Shown here: positions 1-64,000 of the stretch, in pieces
Numbering within the stretch: position 1 is the first letter of the stretch
Layout: each line of letters begins with the position of its first letter
DNA from: Candidatus Pantoea floridensis
GTDB lineage: Bacteria > Pseudomonadota > Gammaproteobacteria > Enterobacterales > Enterobacteriaceae
Assembly (NCBI RefSeq): GCF_900215435.1
Contig: NZ_OCMY01000001.1
Span: forward strand, 1,364,001-1,428,000
Direction of reading: 5' to 3'
DNA length: 64,000 bases
The notes under the pieces: generated by a model
Databases searched by the model: none
What the model was told of the DNA's origin: nothing
The model's input: only the letters and a program-made list of their open reading frames with translations
Position numbers and translations under genes: made by a program

Positions 1-497
1 GCATTGGCGCAACCGATGAACTGTCGTTCGAGGACTGGCAGGCTTGTTTGGCGGTTAACGCCGGTGGCGCTTTCAATATGTTCCAGCAAACCCTGCCGGT
101 GTTTCGCCAGCAGCGCACGGGCGCGATTGTCACCATCGCGTCCAATGCCGCACACGCTCCGCGCCTCGGCATGTCCGCTTATGGTGCATCCAAGGCGGCG
201 CTACGCAGCCTGTGCCTGACCGTTGGTTTAGAGATGGCGCCATTCGGCGTGCGCTGTAATATCGTCTCGCCGGGATCGACCGATACCGATATGCAACGCA
301 GCCTATGGCATACGCCTGAAGCAGAACAGGAGATGATCAATGGTTTCCCTGATCAGTATAAGCTGGGGATCCCGCTGCGTAAGATCGCCAAGCCGCAGGA
401 GATCGTGGCAAACGTGATGTTCCTCGCTTCGGATCTTGCCAGCCACGTGGTACTGCAGGATATTGTGGTCGACGGTGGCGCAACGCTGGGATCCTAA
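1..497 (+). CDS. entA: 2,3-dihydro-2,3-dihydroxybenzoate dehydrogenase, 3' part
   Basis: This is the C-terminal part of an SDR oxidoreductase whose start lies before the window; the reading frame is open from base 3. It shows the SDR motif YGASK (Tyr and Lys catalytic), the SPGSTDTDM stretch and the C-terminal ASDLASHVVLQDIVVDGG, which match EntA closely. EntA oxidises 2,3-dihydro-2,3-dihydroxybenzoate to 2,3-dihydroxybenzoate with NAD+ in enterobactin biosynthesis, in the cytosol. entH follows after 3 bases, the order seen at the end of the E. coli entCEBAH operon. The N-terminal Rossmann glycine motif is outside the window. Confidence 0.9.
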   Translation, partial: IGATDELSFEDWQACLAVNAGGAFNMFQQTLPVFRQQRTGAIVTIASNAAHAPRLGMSAYGASKAALRSLCLTVGLEMAPFGVRCNIVSPGSTDTDMQRSLWHTPEAEQEMINGFPDQYKLGIPLRKIAKPQEIVANVMFLASDLASHVVLQDIVVDGGATLGS

Positions 498-500
498 CAG

Positions 501-917
501 ATGGCAATGTGGAAACGATCGATTGATCTTGAGACGCTGAATAAGCTGGGTGAAAACTCGCTGGTGGCACATGTCGGTATTGTGTTTACCGTCATTGGTG
601 AAGATCATCTGGAAGCCACCATGCCGGTGGATGTCCGCACGCAGCAGCCGTTTGGCCTGCTGCACGGCGGCGCCTCGGTGGTGCTGGCGGAGTCGATGGG
701 ATCGATCGCCGGTTATCTCAGCATCGAAGAAGGTAAAAGCGTGGTGGGGATTGAGGTGAGTGCCAGCCACCATCGCGCGGTGAGCAGCGGTGAAGTGCGC
801 GGGATCTGCCGCCCGCTGCACCTTGGTGCGCGCAATCAGAGCTGGCAGATTGAGATCCGCAATGCTCGCGATCAGCTGTGCTGCACGTCGCGTTTAACGG
901 TAGCGGTGCTGGGTTAG
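501..917 (+). CDS. entH: enterobactin proofreading thioesterase EntH
   Basis: The 138-residue product is a hotdog-fold thioesterase. It contains the family signature around residues 50-65 (GLLHGGASVVLAESMGS), where the His-Gly-Gly and the following Glu are conserved in the EntH/YbdB and PaaI-type enzymes. EntH removes wrongly loaded aryl or acyl groups from the aryl carrier protein EntB during enterobactin synthesis. The gene starts 3 bases after entA and is clearly in the same transcription unit. Length is as expected for the family (about 137 residues in E. coli). No clear terminator follows before the repeat element at 936. Confidence 0.9.
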   Translation: MAMWKRSIDLETLNKLGENSLVAHVGIVFTVIGEDHLEATMPVDVRTQQPFGLLHGGASVVLAESMGSIAGYLSIEEGKSVVGIEVSASHHRAVSSGEVRGICRPLHLGARNQSWQIEIRNARDQLCCTSRLTVAVLG

Positions 918-935
918 GTCCTCTGCGGCCCGATG

Positions 936-1052
936 CCCTCACCCCGGCCCTCTCCCACTGGGAGAGGGAGACGCTGCGTCATGTAAGTAATGATTCAAAG
1001 TTTGCTCTATCGATTCCCTCGCCCGCTTGCGGGAGAGGGTTAGGGTGAGGGC
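936..1052. repeat. Large imperfect palindromic intergenic repeat
   Basis: A 117-base element between entH and obgE. Its left arm begins CCCTCACCCCGGCCCTCTCC and its right arm ends GGGTTAGGGTGAGGG, so the outer arms pair. Each half also contains its own hairpin (CCCTCTCCC/GGGAGAGGG on the left and a CCCGC/GCGGG-based one on the right). The layout is that of a REP doublet or a non-autonomous miniature repeat. It lies between convergent genes, so it could also act as a transcription barrier; that is inference. Confidence 0.7.
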
Positions 1053-1080
1053 AAAAAAAAAGCGGCCATCTGGCCGCTTT
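1053..1080 (-). terminator. Rho-independent terminator of obgE
   Basis: Perfect stem AAAGCGGCCA/TGGCCGCTTT with a two-base loop at 1059-1080. Read on the minus strand it is followed by a long U run (the A run at 1053-1060), 12 bases after the obgE stop codon. Confidence 0.85.
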
Positions 1081-1091
1081 CTCTTGTGCGA

Positions 1092-2279
<1,188 letters not shown>

Positions 2280-2443
2280 TCACGCTGTCGTTTACGGCAG
2301 CTTGCAGGCCGCAAACGGGTCCGCCAGGGTCTTCTGCGCTGACCGACGGCGGATAATACAAGATTGGCAAAGCCAAGAGTACATAAATTGTACAACAACT
2401 GTGCTAAAGCGTAACTGTTATCCAGCAAGCTTCAGCAGAATGT

Positions 2444-2468
2444 AAAAAGCCCCGCAAAGCTGCGGGGC
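2444..2468 (-). terminator. Hairpin terminator after rpmA
   Basis: Stem GCCCCGCA/TGCGGGGC with loop AAGC at 2449-2468, followed on the minus strand by five U (A run at 2444-2448). It lies 47 bases after the rpmA stop and so separates rplU-rpmA from obgE, either as a full terminator or an attenuator. Confidence 0.8.
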
Positions 2469-2514
2469 CTTTCATTCGTGTATTCAGACGGTAGACGTCT
2501 GCAGCACGACAACC

Positions 2515-2775
<261 letters not shown>

Positions 2776-2787
2776 TCAGATCTCCTC

Positions 2788-3099
2788 TTACGCGCCGATC
2801 ACAGTGATTTTCACATCTGTGAACCACTGACGGTGACCAGCCTGCTTACGGTAGTGTTTACGACGACGAAACTTAACGATTTTAATTTTCTCGCCACGAC
2901 CGTGAGCAACAACTTCTGCCTTGATCACACCGCCTGAAACCAGTGGCGCGCCGATTTTCACGTCTTCGCCATTTGCGATCATCAGAACCTGGTCAAACTC
3001 AATGGTTTCACCGGTTGCGATGTCCAGCTTTTCCAGGCGAACGGTCTGACCTTCGCTTACTCGGTGTTGTTTACCACCACTTTGGAAAACCGCGTACAT
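2788..3099 (-). CDS. rplU: 50S ribosomal protein bL21
   Basis: A 103-residue protein starting [14 protein letters not shown], the standard bL21 N-terminus, and containing the basic [16 protein letters not shown] segment that binds 23S rRNA. The open frame extends upstream to 3276, but the ATG at 3099 gives the exact family length and is the right start. First gene of the rplU-rpmA operon, transcribed from the promoter at 3171-3199, divergently from ispB. Confidence 0.98.
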
Positions 3100-3170
3100 A
3101 TAAAACTCCGCTTCTGCGCGTGCCTTTCTATTCATCAGGCGGCGCGATAAATATTCACAATAGGGCGCGA

Positions 3171-3199
3171 ATTCTACGCAATACTCCAGCAGAAGACAA
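3171..3199 (-). promoter_or_regulatory. Sigma-70 promoter of rplU-rpmA
   Basis: On the minus strand: -35 TTGTCT (3194-3199), 17-base spacer, -10 TAGAAT (3171-3176). This puts the start of transcription near 3164, about 65 bases upstream of rplU. Confidence 0.6.
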
Positions 3200-3249
3200 G
3201 AGCACTTTGCACTCTCTTGCAGAAAAAAAGCGCAAGGCGAATGCAAACG

Positions 3250-3277
3250 TTTCGCAACCCGATTTTTCAAGTACAAT
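3250..3277 (+). promoter_or_regulatory. Possible sigma-70 promoter of ispB
   Basis: -10 TACAAT at 3272-3277 with a weak -35 TTTCGC at 3250-3255 (16-base spacer), about 75 bases upstream of the ispB ATG. Only the -10 is convincing. Confidence 0.4.
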
Positions 3278-3351
3278 CAGTAACAGATTACCTGAACTCA
3301 CGCTGTGTAAAGCGCTTACCATGCAAAAAACGAGTAAAGCTGAAAAGACGA

Positions 3352-4323
3352 ATGAACTTAGAACAGATTAATGAATTAACCGCGCAGGACATGGCGGCCG
3401 TCAACCAGACCATCCTCGAGCAGCTGAATTCAGAAGTCTCACTGATTAACCAGTTAGGCTATTACATCATCAGCGGCGGGGGAAAACGCATCCGTCCGAT
3501 GATCGCCGTGCTTTCAGCACGCGCGCTGAATTATCAAGGATCGTTGCACATCACCAATGCGGCGCTGATCGAATTTATCCATACGGCGACGCTGCTGCAC
3601 GATGATGTGGTGGATGAATCCGATATGCGCCGTGGCAAAGCCACCGCCAACGCTGCGTTTGGTAATGCGGCCAGCGTGTTAGTGGGTGATTTTATCTATA
3701 CGCGTTCATTCCAGATGATGACCAGCATGGGATCGTTAAAGATCCTCGCGCTGATGTCAGAAGCGGTGAATGTGATCGCCGAAGGTGAAGTGCTGCAGCT
3801 CATGAACTGCAACGACCCGGATATCACAGAAGAGAGCTACATGCGGGTGATTTACAGTAAAACCGCACGTCTGTTTGAAGCGGCTTCGCAGGCCTCTGCC
3901 ATTTTGGCCGACGCCACGCCGGCGCAGGAAAAAGCGTTGCAGGATTATGGCCGCTATCTGGGAACCGCTTTCCAGTTAATTGATGATTTATTGGATTACA
4001 GCGCAGATGGCGAAACGCTGGGTAAAAATACCGGTGACGATCTCAGCGAAGGTAAGCCAACGCTGCCACTGCTGCACGCGATGCACAACGGCACGCCTGA
4101 GCAGGCTCAGATGATTCGTAAAGCCATTGAAGAGGGCAACGGTCGTCACCTGCTGGAGCCTGTACTGGCGGCAATGCAACAAACCGGTTCGCTGGAATGG
4201 ACGCGTAAACGTGCCGAGGACGAGGCGGATAAAGCTATCGCCGCGCTACAGGTGTTACCAGAAAGCCCGTGGCGCAGTGCGCTTGAAGCGTTGGCGCACA
4301 TGTCAGTGCAGCGCGACTTCTGA
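3352..4323 (+). CDS. ispB: Octaprenyl diphosphate synthase
   Basis: The 323-residue protein is a trans-polyprenyl diphosphate synthase. Both aspartate-rich motifs are present: DDVVDESD (first, with preceding LLHD) and DDLLD (second, after FQLI). It elongates farnesyl diphosphate to the side chain precursor of ubiquinone and menaquinone in the cytosol. An in-frame extension to 3217 exists, but the ATG at 3352 (MNLEQINELTAQDM) gives the family start and length (323 in E. coli). It is divergent from rplU-rpmA, as in E. coli. Confidence 0.96.
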   Translation: MNLEQINELTAQDMAAVNQTILEQLNSEVSLINQLGYYIISGGGKRIRPMIAVLSARALNYQGSLHITNAALIEFIHTATLLHDDVVDESDMRRGKATANAAFGNAASVLVGDFIYTRSFQMMTSMGSLKILALMSEAVNVIAEGEVLQLMNCNDPDITEESYMRVIYSKTARLFEAASQASAILADATPAQEKALQDYGRYLGTAFQLIDDLLDYSADGETLGKNTGDDLSEGKPTLPLLHAMHNGTPEQAQMIRKAIEEGNGRHLLEPVLAAMQQTGSLEWTRKRAEDEADKAIAALQVLPESPWRSALEALAHMSVQRDF

Positions 4324-4553
4324 TTTTCAACAGGGCCAGCTCAGGCCCTGCTTCTTTTCTCCCTCCTCTGTTACATCCTTTGCATTGCTTTTGCGTAAAG
4401 CAACGCAGTTTCTGCGCGTCGGACAAACAATTACTGGAAATTTATAGGAAACATTTGCTATAAAACGCTGGTTTTTCCAGATAACTCTGCGATGAGGGGA
4501 ATCATTGGACAGCAGAGAGATGAAGTCACAACACGGACAAGGAGAGAAAAGTT

Positions 4554-4835
4554 ATGTATGCAAGGAAAGAGGATTGGCATCCGGCAGACATCATCGCTGC
4601 ACTGCGTAAGAAAGGCACGTCACTGGCGGCATTATCACGTGAATCAGGTTTAAGCTCATCAACCCTGGCGAATGCACTGTCGCGTCCCTGGCCCAAAGGG
4701 GAGTGGCTAATTGCCAACGCGATCAAAGTTCATCCCTCAGAGATCTGGCCGAGCCGCTATTTTGATCCTGTCACCTGCCGGCTGCTTGATCGCAAGAAAC
4801 GCATCCGATCGCCAAAGGATCGTAAAAAGATCTGA
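4554..4835 (+). CDS. sfsB: Ner-like DNA-binding protein SfsB (Nlp)
   Basis: A 93-residue basic protein resembling the Mu Ner repressor: residues about 15-45 form a helix-turn-helix (GTSLAALSRESGLSSSTLANAL), followed by the conserved RPWPKGEWLIANAI and HPSEIWPSRY. SfsB/Nlp is linked to sugar-fermentation (maltose) gene expression in E. coli; its direct targets are poorly known. The start has a good ribosome site (GGAGAG, 8 bases upstream). It sits between ispB and murA as in E. coli and ends at a bidirectional terminator. Confidence 0.88.
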   Translation: MYARKEDWHPADIIAALRKKGTSLAALSRESGLSSSTLANALSRPWPKGEWLIANAIKVHPSEIWPSRYFDPVTCRLLDRKKRIRSPKDRKKI

Positions 4836-4850
4836 CCGTGGCGCAGATGA

Positions 4851-4885
4851 AAAAAAACCAGTCGCGCGATCGTGACTGGTTTTTT
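4851..4885. terminator. Bidirectional terminator between sfsB and murA
   Basis: Stem ACCAGTC/GACTGGT with a 10-base loop at 4857-4880, flanked by a run of A on the left and T on the right, so it can end transcription of both convergent genes. Confidence 0.85.
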
Positions 4886-4903
4886 AAACGCCATGAGCAA
4901 AAA

Positions 4904-6178
<1,275 letters not shown>

Positions 6179-6209
6179 TTATCTATCAATAAAACAACCG
6201 GCGGGATGC

Positions 6210-6467
6210 TTAAAAACCGTTGAGTTTACGGTCGCGCGCCCACTCGGCGGGGGTATAAGTTTTGATGGAAACCGCATGAATGCGGTTATCCGCAATATAT
6301 TCCATCAGCGGCGCGTACACAGCCTGCTGCTTCTTCACGCGACTCAGTTCGCCGAACATTTCGCCCACCGCGATGACCTGAAAGTGACTGCCATCGTTGC
6401 TAAGTACGTGTACTTCTTCTAATGCCAGCGCCTGCATCAGCACGGCCTGAACTTCACTATTTTCCAT
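6210..6467 (-). CDS. ibaG: BolA-family protein IbaG
   Basis: An 85-residue BolA-like protein with the conserved core [21 protein letters not shown] and the invariant C-terminal stretch [14 protein letters not shown]. The conserved His of the family (in DNRIHAV) can ligand an Fe-S cluster with a monothiol glutaredoxin. IbaG is associated with acid stress in E. coli. It lies downstream of the mla operon terminator and just upstream of murA, the usual arrangement. Confidence 0.93.
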
Positions 6468-6536
6468 CGCTCGTTACTTCACTTAATAATAATAAGGCAG
6501 ACATCTTAGAGGAAAGCGCCTGACTCTTAAATACGC

Positions 6537-6562
6537 AAAAGCCCCTGAAAAAATCAGGGGCT
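6537..6562 (-). terminator. Terminator of the mla operon
   Basis: Stem GCCCCTGA/TCAGGGGC with loop of six A at 6541-6562, followed on the minus strand by four U, 19 bases after the mlaB stop. Confidence 0.8.
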
Positions 6563-6581
6563 TAGCATCGACATCCGGCAA

Positions 6582-6887
6582 TCAGGCGATTTTTTCCGCA
6601 GAAACAATAATCTGCTGCAGGTTATACAGCGTAATTAATGAATGGAGTTTATCGGAGATCCCGGTAAAAAGCGGTACGTTGCCCTGTGCCCGCACAATTT
6701 CACGCAGATGCACCAGCAGCGCCAAGCCAGCTGAGTCAACCCTTTCCAGCCCAGCAACATCAATGGTGGTGATATCCGCGACCGCAGTGTCACGCTCCTG
6801 CCACAACGTCAGCAACGTATCACGATCTAATTTGCCGCTTAAGGCCAAGGTGCTGGCAGTGCGCTGCCAGCGTAACGGTTCACTCAT
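6582..6887 (-). CDS. mlaB: Mla transport STAS-domain subunit MlaB
   Basis: The 101-residue protein is a STAS domain with the characteristic DVAGLERVDSAGLALLVHL segment. MlaB binds the MlaF ATPase on the cytosolic face of the MlaFEDB complex and is needed for its assembly and activity. Its ATG overlaps the mlaC stop by one base (TAATG), implying translational coupling. Last gene of the mlaFEDCB operon. Confidence 0.93.
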   Translation of the reverse strand: MSEPLRWQRTASTLALSGKLDRDTLLTLWQERDTAVADITTIDVAGLERVDSAGLALLVHLREIVRAQGNVPLFTGISDKLHSLITLYNLQQIIVSAEKIA

Positions 6888-7522
6888 TATTGCTTTTTAT
6901 CCAGGGTGATAGGCTGTGCTGCATAGGTTTTCAGCTGAGCAGTCAGGCCATCAATGCCTTTGGTACGCAGCAGATCGCCCCACTCATTCTGTTTAGTGGT
7001 AATCATGCTGATACCTTCAGCGATCATGTCATATGCCTGCCAGTTACCGGTTTGGCTATTCTTGCGCCATTGGAAATCAAGGCGCACCGGCGGACGGCCG
7101 TTCGGATCGATAATCGTGACGCGTATCGCGACGATATTCGCATCGCCAATCGGCTGCTCTGGTTGGATTTGGTAAGTTTGACCGTTATACAGCGCCAGCG
7201 CCTGACCATAAGCCTGCGCCAGATAATCACCAAAAGCAGCGAAGTAAGCTTCGCGCTGTGCAGGTGTCGCGTCACGGTAGTAGCGTCCCAGTACTAACGC
7301 ACCGGCATATTTCACCTGAACGTATGGCATCAGTTCCTGGCGAACCACTTCACGCAGATAATTCGGATCTTGCTTAATCTTTGGCTGTTCGTTCTTCAGG
7401 CGCGTAAAGGTCTTAGCTGCCGCTTCGTTCATCAACTTATAGGGATTGCTTTGGTCCGCTGCAGTAGCAGCCAGCGGTACGATTGCCAACATGGCAATCA
7501 TCAGTAAACGTTTAAACATCAT
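6887..7522 (-). CDS. mlaC: Periplasmic phospholipid-binding protein MlaC
   Basis: A 211-residue protein with a cleavable signal peptide ([24 protein letters not shown], cleavage after AAT-A-A region) and the MlaC/Ttg2D fold ([34 protein letters not shown]). It shuttles phospholipids in the periplasm between outer-membrane MlaA-porin and inner-membrane MlaFEDB, maintaining lipid asymmetry. It starts 14 bases after mlaD and overlaps mlaB by one base. Confidence 0.95.
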
Positions 7523-7536
7523 GTTTTACCTCTTGG

Positions 7537-8073
7537 TTATTCCGTTGTTGCCGGCGCTGCCGGTGCGCTCTCGGCACCCTGGGATTTATCGTCAGGTTTG
7601 TTATCGCCACTCTTATAGAGGAATTGCCCGATAAGATCTTCCAGTACCAGTGCCGACTTGGTATCGCGGATGGTGCCGCCATCTTTCAGCATTGACGAGC
7701 CCAGTTCAGGATCGTCAAAGCCTAAATTGAGTGCCAGGAACTGCTCGCCGAGCAGGCCTTGGGTGCGAATCGCTAATGAGCTGGTATCCGGAATTTTATT
7801 CGCATATTTGTCGCTGATATCCATGGTGATGCGCGGCGAAAGCGTTTTCTCATCCAGCGAGATGTCGGCGACACGGCCTATTAGCACGCCGCCAATTTTC
7901 ACCGGTGAACTGACTTTTAGTCCGCCGATATTATCGAAGGTGGCGTACATCTTCCACGTGGGCTCCGAGCCGATTGTTTTGAGATCGGCAACGCGCAGGC
8001 CAAGAAATAATAGCGCTAGCAGCGCAGCCAGCATGAAGACGCCTACCCAGATTTCGTTTTTCTTGCTTTGCAT
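7537..8073 (-). CDS. mlaD: Inner-membrane MCE protein MlaD
   Basis: A 178-residue protein with one N-terminal membrane helix (IWVGVFMLAALLALLFLGL) and a single MCE domain (TFDNIGGLKVSSPVKIGGVLIGRVADI). MlaD forms a hexameric ring on the periplasmic side of MlaE through which lipids pass. An in-frame ATG lies five codons upstream (8088), but MQSKKNEIWVG at 8073 matches the E. coli start. It lies 4 bases after mlaE. The C-terminal tail is Ala/Pro/Asp-rich and probably disordered. Confidence 0.94.
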   Translation of the reverse strand: MQSKKNEIWVGVFMLAALLALLFLGLRVADLKTIGSEPTWKMYATFDNIGGLKVSSPVKIGGVLIGRVADISLDEKTLSPRITMDISDKYANKIPDTSSLAIRTQGLLGEQFLALNLGFDDPELGSSMLKDGGTIRDTKSALVLEDLIGQFLYKSGDNKPDDKSQGAESAPAAPATTE

Positions 8074-8077
8074 TGCA

Positions 8078-8860
8078 TCAATTCCCAAACATCAGTGCTG
8101 TCAGCACAAAATCCAAACCGAGTACCGCCAGTGAAGCATGCACCACGGTACGCGTCGTCGCCCGACTAATCCCTTCCGAAGTCGGAATGGCATCATAGCC
8201 ATTAAATAACGCAATCCAGGTTACCGTAACGGCAAAGACCGCGCTTTTAATCATGCAGTTGACGACATCCGTACGAAAATCAACCGCATTCTGCATCGCT
8301 GACCAGAAGAAACCAGGGTCGATACCTTTCCAGCTCACGCCAACCAACGCACCACCAGCAATCCCCACCGCAGTGAAGATCAGCGCCAGCAGCGGCATAC
8401 TGATAAAACCGGCCCAGAAACGGGGGGAAACCACGCGACGCAGCGGATCGACGGCCATCATCTCCATACTGGAGAGCTGTTCCGTCGCTTTCATCAATCC
8501 GATTTCTGCTGTCAATGCCGAGCCTGCACGTCCGGCAAACAGCAACGCCGTCACCACCGGCCCCAGCTCGCGCAGTAGCGAAAGCGCCACCAGCATACCG
8601 AGGCTGGTTTCTGCATTGTACGTGGTGAGCACCAGATAACCCTGCAGGCCCAACACCATGCCAATAAACAGGCCTGATACGACGATGATCAGCAAAGATA
8701 ACACGCCCACGCTGTACAGCTGCTTAACCAGCAGCGGCGCGTGTCGACGAAACGCGGGTTTACCCACCAGCGCATGAAATAACATTAAGCCTGCACGGCC
8801 AAAAGCGGCACAGGTATTAATTCCCTGACGTCCAAATGACGCCAGCGCCTGTAACAACAT
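8078..8860 (-). CDS. mlaE: Phospholipid ABC transporter permease MlaE
   Basis: The 260-residue permease (same length as in E. coli) has five to six membrane helices and the MlaE-family signature [25 protein letters not shown] (seen here as [19 protein letters not shown]). It forms the dimeric transmembrane core of MlaFEDB in the inner membrane. Spacing to mlaF is 4 bases. No unusual features. Confidence 0.95.
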
Positions 8861-8864
8861 CAGT

Positions 8865-9680
8865 TTATGTTCTCCCTGAGCGAGTCAAGTCGCTGAGGTA
8901 ATCTCCAGCGGCAAAGCGGAAAGGCACTGGGCCATCCGCATGACCCTCAATAAACTGGCGCACACGCGGATCGGGATTTTCCCGCAGCTCCGGCGCACTA
9001 CCCTGAGCAATAATTTTTTGTCCGGCAACAATATAGGCATGATCGGCAATGCTCAAGACCTCTGGCACGTCGTGTGAAACCACAATGCAGGTTAGACCCA
9101 ACGCATGATTAAGCTCATCAATCAATTTCACTAACACACCCATGGTAATGGGGTCCTGCCCGACGAAGGGCTCATCAAACATGATTAGCTCCGGCTCCAG
9201 CGCGATGGCGCGAGCCAGGGCGGCGCGGCGCGCCATACCACCAGACAACTCGGCTGGCATCAGTTTAGCTGCCCCACGTAAGCCAACGGCTTCCAGCTTC
9301 ATTAAAACCGTACTGTGCAGTAATTCAGGAGGTAATCGCGTATGTTCACGCAGGGGCCATGCGACGTTTTCATAAACGTTAAGATCGGTAAAAAGCGCCC
9401 CCGATTGAAACAGCATGCTCATTTTTTTACGCGCTTCGTATAATTTCGTGCGCGAGAGCGTCGGGATGTTCTGATCGCGGAACCAAATCTCCCCTTTATC
9501 AGGCTGTAACTGCCCACCAATCAAACGCAACAGTGTGGTTTTACCAATACCGGACGGCCCCATGATTGCGGTAACTTTTCCGGCGGGCACCGTTAACGAG
9601 ATATCGTCGAAGATCGTACGATCTCCGCGCGTGAAACTGACGCCACGAACCTCAACCAGATTCGTTTGCTGCTGGATCAT
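8865..9680 (-). CDS. mlaF: Phospholipid ABC transporter ATPase MlaF
   Basis: A 271-residue ABC ATPase with Walker [11 protein letters not shown]-loop MLFQSGALF, signature [17 protein letters not shown], Walker B LIMFDEPF and switch His SHD. It powers MlaFEDB. The frame is open to 9713, but the ATG at 9680 has a GAGGT ribosome site 6 bases upstream and fits the E. coli start. First gene of the mla operon, divergent from yrbG across a 226-base region. Confidence 0.95.
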
Positions 9681-9906
9681 CTTTACCTCTTTATGCGGAT
9701 CGGGCGTTATCAAAGCTGTCGATGGTAGCCTGGTAGCCTCTAATGCACGATAGTTTTACAGAAACTTACCCACTTGGTGTGGCGAAAACGGCCTTAAAAT
9801 TTACTTTTGCCTCTCAGACAGTCAAAATCAGCGCCTGCTTACGCGTGCAGCATGCTTTTACCTGTCGGACAAGGTTTGCCGGCCCCCCATCCATCAAGGA
9901 TTTTTA

Positions 9907-10890
9907 ATGTTCGTAGCCTCTGCCTTGCTGTTTATCGGATTGATTTTACTGGTTTACGGTGCCGACCGTCTGGTGTTTAGCGCCGCGATCCTGTGTCGAT
10001 CCTTTGGCATCCCACCGCTAATCATTGGCATGACGGTGGTGAGCATTGGTACATCCTTACCGGAATTAATTGTCTCGTTCTCAGCAGCACAGCATGGACA
10101 GATGGATTTAGCCGTGGGAACCGCTCTCGGTTCTAACATTACGAATATTCTATTAATTCTTGGCGGCGCAGCGCTACTCCACCCCCTGACAGTACACTCC
10201 AATCTCATTCGGCGCGAACTGCCATTACTGCTGCTTGTCTCACTGCTCAGCGGCATCATGCTGTTTGATAATTATTTGAGCAGGCTTGATGGTGTGGCGT
10301 TGCTGCTCATCGCGCTGGGTTATCTGCTGGTGGTGATCCGCATTGCCCGCCGTGCCGAACGTGACAATAATGACACCCTAACCCGCGAACAGCTGGCCGA
10401 GCTGCCGCGCGATGAAGCGGGTAATACCGTGGCTTTTCTGTGGCTGGCCGTCGCGCTGATTATTTTACCGATGTCGACGCGTATGGTGATCGACAACGCG
10501 ACGGTTTTTGCCGACTACTTCGGTGTGAGCGAACTGGTGATGGGTTTGACGCTGATTGCCGTCGGCACCAGCTTGCCTGAACTGGCAACGGTGGTAGCAG
10601 GCGCACTAAAAGGTGAAGATGATATTGCCATTGGTAATCTTATCGGAGCCAATATTTTTAACCTGGCGATTGTGCTCGGCCTGCCCGCACTGATTCATCC
10701 CGGCAGTATAGATACACACGCCTTTGCGCGTGATTATTGGGTAATGCTGGCCGTTAGCGTGCTGTTCGCCCTGCTCTGTCTGCTGCGTAAGCGGCGGATT
10801 GGCCGTATTGCAGGCACTCTATTATTAGGTGGATTTATCGCGTGGGTTCTGTGGCTATGGCTCAGCCCCATGGTTATCACAAGCTATTAA
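9907..10890 (+). CDS. yrbG: Sodium/calcium exchanger-family membrane protein YrbG
   Basis: The 327-residue integral membrane protein has two inverted alpha-repeats of the Na+/Ca2+ exchanger (CaCA) family: GMTVVSIGTSLPELIVSF (about residues 41-58) and GLTLIAVGTSLPELATVV (about 218-235), each with the ion-binding acidic residue, followed by GSN and GAN motifs. Ten or eleven helices are predicted. The physiological substrate is not settled. It heads the yrbG-kdsD-kdsC-lptCAB operon, 13 bases before kdsD, as in E. coli. Confidence 0.94.
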   Translation: MFVASALLFIGLILLVYGADRLVFSAAILCRSFGIPPLIIGMTVVSIGTSLPELIVSFSAAQHGQMDLAVGTALGSNITNILLILGGAALLHPLTVHSNLIRRELPLLLLVSLLSGIMLFDNYLSRLDGVALLLIALGYLLVVIRIARRAERDNNDTLTREQLAELPRDEAGNTVAFLWLAVALIILPMSTRMVIDNATVFADYFGVSELVMGLTLIAVGTSLPELATVVAGALKGEDDIAIGNLIGANIFNLAIVLGLPALIHPGSIDTHAFARDYWVMLAVSVLFALLCLLRKRRIGRIAGTLLLGGFIAWVLWLWLSPMVITSY

Positions 10891-10903
10891 GGACGGACTG
10901 ACC

Positions 10904-11884
10904 ATGTCACAACAGCAACCGGATTTCGATTTTCAGCAGGCAGGTAAAGCGGTGCTGCGCATCGAACGTGAAGGGCTGGAGCAGCTTGATCAATACATCA
11001 ATGACGATTTCAGTCGCGCCTGCGCAATGATATTTGCCTGTCGCGGCAAAGTGGTCGTGATGGGCATGGGCAAATCGGGACACATTGGTAAAAAAATGGC
11101 CGCGACCTTTGCCAGTACCGGTACGCCATCATTCTTTGTGCACCCCGGAGAAGCCAGCCACGGCGATCTCGGTATGGTAAGCACCAATGACGTGGTCATC
11201 GCCATTTCCAATAGCGGCGAGTCAGGTGAAATCCTTGCGCTGATTCCGGTGCTAAAGCGCCAAAAAGTCCAGCTGATTTGTATCACGGGCCGCCCGGAAA
11301 GCGCGATGAGCCGCGCAGCTGATGTGCACCTGTGTGTGAACGTGCCGCAGGAAGCCTGTCCGCTGGGCTTGGCACCGACCACCAGCACCACCGCCACCTT
11401 AGTCATGGGCGATGCGCTTGCCGTCGCTCTGCTGGAAGCGCGTGGATTTACGCAGGAAGATTTTGCGCTGTCGCATCCCGGTGGCGCGTTGGGGCGTAAA
11501 CTGCTGTTGCACGTCAGCGATATCATGCACAGCGGCGATGAAATCCCGCACGTCAGTCGTGACGCGTCAATGCGTGATGCATTACTGGAAATTACGCGTA
11601 AGAATCTCGGCTTGACGGTCATCGTCGATGATCTGATGAAAATTGAAGGCATCTTCACCGATGGGGACTTACGTCGCGTGTTTGATATGGGCATCAATTT
11701 CCAGACGGCCCGCATCCAGGATGTGATGACCAGCGGCGGCATTCGCGTGCGTCCAAATATGCTGGCGGTTGACGCACTTAATCTGATGCAAAACAAAAAC
11801 ATTACCGCCCTGCTGGTCGCCGATGACGATCGCCTGCTCGGTGTGGTACATATGCATGACATGCTACGCGCTGGCGTAGTCTGA
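10904..11884 (+). CDS. kdsD: D-arabinose 5-phosphate isomerase KdsD
   Basis: A 326-residue protein with an N-terminal SIS sugar-isomerase domain (GKVVVMGMGKSGHIGKKMAATF, SNSGESGEI) and two C-terminal CBS domains (HVSDIMHSGDEIPHV and IQDVMTSGGIRVRP). It converts ribulose 5-phosphate to arabinose 5-phosphate, the first step of Kdo synthesis for LPS. The frame extends upstream into yrbG, but the ATG at 10904 (MSQQQPDFDFQQAG) is the family start. kdsC follows after 13 bases. Confidence 0.96.
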   Translation: MSQQQPDFDFQQAGKAVLRIEREGLEQLDQYINDDFSRACAMIFACRGKVVVMGMGKSGHIGKKMAATFASTGTPSFFVHPGEASHGDLGMVSTNDVVIAISNSGESGEILALIPVLKRQKVQLICITGRPESAMSRAADVHLCVNVPQEACPLGLAPTTSTTATLVMGDALAVALLEARGFTQEDFALSHPGGALGRKLLLHVSDIMHSGDEIPHVSRDASMRDALLEITRKNLGLTVIVDDLMKIEGIFTDGDLRRVFDMGINFQTARIQDVMTSGGIRVRPNMLAVDALNLMQNKNITALLVADDDRLLGVVHMHDMLRAGVV

Positions 11885-11897
11885 ACAGGAAATACTC

Positions 11898-12464
11898 ATG
11901 AGTACTGAAACGGCGATGGTCGAGACTTGCTACGGTCCAGTGAGCGCAGCGGTGATGGCACGTGCCGCGCAGATTCGCCTGCTGATTTGTGATGTCGACG
12001 GCGTGATGTCCGATGGCGTGATTTATATGGGGAACAGCGGTGAAGAGCTAAAAGCTTTTAACGTACGCGATGGCTATGGCGTGCGTTGCCTGCTGACCTC
12101 CGGCGTCGAAGTGGCTATTATTACCGGCCGCAAAGCAAAACTGCTGGAAGATCGCTGTAAAACGCTCGGCATTACGCATCTTTACCAGGGACAATCGGAT
12201 AAGCTTTTGGCCTGGCGTGAACTCCTGGATAAACTGTCGTTATCTGCCGAACAGGTGGCGTACATCGGTGACGATCTGATCGACTGGCCAGTAATGGCGC
12301 AGGCAGGTTTGAGCGTTGCCGTGGCGGATGCCCACCCGATTTTGCTGCCGCGCGCGCATTATGTTACCCGCATTGCCGGTGGCCGCGGCGCAGTACGTGA
12401 GTTGTGCGATCTGATTTTGATTGCGCAGAACAAATTTGAGGATGCCATAGGGCAATCAATATGA
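11898..12464 (+). CDS. kdsC: Kdo 8-phosphate phosphatase KdsC
   Basis: The 188-residue HAD-superfamily phosphatase has motif I DVDGVMSDG, motif II TGR, the lysine-containing region QGQSDK, and motif IV GDDLID. It is a C0-type HAD without a cap, hydrolysing Kdo 8-phosphate to Kdo. The last codons overlap the lptC start by 4 bases (ATGA-type coupling). Length equals the E. coli enzyme. Confidence 0.96.
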   Translation: MSTETAMVETCYGPVSAAVMARAAQIRLLICDVDGVMSDGVIYMGNSGEELKAFNVRDGYGVRCLLTSGVEVAIITGRKAKLLEDRCKTLGITHLYQGQSDKLLAWRELLDKLSLSAEQVAYIGDDLIDWPVMAQAGLSVAVADAHPILLPRAHYVTRIAGGRGAVRELCDLILIAQNKFEDAIGQSI

Positions 12465-13039
12465 GTAAGAGCAGGCGTTGGATGACGCTGATTCTGGCCC
12501 TGATCGCGTTGGTGCTGATCGGCTGGAATCTCACCAACCAGGATGACAACAAAACGCCGGTGGCGACGAACAATCAAGAGCCAACGTATACCAGCGAAAA
12601 ATCCAATACTGTGGTGTATAACCCCACGGGCGCACTGGGTTATAAGCTGGTGTCAGATAAAGTGACCTACTTTTCAGCCGATGAGGTAAGTTGGTTCGAT
12701 AATCCGGTGATGACCACCTATGACGAAAACAAAGTGCCGACGTGGTCAGCGCGTGCTGACAAGGCAAAGCTGACTAAAGATCGTATGCTTTACCTTTACG
12801 GCAATGTCGTCGTCAATACGTTGACCCAGGATTCACAGCTTGAGCGCATTCTTACCGATAACGCTCAGGTAAATTTGGTCACCCAGGACGTGACGTCTGA
12901 CGATAAAGTCACCCTTTTTGGCCGCAGTTTTAATTCCACTGGCATGAAAATGCGCGGCAATTTACGGACGAAAAATGCTGAGCTGCTTGAAAAGGTCAAA
13001 ACTTCCTATGAAATCCAAAATGAACCAAAACAGCCTTAA
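12461..13039 (+). CDS. lptC: LPS export protein LptC
   Basis: The 192-residue bitopic protein has one N-terminal membrane helix (WMTLILALIALVLIGWNL) and a periplasmic beta-jellyroll (LYGNVVVNTLTQDSQLERILTDNAQVNL). LptC links LptB2FG to LptA in the LPS transport bridge. It overlaps kdsC by 4 bases and lptA by 32 bases, the same nested layout as E. coli. Confidence 0.95.
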   Translation: MSKSRRWMTLILALIALVLIGWNLTNQDDNKTPVATNNQEPTYTSEKSNTVVYNPTGALGYKLVSDKVTYFSADEVSWFDNPVMTTYDENKVPTWSARADKAKLTKDRMLYLYGNVVVNTLTQDSQLERILTDNAQVNLVTQDVTSDDKVTLFGRSFNSTGMKMRGNLRTKNAELLEKVKTSYEIQNEPKQP

Positions 13040-13562
13040 GTTATTGCTGGTGAGTGCCCTGCTGGCAACGAGTTTGCCCGCCTTGGCGCTGACCGGCGAC
13101 TCAGACAAGCCCGTTAATATTGACTCCGTTAATCAGGCGCTGGACCTGCAAGGCAACGTCGCGACCTTTACCGGCAACGTGATTGTTACCCAGGGTTCGA
13201 TCAAGATTACCGCCGATAAAGTCGTGGTCACACGTCCTGGCGGCGACAGCAAGAAAACCATCGTTGATGCCTATGGTAATCCTGCCACCTTTTACCAAAT
13301 GCAGGACAGCGGCAAGCCGGTTCAGGGCCATGCCAGTAAACTGCACTACGAATTGGCGAACGACTTTGTTGAGCTGACGGGCAATGCCTTTATTCAGCAG
13401 CAGGACAGCAATATTAAAGGCGATCGTATCACTTACCTGGTGAAAGAGCAGAAAATGCAGGCATTTAGCCAGGGTGAAAGTAAGCGTGTGACCACCGTTC
13501 TGGTACCGTCGCAGCTGCAGGATAAAAACGGCTCGTCCGCGAGCCCTAAAAAGAGTAATTGA
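13008..13562 (+). CDS. lptA: Periplasmic LPS bridge protein LptA
   Basis: A 184-residue protein with a signal peptide ([20 protein letters not shown]..., cleavage near ALA-L) and the OstA/LptA beta-jellyroll ([45 protein letters not shown]). LptA oligomers form the periplasmic LPS bridge to LptDE. An upstream in-frame start (12975) exists but the ATG at 13008 gives the signal peptide and matches E. coli. Its start lies inside lptC. Confidence 0.95.
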
Positions 13563-13567
13563 TTGCT

Positions 13568-14293
13568 ATGGCCACACTGATCGCTGAAAACCTGGCGAAA
13601 GCCTACAAAGGCCGCCGCGTGGTGGAAGATGTTAGTCTGCAGGTAAAATCCGGCGAGATTGTCGGCCTGCTGGGCCCAAATGGTGCCGGTAAAACCACCA
13701 CGTTTTACATGGTGGTTGGCATTGTGCCGCGCGATGCCGGCCGCATCGTGATTGATGATGAAGACATCAGCATTTTGCCGCTGCATGCACGTGCACGCCG
13801 CGGCATCGGCTATTTACCTCAGGAAGCCTCGATTTTCCGCCGCTTGAGCGTGTACGACAACCTGATGGCGGTGCTGCAGATTCGCGATGATCTGACCGAA
13901 GAGCAGCGCCAGGATCGTGCTAACGAACTGATGGAAGAGTTCCACATCGCGCATCTGCGTGACAGCATGGGCCAGGCGTTATCGGGCGGTGAGCGCCGTC
14001 GTGTGGAGATTGCGCGCGCGCTGGCGGCTAATCCGAAGTTTATCCTGCTGGATGAGCCTTTTGCCGGCGTTGACCCCATCTCCGTTATCGATATCAAGAA
14101 AATCATTGAGCATTTGCGTGACAGCGGCCTTGGCGTGCTGATTACCGACCACAACGTGCGTGAAACCCTCGCGGTGTGTGAACGCGCTTATATTGTTAGC
14201 CAGGGGCATTTGATTGCCCATGGCACACCTGATGAAATTCTTGTAGATGAGCAGGTTAAGCGTGTTTATTTGGGCGAAGAGTTCAGACTCTGA
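13568..14293 (+). CDS. lptB: LPS export ABC transporter ATPase LptB
   Basis: The 241-residue ATPase (E. coli length) has Walker [10 protein letters not shown], signature [15 protein letters not shown], Walker [14 protein letters not shown] and switch His DHNVRET. It drives LPS extraction with LptF and LptG, which are encoded elsewhere. Starts 5 bases after lptA; the ATG three codons upstream (13559) is less likely because [13 protein letters not shown] is the conserved start. Confidence 0.96.
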
Positions 14294-14341
14294 TAAGGTG
14301 TCGTAACACCCTACGTTTGCTTAGGAAATTCTAACCGAATT

Positions 14342-15781
14342 ATGAAGCAAGGTTTGCAACTCAGGCTCAGCCAACAGCTGGCGATGACACCACAGTTGCA
14401 GCAAGCTATCCGCTTGCTGCAACTCTCTACGCTTGAACTCCAGCAAGAACTCCAACTGGCGCTGGAAAGCAATCCGCTGCTTGAACAAACCGATCTGCAT
14501 GAAGAAGTCGATGCGCGCGAATTTCAGGATCAGGAAAGTGATTCACTAGATACGCGTGAAGCACTTGAACAGAAAGATATGCCCGAAGAGTTGCCGCTCG
14601 ATGCCACCTGGGACGAAATCTACACCGCGGGAACCCCTTCAGGCACAGGTACCGACTACCAGGACGATGAGCTGCCGATCTATCAAGGCGAAACCACCCA
14701 ATCGCTGCAGGATTATCTGATGTGGCAGGTTGAGTTAACGCCTTTTAGCGATACGGACCGCGCGATTGCCACCTCGATTGTCGATGCCATTGACGATACC
14801 GGTTATCTCACCGTCACTATACAAGACATTTATGACAGTATTGGTGATGAAGAGTTGACACTGGAAGAAGTCGAAGCCGTGCTTAAGCGCGTGCAACGTT
14901 TCGATCCCGTTGGCGTAGGTGCGCGCGACTTACGTGATTGTCTGTTAGTACAGCTCTCTCAATATTCGTCCGAAACACCTATGCTGGCGGAAGCCCGTTT
15001 GATTGTCAGCGAGCATCTCGATCTGTTGGCTAACCATGATTTCCGCAGTCTGATGCGCGTGACGCGTCTCAAAGAAGAGATACTGAAAGACGCGATGCTG
15101 CTGATTCAGTCGCTCGATCCGCGTCCGGGTCAATCGATCAACACCAGCGAACCAGAATATGTTATTCCTGATGTTCTGGTGCGCAAAATCAGCAAGCGCT
15201 GGACAGTTGAACTCAACTCAGACAGCATGCCGCGCCTGAAAATCAACCAGCAGTATGCTGCGATGGGCGGTGCCGGACGTAACGAAAGCGATAATCAGTT
15301 TATCCGCAGTAATTTGCAGGAAGCCAAATGGCTGATTAAGAGCCTCGAGAGCCGTAACGATACGCTGCTCAAAGTGACACGCTGTATCGTTGAGCAACAG
15401 CAGGCATTTTTTGAGCAGGGCGAGGAGTATATGCGCCCGATGGTGCTGGCAGATATCGCCCAGGCCGTTGATATGCACGAGTCCACCATTTCACGCGTGA
15501 CCACGCAGAAATACTTGCACAGTCCGCGCGGCATCTTTGAGTTGAAATATTTTTTCTCCAGCCACGTCAACACCGAGGGCGGCGGCGAAGCCTCCTCCAC
15601 GGCGATTCGCGCACTGGTGAAAAAATTGATCTCCGCGGAAAATCCCGCAAAACCCTTGAGCGACAGCAAACTGACCTCCATGTTATCTGAACAGGGCATC
15701 ATGGTAGCGCGACGTACGGTTGCTAAATATCGCGAGTCTTTATCTATACCGCCATCAAACCAGCGCAAACAATTGGTTTGA
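14342..15781 (+). CDS. rpoN: RNA polymerase sigma-54 factor
   Basis: The 479-residue sigma factor has the Gln- and Leu-rich activator-interaction region (residues 1-50), an acidic region II, the core-binding domain, the helix-turn-helix and the C-terminal RpoN box ([10 protein letters not shown]) that reads the -24 element. It directs nitrogen-regulated promoters that need AAA+ activators such as NtrC. It lies 48 bases after lptB and heads the rpoN-hpf-ptsN-rapZ-npr group. A good candidate target promoter is in this window at 57987. Confidence 0.97.
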
Positions 15782-15802
15782 CCGAACGAAGAAGGAAGAC
15801 CT

Positions 15803-16090
15803 ATGCAGCTAAACCTGACCGGACTTAACGTTGAGATTACCGAACCTCTGCGTGAATTTGTAAATACCAAATTTGCCAAACTGGAACACTATTTTGATCA
15901 TATCAATCAGGTTTATATTGTTCTAAAAGTAGAGAAGGTGACGCAGGTTGCGGACGCAACACTGCACGTCAACGGCGGAGAGCTGCACGCCACATCGGAA
16001 GCGGAAGACATGTACGCGGCCATCGACGGGTTAATCGATAAGCTTTCCCGTCAGTTGACCAAACATAAAGACAAACTGAAAAAACACTAA
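15803..16090 (+). CDS. hpf: Ribosome hibernation-promoting factor HPF (short form)
   Basis: A 95-residue protein (E. coli length) with the HPF/YfiA fold: MQLNLTGLNVEITEPLREFV at the N-terminus and basic KLSRQLTKHKDKLKKH at the end. With RMF it converts 70S ribosomes to inactive 100S dimers in stationary phase. It is the short form without the C-terminal dimerisation domain. The gene is 21 bases after rpoN. Confidence 0.95.
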   Translation: MQLNLTGLNVEITEPLREFVNTKFAKLEHYFDHINQVYIVLKVEKVTQVADATLHVNGGELHATSEAEDMYAAIDGLIDKLSRQLTKHKDKLKKH

Positions 16091-16246
16091 CCTTCACGCT
16101 TGCAGAGTGCTGACTGATTCGGCACTTAGAGCAAAATGGGGCGGGTTTAACCGTCCCGTTTTGTCATCTGCGCAAGCGCCAACGGGCGAACCGCAATGCA
16201 GTTAATTGCCTGATCCCCGCGGCTATGTGAACTCGCAAGTGAAACG

Positions 16247-16732
16247 ATGATGAACAACGATCTGACACTGGAATTGAGCTCGGTCCTTTCACTGGACTGT
16301 ACCCGTAGCGGCGTACACTGCCAGAGTAAAAAACGCGCGCTGGAAATTATCAGCGAGCTAGCAGCGAAGCAGCTCAATCTGCCGCACCAGACGCTTTTCG
16401 AAGCAATCCTGACCCGCGAACGCATGGGCAGCACCGGCATTGGCAACGGCATTGCTATCCCACACGGCAAGTTGGAAGAAGATACATTGCGCGCCGTAGG
16501 GGTGTTTATCAGCCTTGATCAGCCCATCGCTTTCGATGCGGTTGATAACCAGCCGGTTGACCTGCTGTTTGCCCTTCTGGTACCCGCGGACCAGTGTAAA
16601 ACCCACTTGCACACGCTTTCGCTTGTTGCTAAACGCCTGGCGGACAAAACGGTCTGCCGCCGTTTACGTGCAGCACAGAGCGATGAAGAGCTCTACGCCA
16701 TTATCACAGAAGCTCAGGAAGCACACTCTTAA
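16247..16732 (+). CDS. ptsN: Nitrogen-regulatory PTS enzyme IIA
   Basis: The 161-residue EIIA(Ntr) has the phosphorylation-site motif AIPHGK with His73 and the family segment MGSTGIGNGIA just before it. It accepts phosphate from NPr and regulates potassium transport and other targets in proteins' nitrogen/carbon balance rather than sugar uptake. A second ATG one codon on (16250) is also possible. It is followed by rapZ after 52 bases. Confidence 0.95.
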   Translation: MMNNDLTLELSSVLSLDCTRSGVHCQSKKRALEIISELAAKQLNLPHQTLFEAILTRERMGSTGIGNGIAIPHGKLEEDTLRAVGVFISLDQPIAFDAVDNQPVDLLFALLVPADQCKTHLHTLSLVAKRLADKTVCRRLRAAQSDEELYAIITEAQEAHS

Positions 16733-16784
16733 GCGTAAAACACTTTTACCGGCCAGTTCGCCGGTTTAAAACGGGAGAAATGTG

Positions 16785-17639
16785 ATGGTGCTGATGATCG
16801 TTAGCGGTCGGTCAGGCTCAGGAAAATCGGTTGCGCTCCGTGCTCTTGAAGACATGGGCTTTTACTGTGTCGATAACCTTCCGGTTGTGCTATTGCCGGA
16901 GCTGGCGAATACCTTAACCGAACGCAACATCTCTGCTGCGGTCAGCATTGACGTGCGTAATATGCCTGAATCGCCGGAAGTGTTTGAAGCCGCGCTCAAC
17001 AATCTGCCCGACTCTTTCTCGCCGCAGTTGCTGTTTCTCGATGCCGATCGCAACACATTGATCCGTCGTTATAGCGATACGCGTCGCCTGCATCCGCTTT
17101 CCAGCAAAAATTTGTCGCTGGAGAGCGCCATCGATGAAGAGAACGATCTGCTGGAACCCTTGCGTTCACGCGCCGATCTGATTATCGATACGTCTGAGAT
17201 GTCGGTTCATGAGCTGGCGGAGATGCTGCGTACCCGTCTGCTGGGTAAACGCGAGCGTGAATTAACCATGGTGTTTGAGTCATTTGGCTTCAAACACGGT
17301 ATTCCGATCGATGCAGATTATGTGTTCGATGTGCGTTTTCTGCCGAACCCGCATTGGGATCCTAAGTTGCGTCCGATGACGGGCCTTGATCGGCCAGTAG
17401 CGGCATTCCTCGATCGTCATACTGAAGTGCATAACTTTATCTATCAAACGCGTAGCTATCTGGAATTGTGGCTGCCGATGCTGGAAACCAATAACCGCAG
17501 CTATCTTACTGTTGCCATCGGCTGCACCGGCGGCAAGCACCGTTCAGTGTATATTGCTGAACAACTGGCGGATTATTTCCGATCGCGCGGTAAAAATGTG
17601 CAGTCTCGCCATCGCACTTTGGAAAAACGCAAATCATGA
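16785..17639 (+). CDS. rapZ: RNase adapter protein RapZ
   Basis: The 284-residue protein has an N-terminal P-loop (GRSGSGKS) and the conserved RapZ C-terminal domain ([16 protein letters not shown]) ending in the basic RNA-binding tail. In E. coli it binds GlcN6P and delivers the sRNA GlmZ to RNase E, tuning glmS. A GTG one codon upstream is in frame, but the ATG at 16785 matches the known start and has a GGGAGA ribosome site. It overlaps npr by 4 bases. Confidence 0.95.
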
Positions 17640-17908
17640 CCGTGAAACAAACCGTTGAGATTCGAAATAAGCTGGGCATGCATGCGCGTCCAGCGATGAA
17701 GCTGTTTGAGCTGGTACAAAGCTTTGATGCTGAAGTGCTGTTGCGCAATGAATCAGGTACCGAAGCCGAAGCTAGCAGCGTCATTGCGCTGCTCATGCTC
17801 GACTCGGCGAAAGGCGGTCATATCGAAATTGAAGCCAGCGGCCCGCAGGAAGAACAGGCGCTGGCGGCGGTTATCGAACTGTTTGAAGCGGGCTTTGACG
17901 AAGACTAA
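17636..17908 (+). CDS. npr: Phosphocarrier protein NPr
   Basis: A 90-residue HPr-like protein with the active-site His16 in [10 protein letters not shown] and the regulatory-site region (residues about 46-48, [10 protein letters not shown]). It carries phosphate from EI(Ntr) (PtsP) to PtsN. It is the last gene of the rpoN operon; the convergent mtgA ends only 4 bases away. Confidence 0.95.
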
Positions 17909-17912
17909 GCTT

Positions 17913-18635
17913 TTAGTGCAGTTTGTAGCGATTGAGAAAACCCTCGCCGCCCAGCTGCCGCATCTGGCGCATAATCCACTGCTGACGCTGACGCGTGTAG
18001 CCAGAAGGCGCATCGGCACGGAAGCGAATCGGATTAGGTAGCACTGCCGCCAGCAGCGCCGCCTCTGACATTGTGAGGCGACTAGCGGGCTTATTAAAGT
18101 AGCGCTGCGACGCTTCCTCCACCCCGAATACCCCGTTACCAAATTCTGCAATATTCAGATATACCGTCAGGATGCGGCGCTTCGTCCACACGGTTTCAAT
18201 TCCCACCGTCAATCCCGCTTCCAGCCCTTTGCGCATCCAACTCCGCCCATCCCACAAGAAGAGATTTTTTGCCGTTTGCTGGGATAAGGTTGAGGCACCG
18301 CGCATGCGCTCATTACCCTCGTTATCCAGTACTGATTGAATGGCATCAACATCAAAACCCCAATGCTCAGGAAATTTTTGATCTTCTGATGCGATCACCG
18401 CCAGGGCCATCCAGGGAGAAATCTCGTCCATGCTGACCCAGTCTGAGTGCGCCACATAATCAAAATGCCCGGTAAACCAGGCGCCGATTTGTCGCTCTAC
18501 CATCACTGCAGAAAACGGCACAGGTAAGAACGCAAACAGCAGAATGCCCGCTAACCACATACCCAACCAGGCCAGCAGAACTTTAGCAATCAGTACCTTA
18601 ATACGTTTTCCCAGCTTCCCTTTACTCTTGCTCAT
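17913..18635 (-). CDS. mtgA: Monofunctional peptidoglycan glycosyltransferase
   Basis: The 240-residue GT51 enzyme has one N-terminal membrane anchor (about residues 13-36) and the conserved motifs [12 protein letters not shown] (catalytic Glu), [16 protein letters not shown] and [25 protein letters not shown]. It polymerises lipid II glycan strands in the periplasm without transpeptidation. The elbB gene that precedes arcB in E. coli is not found upstream; instead there is a long noncoding stretch. Confidence 0.95.
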
Positions 18636-18872
18636 GCAATTTTCTCTTACCTGTTCCCTGTATTAATTAATCACTCAAGTCACGATATCAAACAGCAATG
18701 TCTCAACGCTAAATTTTAACCCTATACCCGTTGAGTAACGAGGTTAATTAACGTTCAGCATGCACAATGCTTCTGTATTAGAGCCAAATACATCAAGCAC
18801 TTCCAGTAAAAAAGGAATCGGTTCCATAAACAGAAATCGATCCAATGCAGTCTCACTGGATACTTAACTGAA

Positions 18873-18888
18873 TGTGATGTCGATCACG
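18873..18888 (+). promoter_or_regulatory. Near-consensus CRP-binding site with class II promoter geometry
   Basis: The site reads TGTGATGTCGATCACG, matching the consensus CRP palindrome except for the central bases and the last base. A -10-like TATAAC lies at 18912-18917 on the plus strand, so a start near 18922-18924 would place the CRP centre (18880.5) at about -42, the class II position. No protein gene follows on that strand. Confidence 0.5.
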
Positions 18889-19086
18889 CAAAACCTTTCG
18901 TAATGCTTAACTATAACTTTTAGTAGTCTTCGAAGATGCTCATTGATATGCAAGACCATTCTTAAAATCATGGCGGAATTCGCCCTGTCATCCATCGATT
19001 AGCACGTGGAAGAGGTAAAGCGATTTACCGCACAAATGGTTTACATTGCACGCTAAACCTTAAACTGGAACTTTCAACAGAGGGTT

Positions 19087-19102
19087 TCCAAAACGTTTTG
19101 GA
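19087..19102. promoter_or_regulatory. Perfect 16-base palindrome, operator-like
   Basis: TCCAAAACGTTTTGGA is self-complementary and is further extended by GGTT and AACC arms with one bulged base. The central AAAACGTTTT resembles LacI/GalR-family operators. No regulator or target gene is apparent nearby. Confidence 0.35.
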
Positions 19103-19402
19103 TAACCTGACCGAAAAAAAGCTTTTTTTGATAATTTTCAGAGCGTTAACCTTACTCAACTGCAATTTATCGTCAGTTTGAGTTTTTCCATGCTCCTTAC
19201 AGGGCTTTCTAACGAAACGCTGAAGCAAAACCAGGCAAAAAGCAGAACAATTGGTCAAAAAGAGTGCAATTTGGCAAAGAAATTAATTCCTTGCTTGACT
19301 GTGTCAGCAAATTAATGTTTTCTGTATTTAATCGCTGCTCAACATCACACAATTTAATGAATCTTATCGCAAGCGTTAGCGAATTTGTTAAGGTGATTTG
19401 GA

Positions 19403-19523
19403 AGCGTTAACCAATACCACACTGTTGCTTTTTTATTCGATCTCTCATAATAGCAGCAGTACCCATTTCCCTGGTGTTGGCGCAGTATTCGCGCACCCCA
19501 GTTTCGACTGGGGTCATTTTTTT
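19403..19523 (+). ncRNA. arcZ: Small regulatory RNA ArcZ
   Basis: The conserved 3' half of ArcZ (RyhA/SraH) is recognisable: TTTCCCTGGTGTTGGCGCAG (seed region, from 19469), then TATTCGCGCACCCC and a Rho-independent terminator with stem ACCCCAGT/ACTGGGGT at 19494-19513 and a U-rich tail to 19523. The 5' end is set by the E. coli length of about 121 nt and is approximate. ArcZ is an Hfq-dependent sRNA that activates rpoS and represses motility and other mRNAs, and is repressed by ArcA in E. coli. It is antiparallel to arcB; the arcB stop codon (19514-19516) lies within the terminator tail. Confidence 0.9.
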
Positions 19524-21868
19524 CTGACGTCCTGTAATTTCTCTCGCTCAGCAACCCATTCACGTAACACGTTCACGTCCTGCAACCATTCCTGTTTTAA
19601 TTCGTCGATCCACTCCTGGACATTGTCCCACCACGCTGGCAATTCCGGCGACTGAATCTGCTTCGCCAGCTGTTGCAAGTGCAGTAAACCAACCGAACCC
19701 GCCGCGCCTTTAATCTTGTGGCCTTCTTCGGCAATGCCCTTCTGATCGCGCGCCATCATGTTCGAATCCAGCACATCAAGGTATCCGGGCATCATCTGCT
19801 CAAACATCGTTAAGCTCTGCGTAATCAATCCTGGCCCCACCAATTCAATGTATTGTTCCAGCATTGGGACATCCAACAACATGCGTGATTGCTCGGCCGA
19901 CGACTCGCTGACGATCTCTTCCTGCTCCGGCTGGTAATCCCAAAACTTTTTGATCATGGCGGTCAGCGCCGGTACGGCCAGCGGTTTGCTCAGCACATCA
20001 TCCATGCCCGCATCGAGATACTCTTTTTTGTCCTTCAACACGTTTGCTGTCAGGGCCACCAGCGGCGGCAACGTTGTGCCAGCATGGCGCTGATGGATGG
20101 CGCGCGATACATCAAGGCCCGTCATATCGGGCAGTTGAATATCGAGCAATACCAGATCGAACTCCTGTGGATCAAACATCGCCAGCGCGTCCGTGCCAGT
20201 CATGGCAACTTCCACGCTGCAGCCCAATTTCTCCAACACTGAACGCGCGACAATCACGTTTAGCTCGATATCTTCCACCAGCAGGACGTGCAGCGCCGGT
20301 AACGGCATGCTGTCATCCAGATTGTCGTCCTCAACCTCTTCAGCAACACGTGGCGCGTTGATCTCAACGGTAAAGCAAGAACCCTGCCCCGCGACGCTGC
20401 TGACGCGGATATCGCCACCCATCGCTTGTGCTAGACGCCGTGATACTGCCAGGCCAATACCAGTGCCCGTTGCTGGCTTTCCGCCGTGCTGATCTTTCAC
20501 CTGATAATACATAGCGAAAATCTTGTCCTGCTCCTCCTGAGGAATGCCCATACCTGAATCCTGCACTTCAAAGCGCAGTGTTTCATCCTGAAGATAGGCA
20601 ACGCGCACCACGATTTCGCCCTGCTGAGTAAATTTCACCGCGTTACCAATCAGGTTCCACAGAATCTGACGTAGACGTGTACCATCTGCTGAGATTTTAT
20701 GCGGCAGCGGCAGCTCTGGCGCCATAACAAACTTCAGCCCTTTCGGCTGCGCCAACAGTCCAGAGAGGTTTTCCAGATCGGCGAGGAAGCCGGTGAAATC
20801 CAGCGGCTGATTATCCAGCTGTACTTTTCGGCGTTCGATTTTGTCCACTTCAATAACATCGTTAAAGATGTTGCCGAGCGTGATGGCAGAAACGTGGATA
20901 GTTTTAAGGTACTTCAGCTGTTCCTGATTCAGATCGGTATCGAGCAGAATGCGACTCAGCCCGACGATGCCGTTAAGCGGCGTACGCAGCTCGTGGCTGA
21001 TAGTTGAGATAAAGGTCGTCTTCTCACGGCTGGCGTTCTCCAGCGCGTCTTGGTAGCGCTTACGTTCGGTAATATCGCGGCCAAAGCCCATCAAACCACT
21101 GCGTTTCCCCACGCGGTCGTAATAGGGCACTTTGCGGATCTCAAAGCAGGCTTTGCGGCCATCGGGATATTGCAGCCACTGCTCGTAAGTCAGCGATACA
21201 TTATGACGGAACACCTTCTCATCGGTTTCCAGCACTTTAGTCGCCGCCTCTTCATCATAAATATCGCGCGGCGTCATACCAATCAGCTGTTTTTCGCTCA
21301 TGCCGGTCAACAGTTCCATGGCGCGATTGCAGCCGGAGAACTGCTTATCAATGTTGCGGTAGAACACCAGATCGGGCGACGCATCAAGGAAAGAGCGCAG
21401 GAAGGAGGATTGCTGTTCCAGCTCAATTTGCGCCTGCTCGCGCCGCGCCATCTCTTCGCGCAGCTTGTCCATCACCTGCTCACGCGCCTGTTCGGCTTTG
21501 ATGCGGTCGTTAATTTCCTGATTCAGCTGCGTGATGGTTTCTTTCATCTGCTGGTTAAGCTCAAGGTCGCGTGTGCGCATCTCTTCCAGCTTATCCACCA
21601 GTTTCGTCAGGCGCTGGCGCGACTCTTCCAGTTGATCGACCACCACCGAGAGGAAATAAACCGCCCAGGGCGTAATTAACAGGCCGAAGAATATCGATCG
21701 CACTACGTCAATGCTCTCAACGTGGCCGCGCAGCACCATAGTGACCGCCATCTGCACCACCATCGCCAGCACCACCAGCGCCGACGCTAATAGCAGTGAA
21801 AAGCGAACCAGCCCCAGTTTGACCATCAAATCAACGTAGTACTGCGCTAAAAGGCGAATCTGTTTCAT
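19514..21868 (-). CDS. arcB: Hybrid sensor kinase ArcB
   Basis: The 784-residue hybrid kinase has two membrane helices (about 22-45 and 58-77), a coiled coil (about 80-150), a PAS domain with redox cysteines Cys180 and Cys241, the H-box ISHELRTPLNG with His292, the ATPase domain, a receiver (LVLLDIQLPDMTG) and a C-terminal HPt domain (GHKIKGAAGSVGL). It senses quinone redox state and phosphorylates ArcA under low oxygen. The frame is open to 22099, but MKQIRLLAQYYVDLMVKLG at 21868 matches the E. coli start and numbering. Confidence 0.96.
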   Translation of the reverse strand: MKQIRLLAQYYVDLMVKLGLVRFSLLLASALVVLAMVVQMAVTMVLRGHVESIDVVRSIFFGLLITPWAVYFLSVVVDQLEESRQRLTKLVDKLEEMRTRDLELNQQMKETITQLNQEINDRIKAEQAREQVMDKLREEMARREQAQIELEQQSSFLRSFLDASPDLVFYRNIDKQFSGCNRAMELLTGMSEKQLIGMTPRDIYDEEAATKVLETDEKVFRHNVSLTYEQWLQYPDGRKACFEIRKVPYYDRVGKRSGLMGFGRDITERKRYQDALENASREKTTFISTISHELRTPLNGIVGLSRILLDTDLNQEQLKYLKTIHVSAITLGNIFNDVIEVDKIERRKVQLDNQPLDFTGFLADLENLSGLLAQPKGLKFVMAPELPLPHKISADGTRLRQILWNLIGNAVKFTQQGEIVVRVAYLQDETLRFEVQDSGMGIPQEEQDKIFAMYYQVKDQHGGKPATGTGIGLAVSRRLAQAMGGDIRVSSVAGQGSCFTVEINAPRVAEEVEDDNLDDSMPLPALHVLLVEDIELNVIVARSVLEKLGCSVEVAMTGTDALAMFDPQEFDLVLLDIQLPDMTGLDVSRAIHQRHAGTTLPPLVALTANVLKDKKEYLDAGMDDVLSKPLAVPALTAMIKKFWDYQPEQEEIVSESSAEQSRMLLDVPMLEQYIELVGPGLITQSLTMFEQMMPGYLDVLDSNMMARDQKGIAEEGHKIKGAAGSVGLLHLQQLAKQIQSPELPAWWDNVQEWIDELKQEWLQDVNVLREWVAEREKLQDVRKK

Positions 21869-22758
21869 TACAAGCTCCCTGAACGAAATCTGGCCCATGA
21901 TAGCGTAAATATCGCTACGCCGCGCCGCTTCACCGCAGGAGTTTTGCTCTGTAATGGTGCACCACCGCAGGATTTCGCCGACGTTCCCGTCTATATGCGT
22001 AAAGCGCTTGACTAATTCTGCCAACTGAATAATCTGAAAGGCCGCACTTTTGTCGCGCTTTTCTCTACATCCTGTGCTAATCAGCACCCTGGCAGTCATG
22101 TCGTCTCATGGCTGCATGCCTTTATTGCATACCCATTCAACTTAAACGATTTTTTAATCACGTGTAGCGTGATTAATTTTACTAATGCCAGCGTGATTTT
22201 GATTCAAATATGACGCCATAAGAAAAACAGATACATGCTGTGCATCAGCCGCACCCAACAGAATTTAATGCTGCCATAAGCATCGATGCCAGCATTGTTT
22301 AGATATTAGAGGCACAGGTCACAGTGAGACGGCTCACAGTTACTGGGGGAATGGGAAGGGGAAGATTGACATAAATTTACGAGTAAAAAACTTATAAATC
22401 ATCACGTTAATCGTTAAAAAAGCAGATTACCCTCAACAAAGCTGGCTATTTGACCTGAGTTCGCTTTCCCGATAAGTTGGAATTCCACTGGGAGCTTTCC
22501 TGGTGGGGCTGTGTCTCGGCATATCTATGCAGCAAGAAGACTCCCTCTAGATGCAAGCTATCTCCCGAAAGAGACCGGATTAAAGAGCAGCTCATTAAGG
22601 ACGTGACAACAGTGTCTTAAGAGCCTTTGCTCGGTGTTGCGACGCCCGCTCTTTACGGAGCGGCACAAGAATTGATACCGCAGCCTTTGCAGCTTCAGTC
22701 ACGCTGCGGTACGCGAAAAAATGCAGGTAATGTCAAAAGAAGTTTAAGGAGACTCTCA
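21869..22758. promoter_or_regulatory. arcB-gltB divergent intergenic region and GOGAT-gene leader
   Basis: This 890-base region lacks a convincing gene (yhcC of E. coli is absent). It contains an inverted repeat with 9-base arms TTAATCACG/CGTGATTAA (22154-22176), a CRP-like site AGTGAGACGGCTCACA (22323-22338), and two hairpins close to the start of the downstream gene: CCGCTC/GAGCGG (22646-22663) and TACCGCAG/CTGCGGTA (22676-22711). No T run follows the hairpins, so they are not simple terminators. A ribosome site AAGGAGA precedes the ATG at 22759. Confidence 0.5.
22323..22338. promoter_or_regulatory. CRP-like site upstream of the glutamate synthase gene
   Basis: AGTGA-N6-TCACA differs from the CRP half-site consensus TGTGA-N6-TCACA at one base. 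It is 420 bases upstream of the start codon, so its relation to that gene depends on an unmapped promoter. Confidence 0.4.
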
Positions 22759-25700
22759 ATGTCCACGCAAAAACCGAATCCCTATGGTTTGTATGATCCA
22801 TCAGCCGGAAGTGATAGCTGTGGTGTAGGTTTCATTACCCGTAAGGACGGCGAGCAGACCCATGAGATCCTGCAGATGGCCCATAGCGCGCTGTGCACGG
22901 TACCGCACCGTGGCGGCATGTCCGCCGAAGGCGTGGGCGATGGCGCTGGCGTTAACGTCGATCTCTCCCTGAACTTCTTCCGCAAGGTCACAGGTCTGGC
23001 GCTGGAAGCTGCCCGTTTTGGCGTGGGTAACTTCTTTGTGCCCAAAGACGCGGAACTGCGCGCTAACGCTGAACGTCTGGTAGAAGAAACGCTGGCGGCA
23101 CACAACTTCCCGGTATTAGTGAAACGCGATATGCCGCTGGACGGCAGTGTGACGCGCCCGGCTGCCCTGCAATTCCAGCTGCCGATTGTACAATGGGTTT
23201 TTGCTGCGCCGCAGGAAGTGACTGACCAACTGGAATTCGAGCGCCAGATTTATCGCGCGCTGCTGGATATCGAAGCGCGCGCCTTTACCGAAAGCGAATT
23301 CGGCGGCCTTTATCCGCTGTCGCTCTCCTCGCGCACCCAGGTATTTAAAGCCCGCCTGAACTCCAACGAAGTGATTCCTTACTTCAAAGATTTAACCGAT
23401 GCCGACCATCAGGTGCGCGGGTTGTTCTTCCATACCCGCTTCTCCACCAACACCGATCCGCATACCACCATGGCGCAACCGTTCCGCTTGATGGCGCACA
23501 ACGGCGAACTGAATACCGATCGCAAAAACCGTATTGCCGAAGCGGCACTGATGCTGGCGCGTGGAAAGAAAATTGTGCGCCCTAAAGGTCAGTCCGACAG
23601 CTCACGTCTGGACCAGAGCATTCACAGCCGCTTGATGGAAGATAACCTCGACCTGATCAACGCCGTTGTTTCCATGATGCCACCGGCCTGGGAGAACGAT
23701 ACGTCGCTCTCAAATGAAGTACGCGCCATGCTTGAGTACTTCTCATTATATGAAGAGAAAAACGATGGCCCGGCCGCGCTGATCTTTGGTAATGGTGAAG
23801 TGATTGGTGCCCGTCTTGACCGTCTCGGTCTACGTCCGCTGCGTTCCGTTGAAACGGCGGAATATATCGGAGCCATGTCGGAAGCGGGCCAGATCGCCTT
23901 CCCTCCGGAAAGCGTGCTGCGTCGCGGCCGTATCGAAGCGGGCGGTATGCTCTATTACGATCACAAAGAGAAACGCTCTTACACCACCGTGGAAGCGCTG
24001 GAAAAACTGGCGGCGGAGAAGGATTACCTGTCGCTGCTGAGTAAAGCGCGTGTCGACCTCGCCGATCTGCCAGAAATTCAGGCTGAGCAGCTCGGCTCTC
24101 CGCTGCGTTATCGTGGTGACCTGCAAACCTATCAGCGTTTTGTGGCCTACTACTACAACCAGGAAAGCTTCAAATTCATGATGGACCCGATGCTGCAAAC
24201 CGGCGCTGAGAAGATCTCAGCGATGGGTTACGGCAACGCCATCAACGGCCTGTCCGACCACGAAGGCGGCATGGCGCACTACTTCTCGCAACGCTTTGCC
24301 CAGGTCACTAACCCGCCGCTTGACTCCATCCGTGAAGCGGACGGCATGACGCTGCGCGTTGCCCTGGGTGCGAAACCGCACCTGGGTCGCAGCAAGGGCC
24401 AGCAAATCATCGTACCAACACCAATTTTGACGCACCTCGACATGCTGCGCCTGCGCGAACAAACCGTCGCGCCTTATGCGCGCTTCGAGATGCTGTACGA
24501 GCCAGTCGTCGGCAAAGATATCGTCAGCCGCGCAGCTAATGCCAACGCGCTGGAAAAAGCCATTGATGACTTAGCGCAGCAGGTTGTTGATTTCGCACGC
24601 CAGCAAGGTGGTATCGCGGTAATTACCGACCGCCACATCTCCTCAACCCACGCGGCGATCCCGATGCTGCTGATGGTATCGGCGATTAACCAGCGTTTGG
24701 TGCAGGAAGGTCTGCGTCTGGATGTATCGCTGGTAGTAGAAAGCGGCCAGAGCATCTCTTCGCACCATATCGCGGCAACGCTGGGCTTCGGCGCTTCTGC
24801 CGTTTACCCACTCGGCGTGCAGATGCGTGCGGAAGAGAAATTCGGTGAAGGCGAAGAAGGTAACAAAGCCTTTAAACGCTATGCCAAAGCAGCAGAAAAA
24901 GCGCTAATGAAAACCATGGGCAAAGTGGGCCTGTGTACCGTTGAGAGCTACAGCTGCGGCGAGTTCTTCGAGCCTAACTTCCTGAATACCGACGATCCGG
25001 TATTGAAAAAGTATTTCCCGAATATCAAAACCCCCGTTGGCGGCGCCGGCTTCCCGGCTATCGCCCAAATGGCGGTCGACTGGCATCAAAGTGCGCTGAA
25101 AATTCAGGGCGAAGCGGAAGTCCCCTTGCTCGGCCTGTTCAAAGAGCGTGCTGAAGGTGCTGGCCATTCTTACGGCACCATTGCGGTACGCACCTTCATT
25201 GATATGACGGAGCAGCCGATTCGCTTTGCTAACAAAGAGCGCGAAGAGGACAACTTTATTCGCCTGATGACGCTGGCTAAACTGGATAACGCTTTCAATA
25301 TCAAAGCGGAAGCCTTTAAAGACAGCAGCTTCGAGCGCATCCCGAATGATGTTATCGATAACTTTGCCATCACGCCCGATTACCGTCAGTTCTCCAGCCT
25401 GATGCATGCCGAGCGTAAACGTCGTCCTGCGGCGCTGCGGGACATCCTCGCGCTGCCTTGCGATTTGACGCACGTGGATAGCGAAGCGGAATTCGGCCGT
25501 AAGCTGGGCCGCTACTCGCTGGTTAACAACGGCTTCGCGACGCGCGGCCTGAAGTGTGAAGCGGTAAATGGCAGCCTGAATCAGTTCGAGCTGCGCCTGA
25601 TCGATGCGATTGCTGGCCTGAAGCCAGAGAATGAGCGCCTCGAAGCACTGTCGCGTGCGTTGAAAACGCGCTTCAGCGACGATATCGAAAGCAGCAATGT

Positions 25701-28290
25701 GGCAGATGGCGTTCTGCACATCACCGCTTACGGCAAAGCTGCGGATTATCTGTCGCTGATCTTCACTGCGCTGCCCTCGCTGCCGCTGGAAGAGATTCAA
25801 CCGGCACACGAAATTACCCGTACCTTTGCTTCCGGTGCCATGAGCCACGGTGCGTTGGTAGCGCCTGCGCACGAAGCGGTGGCGCACGGTACCAACATGG
25901 TGGGCGGCATGAGTAACTGCGGCGAAGGTGGCGAACACTATTCACGCCACGGCACCATCCGCGCCTCACGCATTAAACAGCTGGCGTCTGGACGTTTCGG
26001 CGTGTGGGCAGCTTATCTGGCCGACCCAATGCTGGAAGAGCTGGAGATCAAAATCGGCCAGGGCGCGAAGCCAGGTGAAGGCGGCCAGCTGCCAGCACCA
26101 AAAGTGACCGTTGAGATCGCGGCAGCCCGTGGTGGTACACCAGGCGTTGAGCTGGTTTCACCACCGCCGCACCACGACACTTACTCTATCGAGGATTTGG
26201 CTCAGCTGATCCACGACTGCAAAGCCGCGCGCGTGCGCGTCATTGTGAAACTGGTGTCATCCGAAGGCATCGGCACCATCGCCGTGGGCGTGGCGAAAGC
26301 CGGCGCGGACGTGATTAACGTGGCGGGTAACACCGGCGGTACCGGTGCAGCATCGGTCACCAGCCTGAAATATACCGGTCGCGTAGCGGAAATCGGCATC
26401 GCTGAAGTACACCAGGCGCTGTGCGCCAATGGCCTGCGCGACAAAGTGCAGCTGCGCTGCTCCGGCGCACAGCAGACCGGCAGTGATGTGATCAAATCTG
26501 CCCTGCTCGGCGGCGACAGCTTCGAGTTCGGTACCACCGCGCTGATGATGCTGAAATGCGTGATGGCGAAAAACTGTAACGTTAAATGCCCGGCCGGTTT
26601 AACCACCAACGCCGAAGCTTTTGATGGCGATCCGCGTCAGCTGGCGCAGTACTTCATCAACGTGGCGCAGGAAGTGCGTGAGTTCCTTGCTCGCCTCGGT
26701 CTGCGTTCACTGCGCGAAGCACGTGGCCGTTCTGATCTGCTGCATTTGATGGATCACCCGCTTGAAGTCGGCAAACTGGATCTGCGCGCCATGTTAACCG
26801 TGGTGCCAGAGCAAAAAATTGCTAAGCCGGTCTATCTGGAAAAAGATTTTGAGCTGGATGATGGCTGGGTCAATGAGCTGAAAACCCAGCTGGTTGGCGA
26901 GGCAAGCCGTGAAATCGCGCTGGGCGCGGGCATCACGCTGAACAACCGTAACAAGAGCGTGGGTGGACAGCTGGCAATTGATATCGAGCGCATGCTGAAC
27001 CACGAGCTCACTAAAGAGCAGCTGGCAGCGCTGCCTGCGGTGCTGAAAGATGACCGCGGTCGTCACTATCTGGCGCCAGCCACCGTGCTGATTAACACCA
27101 GTGGTTCTGCCGGCCAGTCGTTCGGCGCATTCTGCAACGACGGCATGCAGCTGAAACATTACGGCACCTGTAACGATGGCGTGGGCAAAGGTCAGTGTGG
27201 CGGCGAGCTGGTGGTGATGTCACCGGGCGGCGGCGCACAGGATAGCGATGGCAACGTCTTGATCGGTAACTTCGCCCTGTTTGGTGCCACCGGTGGTCGT
27301 CTGTTCGTACAGGGCCAGGCGGGTGACCGCTTCGCGGTGCGTAACTCTGGTGCCACCGCCGTGGTTGAAGGCGTCGGCGACTTCTGCTGTGAATACATGA
27401 CCAACGGCGCCATCCTTAACCTTGGCACCTTCGGTAAAGGCTTTGGCAACGGCATGAGCGGCGGTTTCGCCTACCAGTACGATCCTTATGGATCGCTGGC
27501 GGCACATGCAGCCGGTGATTCAGTCCTGTTTGGCTCCATCGCCGATGAAGATGAAATGGCGCAGGTGCATAAGCAAGCGGTGCTAACCATGCTGAACTGG
27601 CATCTGGAAGCGACCCAGTCACCGCGCGCTGCCTGGCTGCTGGAGAACTGGGAAACCGAGTGCCACCACTTTGTTTACGTGATGCCACGTTCGCTGCTGC
27701 TGTATCAGGATGGCACCGAAATCCTGAAAGCAAAATCGCGTAAAGATCTGCTCGAAGAGCTGTCGACGTCGCTGGCTGCGCATCAGGTCGCTAAATTCAA
27801 ATCGGCGTGGCGTGACGGTAAAACCATCGCCAACGGTGCCGTACCGGCCTACGGCGCGACCGATACGCTTGAGATGTTTGTGCTGCTGAATAACTACACC
27901 GTGCTGAGCCTCGCGCAGCAGCTGGCGTTGGGCAAACTGCCAAAAGGTACGGCGGTGGAAGATCCGGCCGTTGAGAAAGCCGTGCGTAATCTGCTGATGA
28001 CCGAAGATTTCGCGCTGATAAGCAAGCTACAACGTCATGCGCGCTCTGCGATTGAAAGCTATAGCGATGACGAGCTGGCAAGCCTGATCGCCGCTAAACG
28101 TATGGCGGATTATAAAGCGGCATTGACGCAACGTAACATTCGCTCCATGGACAGCCTGGCGACGTATGGCTGGATCATTTATCAGGATGCCTGCAACCGT
28201 GAGGTTCTTGGCCATCTGCCTGATTTCGAAGAGCTGTTTGCACGTGCTGCACTGCCAGAAATCGCTGCTGCGGTCGGGAAACTTTCCTGA
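22759..28290 (+). CDS. Large glutamate-synthase-like protein (GOGAT alpha-like, 1843 residues)
   Basis: The protein has GOGAT domains in the usual order. A class II glutamine amidotransferase domain comes first, with likely nucleophile Cys21 (after SDS, preceding GVGF), HTRFSTNT near residue 225 and MAHNGELNT near 246. The FMN-binding synthase domain starts near 1015 (ASGAMSHGAL, QGAKPGEGGQLP). Three cysteines at 1267, 1273 and 1277 could bind a 3Fe-4S cluster, and a GXGXG beta-helix lies near 1468-1575. Expected reaction: glutamine + 2-oxoglutarate + reductant to 2 glutamate. It differs strongly from E. coli GltB, which is about 1486 residues: the central region is longer and there is a helical C-terminal extension of about 270 residues. 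It sits in the gltBD position, but gltD is absent; a CysJ-like flavoprotein gene follows after 69 bases. Start chosen at the ATG with AAGGAGA ribosome site. Confidence 0.85.
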   Translation: MSTQKPNPYGLYDPSAGSDSCGVGFITRKDGEQTHEILQMAHSALCTVPHRGGMSAEGVGDGAGVNVDLSLNFFRKVTGLALEAARFGVGNFFVPKDAELRANAERLVEETLAAHNFPVLVKRDMPLDGSVTRPAALQFQLPIVQWVFAAPQEVTDQLEFERQIYRALLDIEARAFTESEFGGLYPLSLSSRTQVFKARLNSNEVIPYFKDLTDADHQVRGLFFHTRFSTNTDPHTTMAQPFRLMAHNGELNTDRKNRIAEAALMLARGKKIVRPKGQSDSSRLDQSIHSRLMEDNLDLINAVVSMMPPAWENDTSLSNEVRAMLEYFSLYEEKNDGPAALIFGNGEVIGARLDRLGLRPLRSVETAEYIGAMSEAGQIAFPPESVLRRGRIEAGGMLYYDHKEKRSYTTVEALEKLAAEKDYLSLLSKARVDLADLPEIQAEQLGSPLRYRGDLQTYQRFVAYYYNQESFKFMMDPMLQTGAEKISAMGYGNAINGLSDHEGGMAHYFSQRFAQVTNPPLDSIREADGMTLRVALGAKPHLGRSKGQQIIVPTPILTHLDMLRLREQTVAPYARFEMLYEPVVGKDIVSRAANANALEKAIDDLAQQVVDFARQQGGIAVITDRHISSTHAAIPMLLMVSAINQRLVQEGLRLDVSLVVESGQSISSHHIAATLGFGASAVYPLGVQMRAEEKFGEGEEGNKAFKRYAKAAEKALMKTMGKVGLCTVESYSCGEFFEPNFLNTDDPVLKKYFPNIKTPVGGAGFPAIAQMAVDWHQSALKIQGEAEVPLLGLFKERAEGAGHSYGTIAVRTFIDMTEQPIRFANKEREEDNFIRLMTLAKLDNAFNIKAEAFKDSSFERIPNDVIDNFAITPDYRQFSSLMHAERKRRPAALRDILALPCDLTHVDSEAEFGRKLGRYSLVNNGFATRGLKCEAVNGSLNQFELRLIDAIAGLKPENERLEALSRALKTRFSDDIESSNVADGVLHITAYGKAADYLSLIFTALPSLPLEEIQPAHEITRTFASGAMSHGALVAPAHEAVAHGTNMVGGMSNCGEGGEHYSRHGTIRASRIKQLASGRFGVWAAYLADPMLEELEIKIGQGAKPGEGGQLPAPKVTVEIAAARGGTPGVELVSPPPHHDTYSIEDLAQLIHDCKAARVRVIVKLVSSEGIGTIAVGVAKAGADVINVAGNTGGTGAASVTSLKYTGRVAEIGIAEVHQALCANGLRDKVQLRCSGAQQTGSDVIKSALLGGDSFEFGTTALMMLKCVMAKNCNVKCPAGLTTNAEAFDGDPRQLAQYFINVAQEVREFLARLGLRSLREARGRSDLLHLMDHPLEVGKLDLRAMLTVVPEQKIAKPVYLEKDFELDDGWVNELKTQLVGEASREIALGAGITLNNRNKSVGGQLAIDIERMLNHELTKEQLAALPAVLKDDRGRHYLAPATVLINTSGSAGQSFGAFCNDGMQLKHYGTCNDGVGKGQCGGELVVMSPGGGAQDSDGNVLIGNFALFGATGGRLFVQGQAGDRFAVRNSGATAVVEGVGDFCCEYMTNGAILNLGTFGKGFGNGMSGGFAYQYDPYGSLAAHAAGDSVLFGSIADEDEMAQVHKQAVLTMLNWHLEATQSPRAAWLLENWETECHHFVYVMPRSLLLYQDGTEILKAKSRKDLLEELSTSLAAHQVAKFKSAWRDGKTIANGAVPAYGATDTLEMFVLLNNYTVLSLAQQLALGKLPKGTAVEDPAVEKAVRNLLMTEDFALISKLQRHARSAIESYSDDELASLIAAKRMADYKAALTQRNIRSMDSLATYGWIIYQDACNREVLGHLPDFEELFARAALPEIAAAVGKLS

Positions 28291-28359
28291 TTATAGCTTT
28301 ACGGAACATGTGTAATTTAGACTTTATATTTTGATTGAACAGGATTGAGCGCCTTACCG

Positions 28360-30108
28360 ATGAAAATTCCTTACATTCCTGAAGATGCACCGTTTAACGG
28401 TGAGCAGAAATATTGGCTGGCGGGTTTTCTCGCCGGTCTCCACTCGCGCCTGCTGGTATTAGAAGACAAGCAGAGCGCACCGGCTGCCGGTGCCAACACG
28501 CAGCTGCATATCCTGTTCGGTTCACAAACCGGTAATGCCGAAGCGCTGTCGCAAACTGCCGCTAAAGCCGCGCGTGCCAAAGGTTTGGTGCCGGTGGTTC
28601 AGGCTCTGGGCGAAGTGGATCTGGATGTGTTCGCCACTATGCGTCACGTGCTGATCGTCACCTCGACTTATGGCGAAGGCGAAATGCCGGACAACGCCCA
28701 GCTGTTTTGGCAGGCGATTTCAGCCAGCACCGCACCGCGTCTGGAGCAGATGCACTTTGCAGTACTGGCGATTGGGGACACCGGCTACGACGGTTTCTGC
28801 CAGGCGGGTAAATTCATCGATATGCGTCTGGAACAGCTCGGTGCGAAACGCGTGGCCGATCGTATCGACTGCGATATTGATTTCGAAGAGCCGTCCAGCG
28901 AGTGGATTGGCACGGCAATGCCGCAGTTTGCCGCCAGCGCAGGCAGCAGCGGAACTGCACTTGAGAGCGCACCTGAAGCACCGGTCATTCCGGGCAGCAA
29001 TAAGCAGAACCCTTATGCTGCCGCATTGGCGACCAATAAGCGCCTGTCGGCTGAGGAGTCGGCTAAAGATATTCGTCACTTTGAATTCGATCTCACCGAC
29101 AGTGGTTTGAAATATGAAGCCGGCGATGCGCTGGGCGTGATCCCGGTGAACGACGCGGCGTTGGTTTCACTGCTGCTGGCCGAACTGAAAGCGGATTACG
29201 AAACGCCGGTGCCAGGCTTTGATCGCAACCTTGGCGATCTGCTGACGCACCAGTTCGAAATCTCTGAGCCATCACGCAAACTGATTGAGTGGGTTGGACA
29301 GCACACCACCAACCAGGAATTGCGTCACGTTTTGCAGCACGACGACAAAGATACTCTCGCCGTTTGGCTGTGGGGCAAAGATACGCTGGATCTGCTGCAG
29401 CTTGAGCTGACGTGCAGCCTCTCAGTGCCGGAATTCGTTGCCATGCTGCGCCCACTGCAGCACCGTGCGTACTCCATCTCGTCGAGCTCGAAAGCGCATC
29501 CAAATCAGGTGCATCTGACCATCGCTTCCGTGCGCTATCACAGCGGCGGCCGTGAGCGTAAAGGCGTGTGCTCAACCTACCTGGCTGAACGTGTTCGTCG
29601 TGGCGAAAAGCCGGCGATCTTCATTTCGCCCAACAAAGCGTTCCGCGTGCCGGCAAATGGCAATGCTCCGCTGATCATGGTGGGTCCAGGCACCGGCATC
29701 GCCCCGTTCCGCGCGTTCCTGCAGGAACGTCAGGCAACCGGCGCGCAAGGTAAAAACTGGTTGTTCTTCGGCGACCAGCATCAAGCACATGATTACATCT
29801 ATGAAGAAGAGCTGAGTGCGTGGCAGGAGAATGGCCTGCTGACAAACCTCGATCTCGCCTTCTCACGCGATCAGGAAGAGAAGATTTACGTGCAGAATCG
29901 CATGCTGGAGAAAGGCGCGGAGCTATACGCCTGGCTGCAGGATGGCGCCTACTTCTACGTGTGTGGCGATGCCTCACGTATGGCGAAAGATGTGGATGCC
30001 GCACTGTATGAAGTGGTTCGTCAGTTCGGCGGCTTGTCCAGCGAGCGTGCGGCAGCCTACATTGATCAGCTGAAGAAAGATAAACGCTACCTGCGTGACG
30101 TCTACTAA
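28360..30108 (+). CDS. CysJ-type NADPH diflavin reductase, probable partner of the GOGAT-like protein
   Basis: The 582-residue protein has a flavodoxin (FMN) domain (FGSQTGNAEALS near residues 48-60, STYGEGEMPDNA), a linker, then an FAD/NADPH ferredoxin-reductase module (RAYSISSSSKAH for FAD, GPGTGIAPFRAFLQER for NADPH ribose/pyrophosphate, YVCGDASRMAKDV) and C-terminal aromatic Tyr (RDVY). This is the architecture of sulfite reductase alpha subunit CysJ (599 residues in E. coli). There is no cysI or cysH beside it; the only neighbour in its operon is the glutamate-synthase-like gene, so a role as electron donor to that enzyme is inferred. A TTG five codons upstream (28345) is possible but the ATG at 28360 is preferred. 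Confidence 0.85.
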   Translation: MKIPYIPEDAPFNGEQKYWLAGFLAGLHSRLLVLEDKQSAPAAGANTQLHILFGSQTGNAEALSQTAAKAARAKGLVPVVQALGEVDLDVFATMRHVLIVTSTYGEGEMPDNAQLFWQAISASTAPRLEQMHFAVLAIGDTGYDGFCQAGKFIDMRLEQLGAKRVADRIDCDIDFEEPSSEWIGTAMPQFAASAGSSGTALESAPEAPVIPGSNKQNPYAAALATNKRLSAEESAKDIRHFEFDLTDSGLKYEAGDALGVIPVNDAALVSLLLAELKADYETPVPGFDRNLGDLLTHQFEISEPSRKLIEWVGQHTTNQELRHVLQHDDKDTLAVWLWGKDTLDLLQLELTCSLSVPEFVAMLRPLQHRAYSISSSSKAHPNQVHLTIASVRYHSGGRERKGVCSTYLAERVRRGEKPAIFISPNKAFRVPANGNAPLIMVGPGTGIAPFRAFLQERQATGAQGKNWLFFGDQHQAHDYIYEEELSAWQENGLLTNLDLAFSRDQEEKIYVQNRMLEKGAELYAWLQDGAYFYVCGDASRMAKDVDAALYEVVRQFGGLSSERAAAYIDQLKKDKRYLRDVY

Positions 30109-30121
30109 GACGCGCAGACAT

Positions 30122-30152
30122 AAAAAAACGGGCCAATCATCGGCCCGTTTTT
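30122..30152. terminator. Bidirectional terminator between the diflavin reductase gene and sspB
   Basis: Stem ACGGGCC/GGCCCGT at 30128-30148, preceded by seven A and followed by five T, between two convergent genes. Confidence 0.85.
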
Positions 30153-30172
30153 ATTTCACACTCTCAGACGCT

Positions 30173-30664
30173 TTATTTCACTACGCGGAGTGAAGGTCGT
30201 CCGCCACGCGGCGGCGGCGGCTCATCATCTGGCGAGTGATCGTCATCAGTCGCATCATCCGGACGATCGCCATCAATCACAGACATCATCGTCTCTTCCT
30301 GACCACTACCATCCTGATCTTCCGTCGCCAGCTCATAAGCCGGTTCCGGTTCGAACATGGTGCCAGCACCGTTTTCACGGGCGTAAATTGCCAGAACCGC
30401 AGCCATCGGCACAGAGACCTGACGCGGTACGCCACCAAAGCGCGCATTGAAACGCACTTCATCATTAGCGAGGTCAAGATTGCCTACCGCACGTGGCGCG
30501 ATGTTCAGAACAATCTGCCCATCGCGCGCATATTGCAGCGGCACCTGCACACCAGGCAGATTAATGTCGACCACCAAATGCGGCGTCAGCTGGTTATCAA
30601 GCAACCAGTCATAGAATGCACGCAGTAGATAGGGACGACGCGCCGTTAGTTGCGACATTTCCAT
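30173..30664 (-). CDS. sspB: ClpXP protease specificity-enhancing factor SspB
   Basis: The 163-residue adaptor has the ssrA-tag-binding domain (residues about 4-110: RPYLLRAFYDWLLDNQLTPHLVVD, NIAPRAVGNLDL, FNARFGG), an acidic flexible linker and the conserved C-terminal ClpX-binding motif RGGRPSLRVVK. It delivers ssrA-tagged peptides from stalled ribosomes to ClpXP. The frame extends to 30697, but MEMSQLTARRPY at 30664 aligns with the E. coli start. It follows sspA by 4 bases. Confidence 0.96.
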   Translation of the reverse strand: MEMSQLTARRPYLLRAFYDWLLDNQLTPHLVVDINLPGVQVPLQYARDGQIVLNIAPRAVGNLDLANDEVRFNARFGGVPRQVSVPMAAVLAIYARENGAGTMFEPEPAYELATEDQDGSGQEETMMSVIDGDRPDDATDDDHSPDDEPPPPRGGRPSLRVVK

Positions 30665-30668
30665 ACTA

Positions 30669-31310
30669 TTAGCCCCGAGCTTGCAGGCGCATTTCACGTT
30701 CTGCTTCTGTCAGTGACGCAAGGAAAGAGTCACGTTCAAATACGCGCGTCATGTAGCCTTTCAGCTCTTTAGAACCTGCGCCAGACAGATCCACACCCAT
30801 CTGCGGCAGACGCCACAGCAGCGGTGCCAGATAGCAATCTACCAGGCTGAACTCTTCGCTCATGAAGAAAGGCGTACGTGCAAACAGTGGCGCAATTGCC
30901 AGCAGCTCTTCACGCAGTTGCTTACGCGCTGCATCGGCTTCTGCACCATTGGCAGTTTCGATGGTGCGCATCAGGCTATACCAATCCTGCTCAATGCGGT
31001 GCATCATCAGACGACTTTCACCACGCGCAACCGGATAAACCGGCATCAGCGGTGGATGCGGGAAACGCTCATCGAGGTATTCCATGATGATGCGTGATTC
31101 GTACAGCGTCAGTTCACGGTCGACCAGCGTAGGTACTGTGCGATACGGGTTGAGGTCAATCAGATCCTGCGGCAGGTTATCCGTTTCAACCTGCTCGATC
31201 TCCACGCTGACGCCCTTCTCAGCCAGTACAATGCGTACTTGATGGCTGAAAATGTCAGTCGGACCAGAAAACAGCGTCATTACCGAACGTTTGTTGGCAG
31301 CGACAGCCAT
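30669..31310 (-). CDS. sspA: Stringent starvation protein A
   Basis: The 213-residue GST-fold protein has an N-terminal thioredoxin-like domain (MTLFSGPTDIFSHQVRIVLAEKGV, with VPTLVDRELTLYESRII) and a helical C-terminal domain ending KGYMTRVFERDSFLASL. It binds RNA polymerase and is required for phage P1 late transcription and acid tolerance; it lacks GST activity in E. coli. The ATG at 31310 has a GGAGG ribosome site. Heads the sspAB operon. Confidence 0.96.
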   Translation of the reverse strand: MAVAANKRSVMTLFSGPTDIFSHQVRIVLAEKGVSVEIEQVETDNLPQDLIDLNPYRTVPTLVDRELTLYESRIIMEYLDERFPHPPLMPVYPVARGESRLMMHRIEQDWYSLMRTIETANGAEADAARKQLREELLAIAPLFARTPFFMSEEFSLVDCYLAPLLWRLPQMGVDLSGAGSKELKGYMTRVFERDSFLASLTEAEREMRLQARG

Positions 31311-31580
31311 GAAAACCTCCAAGTTTGTTCACAAAAAGATACTGCGAATAGCCAACCACACGGCGACTCACCGGCTCATCAGATTCGCCTACCGTCAGCG
31401 TTAGAAGCATCGCCCAGCCTTCCCGACAGGAACGACAAGCACAACGCTGCTTCTCGCAGGCGCAAAGTGACAGTGAGTTTACCAGATTTTAAGCAGCTTG
31501 TGGGGCAGGCGTAATGATTTGCGGGCAAAATGCGGGTAAAGCTCGCGTTTTTGGTGGTAATAATTGGTAAAAAGGGCAAT
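31311..31580. other. sspA upstream region
   Basis: The 270 bases between sspA and the rpsI terminator contain no credible gene. The sspA promoter must lie here on the minus strand; a -10-like TAAACT at 31476-31481 is the best candidate but lacks a convincing -35. Confidence 0.4.
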
Positions 31581-31606
31581 AAAAAACCCGCCGAAGCGGG
31601 TTTTTT
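31581..31606 (-). terminator. Terminator of rplM-rpsI
   Basis: Perfect stem AAAAAACCCGC/GCGGGTTTTTT with loop CGAA. It lies 33 bases after the rpsI stop and is U-rich on both strands. Confidence 0.88.
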
Positions 31607-31638
31607 GAGCCAATTGCCGCTGCCAAAGCAGCAAACAA

Positions 31639-32034
<396 letters not shown>

Positions 32035-32046
32035 CTATAATCCCGA

Positions 32047-32499
<453 letters not shown>

Positions 32500-32645
32500 T
32501 TACACGTTGGTGAAATCCCAAACGCTAAGTAAACGATTGAGGCTCACACGACCATTTTGCCCAGCAAGCCACCCCTTCAAGTGAGTTACCGGATCACATC
32601 GAGTTCTTGGGAAAGAAAACCGATGCTGTAACGTGGGGTCGCAAG

Positions 32646-32675
32646 ATTATAGAGAAGTCGAACCCAAAGATCGAA
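32646..32675 (-). promoter_or_regulatory. Sigma-70 promoter of rplM-rpsI
   Basis: On the minus strand: -35 TTCGAT (32670-32675), 18-base spacer, consensus -10 TATAAT (32646-32651), followed by a GC-rich discriminator (GCGACCCC), as expected for a stringently controlled ribosomal promoter. Confidence 0.65.
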
Positions 32676-32713
32676 CCTTTTTGCATCTAAATCCTGCGAT
32701 TTCTGCCACGTCA

Positions 32714-33841
32714 TCAGGGCAGATGCGGCAGACGCAAATACTCTTCGCTCTGCATCTCCTGCAAACGCGACAAGCAGCGTTGATACTCGAACTTCAAGCG
32801 TGTGCCCTGATAAATTTCAAACAGCGACGTTTCCGCCGCCACGACCAGTTTCACGTGGCGTTCATAGAATTCATCAACCAGCGCGAGGAAGCGACGCGCC
32901 TGATCTTCGGTCTTATAAATCATCACCGGCACATCATACAGCAAGACGCTGTGAAATCGGCGCGAGAGCTCAATATAGTCGTGTTGGCTGCGCCCTTCGC
33001 CACAGAGAGTCAGGAAATTAATCGCCAGCACGCCGTCATGCACGCCGAGCGTCGGCATCTGACGATGGTTAATCTCCAGCACCGGCGCATCCTCACGCGC
33101 TTTACCGGACAGCGCACGGAACATGCGCTCCATTTCAGCATGGGTGGCATCGCTCAGCGGGAAATTCCACAAGTGCGCTGAAGTCAGAGTACGCAAACGG
33201 TAATCGATACCGGCATCAACGTTCATCACTTCGCAATGACGCTTGATTTGTTCAATGGCGGGCAGGAAGCGCGCCCGCTGCAAGCCATTGCGATAGAGTT
33301 CATCCGGCGGAATATTTGAGGTTGCCACCAGCGAGATGCCGCGGGCAAACAGTGCCTCCATCAGCGTGCCGAGCAGCATGGCATCGGTGATATCCGAAAC
33401 AAAAAACTCATCAAAACAGAGAATGTCGGTTTCAGCTTTAAAGCGGTCAGCGACAATCAGCAGCGGATCGCTGTGGCCCTGCAGCTGCGTCAGCTCCTGA
33501 TGGACGCGCAGCATAAAGCGGTGAAAATGCAGACGCAGTTTGCGGTCGCCAGGAATTGACTGAAAAAACAGATCCATCACCCAGGTTTTACCGCGTCCTA
33601 CACCACCCCACATATAGAGGCCGCGCACCGGAGCATCACTCGCACTTTTCTCTTTATTCATCATCTTAGACAGACGTCCAAACAGGCCTTTTGCTGCCGG
33701 TTCAACATGTTGCTGGCGAGCAATCAATCCTTGCTGGATGGCATCTAAGCGGGTAATCGCTTCTCGTTGTACGTCATCCGGGCGAAACTCGCCCTGCGAC
33801 AGCGCTTGCTCATAGCGTGCAAGCGGAGATGAGGTTTGCAT
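32714..33841 (-). CDS. zapE: Cell-division ATPase ZapE
   Basis: The 375-residue AAA-like ATPase has Walker A WGGVGRGKTW, Walker B ILCFDEFFV and an arginine-rich sensor region (SRRFHSVLLYDVP). ZapE (YhcM, AFG1 family) associates with the Z ring under low oxygen or high temperature in E. coli. It lies upstream of rplM on the same strand and is divergent from zapG, the usual arrangement. Confidence 0.94.
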   Translation of the reverse strand: MQTSSPLARYEQALSQGEFRPDDVQREAITRLDAIQQGLIARQQHVEPAAKGLFGRLSKMMNKEKSASDAPVRGLYMWGGVGRGKTWVMDLFFQSIPGDRKLRLHFHRFMLRVHQELTQLQGHSDPLLIVADRFKAETDILCFDEFFVSDITDAMLLGTLMEALFARGISLVATSNIPPDELYRNGLQRARFLPAIEQIKRHCEVMNVDAGIDYRLRTLTSAHLWNFPLSDATHAEMERMFRALSGKAREDAPVLEINHRQMPTLGVHDGVLAINFLTLCGEGRSQHDYIELSRRFHSVLLYDVPVMIYKTEDQARRFLALVDEFYERHVKLVVAAETSLFEIYQGTRLKFEYQRCLSRLQEMQSEEYLRLPHLP

Positions 33842-33929
33842 GGTTCTCTCAGAATCCCTGAAAAAGTCCGATTCACGGGTCGGTTGACGAAAAATAGGCC
33901 GCTCTACACTAAGCGATGCAGCCCGATAG

Positions 33930-33959
33930 TTCCACTTCCATGAGATTATTGGGTATAGT
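33930..33959 (+). promoter_or_regulatory. Probable sigma-70 promoter of zapG
   Basis: -35 TTCCAC (33930-33935), 18-base spacer, -10 TATAGT (33954-33959), about 70 bases before the zapG start in the zapE-zapG divergent region. Confidence 0.5.
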
Positions 33960-34031
33960 GACTGCTATTGAAGTTGATGTTGAAACAGAAGCAATGCCCT
34001 ACGAAACAACGGAAATTACACGGGAGTCATT

Positions 34032-34436
34032 ATGACCTGGGAATACGGGCTGATTGGTTTAGTGATTGGCATTATTGTCGGCGCGGTAGTGATGCGTTTT
34101 GGCAACAAGAAGCTGCGTGAGCAGCGTAGCATGCAGTATGAGCTGGAAAAATCGAAGGCTGAGCTGGCGGATTACCGCGAGGAGCTCACCAACCACTTTG
34201 CACGCAGCGCTGAGCTGCTGGACAACATGGCGCATGATTACCGCCAGCTGTATCAGCACATGGCGAAGGGATCTAACGATCTGCTGCCAAATCTGCCGGG
34301 CGAGAAAAACCCGTTTGCCTACCAGCTAACGGAAGCCGAAGCGGATAACGATCAGGCGCCGGTACAAATGCCGCGCGATTACTCTGAAGGTGCTTCCGGC
34401 CTGTTACGGGGTAGCGATCGCACACCGCGTAAATAA
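34032..34436 (+). CDS. zapG: Envelope/division protein ZapG (YhcB)
   Basis: The 134-residue DUF1043 protein has an N-terminal membrane helix (YGLIGLVIGIIVGAVVMRF) followed by a cytosolic coiled coil (about residues 30-65) and a disordered Pro/Asp-rich tail. YhcB/ZapG links cell division, envelope growth and LPS control in E. coli; its mechanism is still under study. It ends at a strong terminator before degQ. Confidence 0.92.
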   Translation: MTWEYGLIGLVIGIIVGAVVMRFGNKKLREQRSMQYELEKSKAELADYREELTNHFARSAELLDNMAHDYRQLYQHMAKGSNDLLPNLPGEKNPFAYQLTEAEADNDQAPVQMPRDYSEGASGLLRGSDRTPRK

Positions 34437-34444
34437 TCCTTTTG

Positions 34445-34471
34445 GGGCACAGCTTGGCTGTGCCCTTTTTG
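34445..34471 (+). terminator. Terminator of zapG
   Basis: Stem GGGCACAG/CTGTGCCC with loop CTTGG, followed by six T, 8 bases after the zapG stop. Confidence 0.9.
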
Positions 34472-34547
34472 TTTGTCGAACCCTTGCCCCAAACAACTGT
34501 CACACTTTTTCATCCCCTTTTCTTTTCGCAGCGAGAGCGTTGTAGCA

Positions 34548-35918
34548 ATGAAAAAACAAGCACGACTGTTGAGCGCATTAGCCTTGAGCATTGGAATGGG
34601 TCTGGCCGCCGCCCCTGGCGCGTTGGCAACCCTGCCGGCCCAGATTCAAGGACAAGCATTGCCAAGCCTGGCGCCGATGCTGGAGAAAGTTCTGCCTGCG
34701 GTAGTCAGCGTGCATGTAGAAGGCACAGATTCCGGCCAGCAGGCGCAGGATATTCCGGAGCCGCTGAAACGCTTCTTCGGCCAGGCACCCGGACAATCTC
34801 AGCCTCAGCCTTTTGAAGGGTTGGGTTCTGGCGTGATCATCGATGCCGCGAAAGGCTACGTCCTGACCAACAATCACGTGGTGAACGGTGCAGATAAAAT
34901 CAGCGTGCAGTTGAGTGATGGCAACGAATACGACGCTAAGCTTATTGGTCACGATGAGCAAACCGACATCGCGTTGATTCAAATTGAGGGCGCGAAAAAC
35001 CTCACCCAGGTAAAAATTGCCGATTCCGATTCGCTAAAAGTGGGTGATTTCGCGGTTGCTATCGGTAATCCCTTCGGCCTCGGCCAAACGGCCACTTCCG
35101 GCATCATCTCTGCGCTGGGACGTAGCGGCCTGAACCTGGAAGGGTTGGAAAACTTTATTCAGACCGATGCGGCGATTAACCGCGGCAACTCCGGCGGTGC
35201 GCTGGTCAATCTGAATGGTGAGCTGATCGGTATCAACACGGCGATTCTGGCATCCAGCGGCGGCAATATCGGTATTGGCTTCGCGATCCCCGCCAATATG
35301 GCAATGAATCTCGCGCAGCAGTTGATTCAGTTTGGTGAAGTGAAGCGCGGTCAGTTGGGCATTAAAGGCACTGAGATGACCGCCGATATTGCTAAAGCTT
35401 TTAATGTCGACGCGCAGCGTGGAGCCTTTGTCTCTGAAGTGCTGCCGAAATCGGCCGCCGAGAAAGCGGGCATCAAAGCCGGCGATATCATCACCTCCAT
35501 CAATGACAAAGCCATTACCAGCTTTGCCGAACTGCGCGTGAAAGTGGGTACCACACCGCCGGGACAGAGTGTGAAAATCGGCCTGTTACGTGAAGGCAAA
35601 CCGATTACCGTTAACGTCACGCTGGAGCAGAGCGCGCAAACCACCGCCAGCGCACAGCTCATGTCGCCTGCGCTGCAGGGCGCCACACTGAGCGACGGTG
35701 CGACCAAAGCCGGTGATAAGGGCGTGAAAGTCGATGCGATTGAAAAAGGAACGCCGGCCGAGCAGGTTGGTTTGCAGAAGGACGATGTGATTGTCGGCGT
35801 AAACCGCAATCACGTCACCTCGCTGGCCGAAATGCGCAAAGTGCTGGAAGGGAAACCGCCGGTGCTGGCACTGAACATAGTGCGCGGCGACGAGAGTATT
35901 TACCTGCTTCTGCGATAA
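34548..35918 (+). CDS. degQ: Periplasmic serine endoprotease DegQ
   Basis: The 456-residue HtrA-family protease has a signal peptide (MKKQARLLSALALSIGMGLA, cleavage after ALA near residue 27), a trypsin-like domain with triad His (TNNHVV), Asp (QTDIAL) and Ser (GNSGGAL), and two PDZ domains (RGQLGIKGTEMT and VKVDAIEKGTPAEQVGL regions). It degrades or chaperones misfolded envelope proteins. An upstream in-frame start at 34473 overlaps the zapG terminator and is rejected in favour of the ATG giving the signal peptide. Confidence 0.95.
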   Translation: MKKQARLLSALALSIGMGLAAAPGALATLPAQIQGQALPSLAPMLEKVLPAVVSVHVEGTDSGQQAQDIPEPLKRFFGQAPGQSQPQPFEGLGSGVIIDAAKGYVLTNNHVVNGADKISVQLSDGNEYDAKLIGHDEQTDIALIQIEGAKNLTQVKIADSDSLKVGDFAVAIGNPFGLGQTATSGIISALGRSGLNLEGLENFIQTDAAINRGNSGGALVNLNGELIGINTAILASSGGNIGIGFAIPANMAMNLAQQLIQFGEVKRGQLGIKGTEMTADIAKAFNVDAQRGAFVSEVLPKSAAEKAGIKAGDIITSINDKAITSFAELRVKVGTTPPGQSVKIGLLREGKPITVNVTLEQSAQTTASAQLMSPALQGATLSDGATKAGDKGVKVDAIEKGTPAEQVGLQKDDVIVGVNRNHVTSLAEMRKVLEGKPPVLALNIVRGDESIYLLLR

Positions 35919-35928
35919 TCCTCGCATC

Positions 35929-35960
35929 AGGCGGACAAGCAGGTGTTTGTCCGCCTTTCT
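35929..35960 (+). terminator. Terminator between degQ and degS
   Basis: Stem AGGCGGACAA/TTGTCCGCCT at 35929-35956 followed by TTCTC; it implies that degS is mostly transcribed from its own promoter. Confidence 0.7.
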
Positions 35961-36004
35961 CATGCTATTCTGCCCTGCGATTAACCCTTGCCTGAAATAA
36001 CACC

Positions 36005-37081
36005 ATGTTTCTTAAACTTTTGCGTTCTGTGGTGATGGGCCTGATCGTGGCTGGCTTACTGCTTGTCGCGATCCCTGCGCTACGTATCGGCAGCGATATC
36101 ACCTTTGATCATGACAATAGCAATGATGAAGCACCCGTCAGTTTCAATCAGGGTGTGCGCCGTGCTGTGCCCGCGGTCGTGAATGTCTATAACCGCAGTG
36201 CTCACGGCAACAACAATCGCGGCATCACCACGCTCGGTTCCGGCGTAATCATGAACGGCAAAGGTTACATTCTTACTAACAAACACGTTATCAATAATGC
36301 CGACCAAATCATCGTGGCGCTGCAGGATGGACGCTTCTTCGAAGCTAACCTGGTGGGTTCCGATGCGATGACCGATTTGGCGGTACTGAAAATCAGCGCC
36401 GCGAACCTGCCCGTCATTCCCATCAATGCCAGACGCATAGCGCACATTGGCGACGTAGTGATGGCCATCGGTAATCCCTACAACCTGGGCCAAACCGTTA
36501 CGCAGGGCATTATAAGCGCCACCGGGCGCGTTGGCCTGAGCTCTTCCGGACGGCAAAACTTCCTGCAAACCGATGCTTCGATCAATCAGGGCAATTCAGG
36601 CGGCGCGCTGATTAACTCCCTCGGCGAGTTGATGGGCATCAACACCCTAACCTTTGATAAAAGCAGCGATGGCGAAACGCCGGAAGGGATTGGTTTCGCC
36701 ATTCCAACTGCGCTGGCGAGCAAAATCATGGATAAGCTGATTCGTGATGGCCGGGTGATTCGCGGGTATATCGGCATTACCGGGCGTGAATTGCCGCCGC
36801 TGCACGGTCAGGGCAGTAACCTTGACCGCGTACAAGGCATTATTGTCAGTAACGTCACGCCTGGCGGGCCGGCCGATAGCGCCGGTATTCAGGCTAATGA
36901 TGTATTGCTGCAGGTGAATGGCAGAACCGCGATTTCAGCGCAGGAAACGATGGATCAGGTGGCTGAAATTCGCCCGGGTTCAGTCATTGACGTGCAGATC
37001 TTACGCAATGAAAAGAAGATGACGCTGCCGGTTACCATTCAGGAATTCCCGGAAGTCACCGCCCCAGTCACCACCCAATAA
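36005..37081 (+). CDS. degS: Sigma-E stress-sensing site-1 protease DegS
   Basis: A 358-residue membrane-anchored HtrA protease: one N-terminal helix (residues about 5-26, not cleaved), protease domain with His (TNKHVI), Asp (MTDLAV) and Ser (GNSGGAL), and a single PDZ domain (IIVSNVTPGGPADSAGIQ). When the PDZ binds the C-termini of misfolded porins, DegS cuts RseA and starts the sigma-E response. E. coli has mdh and argR next; here epmA follows convergently, marking a rearrangement point. Confidence 0.95.
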   Translation: MFLKLLRSVVMGLIVAGLLLVAIPALRIGSDITFDHDNSNDEAPVSFNQGVRRAVPAVVNVYNRSAHGNNNRGITTLGSGVIMNGKGYILTNKHVINNADQIIVALQDGRFFEANLVGSDAMTDLAVLKISAANLPVIPINARRIAHIGDVVMAIGNPYNLGQTVTQGIISATGRVGLSSSGRQNFLQTDASINQGNSGGALINSLGELMGINTLTFDKSSDGETPEGIGFAIPTALASKIMDKLIRDGRVIRGYIGITGRELPPLHGQGSNLDRVQGIIVSNVTPGGPADSAGIQANDVLLQVNGRTAISAQETMDQVAEIRPGSVIDVQILRNEKKMTLPVTIQEFPEVTAPVTTQ

Positions 37082-37104
37082 GGGCGCTTTCGCGCCCCCA
37101 TGGA

Positions 37105-38082
37105 TTAGCTGCGGTCAACCGGGAAGGCGATCACTTCGCTCAACGCGCTGGCTTTCAGCGCCAGCATAATCAAACGATCAACACCTAGCGCCACGCCAGA
37201 GCAGGCAGGCATGCCGTGTGCCAACGCGTCCAGCAGGTTGGTATCGATAGGATGCTGCGGCAGGCCACGCGCGGCACGGCGACGATTGTCCTGCTCAAAG
37301 CGTTGACGCTGTTCACGGCTATCGGTCAGCTCACGGAAACCATTCGCCAGCTCAATACCTTTGTAATAGACCTCAAAGCGTTCGGCGACGCGATGATCTT
37401 CGGTGCTGATTTCCGCTAATGCCGCCTGCGTTGCCGGAAAGTGATAAACAAAGCAGGGCTTATCATTACCAATCTTCGGCTCAACGCCCAGCATAAACAG
37501 CAGCTGCAGCAGCGTATCGCGGTCTTCCTCGCGATTAGCCAGTTCGCCCTCGCCCAGCTTCTGCGCCACTTCGCGCAGCTGCGCTTTATCGGCTGACAGC
37601 GGGTCGATCTCCAGATGACGAATAAACGCCTGCTGATATGACAATGACTCGGCGCTATCGCACTCCAGCACCTGCTGCATCAGATCGTCCACCTCATTCA
37701 TCAGGCGGTACATATCGTAGTGCGGGCGATACCACTCCAGCATGGTAAATTCAGGATTATGGTGACGTCCCGCTTCCTCGTTACGGAAGCTGCGGCCCAT
37801 TTGATAAATCGGTCCGCTACCCGCTGCCAGCAGGCGCTTCATATGATATTCCGGACTGGTCATCAGCCACAGATCGCGTCCTTCAGCGGCGCCCGGCCCA
37901 ACAAAACGCGTCTGGAACGGGACCAAATGAATGTCCGTGATAGTCGCCTGGCTCATCGCCGGAGTATCCACCTCCAGCACGCCGCGATCGGCAAAGAAAC
38001 GACGAATTTCCGCCATAATGGCGGCGCGTTTCAACAAATTGGCAATGGGTGCGCTTGGCTGCCAGCTTGCCGTTTCGCTCAT
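37105..38082 (-). CDS. epmA: EF-P lysine ligase EpmA (PoxA/GenX)
   Basis: The 325-residue protein is a truncated class II lysyl-tRNA-synthetase paralogue without the anticodon-binding domain. It shows class II motif 2 ([23 protein letters not shown]) and motif 3 ([14 protein letters not shown]). EpmA attaches beta-lysine, made by EpmB, to Lys34 of EF-P. In E. coli, frdABCD, ampC, gdx, blc and ecnAB lie between epmA and efp; here only blc and ecnB remain. Confidence 0.95.
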
Positions 38083-38229
38083 GTTGATGACTCCTCATAC
38101 AAATATGGGGTGGAAGTCTACCCGCATTGGCGATGGCAAACAACGACGCCGCAGCGCCAGCGGATGCCAGCAGCAATTTAGTAACGGGCAGCTATACTTA
38201 ACTCATTAAAATTGTGAAGGAATCCCCTA

Positions 38230-38754
38230 ATGTCTCCATGGAAAACTCTCGTCGCCAGCCTCAGCGCGTTCCTCTCAGTTGCATGCTCAACCACGCCGCC
38301 AAAAGGCGTTACGGTGGTCGAGGGATTCGACAGCCAGCGCTATCTCGGCCAATGGTATGAAATCGCTCGTCTTAATCACCGCTTTGAACGTGGTTTACAG
38401 CAGGTCACGGCCAATTATAGCCCGCGCGATGATGGTGGCCTGAAAGTGGTTAATCGTGGTTTCAACCAGCAGAAGCAACGCTGGCAAGAGAGCGTTGGCA
38501 AAGCCTATTTCACCGGCGATAAACAGCGCGCTGCGCTGAAAGTCTCGTTCTTTGGTCCGTTCTATGGTGGCTACAACGTGATAGCGCTGGATCCGGACTA
38601 TCGCTATGCGCTGGTATGCGGCCCGAATCGTAGCTACTTATGGATTCTCTCACGCACGCCACAATTAGATGAAGGTGTTAAAAAGCGCCTGGTCGAACAG
38701 GCCAGAAGTGCCGGATTCCCGGTAGATGAGCTGATTTGGGTTGAACAGAAATAG
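38230..38754 (+). CDS. blc: Outer-membrane lipocalin Blc
   Basis: A 174-residue lipoprotein: lipobox LSVAC with lipidated Cys20, followed by the lipocalin signature YLGQWYEIARLNHRFERG and the second conserved block FFGPFYGGYNVIALDPDYRYALV. Blc binds lysophospholipids and is expressed in stationary phase in E. coli. Residues after the Cys are Ser-Thr, not Asp, consistent with outer-membrane sorting. Divergent from epmA across 147 bases. Confidence 0.93.
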   Translation: MSPWKTLVASLSAFLSVACSTTPPKGVTVVEGFDSQRYLGQWYEIARLNHRFERGLQQVTANYSPRDDGGLKVVNRGFNQQKQRWQESVGKAYFTGDKQRAALKVSFFGPFYGGYNVIALDPDYRYALVCGPNRSYLWILSRTPQLDEGVKKRLVEQARSAGFPVDELIWVEQK

Positions 38755-38758
38755 AGAT

Positions 38759-38785
38759 CCGGTGTGAAAGCAGCTTTCACACCGG
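38759..38785. terminator. Hairpin between blc and ecnB
   Basis: Perfect 12-base stem CCGGTGTGAAAG/CTTTCACACCGG with a 3-base loop between two convergent genes. It lacks a U run on either side, so termination may be partial. Confidence 0.55.
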
Positions 38786-38791
38786 GGTATC

Positions 38792-38926
38792 TTACTGTGC
38801 GCTGCGCTGAATTGCCTTACCGCCCGCCGAAACATCTTCGCCGACACCACGCGTGGTGTTACAGGCGGTCAGAACGGAAGAGAGCACCAGCACGGAAAAA
38901 ATCGCGACAATACTTTTCTTTAACAT
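38792..38926 (-). CDS. ecnB: Entericidin B-like lipoprotein
   Basis: A 44-residue lipoprotein: [19 protein letters not shown] signal, lipobox LTAC, then [18 protein letters not shown], nearly identical to entericidin B, a small toxic-type cell-envelope lipoprotein. The longer open frame to 39052 has no support; the ATG at 38926 has an AAGGA ribosome site 7 bases upstream and corresponds to the E. coli start. The antidote gene ecnA is not seen next to it. Confidence 0.9.
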
Positions 38927-39072
38927 AGCCATATCCTTTTTGGTTGCAGTAAAAGTACAGCTCTTAAAGCATAGTCTTGATTTGGAAAAATGCGGATTCA
39001 ACGGCAGGAAAAGAGTGAAGCAGAGGCACAGCGAAGAAAAAAGGCGCATCACCGATGCGCCTGATTTGACGA

Positions 39073-39639
39073 TTATTTTACGCGAGAAACGTATTCGCCA
39101 GAGCGGGTATCAACTTTTACCACTTCGCCAATCTGCACGAACAGTGGCACTTTGATCACTGCGCCCGTTGAAAGGGTTGCTGGCTTGCCGCCGGTACCTG
39201 CGGTATCACCTTTCAAGCCTGGATCGGTTTCGATCACTTCCGCTTCGATGAAGTTCGGTGGCTGAACAGCGATCGCTTTATCGTTCCACAGGGTAACGAT
39301 ACAATCCGCATTGTCCTGCAACCACTTGGTCACGTCATCCAGCACTTTAGATTCGATCTGATACTGCTCGAAAGATTCCGGGTGCATGAAGTAGTAGAAG
39401 TCGCCGTCGTTGTAAGAATATTGCAGCGTCATATCACGAACATCTGCGCCTTCGGCAGAGTCAGTGGATTTGAAGGTCTTCTCAACGCGAGAACCGGTCA
39501 GCAGACGACGCATTTTAACGCGTGCGAATGCCTGGCCTTTACCCGGCTTAACAAACTCACTGGCTTCGATGGCATATGGCTCGCCTTCGAACATGATTTT
39601 AAGACCGGGACGGAAATCGTTGCTAAGATAAGTCGCCAT
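39073..39639 (-). CDS. efp: Translation elongation factor P
   Basis: The 188-residue EF-P has the KOW-like N-domain with the modified residue Lys34 in VKPGKGQAF, and OB domains II and III (signature [16 protein letters not shown] region and the C-terminal [12 protein letters not shown]). It rescues ribosomes at polyproline. Start at 39639 ([12 protein letters not shown]), not the upstream frame extension to 39690. It is divergent from epmB with 42 bases between the start codons. Confidence 0.97.
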
Positions 39640-39681
39640 AAAGGCCCTCTGTAAATATTGAACTGGTAAATAGCCAAAAAA

Positions 39682-40710
39682 ATGGCACACATTGTAACCC
39701 TAAATCCCCCTGTCAGAGAAGATTGGTTACAGCAACTCGCTGATGTTGTCACCGAACCTGCTGAATTACTGCAACTTTTATCTCTGGATCAGCATGCAAA
39801 TCTGGCCGCAGGCGCTGATGCGCGCAAGCTTTTCGCCTTACGCGTACCTCGGGCCTTCATCGCACGCATGAAACCAGGCGATGCCACCGACCCGCTGCTG
39901 CTGCAAGTATTGACCAGCCGTCAGGAATTTATTGATGCGCCGGGTTATAGCACCGATCCACTGGACGAACAAAGCAGTGTTGTGCCCGGTTTGCTGCATA
40001 AATACCGAAATCGTGCGCTACTACTGGTAAAAGGCGGTTGTGCGGTCAATTGTCGCTACTGTTTCCGCCGTCATTTCCCCTATCAGGATAACCAGGGCAA
40101 CAAGCGCAACTGGCAAGCGGCCATTGATTACATCGCCGCGCATCCCGAGCTGGACGAGATCATTTTTTCGGGCGGCGATCCGCTGATGGCCAAAGATCAC
40201 GAGCTGGCATGGCTGGTTACGGCGCTGGAAAAAATTCCCCACCTGAAGCGCCTGCGCATTCACAGCCGCCTGCCGGTGGTGATCCCCGCACGTATTACCG
40301 AAGGTTTGTGTCAGATTCTGGCGGAAACGCGTCTGCAAGTATTGATGGTAAGCCATATCAATCATGCGCAGGAGATTGACGATGAGCTACGTCACGGCAT
40401 GCAGATGTTGAAGCGGGCGGGCGTTATGCTGCTCAATCAGAGCGTGCTGCTGCGCGGAGTGAATGACAACGCCCAGATTCTGGCAAATCTCAGCAACGCA
40501 CTGTTTGACGCCGGCATTCTGCCCTACTACCTGCACGTGCTGGATAAGGTACAGGGCGCGGCACATTTCTTTGTTTCTGATGAGGAAGCACGCACCCTGG
40601 TACGCCAGCTGCTGGCGAAAGTCTCTGGCTATATGGTGCCGAAACTGGCACGAGAAATTGGTGGCGAGCCAAGCAAAACGCCGCTGGATTTACAGCTGCG
40701 CCAGGAATAA
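39682..40710 (+). CDS. epmB: EF-P (R)-beta-lysine synthase, L-lysine 2,3-aminomutase EpmB
   Basis: A 342-residue radical SAM enzyme with the CxxxCxxC cluster motif ([14 protein letters not shown]) and the lysine aminomutase-type segments [21 protein letters not shown]. It makes (R)-beta-lysine for EF-P modification by EpmA. With efp, epmA and epmB all within 4 kb, the modification pathway is linked here; the EpmC hydroxylase gene is not in the window. Confidence 0.96.
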
Positions 40711-40736
40711 AAAAAGCCGCATTCGCGGCTTTTTTT
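40711..40736. terminator. Bidirectional terminator after epmB
   Basis: Stem AAAGCCGC/GCGGCTTT with loop ATTC at 40713-40732, starting right after the epmB stop and followed by a T run; the A run also serves yjeI on the minus strand. Confidence 0.88.
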
Positions 40737-40747
40737 ACGACGGCACA

Positions 40748-41095
40748 TTACGGACACTTATACACCTGGCCGGACATTTTGCTGTCGAGGGGAGCGAAAG
40801 CTGACAGCAGATTTTGCGTCGGGCTGGTGGCGCCATAAATCACGTTGCCGCCCATTTCCGCCGCGCGATTGCGCAGGTCGTTTGCCGCGCCGCGCAGTGA
40901 ACTGCCTTCCCCGCCAGAACCGCTCAGCCAGTTGCTCTGTGAGCCAGTGAGCGTTCCCAGCAGCTGACATTGGCTGGCTGGCTGTTGGTCGACGAAGGTC
41001 ACGCGTTCGCCGCCGGCACTCAGTTGATTGGAGCTGCTGCAACCCGCCAGCAGTAAAGTTCCCACTGCCAGTCCGAGCAAGAGGTTAATCCGCAT
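40748..41095 (-). CDS. yjeI: DUF4156 lipoprotein YjeI
   Basis: The 115-residue protein has a signal peptide ending in lipobox LLAGC, followed by SSSNQLSAGGERV and a conserved Cys-containing DUF4156 domain (CQLLGTLTGSQSNWL, GGNVIYGATSP, QVYKCP). The two remaining cysteines probably form a disulfide. Function is unknown. The ATG at 41095 has a GGGGA ribosome site; the ATG at 41107 does not. Located between epmB and groL as in E. coli. Confidence 0.88.
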   Translation of the reverse strand: MRINLLLGLAVGTLLLAGCSSSNQLSAGGERVTFVDQQPASQCQLLGTLTGSQSNWLSGSGGEGSSLRGAANDLRNRAAEMGGNVIYGATSPTQNLLSAFAPLDSKMSGQVYKCP

Positions 41096-41235
41096 TGTAA
41101 TCCCCATTTATTATCATCAGTGTCGGGCGGCAGCGTAGCAGAAAAGCGCACTTTTTTTCTGAACATTCATTGCCCTAAACCCGTAAAGCCGAAGTATTGC
41201 GCCCTTACTTATACCTTGTTCGCCCGCAAAAGAAA

Positions 41236-41263
41236 AACCCCCGACCGTTTCCGATCGAGGGTT
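41236..41263 (-). terminator. Imperfect hairpin after groL
   Basis: AACCC/GGGTT-based stem with internal mismatches, followed on the minus strand by a U-rich tract (A run at 41233-41237), 28 bases after the groL stop. Confidence 0.6.
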
Positions 41264-41291
41264 TTCAGATGGCTTAAGCCGTCAGGGGCAA

Positions 41292-42956
<1,665 letters not shown>

Positions 42957-42990
42957 TTAAATTCGTTTCGTTCAGTGAATTACGCGTAAA

Positions 42991-43284
42991 TTACGCTTCA
43001 ACAACCGCAAGGATGTCGCTTTCGGAGATGATCAGAACTTCTTCGTTGTCGATTTTCTCGGTCTTAGCACCGTAGCCTTCGCTGAAAATCACCAGATCAC
43101 CCACTTTCACGTCCAAAGGCTTAACTTCACCGTTTTCCAGGATGCGGCCTTTGCCAACAGCCAGGACTTCACCGCGGGTAGATTTACCGGCAGCTGAACC
43201 GGTCAGCACGATGCCGCCCGCTGATTTAGCTTCAACTTCTTTACGCTTGACGATGACGCGATCGTGCAATGGACGAATTTTCAT
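42991..43284 (-). CDS. groS: Co-chaperonin GroES (10 kDa)
   Basis: The 97-residue protein (E. coli length) has [20 protein letters not shown], the mobile loop [17 protein letters not shown] and the conserved [14 protein letters not shown] end. It caps the GroEL ring. The frame extends to 43311, but the ATG at 43284 with an AGGAGA site is the start. First gene of the groESL operon behind a sigma-32 promoter. Confidence 0.98.
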
Positions 43285-43367
43285 TTGATAGCTCTCCTTT
43301 GAGAAGTCCAATCATTCATTTTTTGGGTTAGAACCGGACTGCTTGGCTTCCGGCCTCGTGCTGGAAG

Positions 43368-43395
43368 AGATAGGGGCAATAAGTGGGCTTTCAAG
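43368..43395 (-). promoter_or_regulatory. Sigma-32 (heat-shock) promoter of groESL
   Basis: On the minus strand: -35 CTTGAAA (43389-43395) and -10 CCCCTATCT (43368-43376) with a 12-base spacer, close to the RpoH consensus CTTGAAA / CCCCAT-T. The start would be about 75 bases before groS. Confidence 0.8.
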
Positions 43396-43477
43396 GGCAA
43401 AAAATATAAATATTTTCGTTTCTGCAACAGATGGCGAAAAATGCAGCAAAAAGGCGGCTTGCGCCGCCTTCTTTTGC

Positions 43478-43930
43478 TTATTGGTCTTTATCGTGACCAA
43501 TCCGATCTTGATCCTTACGCTCGTATTCACCGTCCACAGTGAATCCCGCATCGGGGCCAGCGCCCGGGCCGCGCCATACGCGCAGATGCGGCATCAGCTT
43601 CAGCGTCAGATGCTTCTGCACCGGTGGTAGCAGCAGCAATAATCCGAGGAAGTCGGTGAAGAAACCAGGCAACAGCAGCAGGAAGCCGGAGATGATTAAC
43701 GAAACGCTTTTCGTCATCTCTGCCGCCGGGCTTTCATTGCGCGCCAGCTTCTCCTGCATCAGCCGGAAGTTCTTCATGCCCTGATTCTTCACCAGCGAAA
43801 CGCCAATCGCCGAGGTAAAAATCACCAGCAGCATGGTGAGCAGCACGCCCAGCGCATGCGCGACCTGAATGAAGATTGAGATTTCAATCCAGGCTAATAC
43901 GAAAAAAATTAGTAACGGTAACCAGCGCAC
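43478..43930 (-). CDS. fxsA: Membrane protein FxsA
   Basis: The 150-residue protein has three to four membrane helices (LPLLIFFVLAWIEISIFI, ALGVLLTMLLVIFTSAIG, and a long LLLLPGFFTDFLGLLLLL segment) and the conserved VQKHLTLKLMPHLR before a polar tail. Overexpression relieves phage T7 exclusion by F in E. coli; normal role unknown. The start is GTG (43930) with an AGGAG site, matching the E. coli start MRWLPL; the upstream extension is rejected. Confidence 0.9.
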   Translation of the reverse strand: MRWLPLLIFFVLAWIEISIFIQVAHALGVLLTMLLVIFTSAIGVSLVKNQGMKNFRLMQEKLARNESPAAEMTKSVSLIISGFLLLLPGFFTDFLGLLLLLPPVQKHLTLKLMPHLRVWRGPGAGPDAGFTVDGEYERKDQDRIGHDKDQ

Positions 43931-44305
43931 CGAATTCTCCTGTGAGTTGGAGCTGCCCCGCAAATCGCCAGGCAGCAGAAAGGGTTGGTCTGCAAGACCG
44001 TATGGATAGAGATGGGCATCTGAACGGGCAATTTCAACCGAACCTGCCATTTTTTTCCCACTGACTTAAAATTGCGAAGTACATCACATATCGTTATTAC
44101 CGCTGGGCCTGCAAATGCCCGTAAAGTGATCTGTGCACAAACAATTCTGTAACATCAGAATATGATCGTGCCCGTCAGCGCGAAGATGGATAATATGTCG
44201 GCGCTGACATTCCACGACAATATAATCGCTTCACCTGCACGTTATTTGCCGCCCGTCCAACCGGACGCCCGGTAGTAACAAGGCAGCAATAATAAGAAGG
44301 TAATC
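43931..44305. promoter_or_regulatory. fxsA-aspA divergent region
   Basis: The region holds the aspA promoter: a consensus -10 TATAAT at 44221-44226, about 80 bases before the aspA ATG, with no good -35, which suggests activator dependence (aspA is CRP- and FNR-linked in E. coli). A partly CRP-like sequence (AGTGATCTGTGCACA, near 44127-44141) is too far and too imperfect to assign. The yjeH gene of E. coli is not here. Confidence 0.45.
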
Positions 44306-45742
44306 ATGGCGAACAACATTCGTATCGAAGAAGACCTGTTAGGCATGCGCGAAGTTCCAGCAGATGCTTACTACGGTGTTCATACTCTGCGTGCGATTGA
44401 AAACTTCTATATTAGTAATAATAAAATCAGTGACATACCGGAATTTGTTCGCGGTATGGTCATGGTGAAGAAAGCAGCCGCGCTCGCCAACAAAGAGCTG
44501 CAAACCATTCCCCGCAACATCGCAAACACCATTATCCAGGCGTGTGATGAGGTGCTGAATAACGGCAAATGCATGGATCAGTTCCCGGTTGACGTCTATC
44601 AGGGCGGCGCGGGCACCTCGGTTAACATGAACACCAATGAAGTGCTGGCCAACATCGGTCTGGAGCTGATGGGCCACCAGAAGGGTGAATATCAGTATCT
44701 TAATCCCAACGATCACGTGAATAAGTGTCAATCGACCAATGATGCTTATCCAACCGGTTTCCGCATCGCGGTTTATGCTTCGATCCTAAAACTGCTCGAT
44801 GGCATCAACCAGCTGAGCGAAGGCTTCCAGCGTAAGGCCGTCGAATTCGAAAACATCCTGAAAATGGGCCGCACCCAGTTGCAGGATGCGGTGCCGATGA
44901 CGCTGGGCCAGGAGTTCCACGCGTTTAACGTGCTGCTGAATGAAGAGACGCGCAGTATTCTGCGTACCGCCGAACTGTTGCTGGAAGTGAACCTTGGCGC
45001 AACGGCAATCGGTACTCGCCTGAACACACCGGATGGCTATCAGCAGCTGGCGGTACAGCGTCTGGCGGAAGTGAGCAATCTGCCGGTGGTGCCGGCAGAA
45101 GATCTGATTGAAGCCACCTCCGACTGCGGTGCCTATGTGATGGTCCACTCTGCGCTGAAACGTCTGGCGGTGAAACTGTCGAAAATCTGTAACGACCTGC
45201 GCCTGCTCTCCTCCGGTCCACGCGCTGGCCTGAATGAAATCAACCTGCCCGAACTGCAGGCCGGTTCTTCCATCATGCCCGCCAAAGTGAACCCGGTCGT
45301 ACCAGAAGTAGTGAATCAGGTGTGCTTTAAAGTGATTGGTAACGACATCACCGTCACCATGGCATCTGAAGCCGGTCAGCTGCAGCTGAACGTGATGGAG
45401 CCAGTCATTGGCCAGGCCTTGTTCGAATCGATCAGCATTCTGACCAACGCCTGCTTCAACCTGCTGGAAAAATGCGTTAACGGCATCACCGCAAACAAAG
45501 CGGTATGTGAAGCCTACGTGTTTAACTCAATCGGTATTGTTACTTACCTCAACCCGTATATTGGCCACCATAACGGCGATATCGTGGGTAAGATTTGTGC
45601 CGAAACCGGTAAAAGCGTGCGGGAAGTGGTGCTGGAGCGCGGCCTGCTGACCGAAGCGGAGCTGGACGATATTTTCTCTATCCAGAACCTGATGTATCCG
45701 GTTTATAAAGCGAAACGTTACACCGACGAAAACGAACAGTAA
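44306..45742 (+). CDS. aspA: Aspartate ammonia-lyase (aspartase)
   Basis: The 478-residue enzyme belongs to the fumarase/aspartase superfamily: signature [12 protein letters not shown] (catalytic Ser loop), substrate motifs [11 protein letters not shown] and the QSTNDAYPT region. It deaminates aspartate to fumarate and ammonia. Length equals E. coli AspA. dcuA follows, but a strong terminator lies between them. The fumarate reductase genes, which in E. coli lie in the same block, are missing. Confidence 0.97.
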
Positions 45743-45763
45743 TCAGCTCCAGATCACGTTGCC

Positions 45764-45799
45764 AAAAGCACGCCCGTATACAATGCGGCGTGCTTTTTT
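45764..45799 (+). terminator. Terminator of aspA
   Basis: Stem GCACGCC/GGCGTGC (45768-45793), extended by AAAA/TTTT, with a 12-base loop and a six-T run. Confidence 0.85.
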
Positions 45800-45859
45800 C
45801 ATTTTGGCGGCAACAATATTAAGAGCTTCGGTGTGTCCGCGGCTCAGGGAGTGGAACGA

Positions 45860-47161
45860 ATGGTAATAGTAGAGTTGATGATTGTGCTGCTGGCGATCTG
45901 GCTCGGTGCGCGACTGGGCGGCATCGGCATTGGTTTCGCGGGCGGCTTGGGTGTGCTGGCGCTGACACTGTTTTGCGGCCTTAAACCCGGTGCCATCCCG
46001 TTTGATGTGATCGAAATAATCATGGCAGTCATTGCTGCGATCGCGGCGATGCAGATCGCCGGCGGCCTGGATTATCTGGTGGGATTAGCAGAACGCCTGC
46101 TGCGTCGCCATCCCCGCTACGTTACCTTCCTTGCGCCGCTGGTGACCTATGTCATGACGCTGCTGGCTGGCACCGGCCACACCGCTTTCTCCACCTTGCC
46201 GGTGATTGCCGAAGTAGCAAAAGAGCAAGGCGTGCGCCCTTCCCGTCCGTTATCGATTGCCGTCGTTGCTTCGCAAATCGCCATCACCGCCTCGCCGCTT
46301 TCGGCTGCGGTGGTGTTTTTCGCTTCCGTCCTCGAGCCACACGGCGTGAGTTATCTGGCGCTGCTCGGCGTAGCGCTGCCGTCAACCATGGCGGCAATCT
46401 TCTGTGCTGCCGTCATCACCAGCTTCCTTGGCAAAGAGCTCAAAGAGGATGAGGTGTATCAGGCGCGTTTAGCAAAGGGCGAGGTAAAGCTACGCGGTGA
46501 GCAGGTTTACCACATCAAACCCGGGGCGAAACGCGCAGTGCTATTGTTCCTGATCGGTATCGCCGCGGTGGTACTGTATGCCACAGCGATCAGCGACAGC
46601 GTTGGGCTGATCAGCAATCCCGTGCTGCCGCGCAACGAAGCTATCGTGGTATTTATGCTCACCGTTGCCACGCTGATTTGCCTGACCTGCAAAGTCGATA
46701 CCGGTGAAATTCTCAGCGCCAGCACCTTTAAATCCGGCATGAGCGCCTGTATCTGCGTAATGGGTGTGGCCTGGCTGGGCGATACCTTTGTTAAAGCGCA
46801 TTTGGCCGATATCCAAACCCTGGCCGGCGATATGTTGCAAAGTTATCCGTGGATGCTGGCGCTGGTGCTGTTCTTTGCCGCCACGCTGCTCTATTCGCAG
46901 GCCGCGACCACCAAAGCCTTAATGCCCGCCGCGCTGATGCTTGGGGTGTCGCCGCTGGCGGCGGTGGCTTCGTTTGCTGCGGTATCCGCGCTGTTCGTGC
47001 TGCCAACCTACCCGACGCTGCTGGCGGCGGTGGAAATGGATGACACCGGCTCAACCCGTATCGGCAAGTTTGTGTTCAATCACTCCTTTATTATCCCCGG
47101 CGTGTTGGCGATTGCCTTCTCGGTGGCGTTTGGCTTCCTGTTCGGCAGCCTGATCCTGTAG
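45860..47161 (+). CDS. dcuA: Anaerobic C4-dicarboxylate transporter DcuA
   Basis: The 433-residue transporter (E. coli length) has ten or more membrane helices and Dcu-family segments [21 protein letters not shown] and [21 protein letters not shown]. It exchanges aspartate, fumarate or malate for succinate. The frame is open from 45833, but the ATG at 45860 ([16 protein letters not shown]) has a GGGAG site and matches E. coli. cutA, which follows in E. coli, is missing. Confidence 0.94.
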
Positions 47162-47244
47162 CGCCGTTACATCCTGAAAACCTCGTGGCGAGGCGGCCGT
47201 GCTATCATCGCGGCTTATTCGCCACCGGAGCTGATTCATTCGTT

Positions 47245-48945
47245 ATGGCTGCACGACTCTTTCGCCTTGCCGGCTTTTGCCTGGCGCTGGTCTTCTGCCT
47301 TCCGGCACAAGCCTCACTCTTCTCATCCAACAACAACAGCCGCTTTGTACCGGTCGATCAGGCCTTTGCCTTTGATTTCAGCCAGCAGGGAAATCAGCTG
47401 ACGCTAAGCTGGAAGGTGAAGGATGGCTACTATCTTTATCGCCAGCAAATCCACGTCACGCCGCACAAGGCGCAGATTTCTCCCCTTAGCTTGCCGCCGG
47501 GCCAGCCGCACGAAGATGAGTTCTACGGCAAAAGTGAAATCTATCCGCAGGATCTGCAGCTGCCGATCACCCTGCGCCAGGCCGATGCAGGTGCGACCGT
47601 CACCGTGACGTATCAAGGCTGCGCTGCCGCTGGATTTTGTTATCCGCCCGAAACCCGCAGTGTGCCGCTCAGCGCAGTGGCCGCCAATCAGGATGCGCCC
47701 GCTGCCAGCGCGCAGCCAACGAATCACAGCACGCCGCTGCCGTTCTCCCCGCTGTGGGCGCTGTTGATTGGTATTGGCGTGGCCTTCACGCCGTGCGTGC
47801 TGCCGATGTACCCATTGATCTCCAGCATCATTTTGGGTGGCCCGCGCCGTTATTCCATGGGACGGCTGTTTGCGCTGGCGATGGTCTACGTGCAGGGCAT
47901 GGCGCTGACGTACACCGTGCTCGGCATGGTGGTCGCGGCAGCGGGATTACGCTTCCAGGCGGCGCTACAGCATCCTTACGTCTTGATTGGCTTATCGGCG
48001 CTGTTCATGCTGCTGGCGCTGTCGATGTTTGGCTTGTTCTCGCTGCAGTTGCCTTCCAGCCTGCAAACCCGCCTCACCCTGTGGAGCAATCGTCAGCAAG
48101 GCGGGTCGCTGCCGGGCGTGTTTATGATGGGTGCTTTGGCAGGTTTGATCTGTTCGCCCTGCACCACCGCGCCGCTTAGCGCCATTCTGCTGTATATCGC
48201 ACAGAGCGGAAATCTGTGGGCCGGTGCCGGCACGCTGTGGCTGTACGCCTTTGGCATGGGCCTGCCGCTGATTGCCGTGACGATGTTTGGCAACAAGCTG
48301 CTGCCGAAGAGCGGGCCGTGGATGCAAACGGTGAAAGAGGGCTTTGGCTTTGTGATTCTGGCGCTGCCGGTTTTTCTGCTGGAGCGAGTCATTGGCGATA
48401 TGTGGGGCTTACGTCTGTGGAGCCTGCTCGGCGTGGCGTTTTTCGCCTGGGCATTCAGCCTCAGCCTGCGGGCGACCGGCAAATGGCGGGTGCTGCAGAT
48501 CCTCATGCTGGCCGCTGCGCTCGTCAGCGCTCGCCCCTTACAGGATTGGGCATTTGGCAGCGGCAGTAGCGCGCAAGCCGTGGCGCATCTGCCGTTCCAC
48601 ACCATCAGCAGCAGCGATCAGCTCGAGAGCGCGCTACAGCAGGCGCAGGGCCGCATCACCATGGTCGATTTGTATGCCGACTGGTGCGTCGCCTGCAAGG
48701 AGTTCGAGAAATACACCTTTAGCGACGATGGCGTGCGCAGCGCGCTGAGCCAGGTGCAGCTGCTGCAGGCCAACGTCACCGCCAACAACGCGCAGGACAA
48801 TGCGCTGCTGCAGCATCTGCAGGTGTTAGGCTTGCCGACCATTCTGTTCTTCGATGCGCAAGGCAACGAGATTCCCGATTCGCGTGTTACCGGCTTCCTT
48901 AACGCCGCCGATTTCCGTGCACATTTGCACAATGTGTCGCGTTAA
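47245..48945 (+). CDS. dsbD: Thiol:disulfide interchange protein DsbD
   Basis: The 566-residue protein has a signal peptide, a periplasmic immunoglobulin-like alpha domain (Cys pair in [11 protein letters not shown]), eight membrane helices with the two redox cysteines in [11 protein letters not shown] and CSPCTTAP, and a C-terminal thioredoxin-like gamma domain with DWCVACKE. It carries electrons from cytosolic thioredoxin to DsbC, DsbG and CcmG. The ATG at 47245 gives the signal peptide; the GTG at 47185 does not. Confidence 0.95.
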
Positions 48946-49011
48946 ACGACACTGTCTGCAGGACACTGCCCGTTCGTCCGCGAGCGGGCCCGCATTCCAG
49001 AGGAGAGTCAC

Positions 49012-49590
49012 TTGCAACGTGAACAAATACTCGAGCATGCGCTGAATGTGCTCGAACAGAGCGGCCTGGCCGCCACCACGTCTTTAGCGCAGCTGGCGGG
49101 CGAAAGCGGCCTTGAAGCGGAGCAGCTCACGCGCTTCTGGCCCGATCGTGACGCCCTGCTCTACGACGCATTGCGCTATCACGGCCAGCAAATTGATAGC
49201 TGGCGCCGCCAGGTTCAACTCAATGACCATCTCAGCGCCGAACAAAAGCTGCTGGCGCGCTACGAAGTGCTAAGCGAATACGTTAGCAAAGGCCGCTTTC
49301 CGGGCTGTTTGTTTATCGCCGCCTGTAGTTTCTACCCGCAGCCCGATCAGCCCGTCCATCAGTTAGCCGAACAGCAAAAACGCAGCTCCTGGCAGTTTAC
49401 CCATGAAATTCTGGTCGATTTAGCGCTGGATAATCCCACCATGGTGGCCGATCAGATGGAGTTGATTCTGGAAGGTTGCCTGAGCAAGCTGCTGGTGAAA
49501 CGCAACGTACAGGATGTGGAAACGGCGCGCCGCTTAGCGGAAGATGTGCTCGGCATTGCGCTGTGTCGTCAGAATGGCGCACTGGCGTAG
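49012..49590 (+). CDS. yjdC: TetR-family regulator YjdC
   Basis: The 192-residue protein has an N-terminal TetR helix-turn-helix (residues about 1-50, LAATTSLAQLAGESGLEAEQLTRFW) and the YjdC C-terminal domain (GRFPGCLFIAACSFYP). The start codon is TTG with a strong GAGGAGA site; the first residues MQRE match the E. coli protein. Targets are unknown. It lies between dsbD and tRNA-Phe, as in E. coli. Confidence 0.88.
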   Translation: MQREQILEHALNVLEQSGLAATTSLAQLAGESGLEAEQLTRFWPDRDALLYDALRYHGQQIDSWRRQVQLNDHLSAEQKLLARYEVLSEYVSKGRFPGCLFIAACSFYPQPDQPVHQLAEQQKRSSWQFTHEILVDLALDNPTMVADQMELILEGCLSKLLVKRNVQDVETARRLAEDVLGIALCRQNGALA

Positions 49591-49659
49591 CCTTTTTATC
49601 CATCTTGTCTGAAAAGCCAGCAATCAATCACGATTGCTACGTTTTTTTGACGAAAGCCG

Positions 49660-49688
49660 TTGACGGCTGTGAGCCATTAGGGTTTAAT
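49660..49688 (+). promoter_or_regulatory. Promoter of tRNA-Phe
   Basis: -35 TTGACG (49660-49665), 17-base spacer, -10 TTTAAT (49683-49688), followed by a GC-rich discriminator (GCGCCCC) typical of stable-RNA promoters. Confidence 0.75.
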
Positions 49689-49698
49689 GCGCCCCGTT

Positions 49699-49774
49699 GC
49701 CCGGATAGCTCAGTCGGTAGAGCAGGGGATTGAAAATCCCCGTGTCCGTGGTTCGATTCCGCGTCCGGGCACCA
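49699..49774 (+). tRNA. pheU: tRNA-Phe (anticodon GAA)
   Basis: A 76-base tRNA including the encoded CCA. The acceptor GCCCGGA pairs with TCCGGGC; D arm GCTCAGTCGGTAGAGC; anticodon stem GGGGA/TCCCC with loop containing GAA; T arm with GGTTCGATTCC. Location after yjdC corresponds to E. coli pheU, a well known island insertion site. Confidence 0.97.
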
Positions 49775-49782
49775 ACATTTAG

Positions 49783-49808
49783 AAAACCCAGCTTATGGCT
49801 GGGTTTTT
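49783..49808 (+). terminator. Terminator after tRNA-Phe
   Basis: Stem AAAACCCAGC/GCTGGGTTTT with a 5-base loop, followed by T, 9 bases after the tRNA. Confidence 0.85.
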
Positions 49809-49862
49809 GCTTTTCTGCGAACTAAAAATGATGCCGATTTTACACTGACATCTTCATCCACA

Positions 49863-50162
49863 TCAGATCTGAAATACCCGGCCATCCCCGGTAGGAAGTT
49901 CTACGTTCAAGCTCAGTTTACCGCCCAAAGCCTCGACATATTTTTTCAGACTTGAAAGTTTTATCTCATCACCTCGAGCCTCAATTGCGGCAATAGCAGG
50001 TTGCGATATACCCATTTTTTCAGCCAACTGAAACTGGGAAAGTTCCAGTTCCTCACGCAATTGGCGCAGGCGAATCTCAATGATTTTTTGGTCGGTCTTA
50101 TTCTTAATACGCTCCTGAGACTCTGGGGAGCGCTGGACAATCAATTCTTCAAGTTTTGGCAT
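49863..50162 (-). CDS. HigA-like antitoxin (XRE family)
   Basis: The 99-residue protein has a helix-turn-helix (residues about 35-90: LRQLREELELSQFQLAEKMGISQPAIAAIEARGDEIKLSSLKKYVEALGG). In the HigBA type, the antitoxin neutralises the toxin and represses the operon. It overlaps the upstream toxin gene by 14 bases; the toxin-first order is typical of higBA. The C-terminal segment KLSLNVELPTGDGRVFQI is likely the toxin contact or dimer strand (inference). Confidence 0.85.
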   Translation of the reverse strand: MPKLEELIVQRSPESQERIKNKTDQKIIEIRLRQLREELELSQFQLAEKMGISQPAIAAIEARGDEIKLSSLKKYVEALGGKLSLNVELPTGDGRVFQI

Positions 50163-50514
50163 GGGTTAATTCCTCCAGATGCTGCTGATACTCTTTATCG
50201 GCCAGTTTGATCATCGATTGGTAGAAGCGCTTCTGATTCACACCGGTTTTATCACCCGCACAAAGCACGATAGCCTTCCTCACTGGATCGAACGCGAAAA
50301 ATGCGCGTATCGGCCTACCATTGCTTTGAATACGAAGCTCCTTCATGTTGGCAAAACGAGAGCCGGTAACAGTATCGACATCCGGTCTCCCCAACATTGG
50401 GCCGAACACCTTCAGCACTTCAAGGCTCGATAACACATCCTCAATCATTTCATCATCTTGTTCTTGCAGCCATGCTGCGAAGAGCAAAGTCGTTTCAACT
50501 TCCCAACTGTTCAA
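50149..50514 (-). CDS. HigB-like toxin (RelE/ParE superfamily, Gp49-like)
   Basis: A 121-residue protein of the phage-derived Gp49-like/HigB group: it contains LGRPDVDTVTGSRFANMKELRIQ, the core strand pattern RAFFAFDPVRKAIVLCAGDKTG and the C-terminal helix with YQSMIKLADKEYQQHLEE. Such toxins cut mRNA at the ribosome. It starts the operon 12 bases downstream of two operator-like palindromes and overlaps the antitoxin gene by 14 bases. Activity is inferred from the family only. Confidence 0.85.
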   Translation of the reverse strand: MNSWEVETTLLFAAWLQEQDDEMIEDVLSSLEVLKVFGPMLGRPDVDTVTGSRFANMKELRIQSNGRPIRAFFAFDPVRKAIVLCAGDKTGVNQKRFYQSMIKLADKEYQQHLEELTHAKT

Positions 50515-50525
50515 AATGCACTCTC

Positions 50526-50541
50526 ATAAACTGTAGTTTAT
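50526..50541. promoter_or_regulatory. Toxin-antitoxin operator palindrome 1
   Basis: ATAAACTGTAGTTTAT is a perfect 7-2-7 inverted repeat, 11 bases upstream of the toxin start codon. It shares the half-site ATAAACT with the second palindrome. Confidence 0.65.
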
Positions 50542-50550
50542 ATTCATGCC

Positions 50551-50570
50551 ATATAAACTGGAAGTTATAT
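50551..50570. promoter_or_regulatory. Toxin-antitoxin operator palindrome 2
   Basis: ATATAAACTGGAAGTTATAT, an imperfect inverted repeat sharing ATAAACT with palindrome 1; the two centres are 27 bases apart (about 2.5 helical turns), suitable for cooperative autorepression. Confidence 0.55.
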
Positions 50571-50974
50571 TTTAAGAGATGATTTGCATCAAGATTTCTG
50601 TCTGATGTTGCAGTGAACGTTTTAGATTTGAGAGCTGCCTCTGAAAAGAATTAAATATGCAGATAATACTTTTAATTTATCCCTCCATAATAAAATCCAA
50701 TAAAATTAATTATCAGAGAGTTAAAAACCCTCTAAATATTAATTCGTGATCCTGTTTCCGTTAGCCGTAACATCCCATAGGTAACATCCGCGCCATCCCG
50801 TAAGCTTATCCCATGCTAGCAAGTACCTGTTGATTCAGATCCTTATACGACACTCATCATTATTGAAGTGCCGAAAAGCCATGCCTAAATAATTAAGCAT
50901 CTTACATTTCCATTTAATTATTTACCCGTTAAAAAAATTCTATTAATTAAATTAGCCCCCACAGGAGAATAAAT
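50571..50974. other. AT-rich intergenic region, no gene seen
   Basis: About 400 bases, clearly richer in A+T than the flanking genes, with no credible open frame. It must hold the promoter for the gene at 50975, which has a good AGGAGA ribosome site. No integrase remnant or tRNA-end duplication was seen. Confidence 0.5.
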
Positions 50975-51670
50975 ATGAGCGCAGGAAACCGAATCTATTT
51001 ACGTCGTCCCACCGATGCCGAACCGCTGCTGGAAGCATTCCGTTGTTTACCGGCTGCGGTGGTAGCCGATTGCATGAGCCGCTTGCCCGCGTTGTCGTCG
51101 GAGATCAGTCTGAAAACCGCGCCGCGCCAGCCAGTGATGTGCGGCCTGGCCGTTACGGTCAAAGCCCGCTCTGGCGACAACCTGATGCTGCACAAAGCGT
51201 TAGACATGGCGGGCCGTAACGATGTGATCATCCTGTCGAATGAAGGCGATCGCAGCCAGTCATTGATGGGTGAAGTAATGGCGACCTACGCCAAACAACG
51301 CGGCATGGAAGGCATTGTCTTGGATGGTCCGGTACGCGATATCGAAGGGTTATCCCGCATGGATTTCCCGATCTACGCCGCAGGCCACACGCCGGGCGGT
51401 CCGTTCAAGGATGGCCCGGGGGAAATCAACGTGCCAATTGCCTGCGGCAAAATCCACGTCTCCCCAGGCGATATTGTGCTGGGCGACGCAGATGGCGTGA
51501 TTGTCATTCCACGCCAGGATGCGGCGCGCATTCTCGAAGCCGCGCAGGCTTATCTCATTGTTGATGAACAGAACTTTGAACTGGCGAAAACCGGCGCGCT
51601 GGAGCGCAGCTGGCTGGCGGAAACGCTGCGCAGCAAGCAGGTTGAAATCATTGATGATGTGTTTCGTTAA
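50975..51670 (+). CDS. RraA-like / 4-hydroxy-4-methyl-2-oxoglutarate aldolase-family protein
   Basis: The 231-residue protein has the RraA/HMG-aldolase fold motifs: VVADCMSR, the substrate loop GEVMATYAKQRGMEGIVLDGPVRD with the catalytic-type Arg-Asp pair, and GDIVLGDADGVIVIPR near residue 170. The family includes class II pyruvate aldolases (metal-dependent) and the RNase E inhibitor RraA. The conserved Asp-Gly-x-x-Arg-Asp pattern favours an aldolase or decarboxylase on an oxo acid. It is alone, followed by a REP element. Confidence 0.8.
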   Translation: MSAGNRIYLRRPTDAEPLLEAFRCLPAAVVADCMSRLPALSSEISLKTAPRQPVMCGLAVTVKARSGDNLMLHKALDMAGRNDVIILSNEGDRSQSLMGEVMATYAKQRGMEGIVLDGPVRDIEGLSRMDFPIYAAGHTPGGPFKDGPGEINVPIACGKIHVSPGDIVLGDADGVIVIPRQDAARILEAAQAYLIVDEQNFELAKTGALERSWLAETLRSKQVEIIDDVFR

Positions 51671-51693
51671 CGCAATGCCAATGTTTCCCCCTT

Positions 51694-51718
51694 GTAGGGT
51701 GCGCCTTCATGCGCACCC
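51694..51718. repeat. GTAG-type REP element 1
   Basis: Starts GTAG and continues with a perfect stem GGGTGCGC/GCGCACCC (loop CTTCAT). It lies between two convergent genes and could also end transcription. Confidence 0.75.
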
Positions 51719-51720
51719 TG

Positions 51721-52641
51721 CTAAGGCGTGCTGCTCACCATTGCCAGTTTGCGCTGGCGATTCTCACGCCACACCGCGAAAATGCCGGCCAGCGCCACCA
51801 CTGACGCCCCCAACAAGGTCGTGCTGCCCGGCAAACTATGCAGAAATAGATAGCCAATCAGCATCGACCACACCAGCGTGGTGTAATCGAACGGCGCCAG
51901 CAGCGAGGCATCAGCGTAGCGCAGGCTCAGCGTGACCAGGATCTGCGCCAGGCCACCAAACAAACCGCAGCCCACCAGCAATAACAGCTGCAACGCATTG
52001 GGTGTGGTCCAGCCGAACAGCGCCGTTGTCAGGCCGATAAGGGTGGTCATCAGCGAGAAATAGAACACAATCGCGCCCGGCTTCTCGATGCCGTTAAGAA
52101 AGCGGATTTGCACGTTCGAGGTCGCCGAACAGAGCGCCGCAATCAACGCAAACGCCACGCCGAGGCTGGTCGTCGCGTTGCTGGCCTGGCTGGAAAATAG
52201 CGCGCCGCTGGCGCTCAGACTGGAGGAAAGCATAATCAAAATGCCGGATAACCCCACCACCACCGCTACCCAGCGCGACATCCGCACCCGCTCTTTAAGC
52301 AGCATCGCCGCCAAAATGACCGTAAACAGCGGTGCTGCGTAGCTCAGCGCCGTCGCATCGGCCAGCGAGATATACACCAGCGCCAGATAGTTAAAATACA
52401 TGCCGCCGGTGCCGGAGAAACCGCGAATAAAGTGGCCAAACAGGTTACGCGTTTTGAGATTTTCCAGCACCTTACCCTGCGCTTTTAGCCATATCAACAG
52501 CGGAAACAGGGCGATAAAACTGCGGAAAAAAATCACTTCACCGGTAGGGATCGCGCCATTCAATCCTTTTACACACGCCAGCATCAATGTGGCGCACAGC
52601 GCAGCCAAAATCTTCAGTAACACGCCTAATCGGGCATTCAT
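51721..52641 (-). CDS. EamA-family (DMT superfamily) transporter
   Basis: A 306-residue protein with ten predicted membrane helices in two EamA repeats (first about residues 6-138 with GEVIFFRSFIALFPLLIWL; second about 160-290 with PFDYTTLVWSMLIGYLF). The family exports amino acids, nucleobases or other metabolites; the substrate cannot be told. The end is convergent with the RraA-like gene, separated by a REP element. Confidence 0.82.
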   Translation of the reverse strand: MNARLGVLLKILAALCATLMLACVKGLNGAIPTGEVIFFRSFIALFPLLIWLKAQGKVLENLKTRNLFGHFIRGFSGTGGMYFNYLALVYISLADATALSYAAPLFTVILAAMLLKERVRMSRWVAVVVGLSGILIMLSSSLSASGALFSSQASNATTSLGVAFALIAALCSATSNVQIRFLNGIEKPGAIVFYFSLMTTLIGLTTALFGWTTPNALQLLLLVGCGLFGGLAQILVTLSLRYADASLLAPFDYTTLVWSMLIGYLFLHSLPGSTTLLGASVVALAGIFAVWRENRQRKLAMVSSTP

Positions 52642-52776
52642 GCTTCTCTATTCTCTCTACCACGTGCAATCGGCGGGACTGCCGAGAGGACATGCGTGCA
52701 GCGTGGCGAGAAAAGTGTGCGCTGGATAACACTTTTTCGCTCTGCCTGAATAGAAAGAACTTATGTCCCCGTGGTC

Positions 52777-52791
52777 ATATTTTTTCGCTAT
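52777..52791. promoter_or_regulatory. Possible Nac (LysR) box upstream of the binding-protein gene
   Basis: ATA-N9-TAT (ATATTTTTTCGCTAT), the minimal Nac-type pattern, centred about 64 bases upstream of the predicted start. The fuller Nac consensus is only partly matched. Confidence 0.3.
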
Positions 52792-52812
52792 CGCATAACA
52801 GGGTTTCCCTCT

Positions 52813-52841
52813 TTTTCGTCTGAAAACAAAGCCGATATAGT
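52813..52841 (+). promoter_or_regulatory. Sigma-70 promoter of the pxp operon
   Basis: -35 TTTTCG (52813-52818), 17-base spacer, -10 TATAGT (52836-52841), predicted start near 52848, 62 bases before the first gene. The weak -35 suggests need for an activator. Confidence 0.5.
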
Positions 52842-52909
52842 CCAGAACAGCGAGAACGCAGGCGCTCCGTCCCGGTGACGCCGTGGTATTCATCATTGAG
52901 GAAGTTCAC

Positions 52910-53749
52910 ATGACCATGAAAAGACCTACCACCATCGGGCTGGCACTGCTGCCGCTGCTGGCTATTTCGGCTGCGCATGCAGACATGATGGCGAACATCA
53001 AATCCAGCGGCGAGCTGAAGTGCGCCGTCTATTCAGACGTCCCGCCCTTCTCTTCTCCGGATCCGAAAACGCGTCAGCTGGCGGGGATGGATATCGATCT
53101 GTGTAACGCGCTGGCGAAGCAGATGAACGTCAAGCTGACGCTGGTGCCCACCTCAGTTGAAGCGCGCATTGCGGTAATCGCCACTGGCCGCGCCGATGTG
53201 CTGATCGCCAACCTTGCCTACACCAAAACGCGCGGCAACCAGATTCAGTTCAGCGATCCCTATTACGTCGCCAAAGAGATGCTGCTGGTCAAAGCGCCTT
53301 TGGCCGATAAGCCGCTGAGCTACTTCCAGGGCAAACGTATCAGCGCCACCAAAGGCACCACCTCTGAGCAGTCGATCCATATCAAAGGCGGCAAAGCCGT
53401 CACCTTCCAGGATTCGGCGTCTGCCTTCCTCGCGCTCGAGCAGAATAAATCAGTGGGCTTCGTCACCAACACCATGACCGGTATCAAAACCATTGCGCAG
53501 GCGAAAAAGGACGGTATCAATCTGGCGATGATCAAGGAACCGATGGCGCTGGAGCCGATTGGTATCGGCATGAAGCGTGACGAACCGGCGTTGCTGGCCA
53601 GCGTCAACAGCAGCCTGAAGGCGATGGACGATGATGGCACCATCGACAAGATTTGGGACACCTGGATCGGTCCGAATACGGAGTACAAAATGGTGCGCGA
53701 AGAGCGCGTGCAGCCGCTCGCCAGTCTGAAATTTGAACCGCTGGAATAA
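52910..53749 (+). CDS. Periplasmic amino-acid-binding protein (ABC transporter, family 3)
   Basis: The 279-residue protein has a signal peptide (LALLPLLAISAAHA, cleavage before DMM) and the solute-binding family 3 fold (GMDIDLCNALAKQMNVKLTLVPTS, the family signature; RADVLIANLAYTKTRGNQIQFSDPYYVAKE). It would deliver an amino acid, perhaps pyroglutamate or a related compound, to an ABC permease. No permease follows; 2 bases downstream the 5-oxoprolinase genes begin. The two permeases at 60463 and 61158 lack a binding protein and are likely partners. Confidence 0.85.
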   Translation: MTMKRPTTIGLALLPLLAISAAHADMMANIKSSGELKCAVYSDVPPFSSPDPKTRQLAGMDIDLCNALAKQMNVKLTLVPTSVEARIAVIATGRADVLIANLAYTKTRGNQIQFSDPYYVAKEMLLVKAPLADKPLSYFQGKRISATKGTTSEQSIHIKGGKAVTFQDSASAFLALEQNKSVGFVTNTMTGIKTIAQAKKDGINLAMIKEPMALEPIGIGMKRDEPALLASVNSSLKAMDDDGTIDKIWDTWIGPNTEYKMVREERVQPLASLKFEPLE

Positions 53750-53751
53750 CC

Positions 53752-54462
53752 ATGCCCGTGATGTCGCACTCTGCGGTCCCGTCCGCCAGCGCCCCTGCGT
53801 TGGCTTGCTCCTCTGACATTAAGCTCTCGACCATTGGCGCACGCGCCTGGCTGGTGGAAGCGCCGGGTGGATTCGATCTTCCGGCACAGCGCCGCATCTG
53901 GTCACTGGCGCGTCTGCTGCACGCCGATGAAGCGATTGAAGCGCTGATTCCCGGCGTCACCAATCTGCTGGTGCTGTTCCGCCATATTCCCCTTGATGAA
54001 AACGCTGTGCGCAAGCAATTGCATGCTGCCTGGGATCAGGCGCAGGCCATTAGCCCGCAGGGAAAACTGATTGAAATTCCGGTGCATTACGGCGGTGAAC
54101 ACGCCACCGATCTTGCTGCCGTGTGTCATCACACCGGATTATCCCCCCGTGAGGTGGTGCGCCTGCATCACCAGAGCGAATATACGGTGTTTGCACTGGG
54201 CAGCGCACCGGGCTTTGGCTATCTGCATGGCTTAGATCCGCAGCTGGCGACGCCGCGTAAGAAAGTACCGTCGCTGAGCATGTTGAAAGGCACCGTCACC
54301 ATCGGCGGCGCGCAGGCGGGCGTCTCGGCGTTGACCGGCCCAAACGGCTGGAACGCCATTGGGTTTGCCGAGTTAACGGTATTTGATCCGCTGGCGGATT
54401 CCCCTGCGCTGATGGCGCCGGGCGATCGTATCCGTTTTCTGCCGCAGAGGATTGAGCTGTGA
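53752..54462 (+). CDS. pxpB: 5-oxoprolinase subunit PxpB (KipI family)
   Basis: The 236-residue KipI/Allophanate-hydrolase-subunit-1 family protein has the characteristic block IEIPVHYGGEHATDLAAVC, HHQSEYTVFALGSAPGFGYLHGL and PRKKVPSLSMLKGTVTIGGAQAGV. With PxpA and PxpC it forms the ATP-dependent prokaryotic 5-oxoprolinase that opens pyroglutamate to glutamate. It has an N-terminal extension of about 25 residues compared with E. coli YbgJ. It overlaps pxpC by 4 bases. Confidence 0.93.
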   Translation: MPVMSHSAVPSASAPALACSSDIKLSTIGARAWLVEAPGGFDLPAQRRIWSLARLLHADEAIEALIPGVTNLLVLFRHIPLDENAVRKQLHAAWDQAQAISPQGKLIEIPVHYGGEHATDLAAVCHHTGLSPREVVRLHHQSEYTVFALGSAPGFGYLHGLDPQLATPRKKVPSLSMLKGTVTIGGAQAGVSALTGPNGWNAIGFAELTVFDPLADSPALMAPGDRIRFLPQRIEL

Positions 54463-55445
54463 TTGAGATCGAACAGAGCGGTGCGCTGAATACAGTCCAG
54501 GATCTTGGACGCTTCAACTTCCGCCACATGGGCGTATCGGTGAGCGGCGCCATGGATGCGCTGGCGCTGCGCGCTGGCAATCTGTTACTGGGCAACGATG
54601 AGAACGCAGCGGCGCTTGAAGTGCAGCTGTTCCCCTTTCGCATGCGTTTTCTGCAGGACAGCAGCATCGCGGTGACCGGTGCCGATTGCCGCGCCACGCT
54701 GGATGGTACGCCGCTGCCGCCATGGTGGGGCTGCGGCGTACGCGCCGGACAGGTACTGGAGCTGCGCTATCCACGCAGCGGCGCGCGTGGCTATGTGTGT
54801 GTCGCCGGCGGGATTGATGTGCCGCTGGTGCTCGGCTCGCGCAGTACCGCGCTGCGCGGCGGTTTCGGGGGTGTTGATGGACGCCCGCTGCAGCGTGGCG
54901 ATCGGCTGGCGCTGGGCGAAAGCCGCGTCCCGCCGCTGCCGGTAAGCGGCATCGGAATTGAGCCGCCGGACAGCGCGCTGCATGCGCATTTTCCGCGTAA
55001 CAGCGCCGGTGACATTCAGCTGCGCGCCATTCCGTCCGGCGAATATGCGCTGTTTGCCGCCGATGCCGCTCGTTTCTGGCAGCAGTCGTGGCAAGTCTCT
55101 AATCAAAGCAATCGTACCGGCTATCGGCTGGCGGGCGCGCCCATTTTCCCCTCTGAAACCATTGAGATGCGATCCTATGGGCTGATCCCCGGCATTGTGC
55201 AGGTGCCGCCGGGGGGAGAACCGATTATCCAGCTGAGCGATGCCAACACCGCTGGTGGTTATCCGAAGATCGCCGGGGTGATCGAGCAGGATCTGTGGCG
55301 ACTGGGCCAGGTGCTGCCGGGTCAGTCGATCCAGCTGATCCAGAGCGATGCGCGCGAAGCGATCGCCATCGAACAGGAAGTGGCACGCTGGCTGAATCGG
55401 CTGCGCCTCAGCTGCCAGCCACTGCGTAGAGCGCTAACCGTTTAA
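54459..55445 (+). CDS. pxpC: 5-oxoprolinase subunit PxpC (KipA family)
   Basis: A 328-residue biotin-dependent-carboxylase-like domain protein (KipA/AHS2): starts IEIEQSGALNTVQDLGRFNFRHMGVSVSGAMD and contains SNQSNRTGYRLAGAPI and VQVPPGGEPIIQLSDANTAGGYPKIAGVI, all family hallmarks. The start codon is GTG within the GTGA overlap with pxpB, showing translational coupling. Partner of PxpA and PxpB in pyroglutamate hydrolysis. Confidence 0.93.
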   Translation: MIEIEQSGALNTVQDLGRFNFRHMGVSVSGAMDALALRAGNLLLGNDENAAALEVQLFPFRMRFLQDSSIAVTGADCRATLDGTPLPPWWGCGVRAGQVLELRYPRSGARGYVCVAGGIDVPLVLGSRSTALRGGFGGVDGRPLQRGDRLALGESRVPPLPVSGIGIEPPDSALHAHFPRNSAGDIQLRAIPSGEYALFAADAARFWQQSWQVSNQSNRTGYRLAGAPIFPSETIEMRSYGLIPGIVQVPPGGEPIIQLSDANTAGGYPKIAGVIEQDLWRLGQVLPGQSIQLIQSDAREAIAIEQEVARWLNRLRLSCQPLRRALTV

Positions 55446-55466
55446 TCCGCACAAGGAACCCTAAGC

Positions 55467-56237
55467 ATGAAGATTGATGTCAATTCCGATATGGGTGAAG
55501 GCTTCGGCGTTTATCAGCTGTGCGATGACGCCGCGCTGATGCAAGTGGTGTCATCGGCCAATATTGCCTGCGGCTTCCACGCAGGCGATCCGGCGATCAT
55601 GACCAACATGGTGCGGCTGGCGAAACAGCATGGCGTCGGCATTGGCGCACATCCAGGGCTGCCCGATCGTCAGGGTTTTGGCCGCCGCGAGCTGCCATTT
55701 AGCAGCGAAGAGATTTGCCAGCAGGTGGCGTATCAGCTCGGTGCACTTACGGCGATTGCCCGCGCGGAAGGCACGCACGTGTCGCACCTAAGCTTCCACG
55801 CCGCGATGGGCAACCTCGTCAACCGCGACGCCGCGCTGGCGCAACAGGTGATGGAATTAGTGGCGCGCATCAATAGCGATCTGATCGTCTTTGCTCAACC
55901 TGATACGCTCATCGAAGCCGCCGCGCAGGCCGCAGGCCTGAAAACGCTCACGCTATTTCTGGCGGACCGCGCTTATGACGCGCAAGGTCTTCTGGTGCCA
56001 CGCGGCATTGCCGGTGCGGTGATCAAAGAGGAAGCCGCGCTGCGCGCCCGCGTGCGTCAGTTTTTGCAGCACGGCACGGTCACGACGATAGAAAACGAGG
56101 AGATTGCCATACGCGCGCGTTCGATTCTGGTTCACAGCGACACGCCCGGTTCACTGACGCTCGCCACCATTGTGCGCAGCGAAATTGAAGCCAGCGGCCA
56201 TCAGGTCGCCCCGGCCGCGCAAGTGTTAGCGCAATAA
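55467..56237 (+). CDS. pxpA: 5-oxoprolinase subunit PxpA (LamB/YcsF family)
   Basis: The 256-residue protein starts MKIDVNSDMGEGFGVY, the invariant LamB/YcsF N-terminus, and shows SSANIACGFHAGDP and GAHPGLPDRQGFGRREL. It is the third subunit of the ATP-dependent 5-oxoprolinase. It follows pxpC by 21 bases with an AAGGAA ribosome site. The operon order SBP-pxpB-pxpC-pxpA ends here at a REPIN. Confidence 0.95.
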   Translation: MKIDVNSDMGEGFGVYQLCDDAALMQVVSSANIACGFHAGDPAIMTNMVRLAKQHGVGIGAHPGLPDRQGFGRRELPFSSEEICQQVAYQLGALTAIARAEGTHVSHLSFHAAMGNLVNRDAALAQQVMELVARINSDLIVFAQPDTLIEAAAQAAGLKTLTLFLADRAYDAQGLLVPRGIAGAVIKEEAALRARVRQFLQHGTVTTIENEEIAIRARSILVHSDTPGSLTLATIVRSEIEASGHQVAPAAQVLAQ

Positions 56238-56261
56238 CCCGAAATTTGTACATGGTATTTC

Positions 56262-56310
56262 GTAGGGTGCGCATTTATGCGCACCTGGTCGCCATGAATG
56301 GCGACCCTAC
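56262..56310. repeat. REPIN (two inverted GTAG-type REPs)
   Basis: The left REP begins GTAG with stem GGTGCGCAT/ATGCGCACC; the right REP is inverted and ends CTAC with stem GTCGCCAT/ATGGCGAC. Both share the GTAGGG terminus, so the 49-base unit is a REP doublet. It lies between the convergent ends of pxpA and the aminotransferase gene. Confidence 0.85.
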
Positions 56311-56350
56311 GAGGTGATAGGTAGTGTCGTCATACATGACGACCAGGACA

Positions 56351-57553
56351 TTAAACGCAACCTTCGCAAAACGCCGCTATGCGATCGCATCCCGTCTCTA
56401 ATCGTTCCATGCTCGTTGCATACGACAACCGAATAAACGGACTCATACCGTACGCCGCGCCCTGCACTGTCACCACGTGCTGCTCCTCAATTAACGCCAG
56501 CACAAAATCCGCGTCATTCGCGATCAGCCGACCACCGGCGCTGGTTTTGCCAAGGTATCCGGCGATATTGACGAACAGATAAAACGCCCCCTGCGGCTTG
56601 TGGCAGCGCAGACCATCAATCGAGGTCAGACGCTCCAGCACGTAGTCACGGCGCTCACGATAGATATGTGCACGCTCCTGCAACAGATCCTGTGGACCTG
56701 CCAGCACCGCCACCGCTGCCGCCTGCGTTAAGGTACAGACGCCGCCGCTGTTCTGCGTATTAACGTTGCTCATCGCGTAAATCAACGGCGCCGGACCGCC
56801 ACAGAAGCCCAGGCGCCAGCCGGTCATCGAATAGGCTTTCGACACGCCATTCACCGTCAGCACGCGGTCAAACAGGCGCGGCTCAACCTGCGCCAGCGTG
56901 TAGAAGCGCACCTCGTCATAAATCAGGTGCTCATAGATATCGTCGGTCATGATCCACACCTGCGGATGGCGCAGCAGCACCTCGCCCAGCGCTTGCAGCT
57001 CCGCTTTGGTCGCCACCGAACCGGTTGGGTTACTCGGATAGTTGAGCAGCAGCCATTTGGTCTTGTCGGTGATGGCGACATCGAGATCGGCAGGCAGCGG
57101 TTTAAAGCCGTTCTCCTGCGCACATGGCAGCGCCACCGGAATGCCACCAGCGAATTTGACGATATCGGCATAGCTGATCCATGACGGCGTGGGGATCACC
57201 ACTTCGTCGCCCGGATTGATGGTCGCCATGATGGCGTTAAAGATGATCTGCTTGGCGCCACCGGCGGTGAGGATCTGGCTGACGTCATAATCCAGCTGAT
57301 TATCGCGTTTGAATTTCAGCTGGATCGCCTTGCGCAGCGCAGGGGTGCCATCCGTGGGCGGATAGCGCGTATCGCCGCCGCGCGCAGCGGCGTAAGCCGC
57401 TTCAATCGCATGCGGCGGCGTGGGGAAATCGGGTTCGCCAGTGGAAAGCGCTACCACATCAATCCCCTGCGCGGCGAGATCGCGCGCTTTTTGGGTCATG
57501 GCAACGGAGGCAGAAACGGTGACATTCTTTAATCTATCGGCTATCTCGGGCAT
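56351..57553 (-). CDS. PLP-dependent class I/II aminotransferase (aspartate aminotransferase-like)
   Basis: The 400-residue fold-type I enzyme resembles the Ib aspartate aminotransferases: STGEPDFPTP near residue 37, AGGAKQIIFNA, LLNYPSNPTGSV (Asn-Pro-Thr-Gly), Tyr in DDIYEHLIYD, and the PLP-lysine motif VNGVSKAYSMTGWRLGF near residue 237. Arg in FIRLSYAT binds the substrate carboxylate. It probably transaminates an amino acid to 2-oxoglutarate. It is divergent from the Nac-like gene, on the other side of the NtrC-type site. Confidence 0.88.
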   Translation of the reverse strand: MPEIADRLKNVTVSASVAMTQKARDLAAQGIDVVALSTGEPDFPTPPHAIEAAYAAARGGDTRYPPTDGTPALRKAIQLKFKRDNQLDYDVSQILTAGGAKQIIFNAIMATINPGDEVVIPTPSWISYADIVKFAGGIPVALPCAQENGFKPLPADLDVAITDKTKWLLLNYPSNPTGSVATKAELQALGEVLLRHPQVWIMTDDIYEHLIYDEVRFYTLAQVEPRLFDRVLTVNGVSKAYSMTGWRLGFCGGPAPLIYAMSNVNTQNSGGVCTLTQAAAVAVLAGPQDLLQERAHIYRERRDYVLERLTSIDGLRCHKPQGAFYLFVNIAGYLGKTSAGGRLIANDADFVLALIEEQHVVTVQGAAYGMSPFIRLSYATSMERLETGCDRIAAFCEGCV

Positions 57554-57986
57554 GAGTTAATCCTGGCTCAGTGTCAGCATGAACGGTCCGCAGCAAGCCG
57601 CAGACACGACGTTTAACAGAGAATAGGTTTTTGCCCGAAGCGGCGGTTAATAGTGCTTTGTTGTGGTGATATAACACAAAGCGATGACTGAACCGACCGC
57701 ACACTTTTGCCATAAAGGTCGCGCGCCTGATAGGAAAATGGGCGGCAGGTCACGCGCCAGCGCCTGACGCAATGTTAATAGAGTGTTACTTTTAGGGGCT
57801 GATTACCGTGCGCACCGGCAGGTTGATACCGCCCATCATCGACAAATCTAATGGGTAATTCGCACCATACCAGTGCACAGGTGGCTGTTCAGCACGCGCC
57901 GTCACGGCGACTCGTCAACTCAGCACCAGCCTTAGGAGGCACTGTGGCTCTACCCTCCTGTCTGAGTTCTATCGCGAAAGCTTATT
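57554..57986. promoter_or_regulatory. Aminotransferase-nac divergent control region
   Basis: The 485-base gap between the divergent aminotransferase and nac-like genes has no credible open frame. The nac side carries an NtrC-type palindrome and a sigma-54 promoter (separate entries). The aminotransferase promoter was not clearly identified; TATATC-like sequence near 57667-57672 on the minus strand is a weak candidate. Confidence 0.45.
57862..57876. promoter_or_regulatory. NtrC-type enhancer site
   Basis: GCACCATACCAGTGC matches the NtrC pattern GCAC-N7-GTGC exactly and the fuller TGCACC-N5-GGTGCA at ten of twelve bases. Its centre is about 145 bases upstream of the start expected for the sigma-54 promoter, a usual enhancer distance. 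Confidence 0.65.
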
Positions 57987-58004
57987 TTGGCATCAACTTT
58001 GCTT
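57987..58004 (+). promoter_or_regulatory. Sigma-54 promoter of the nac-like gene
   Basis: TTGGCA-N6-TTGCT with GG (57989-57990) and GC (58001-58002) separated by exactly 10 bases, the diagnostic -24/-12 spacing. Transcription would start near 58014, 26 bases before the ATG. Confidence 0.75.
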
Positions 58005-58039
58005 AATAACCGATATGCGTTCTGTAGGAGGAAGTGTCC

Positions 58040-58963
58040 ATGAATCTTCGTCGCCTCAAGTACTTTGTTAAAATTGTTGATGTAGGTAGCCTGACTCAGG
58101 CCGCCGATATTTTGCATATTGCCCAACCTGCGCTCAGCCAGCAGCTGGCTACGCTGGAAGGGGAAGTGAATCAGCAACTGCTCATTCGTACCAAGCGCGG
58201 CGTGACGCCGACCGAAGCGGGTAAAACGCTCTATTCCCACGCGCAGGCCATTTTGCGCCAGTGCGAGCAGGCACAAAGCGCCATTGAGCTGGTGGGCGCG
58301 TCGCTGAGCGGCAGCGTTTCGGTCGGCTTAGCGCCGGGCACCGCTGCGCAAAATCTTGCCCTGCCGCTGATGATGGAAGTGCAGCAGCAGCATCCCGGCA
58401 TTGTGCTCTATTTCAATGAGAACTTCGGCACCACGCTGAGCGAGCTGATCATGAACGGCCGCATGGACATGGCGGTGATTTACGATCATCGCACCATCCA
58501 CGGGCTGCGCTTTATGCCGCTGATGAAAGAGGATCTCTACTTCGTCTGTCCATTCAGCCTCGCGCAGCCGGTAAAAGAGATCCCGCTGGCGCAGGTAGCG
58601 CAGTACGATCTGTTCCTGCCGCGCGTCTACAACATCATGCGCAAAGTGCTCGACGATGCCTTTGTGCATAACAATCTGCAGTATCGCGTGAAATGCGAGA
58701 TCGAATCACAAACGACGCTGAATGCCGCGCTCAGCGCCGGTCTCGGCACCACCATCATGCCGGAATCCGCCGCCCGGGCGATGCTGAAAAGCGGCGATGC
58801 GTGGATGGCGAAGATCGTCGATCCGGATGTGCAGGTTTCGCTGTCGTTCTGCATGTCGGATCACCTGCCGCTGTCGCAGCCGGCTGAAGCGGTGAAATCA
58901 ATCCTGCTGTCGCTGATGTCACGCCGCAACGTCGAGAATTATCCGCTGACGCTGGTGGGATAA
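58040..58963 (+). CDS. nac: Nac-like LysR-family nitrogen-assimilation regulator
   Basis: The 307-residue LysR protein starts MNLRRLKYFVKIVDVGSLTQ, and its helix-turn-helix and linker (to about residue 90, including QQLLIRTKRGVTPTEAGK) are nearly the same as Nac. The effector domain is more divergent (about residue 95 onward), so a paralogue cannot be excluded. Nac couples sigma-54-dependent nitrogen signals to sigma-70 promoters of nitrogen-scavenging genes and needs no co-effector. The ATG at 58040 has a GGAGG site; the GTG at 58034 is inside that spacing. The sigma-54 promoter upstream supports the assignment. Confidence 0.8.
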   Translation: MNLRRLKYFVKIVDVGSLTQAADILHIAQPALSQQLATLEGEVNQQLLIRTKRGVTPTEAGKTLYSHAQAILRQCEQAQSAIELVGASLSGSVSVGLAPGTAAQNLALPLMMEVQQQHPGIVLYFNENFGTTLSELIMNGRMDMAVIYDHRTIHGLRFMPLMKEDLYFVCPFSLAQPVKEIPLAQVAQYDLFLPRVYNIMRKVLDDAFVHNNLQYRVKCEIESQTTLNAALSAGLGTTIMPESAARAMLKSGDAWMAKIVDPDVQVSLSFCMSDHLPLSQPAEAVKSILLSLMSRRNVENYPLTLVG

Positions 58964-59071
58964 GACCCGCTTATTGCCGTAAAGCGAAACCCTCTTACTG
59001 CCCGTTGAACGAACGCGCTAGATTACGATTTTGCCCGCACCGGCGGGCATGTTCGCTTTGACGGGACGTTT

Positions 59072-59503
59072 ATGGATAAAACCGCAATACCGCTGCCAAC
59101 GCTGCGCGCCCTGGCGCGCAAGATGCAAACCGCCGGGTTGAGCAGTCTGGCGCTCGATGGTAAGCACTGGTCGGTGCGGTTAACCTTTGCCGCCACGCCG
59201 TCCGCGCCGTCGCCCGTATCCGCGATGGTTCCCTCCCCGGAAATTTCCCTCATAACACAACGTATCGGCGCACCGATGCCCGGCACGCTGCTGCGCCGTC
59301 ATCCGCAGAGCCAGCAAGATTTTGTGGCGGTCGACCAATGGGTGCAGGCCGGTGACATCGTGGCGCTGGTACAGGTTGGGCCGCTGTATGTGCCGGTACG
59401 CAGCCCCACCAACGGCACGATCCGGTCGCTCACGGCTGAACATCTTTCTGCGGTGGAATATGACGAGGGAATTCTGACGCTTGAGCCGCATCGGTCGCCA
59501 TGA
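59072..59503 (+). CDS. BCCP-like protein lacking the biotinylated lysine
   Basis: A 143-residue protein whose C-terminal half (residues about 66-138: APMPGTLLRRHPQSQQDF, VQAGDIVALV, NGTIRSL, VEYDEGILTLEP) follows the acetyl-CoA carboxylase biotin carboxyl carrier fold. Where BCCP has EAMKM, this has QVGPL: the lysine is replaced by proline, so it cannot be biotinylated. The family often occurs near pxpABC-type clusters; the role is unknown. The last four codons and stop lie inside a REP element. Confidence 0.7.
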   Translation: MDKTAIPLPTLRALARKMQTAGLSSLALDGKHWSVRLTFAATPSAPSPVSAMVPSPEISLITQRIGAPMPGTLLRRHPQSQQDFVAVDQWVQAGDIVALVQVGPLYVPVRSPTNGTIRSLTAEHLSAVEYDEGILTLEPHRSP

Positions 59504-59517
59504 ATGGCAACCCTACG
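59493..59517. repeat. Inverted GTAG-type REP overlapping a stop codon
   Basis: The copy runs on the minus strand and ends CCCTACG; one stem base differs (GGCAAC instead of GGCGAC). It contains the stop codon TGA (59501-59503) of the preceding gene. A degenerate partial REP (59520-59531) follows. Confidence 0.75.
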
Positions 59518-59550
59518 ACGTAGGGTGCGCATGTAGGTGTAATGGCGTTC

Positions 59551-59577
59551 GTAGGGTGCGCATTCATGCGCACCTGG
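59551..59577. repeat. GTAG-type REP element
   Basis: Intact copy beginning GTAGGG with stem GGTGCGCAT/ATGCGCACC. Together with the element at 59493 it forms a disturbed REPIN-like cluster. Confidence 0.8.
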
Positions 59578-59629
59578 GGCAGCAGCACAGCGTTATAAGG
59601 GGCGCTTATCGCCTCAAAATTTTTATGTC

Positions 59630-59648
59630 TTATGCCCTTGCGGCATAA
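59630..59648. promoter_or_regulatory. Inverted repeat upstream of the SDR-transporter operon
   Basis: TTATGCC-CTTGC-GGCATAA, a perfect 7-base inverted repeat 40 bases before the SDR start. The T-N11-A spacing within it fits a LysR-type site, so it may be an operator; no factor is assigned. Confidence 0.4.
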
Positions 59649-59687
59649 CTGCATACAGTCAAAAGACGACAATACGAGGAGAAGCTG

Positions 59688-60440
59688 ATGCCATTTTCAG
59701 ATTATAAAACCGCACTGGTGACCGGTGCATCTGCCGGAATGGGCGAAGCGATTGTTGAGCGTTTGTGCCAGGAGGGTATTACCGTGCACGCGGTGGCGCG
59801 CCGTAAAGAGCAGCTGGCGGCCCTGGCCGATCGTACCGGTTGCATCCCACACGCCATCGACGTCAGCGACGTCAGCGCGCTCACCGCACTCTGCAACGAT
59901 CTCGAAATCGACATTTTGGTCAACAACGCGGGCTTATCGCACCCGGGTTCCATCCTCGAGGCGGACGAAAACGTGATTGAAACCCAGGTCGACGTCAATT
60001 TGCGCGCGGTACTGCATCTGTGCCGTCTGCTGGTGCCGGGTATGGTAGCGCGCGATCGTGGCCACGTTTTCAACATCACCTCGATTGCCGCCATCTACAA
60101 CTTCAACGGCAACTCGGTCTATCACGCCACCAAAGCCGGTGTGCACGCCCTTTCGCGCCAGCTGCGCGTGGATTGCTACGGCAAACGCGTGCGCATCACC
60201 GAAATCTGTCCGGGCCGCGTCGCCACTGATATTTTCGGCAATGTATCCGGCGATCATGAAGAGGCGCGTCGCCGCTTTATTGATGGCTTTGAGCTGCCGC
60301 AGGCGAAAGATATCGCCGATTGCGTCGCTTTCGCGCTCGCCGCACCGCTGGCGGTGAATATCGGCAATATCGAAATCACCCCAACGCTGCAGGTGCCGGG
60401 CGGCCTTTCCACTATGCGACCGGGCGACCACAGCGCCTAG
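59688..60440 (+). CDS. Short-chain dehydrogenase/reductase
   Basis: The 250-residue SDR has the coenzyme motif TGASAGMG (residues 13-20), NNAG near residue 79, catalytic Ser (NITSIAA), and YHATK (Tyr-x-x-x-Lys). Arg-Arg after the second strand (AVARRKE) suggests NADP(H). The substrate is unknown; closest in pattern to the YdfG/serine 3-dehydrogenase group, which oxidise beta-hydroxy acids. First gene of an operon with two permeases and an ATPase. Confidence 0.85.
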   Translation: MPFSDYKTALVTGASAGMGEAIVERLCQEGITVHAVARRKEQLAALADRTGCIPHAIDVSDVSALTALCNDLEIDILVNNAGLSHPGSILEADENVIETQVDVNLRAVLHLCRLLVPGMVARDRGHVFNITSIAAIYNFNGNSVYHATKAGVHALSRQLRVDCYGKRVRITEICPGRVATDIFGNVSGDHEEARRRFIDGFELPQAKDIADCVAFALAAPLAVNIGNIEITPTLQVPGGLSTMRPGDHSA

Positions 60441-60462
60441 CCTGCGATGATGAGGTAACAGT

Positions 60463-61158
60463 ATGGCTCTCGATTTCAGCAGTGTGATAACCGGCCAATA
60501 CGGCCAGATGATCGTTGACGGAACGGTGATCACCCTTGAACTGGCGTTGGGTGCCTGGCTACTGGCAATGGTACTGGCGCTGCTGCTGGTGGTGATCCGC
60601 CTGACTGAAAACCGTATCGCCGTCGGCCTGGTAAAAGCTTACGTCTCTTACCACCGAAACGTACCGACGCTGATTCAACTGATGATGTGGTACTTCGCGA
60701 TCCCCACCTTGCTGCCAGAGGCGTTGCAGATGTGGATCAATAACTTCAACGCCGAGTTTCTGTTTTCCCTCACCGCGCTTGGCCTGTGCCAGGCCGCCTA
60801 CTTCTCTGAAGATATCCGCAGCGGCCTGCGCGCCATTCCCGATGGGCAGAACGAAGCGGCGCGCGCGCTGGGGATGAGTTATGTGCGCGCCATGCAGGCG
60901 GTGATTCTGCCGCAGGGCGTTCGCAATGCGCTGCCGGCGATGATCAACCACACGGTGCTGCTGTTTAAAAATACCAGTCTGGCGATGGTGATCGGCGTGG
61001 CGGATCTCACCTATGTCACGCGTGATATTGAGAACCAGACATTCCGCACCTTCGAATCCTACATCGTGGCGACCGTGGGTTATCTGTTCTTCTCCCTGCT
61101 GCTGATGGGTCTTGGCGCGCTGCTGGCCCGCCGCTTCCACCGCGTCTATGCGAGGTAA
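60463..61158 (+). CDS. Amino-acid ABC transporter permease (HisM/GlnP type)
   Basis: A 231-residue permease with four to five membrane helices and the EAA loop motif EAARALGMSYVRAMQAVILPQGVRNALPAM, typical of polar amino-acid permeases. It acts with the next permease as heterodimer. No binding-protein gene is adjacent; the one at 52910 is a likely partner. Overlaps the next gene by one base. Confidence 0.9.
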   Translation: MALDFSSVITGQYGQMIVDGTVITLELALGAWLLAMVLALLLVVIRLTENRIAVGLVKAYVSYHRNVPTLIQLMMWYFAIPTLLPEALQMWINNFNAEFLFSLTALGLCQAAYFSEDIRSGLRAIPDGQNEAARALGMSYVRAMQAVILPQGVRNALPAMINHTVLLFKNTSLAMVIGVADLTYVTRDIENQTFRTFESYIVATVGYLFFSLLLMGLGALLARRFHRVYAR

Positions 61159-61919
61159 TGGCGATGTTTGAGATTTTCACCATTTTGCATGACAACGGCA
61201 TGCTGCTGTTAATGGGGCAATATCCCAACGGGCCGATTGGCGGCGTGCTCTGTACGCTGCTGATCTCGGTGCTGGCCGTGCTGCTGGCGTTTCCGATTGG
61301 TGTGCTGCTGGGCCTGGCGCGTCTGTCGCCGTGGCGCTGGCTGAGCTGGCCCGCTACCGGCTGGGTTTACCTGCTGCGCGGCATTCCGCTGATGATGGTG
61401 GTGTTCTGGACTTACTTCTGTGTGCCATTGCTGATTGGCCACAACATCAGCGGATTCGCCACCATGCTGTGTACGCTGGTGATTTATGAGAGCGCCTATA
61501 TCGCCGAGATCGTACGCGGCGGCATTCAGGCGCTGCCGCATGGACAGTATGAAGCGTCACGCGCGCTGGGCATGAGCCATCTCAAAACTCTGCGCCTGGT
61601 GATTCTGCCGCAGGCGCTGTTCAACACGCTGCCCAGCCTGGTGAGCCAGCTGGTGTCGATCATCAAGGACAGCACGCTGGGCTACGTGATTAACGTACCG
61701 GAACTGACGTTTGCTGCCAATCAGGTGAGCAATCAGCTGCTGACCAAACCGTTTCAGGTGTTCGCGATTGTGGCGCTGAGCTACTACCTCATCTGCTTCA
61801 GCCTCACCTGGCTCGCCAATAAACTTGAAGCGCACATTGCGCAGAAACGCCGTCAGGCTCCACCGCAGCCCGCCAGCGTAGCGCCGGCGGTGATGCTGAC
61901 TAAACCCTCTTCGCAATAA
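61158..61919 (+). CDS. Amino-acid ABC transporter permease (HisQ/GlnP type)
   Basis: The 253-residue permease has five or so helices, conserved LLRGIPLMMVVFWTYFCVP and the EAA loop YEASRALGMSHLKTLRLVILPQALFNTLPS. Its start overlaps the previous stop by one base (TAATG); a second ATG two codons on (61164) has better ribosome-site spacing. The polar C-terminal tail is rich in Pro and Ala. Confidence 0.9.
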   Translation: MAMFEIFTILHDNGMLLLMGQYPNGPIGGVLCTLLISVLAVLLAFPIGVLLGLARLSPWRWLSWPATGWVYLLRGIPLMMVVFWTYFCVPLLIGHNISGFATMLCTLVIYESAYIAEIVRGGIQALPHGQYEASRALGMSHLKTLRLVILPQALFNTLPSLVSQLVSIIKDSTLGYVINVPELTFAANQVSNQLLTKPFQVFAIVALSYYLICFSLTWLANKLEAHIAQKRRQAPPQPASVAPAVMLTKPSSQ

Positions 61920-61928
61920 GGAAACACC

Positions 61929-62666
61929 ATGGGACCGATGATCATGTTTAATCAGGTCAACAAATGGTACGGCGCCTATCAGGCGCTCACCAACCTGAGC
62001 GCCGAGATCAATACCGGCGAAGTCGTGGTAGTGTGCGGCCCTTCTGGCTCCGGCAAATCCACGCTGATTCGTACCGTTAATCGCCTTGAGCCAATCGATG
62101 ACGGCCAGATCGTGTTTGACGGCATCGATATTCACGGCAGCAGCACGCGCCTCAATCAACTGCGCACGCGCATCGGCTTTGTGTTTCAGAGCTTCAACCT
62201 GTTCCCGCATGTTTCCGTGGCCGAGAACATCATGATGTCGCCGATGAAAGTACTCGGCGTGAAGCGCACGGAGGCGCGGCGCCAGGCGGGCGAATTGCTG
62301 GAGCGCGTAGGATTATCGCATAAAGCCGATGCCTATCCGGCGCAGCTTTCCGGCGGTCAGCAGCAGCGCGTAGCCATTGCGCGGGCGCTGGCGATGAAAC
62401 CACCGGTGATGCTGTTTGATGAACCCACCTCAGCGCTCGATCCGGAAATGGTCGGCGAAGTGTTGTCGGTGATGCGCGGTCTGGCGCAGGAAGGGATGAC
62501 GATGATGTGCGTCACCCACGAGATGAATTTTGCACGTGACGTGGCAGACACCATCTGGTTTATGGATCAGGGGCAGATTCTGGAGAAATCGAAGCCGGAG
62601 CAGTTTTTCACCCAGCCGCAGCATCCGCGCGCGCAGCGGTTCTTAAGTGATTTGCGAGCGCATTGA
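61929..62666 (+). CDS. Amino-acid ABC transporter ATPase (GlnQ type)
   Basis: The 245-residue ATPase has Walker [11 protein letters not shown]-loop [10 protein letters not shown], signature [17 protein letters not shown], Walker [16 protein letters not shown] and switch His [10 protein letters not shown], all typical of polar amino-acid importers. It follows the second permease after 9 bases. With the two permeases and a binding protein it completes an importer. Confidence 0.92.
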
Positions 62667-62686
62667 GTTGCTGGTCGGCTTCCTTG

Positions 62687-62710
62687 TAGGGTCGGCATTC
62701 ATGCCGACCT
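62687..62710. repeat. GTAG-type REP element
   Basis: Begins GTAGGG with stem GGTCGGCAT/ATGCCGACC between the convergent ATPase and dehydrogenase genes. Confidence 0.8.
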
Positions 62711-62730
62711 GGTCCATCACCGCACTGGAT

Positions 62731-63900
62731 TCAACAATCCACCCACACCGCGCCCGCATCGGCAGATTTCACGCACTGCTCCACCCAGCGCACGCCCATC
62801 AAGCCAGCATGCGCGCCGGGATACCAGAAGTCCTGCAGGAAAGCCGCATCGCCGCGATCGCTGGCATCCATCGCTAGCGCGAAGCGGCGATAGAGATTTG
62901 ACCAGGCCTCAAACAAGCCTTCCGGATGTCCCGCGCCGATACGGTCGTCAGCTAGCGCGCTTTGATGCAGATAACCCATGCCGCGCTCCAGAATCTGCAC
63001 CGGCTCGCCCTGCACTTCATAACGCAGCTGATTCGGCTGTTCGTCCCACCATTCGATACTGGCTTTCTCACCAATCACGCGGACTTTCTGGCCGTGCATC
63101 GAACCGCTATTCACCGCCGACGCCCACATGGTGCCGACCGCGCCGTTATCATACTCCATCATCACGAAGGCATTATCTTCCAGCGGCGCACGGGTTTTGA
63201 CAAAGCTCTGGCGACTGCACAGCAGGCGCTTCACCTGCAAATGCGGCACCATCGTTTCAGCAATAAATAGCGGATGCGTTGCCAAATCGCCCAGCACGTA
63301 GCTTGGCCCGACGAAGCGCGGATCGACGCGCCATTTGGTGCTTTCATTCTGCAGCTCCACCGCTTCGTTATGGAAACCGTGCGCGAACTGCATATTGATG
63401 ATGCGAATCTCACCGAGCAAACCTGCGGCGATCATCTCGCGCGCCTGATGAATCAGCTGATGCCCGGCGTAACCGTAAGTCACACCGATAATTTTCTTCT
63501 TCTCGATGCACAGCTTTTCCAGTTCATCGGCTTCGGCGGCGGTAAAACACAACGGCTTCTCACACACCACATGCAAACCCGCATTTAGCGCCGCACGGCA
63601 GATGCTGAAATGCGTGTTGTTCGGCGTGGCGATCGATACCGCTTCGATGCCGTCCGCGCGCGCCGCCTCAGCCACAAACATCGTTTCATAATCCGCGTAG
63701 CAGCGCATGGCGTCGATGCCCAGCGAGGTGCCAAAGGCGCGGCCGCGTTCGGCGTTGATATCGAAGGCCCCCGCCAGCAGCGTAAAGTTGTTGTCGCGCG
63801 TCGCCGCCGAACGGTGGATGTAACCAATCTGGCTGGTACCGCCGCCGCCCACCATGCCCCAGCGTAGCGAGCGATTCAGAACGTTAATACCGTTGATCAT
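62731..63900 (-). CDS. Gfo/Idh/MocA-family dehydrogenase
   Basis: The 389-residue protein has an N-terminal Rossmann domain with GMVGGGGTSQIGYIHRSA and the family motif EKPL (VVCEKPLCFTAAE), then a C-terminal alpha/beta domain with GDLATHPLF (catalytic-type Asp and His). Substrates in this family are sugars, inositols or their derivatives. The ATG at 63900 has a GAGGAGA site; the frame extension to 63975 is rejected because it runs into the upstream gene. An epimerase-like gene precedes it after 10 bases. Confidence 0.85.
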   Translation of the reverse strand: MINGINVLNRSLRWGMVGGGGTSQIGYIHRSAATRDNNFTLLAGAFDINAERGRAFGTSLGIDAMRCYADYETMFVAEAARADGIEAVSIATPNNTHFSICRAALNAGLHVVCEKPLCFTAAEADELEKLCIEKKKIIGVTYGYAGHQLIHQAREMIAAGLLGEIRIINMQFAHGFHNEAVELQNESTKWRVDPRFVGPSYVLGDLATHPLFIAETMVPHLQVKRLLCSRQSFVKTRAPLEDNAFVMMEYDNGAVGTMWASAVNSGSMHGQKVRVIGEKASIEWWDEQPNQLRYEVQGEPVQILERGMGYLHQSALADDRIGAGHPEGLFEAWSNLYRRFALAMDASDRGDAAFLQDFWYPGAHAGLMGVRWVEQCVKSADAGAVWVDC

Positions 63901-63910
63901 GCTGATCTCC

Positions 63911-64000
63911 TCAGAATCCAATCGATTGCAAATAGTGCAGGCTGGCGGTGACGTCGCGCAGGCTGGTCTCGGCATCTCGCGGATCGCGCTCCTGTTCGAT
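63911..64000 (-). CDS. C-terminus of a probable sugar-phosphate isomerase/epimerase
   Basis: Only 29 residues are in the window, open to the edge and ending in TGA at 63911. The segment IEQERDP followed by ASLHYLQSIGF is the usual ending of xylose-isomerase-like TIM-barrel proteins (conserved Glu-Gln-Glu-Arg-Asp-Pro, then a final helix SLxYLxxIGF). Pairing of such an epimerase with a Gfo/Idh dehydrogenase is common in sugar or inositol catabolic operons. The rest lies beyond the window. Confidence 0.6.
   Translation of the reverse strand: MEQERDPRDAETSLRDVTASLHYLQSIGF

Follow-up and report, generated by a model that had tools for sequence, protein, structure and literature searches.

A glutamate synthase gene paired with a gene for a CysJ-like diflavin reductase at the gltBD site of Pantoea

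The window, a 64,000-nucleotide stretch of the Candidatus Pantoea floridensis chromosome, contains a gene for a glutamate synthase (GOGAT)-like protein of 1843 residues that is followed, after a gap of 69 bases and on the same strand, by a gene for a 582-residue flavoprotein (Table 1). Both had been recognized in the initial annotation, the first as a GOGAT-like gene with GATase, FMN synthase, three-cysteine and GXGXG regions and the second as an FMN-FAD-NADPH reductase of the sulfite reductase alpha type, and the open reading frames and Pfam assignments agree with each description. The pair had also been placed at the locus where E. coli carries gltBD, and its neighbors bear this out: arcB lies upstream, as it does beside E. 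coli gltBD, and sspBA-like genes lie downstream, within a series that we take to resemble sspB, sspA, rpsI and rplM. The arcB-sspBA site holds the variant pair here, and in a relative (genome G499) it holds canonical gltBD.

Table 1. Positions of the paired genes, their variant-specific segments and the flanking genes within the window.
Feature	Position	Strand	Remarks
arcB	19514..22099	-	Upstream of the pair; 77% identity with E. coli ArcB across 777 residues
Variant GOGAT large chain, 1843 aa	22759..28290	+	ATG at 22759, stop ends at 28290; intact ORF
Inserted segments within residues 813-1006, between the central and FMN domains	25195..25776	+	No E. coli GltB counterpart
Fe-S cysteine motif C1267-X5-C1273-X3-C1277	26557..26589	+	From alignment and motif scan
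C-terminal extension, residues about 1662-1843	27742..28287	+	No E. coli GltB counterpart
CysJ-like diflavin reductase, 582 aa, proposed electron donor	28360..30108	+	ATG at 28360, stop ends at 30108
sspB- and sspA-like genes	30173..31322	-	Downstream of the pair

The large protein has the domain order of GltB, with GATase_2 (residues 21-423), Glu_syn_central (460-738), Glu_synthase (990-1315) and GXGXG (1425-1599) following one another along the chain. Its best match with E. coli GltB spans 650 residues at ~43% identity, and it narrowly passes the NCBIfam NF008730 cut-off (1057.5 vs 1047 bits). The catalytic cysteine of the glutaminase, Cys21, is kept in 99% of 167 aligned variant GOGATs, and the loop for 2-oxoglutarate and FMN (residues 1094-1112), which is also present in solved GOGATs, is kept in 95-100% of them. 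Several other features set the variant apart. Its Fe-S motif reads CX5CX3C in all 130 sequences scanned, whereas the CX5CX4C motif of E. coli and Azospirillum brasilense GltB is one residue longer, and a changed FMN stretch reads SGAQQTG where E. coli GltB has DGGLKTG; these two differences may bear on the type of cluster and on how the FMN behaves. Segments inserted ahead of the FMN domain yielded no significant relative in the PDB or Pfam; when residues 885-1030 are predicted alone, they form a small alpha/beta domain (pLDDT 81.4).

The smaller protein is composed of Flavodoxin_1 (residues 51-174, FMN), FAD_binding_1 (214-407) and NAD_binding_1 (440-545, NADPH) domains. Its closest solved structures are those of CysJ, it is ~42% identical to CysJ-like proteins of the order, and the databases name it ‘sulfite reductase subunit alpha’. 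Its score lies above the cut-off of NCBIfam PRK06214 (480.2 vs 432 bits) and below both curated CysJ cut-offs, TIGR01931 (609.3 of 668.15 bits) and NF008197 (502.8 of 838). In addition, 31 alignment columns that are invariant in 16 paired reductases are different in E. coli CysJ. The reported lack of cysI holds for the neighborhood, where the reductase gene adjoins the GOGAT gene, but not for the genome, which has a cysJ-cysI-cysH cluster at C1:2850670. Because of this separate cluster, we rejected the idea that the 582-residue protein is the genome's CysJ.

The initial annotation further stated that gltD is missing, and this extends well beyond the window, as no Fer4_20 (GltD-type) domain was found anywhere in the source genome by a search that was positive in 9 of 14 control genomes. 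Since the 1843-residue variant is also the only full-length GOGAT encoded, a canonical gltBD located elsewhere in this genome was rejected. The same situation holds in 9 of 13 carrier genomes, where the variant is the sole GOGAT and Fer4_20 is absent; the remaining four also keep canonical gltBD, and in these the pair may do something else. Among 47 further Pantoea- and Erwinia-type genomes, 42 lack Fer4_20, and in none does this domain occur in an ORF of GltD size.

The two genes form a real unit. They are adjacent and on the same strand at every one of the 66 loci examined, which come from Gammaproteobacteria, Alphaproteobacteria and one actinomycete. Their co-occurrence is equally strict, as the 7 of 295 genomes of the order that encode the variant GOGAT are the same 7 that encode a reductase scoring >600 bits, with the next match at 473 bits. 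Together, these two observations led us to reject chance adjacency. The distances of the two proteins also run in parallel (23 pairs, r 0.97, matched by 0 of 2000 permutations). Overall, the pair occurs in Pantoea, Erwinia and scattered other bacteria. That a GOGAT gene stands beside a flavoprotein gene, and that many of its carriers lack GltD, points to an undescribed way of powering glutamate synthesis.

We conclude, with a probability of roughly 80%, that the pair constitutes an NADPH-dependent glutamate synthase in which a dedicated diflavin reductase acts in GltD's stead. The third kind of electron delivery suggested at the outset is supported, and none of the three refuting outcomes named there materialized: GltD is absent and the GOGAT is single, a separate cysJIH cluster exists and the reductase scores below the CysJ cut-offs, and the genes adjoin at all 66 loci. 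A published glutamate auxotrophy of a P. ananatis gltB knockout (PMC12364357), which may have had a polar effect on the reductase gene, agrees with this reading. In the proposed mechanism, electrons would pass from NADPH to the FAD of the reductase and then to the FMN of its flavodoxin-like domain. This domain itself would reduce the GOGAT, delivering single electrons to a putative Fe-S cluster that would be held by C1267, C1273 and C1277, and the cluster would pass them to the FMN of the GOGAT. Ammonia released from glutamine at Cys21 would combine with 2-oxoglutarate to form 2-iminoglutarate, which the GOGAT FMN would reduce to glutamate. The insertion and the C-terminal extension, both absent from E. 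coli GltB, are the proposed docking surface for a putative complex of the two proteins. In Pantoea and many Erwinia-type bacteria, the pair provides the only GOGAT and occupies the chromosomal place of gltBD.

Other arrangements can be envisioned. A free cellular ferredoxin or flavodoxin might feed the enzyme, as in ferredoxin-GOGAT, while the reductase keeps that carrier reduced or serves something else. We consider this unlikely, as there would then be no need for a one-to-one match with a reductase bearing a flavodoxin domain of its own, and a ~17-residue stretch of the Synechocystis ferredoxin-GOGAT (chain 914-932), which we take to be the ferredoxin loop, is missing from the variant. In its favor, GltD is absent, as it is for ferredoxin-GOGAT, the FMN and the Fe-S motif both reside on the large chain alone, and flavodoxin can in general replace ferredoxin as a donor, as stated in a review (PMC8097209). 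The strict adjacency is also compatible with a reductase supplying some other carrier. Alternatively, the flavoprotein could be a second sulfite reductase flavoprotein or a general reductase that is merely co-transcribed, with glutamate synthesis drawing on another donor. Its CysJ-like sequence, nearest solved structures, database name and PRK06214 score all lean this way, but service to sulfite reductase, a prospect raised in the initial annotation, sits poorly with the genuine cysJIH found elsewhere in the genome and with the missed CysJ cut-offs, and across the 295 genomes the reductase is found only with the variant GOGAT. This alternative is accordingly very improbable.

We assign even less weight to the idea that the large protein is a related amidotransferase-flavoenzyme with another substrate, glutamate being produced mainly by glutamate dehydrogenase (GDH), and judge it highly improbable. 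It would accommodate the limited identity to E. coli GltB, the altered FMN stretch and cluster spacing, the new segments, the two GDH-family genes of the source genome and the four carriers with gltBD. It is countered by the conserved 2-oxoglutarate/FMN loop and glutaminase cysteine, and by the nine carriers in which the variant is the sole GOGAT. Moreover, according to a report on P. ananatis, GDH expression is poor on glucose and ammonium, and the gltB knockout is auxotrophic for glutamate (PMC12364357).

Taken together, the data make it probable, if somewhat less so than an NADPH-dependent synthase as such, that the pair represents a further class of GOGAT, distinguished by a remodelled Fe-S site (CX5CX3C), docking segments of its own and a dedicated NADPH diflavin reductase. 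Horizontal transfer would have carried both genes together between phyla, and in the Pantoea/Erwinia group they would have replaced gltBD at its own site, making glutamate from ammonia with no need for GltD's 4Fe-4S relay. Glutamate synthase holds a central position in nitrogen assimilation. If the assignment is correct, the 4Fe-4S relay that GltD provides is exchangeable for a flavin module of the CysJ/P450 reductase type, ammonia assimilation without gltD is explained in Pantoea, which is used for amino-acid production, and the misleading name ‘sulfite reductase subunit alpha’ is corrected. GltD-fed, ferredoxin-fed and fused NADH forms are covered in a review (PMC8097209), and searches of open-licence PMC papers, among them PMC12364357, PMC10927894, PMC9231021 and PMC8097209, turned up no account in which a diflavin reductase partners glutamate synthase.

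Compared with GltBD (E. coli; A. brasilense, 6s6s and 2vdc), the system shares the domain order of the large chain, the catalytic loops and the site beside arcB, but GltD, which contributes FAD and two 4Fe-4S clusters, is absent, the partner gene encodes a diflavin reductase, the Fe-S motif is shorter, and the insertion and C-terminal extension are found only here. Like ferredoxin-GOGAT (Synechocystis, 1llw and 1ofd), it needs no GltD and has a single chain bearing both FMN and an Fe-S motif, whereas it lacks the loop insertion near 914-932 and has a dedicated NADPH reductase gene. The reductase resembles CysJ, the flavoprotein of assimilatory sulfite reductase, in its FMN-FAD-NADPH domain order and sequence, but it is paired with a GOGAT instead of cysI and falls short of the curated CysJ cut-offs. 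NADPH-cytochrome P450 reductase is likewise a sequence relative with the same NADPH-FAD-FMN-acceptor chain; however, its acceptor is a heme protein, whereas here the acceptor would be an Fe-S/FMN glutamate synthase.

Domain and ORF analysis bore out the initial annotation of a glutamate synthase (GOGAT) large chain followed, 69 bases later on the same strand, by a CysJ-like diflavin reductase (see table), in a 5.45 Mb genome (window at C1:1364001-1428000) whose completeness is rated 100% and whose nearest named relatives are Pantoea. A pattern scan of the 69-base gap revealed neither a terminator-like nor a promoter-like site. A 13-pair terminator-like hairpin (30124-30152) separates the reductase from the sspB-like gene that converges on it. 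The large chain scores narrowly above the NCBIfam GOGAT large-subunit cut-off (1057.5 versus 1047), and the reductase falls below both NCBIfam CysJ equivalog cut-offs and above that of PRK06214 ('sulfite reductase subunit alpha'); database records name the two proteins 'glutamate synthase-related protein' and 'sulfite reductase subunit alpha', respectively.

Coordinates of the gene pair in the window
Feature	Position	Strand
Variant GOGAT large chain, 1843 residues	22759-28290	+
Diflavin reductase, 582 residues	28360-30108	+

Comparison with E. coli GltB and GOGATs of known structure shows that the variant GOGAT conserves the glutaminase cysteine (Cys21) and the 2-oxoglutarate/FMN loop (residues 1094-1112), and that it contains extra segments between residues 813 and 1006; residues ~1662-1843 have almost no counterpart in E. 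coli GltB. Its cysteine motif, C1267-X5-C1273-X3-C1277, is one residue shorter than the CX5CX4C motif of E. coli GltB, and the CX5CX3C form is present in all 130 variant sequences scanned (120 database proteins listed among 162 matches, and 10 locus translations). Pfam and PDB searches with the extra regions returned no Pfam or significant PDB relative; AlphaFold2 predicts that residues 885-1030 form a small alpha/beta domain (pLDDT 81.4, pTM 0.71), for which no significant fold match was found. The paired reductase retains its cofactor domains, although 31 of 149 columns conserved without exception in 16 paired reductases differ from E. coli CysJ, and its FMN loop reads STYGEGEMPDNA in the window protein as compared to STQGEGEPPEEA in E. 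coli CysJ.

The pair occupies the E. coli-type gltBD locus, as had been proposed: the gene order is arcB-GOGAT-reductase-sspB-sspA in the window and arcB-gltB-gltD-sspB-sspA in the relative G499. At the arcB site, G499 (L104) and a second genome of its genus, G402 (L105), carry canonical gltBD and the variant pair, respectively, and are a natural before-and-after comparison; G402 reads arcB-GOGAT-reductase, with no sspBA found in the 5 kb examined past its pair. In E. coli and in G370, yhcC lies between arcB and gltB, and it could not be located in the 64 kb window (arcB-GOGAT interval, 22099-22759). G370 has canonical gltBD between arcB and sspBA and the variant pair ~180 kb away. In three genomes from two other families of the order (G021, G094 and G178; L106, L107 and L108), canonical gltBD adjoins the variant pair, so both systems can coexist side by side. 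Elsewhere in the window (37105-42944), degQ/degS-like genes are followed by genes resembling epmA (a class II tRNA-synthetase-like protein), epmB (a radical SAM protein) and groEL (a chaperonin); the order at the corresponding place in E. coli (mdh, argR) differs.

The initial annotation also called for a search for fixed adjacency and co-occurrence, and both were found. The reductase follows GOGAT on the same strand in 66 of 66 loci, comprising 48 from genome_contigs (labelled Pantoea, Erwinia, Mixta, Winslowiella and, twice, Enterobacter), 13 from whole genomes, the window included, and 5 on plasmid records (Shinella, Ketogulonicigenium, Neorhizobium, Sinorhizobium and Tsukamurella, taken from 9 matching plasmid records); the first two sets may overlap, so these loci are not all independent cases. 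In three Pantoea assemblies among the 48 (L022, L060 and L062), the GOGAT reading frame is broken, through either sequencing error or decay. In an order-wide sample of 295 genomes, the C-terminal GOGAT extension occurs in 7, and with up to 4 reductase candidates scored per genome, a match above 600 bits beside GOGAT occurs in the same 7 only (next best, 473 bits; Fisher p 3e-14, uncorrected for kinship). Distances within 23 GOGAT-reductase pairs are correlated (r 0.97; 0 of 2000 permutations as high), a result that would also come from plain co-inheritance. The pair is patchy across both the family (7 of 246 genomes) and the phylum (6 of 398; drawn samples, one genome per species), and sequence matches alone extend the variant to proteins named for Corticibacter, Lampropedia, Methylobacillus, Rhodococcus, Mycolicibacterium and others. 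That the pairing stays constant despite this patchy occurrence suggests that the two genes were transferred together.

A Glu_synthase domain search identified exactly one full-length GOGAT in the window's genome (of the further matches, one falls within this gene and two are short, in ORFs of ~400 residues). Fer4_20, the N-terminal domain of GltD, was not found there, although the same search did detect it in 9 of 14 controls, among them E. coli; judged by this domain, the claimed lack of gltD extends to the whole genome. Nine of 13 carriers combine no Fer4_20 match with a single GOGAT (G000, the window's genome, G097, G238, G267, G347 at 91% completeness, G396, G402, G708 and G833), and four also have canonical gltBD (G370, G021, G094 and G178). 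Among 47 genomes behind named loci (L028 left out), 42 gave no match, including P. ananatis LMG 2665 (L046, G890), one was below cut-off, and four had matches confined to ORFs of 651-701 and 1056-1101 residues, which are not GltD-sized. Absence is defined here by this one Pfam domain, in a search that did detect GltD just 33-36% identical to that of E. coli. Mixta mediterraneensis Marseille-Q2057 (L025, G870) likewise gave no match, and the gltD inferred alongside gltB for a M. mediterraneensis symbiont in the available text of PMC10927894 may be a misannotation, though isolates differ. The earlier statement that cysI is missing holds beside the pair and fails genome-wide: a separate cysJ-cysI-cysH cluster is present at C1:2850670, which gives the genome another candidate for sulfite reduction besides the paired reductase. 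Two glutamate dehydrogenase family genes lie on the second contig, C2 (L100 and L101; ORFs of 429 and 426 aa), whereas the available text of PMC12364357 reports only one such gene in P. ananatis, megaplasmid-borne and poorly expressed with glucose and ammonium.

According to the available text of the same 2025 paper, P. ananatis AJ13355 yielded no close homologue of E. coli GOGAT; its putative gltB shares 64% identity with an Agrobacterium tumefaciens GOGAT and, when knocked out, leaves the strain auxotrophic for glutamate (citing Hara et al. 2012). Neither the reductase nor a gltD of P. ananatis is mentioned in that text (PMC12364357). The variant pair is present in P. ananatis LMG 2665, the reported knockout strain being AJ13355. 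It is very probable that a GOGAT of the variant type makes glutamate in cells that lack GltD; the best candidate for its donor is the adjacent NADPH reductase. Electron transfer would most likely start from NADPH through FAD to the FMN of the reductase's flavodoxin-like domain, steps that are known chemistry of CysJ-type reductases. This FMN would then reduce a putative GOGAT Fe-S cluster at residues 1267/1273/1277, with the extra GOGAT segments possibly serving in docking. From the cluster, electrons would pass to the FMN of the GOGAT barrel and on to 2-iminoglutarate, as in the known glutamate synthase mechanism (PMC8097209, available text).

Known GOGAT forms are reviewed as GltD-fed, ferredoxin-fed and fused NADH enzymes, and 'diflavin' does not occur in the available text of that review (PMC8097209); no description of a GOGAT and diflavin reductase pair was found in the open-licence PMC literature. 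The large chain in the window belongs to the GOGAT large-chain family, and by the features tested the variant pair is neither GltBD nor a ferredoxin-GOGAT.
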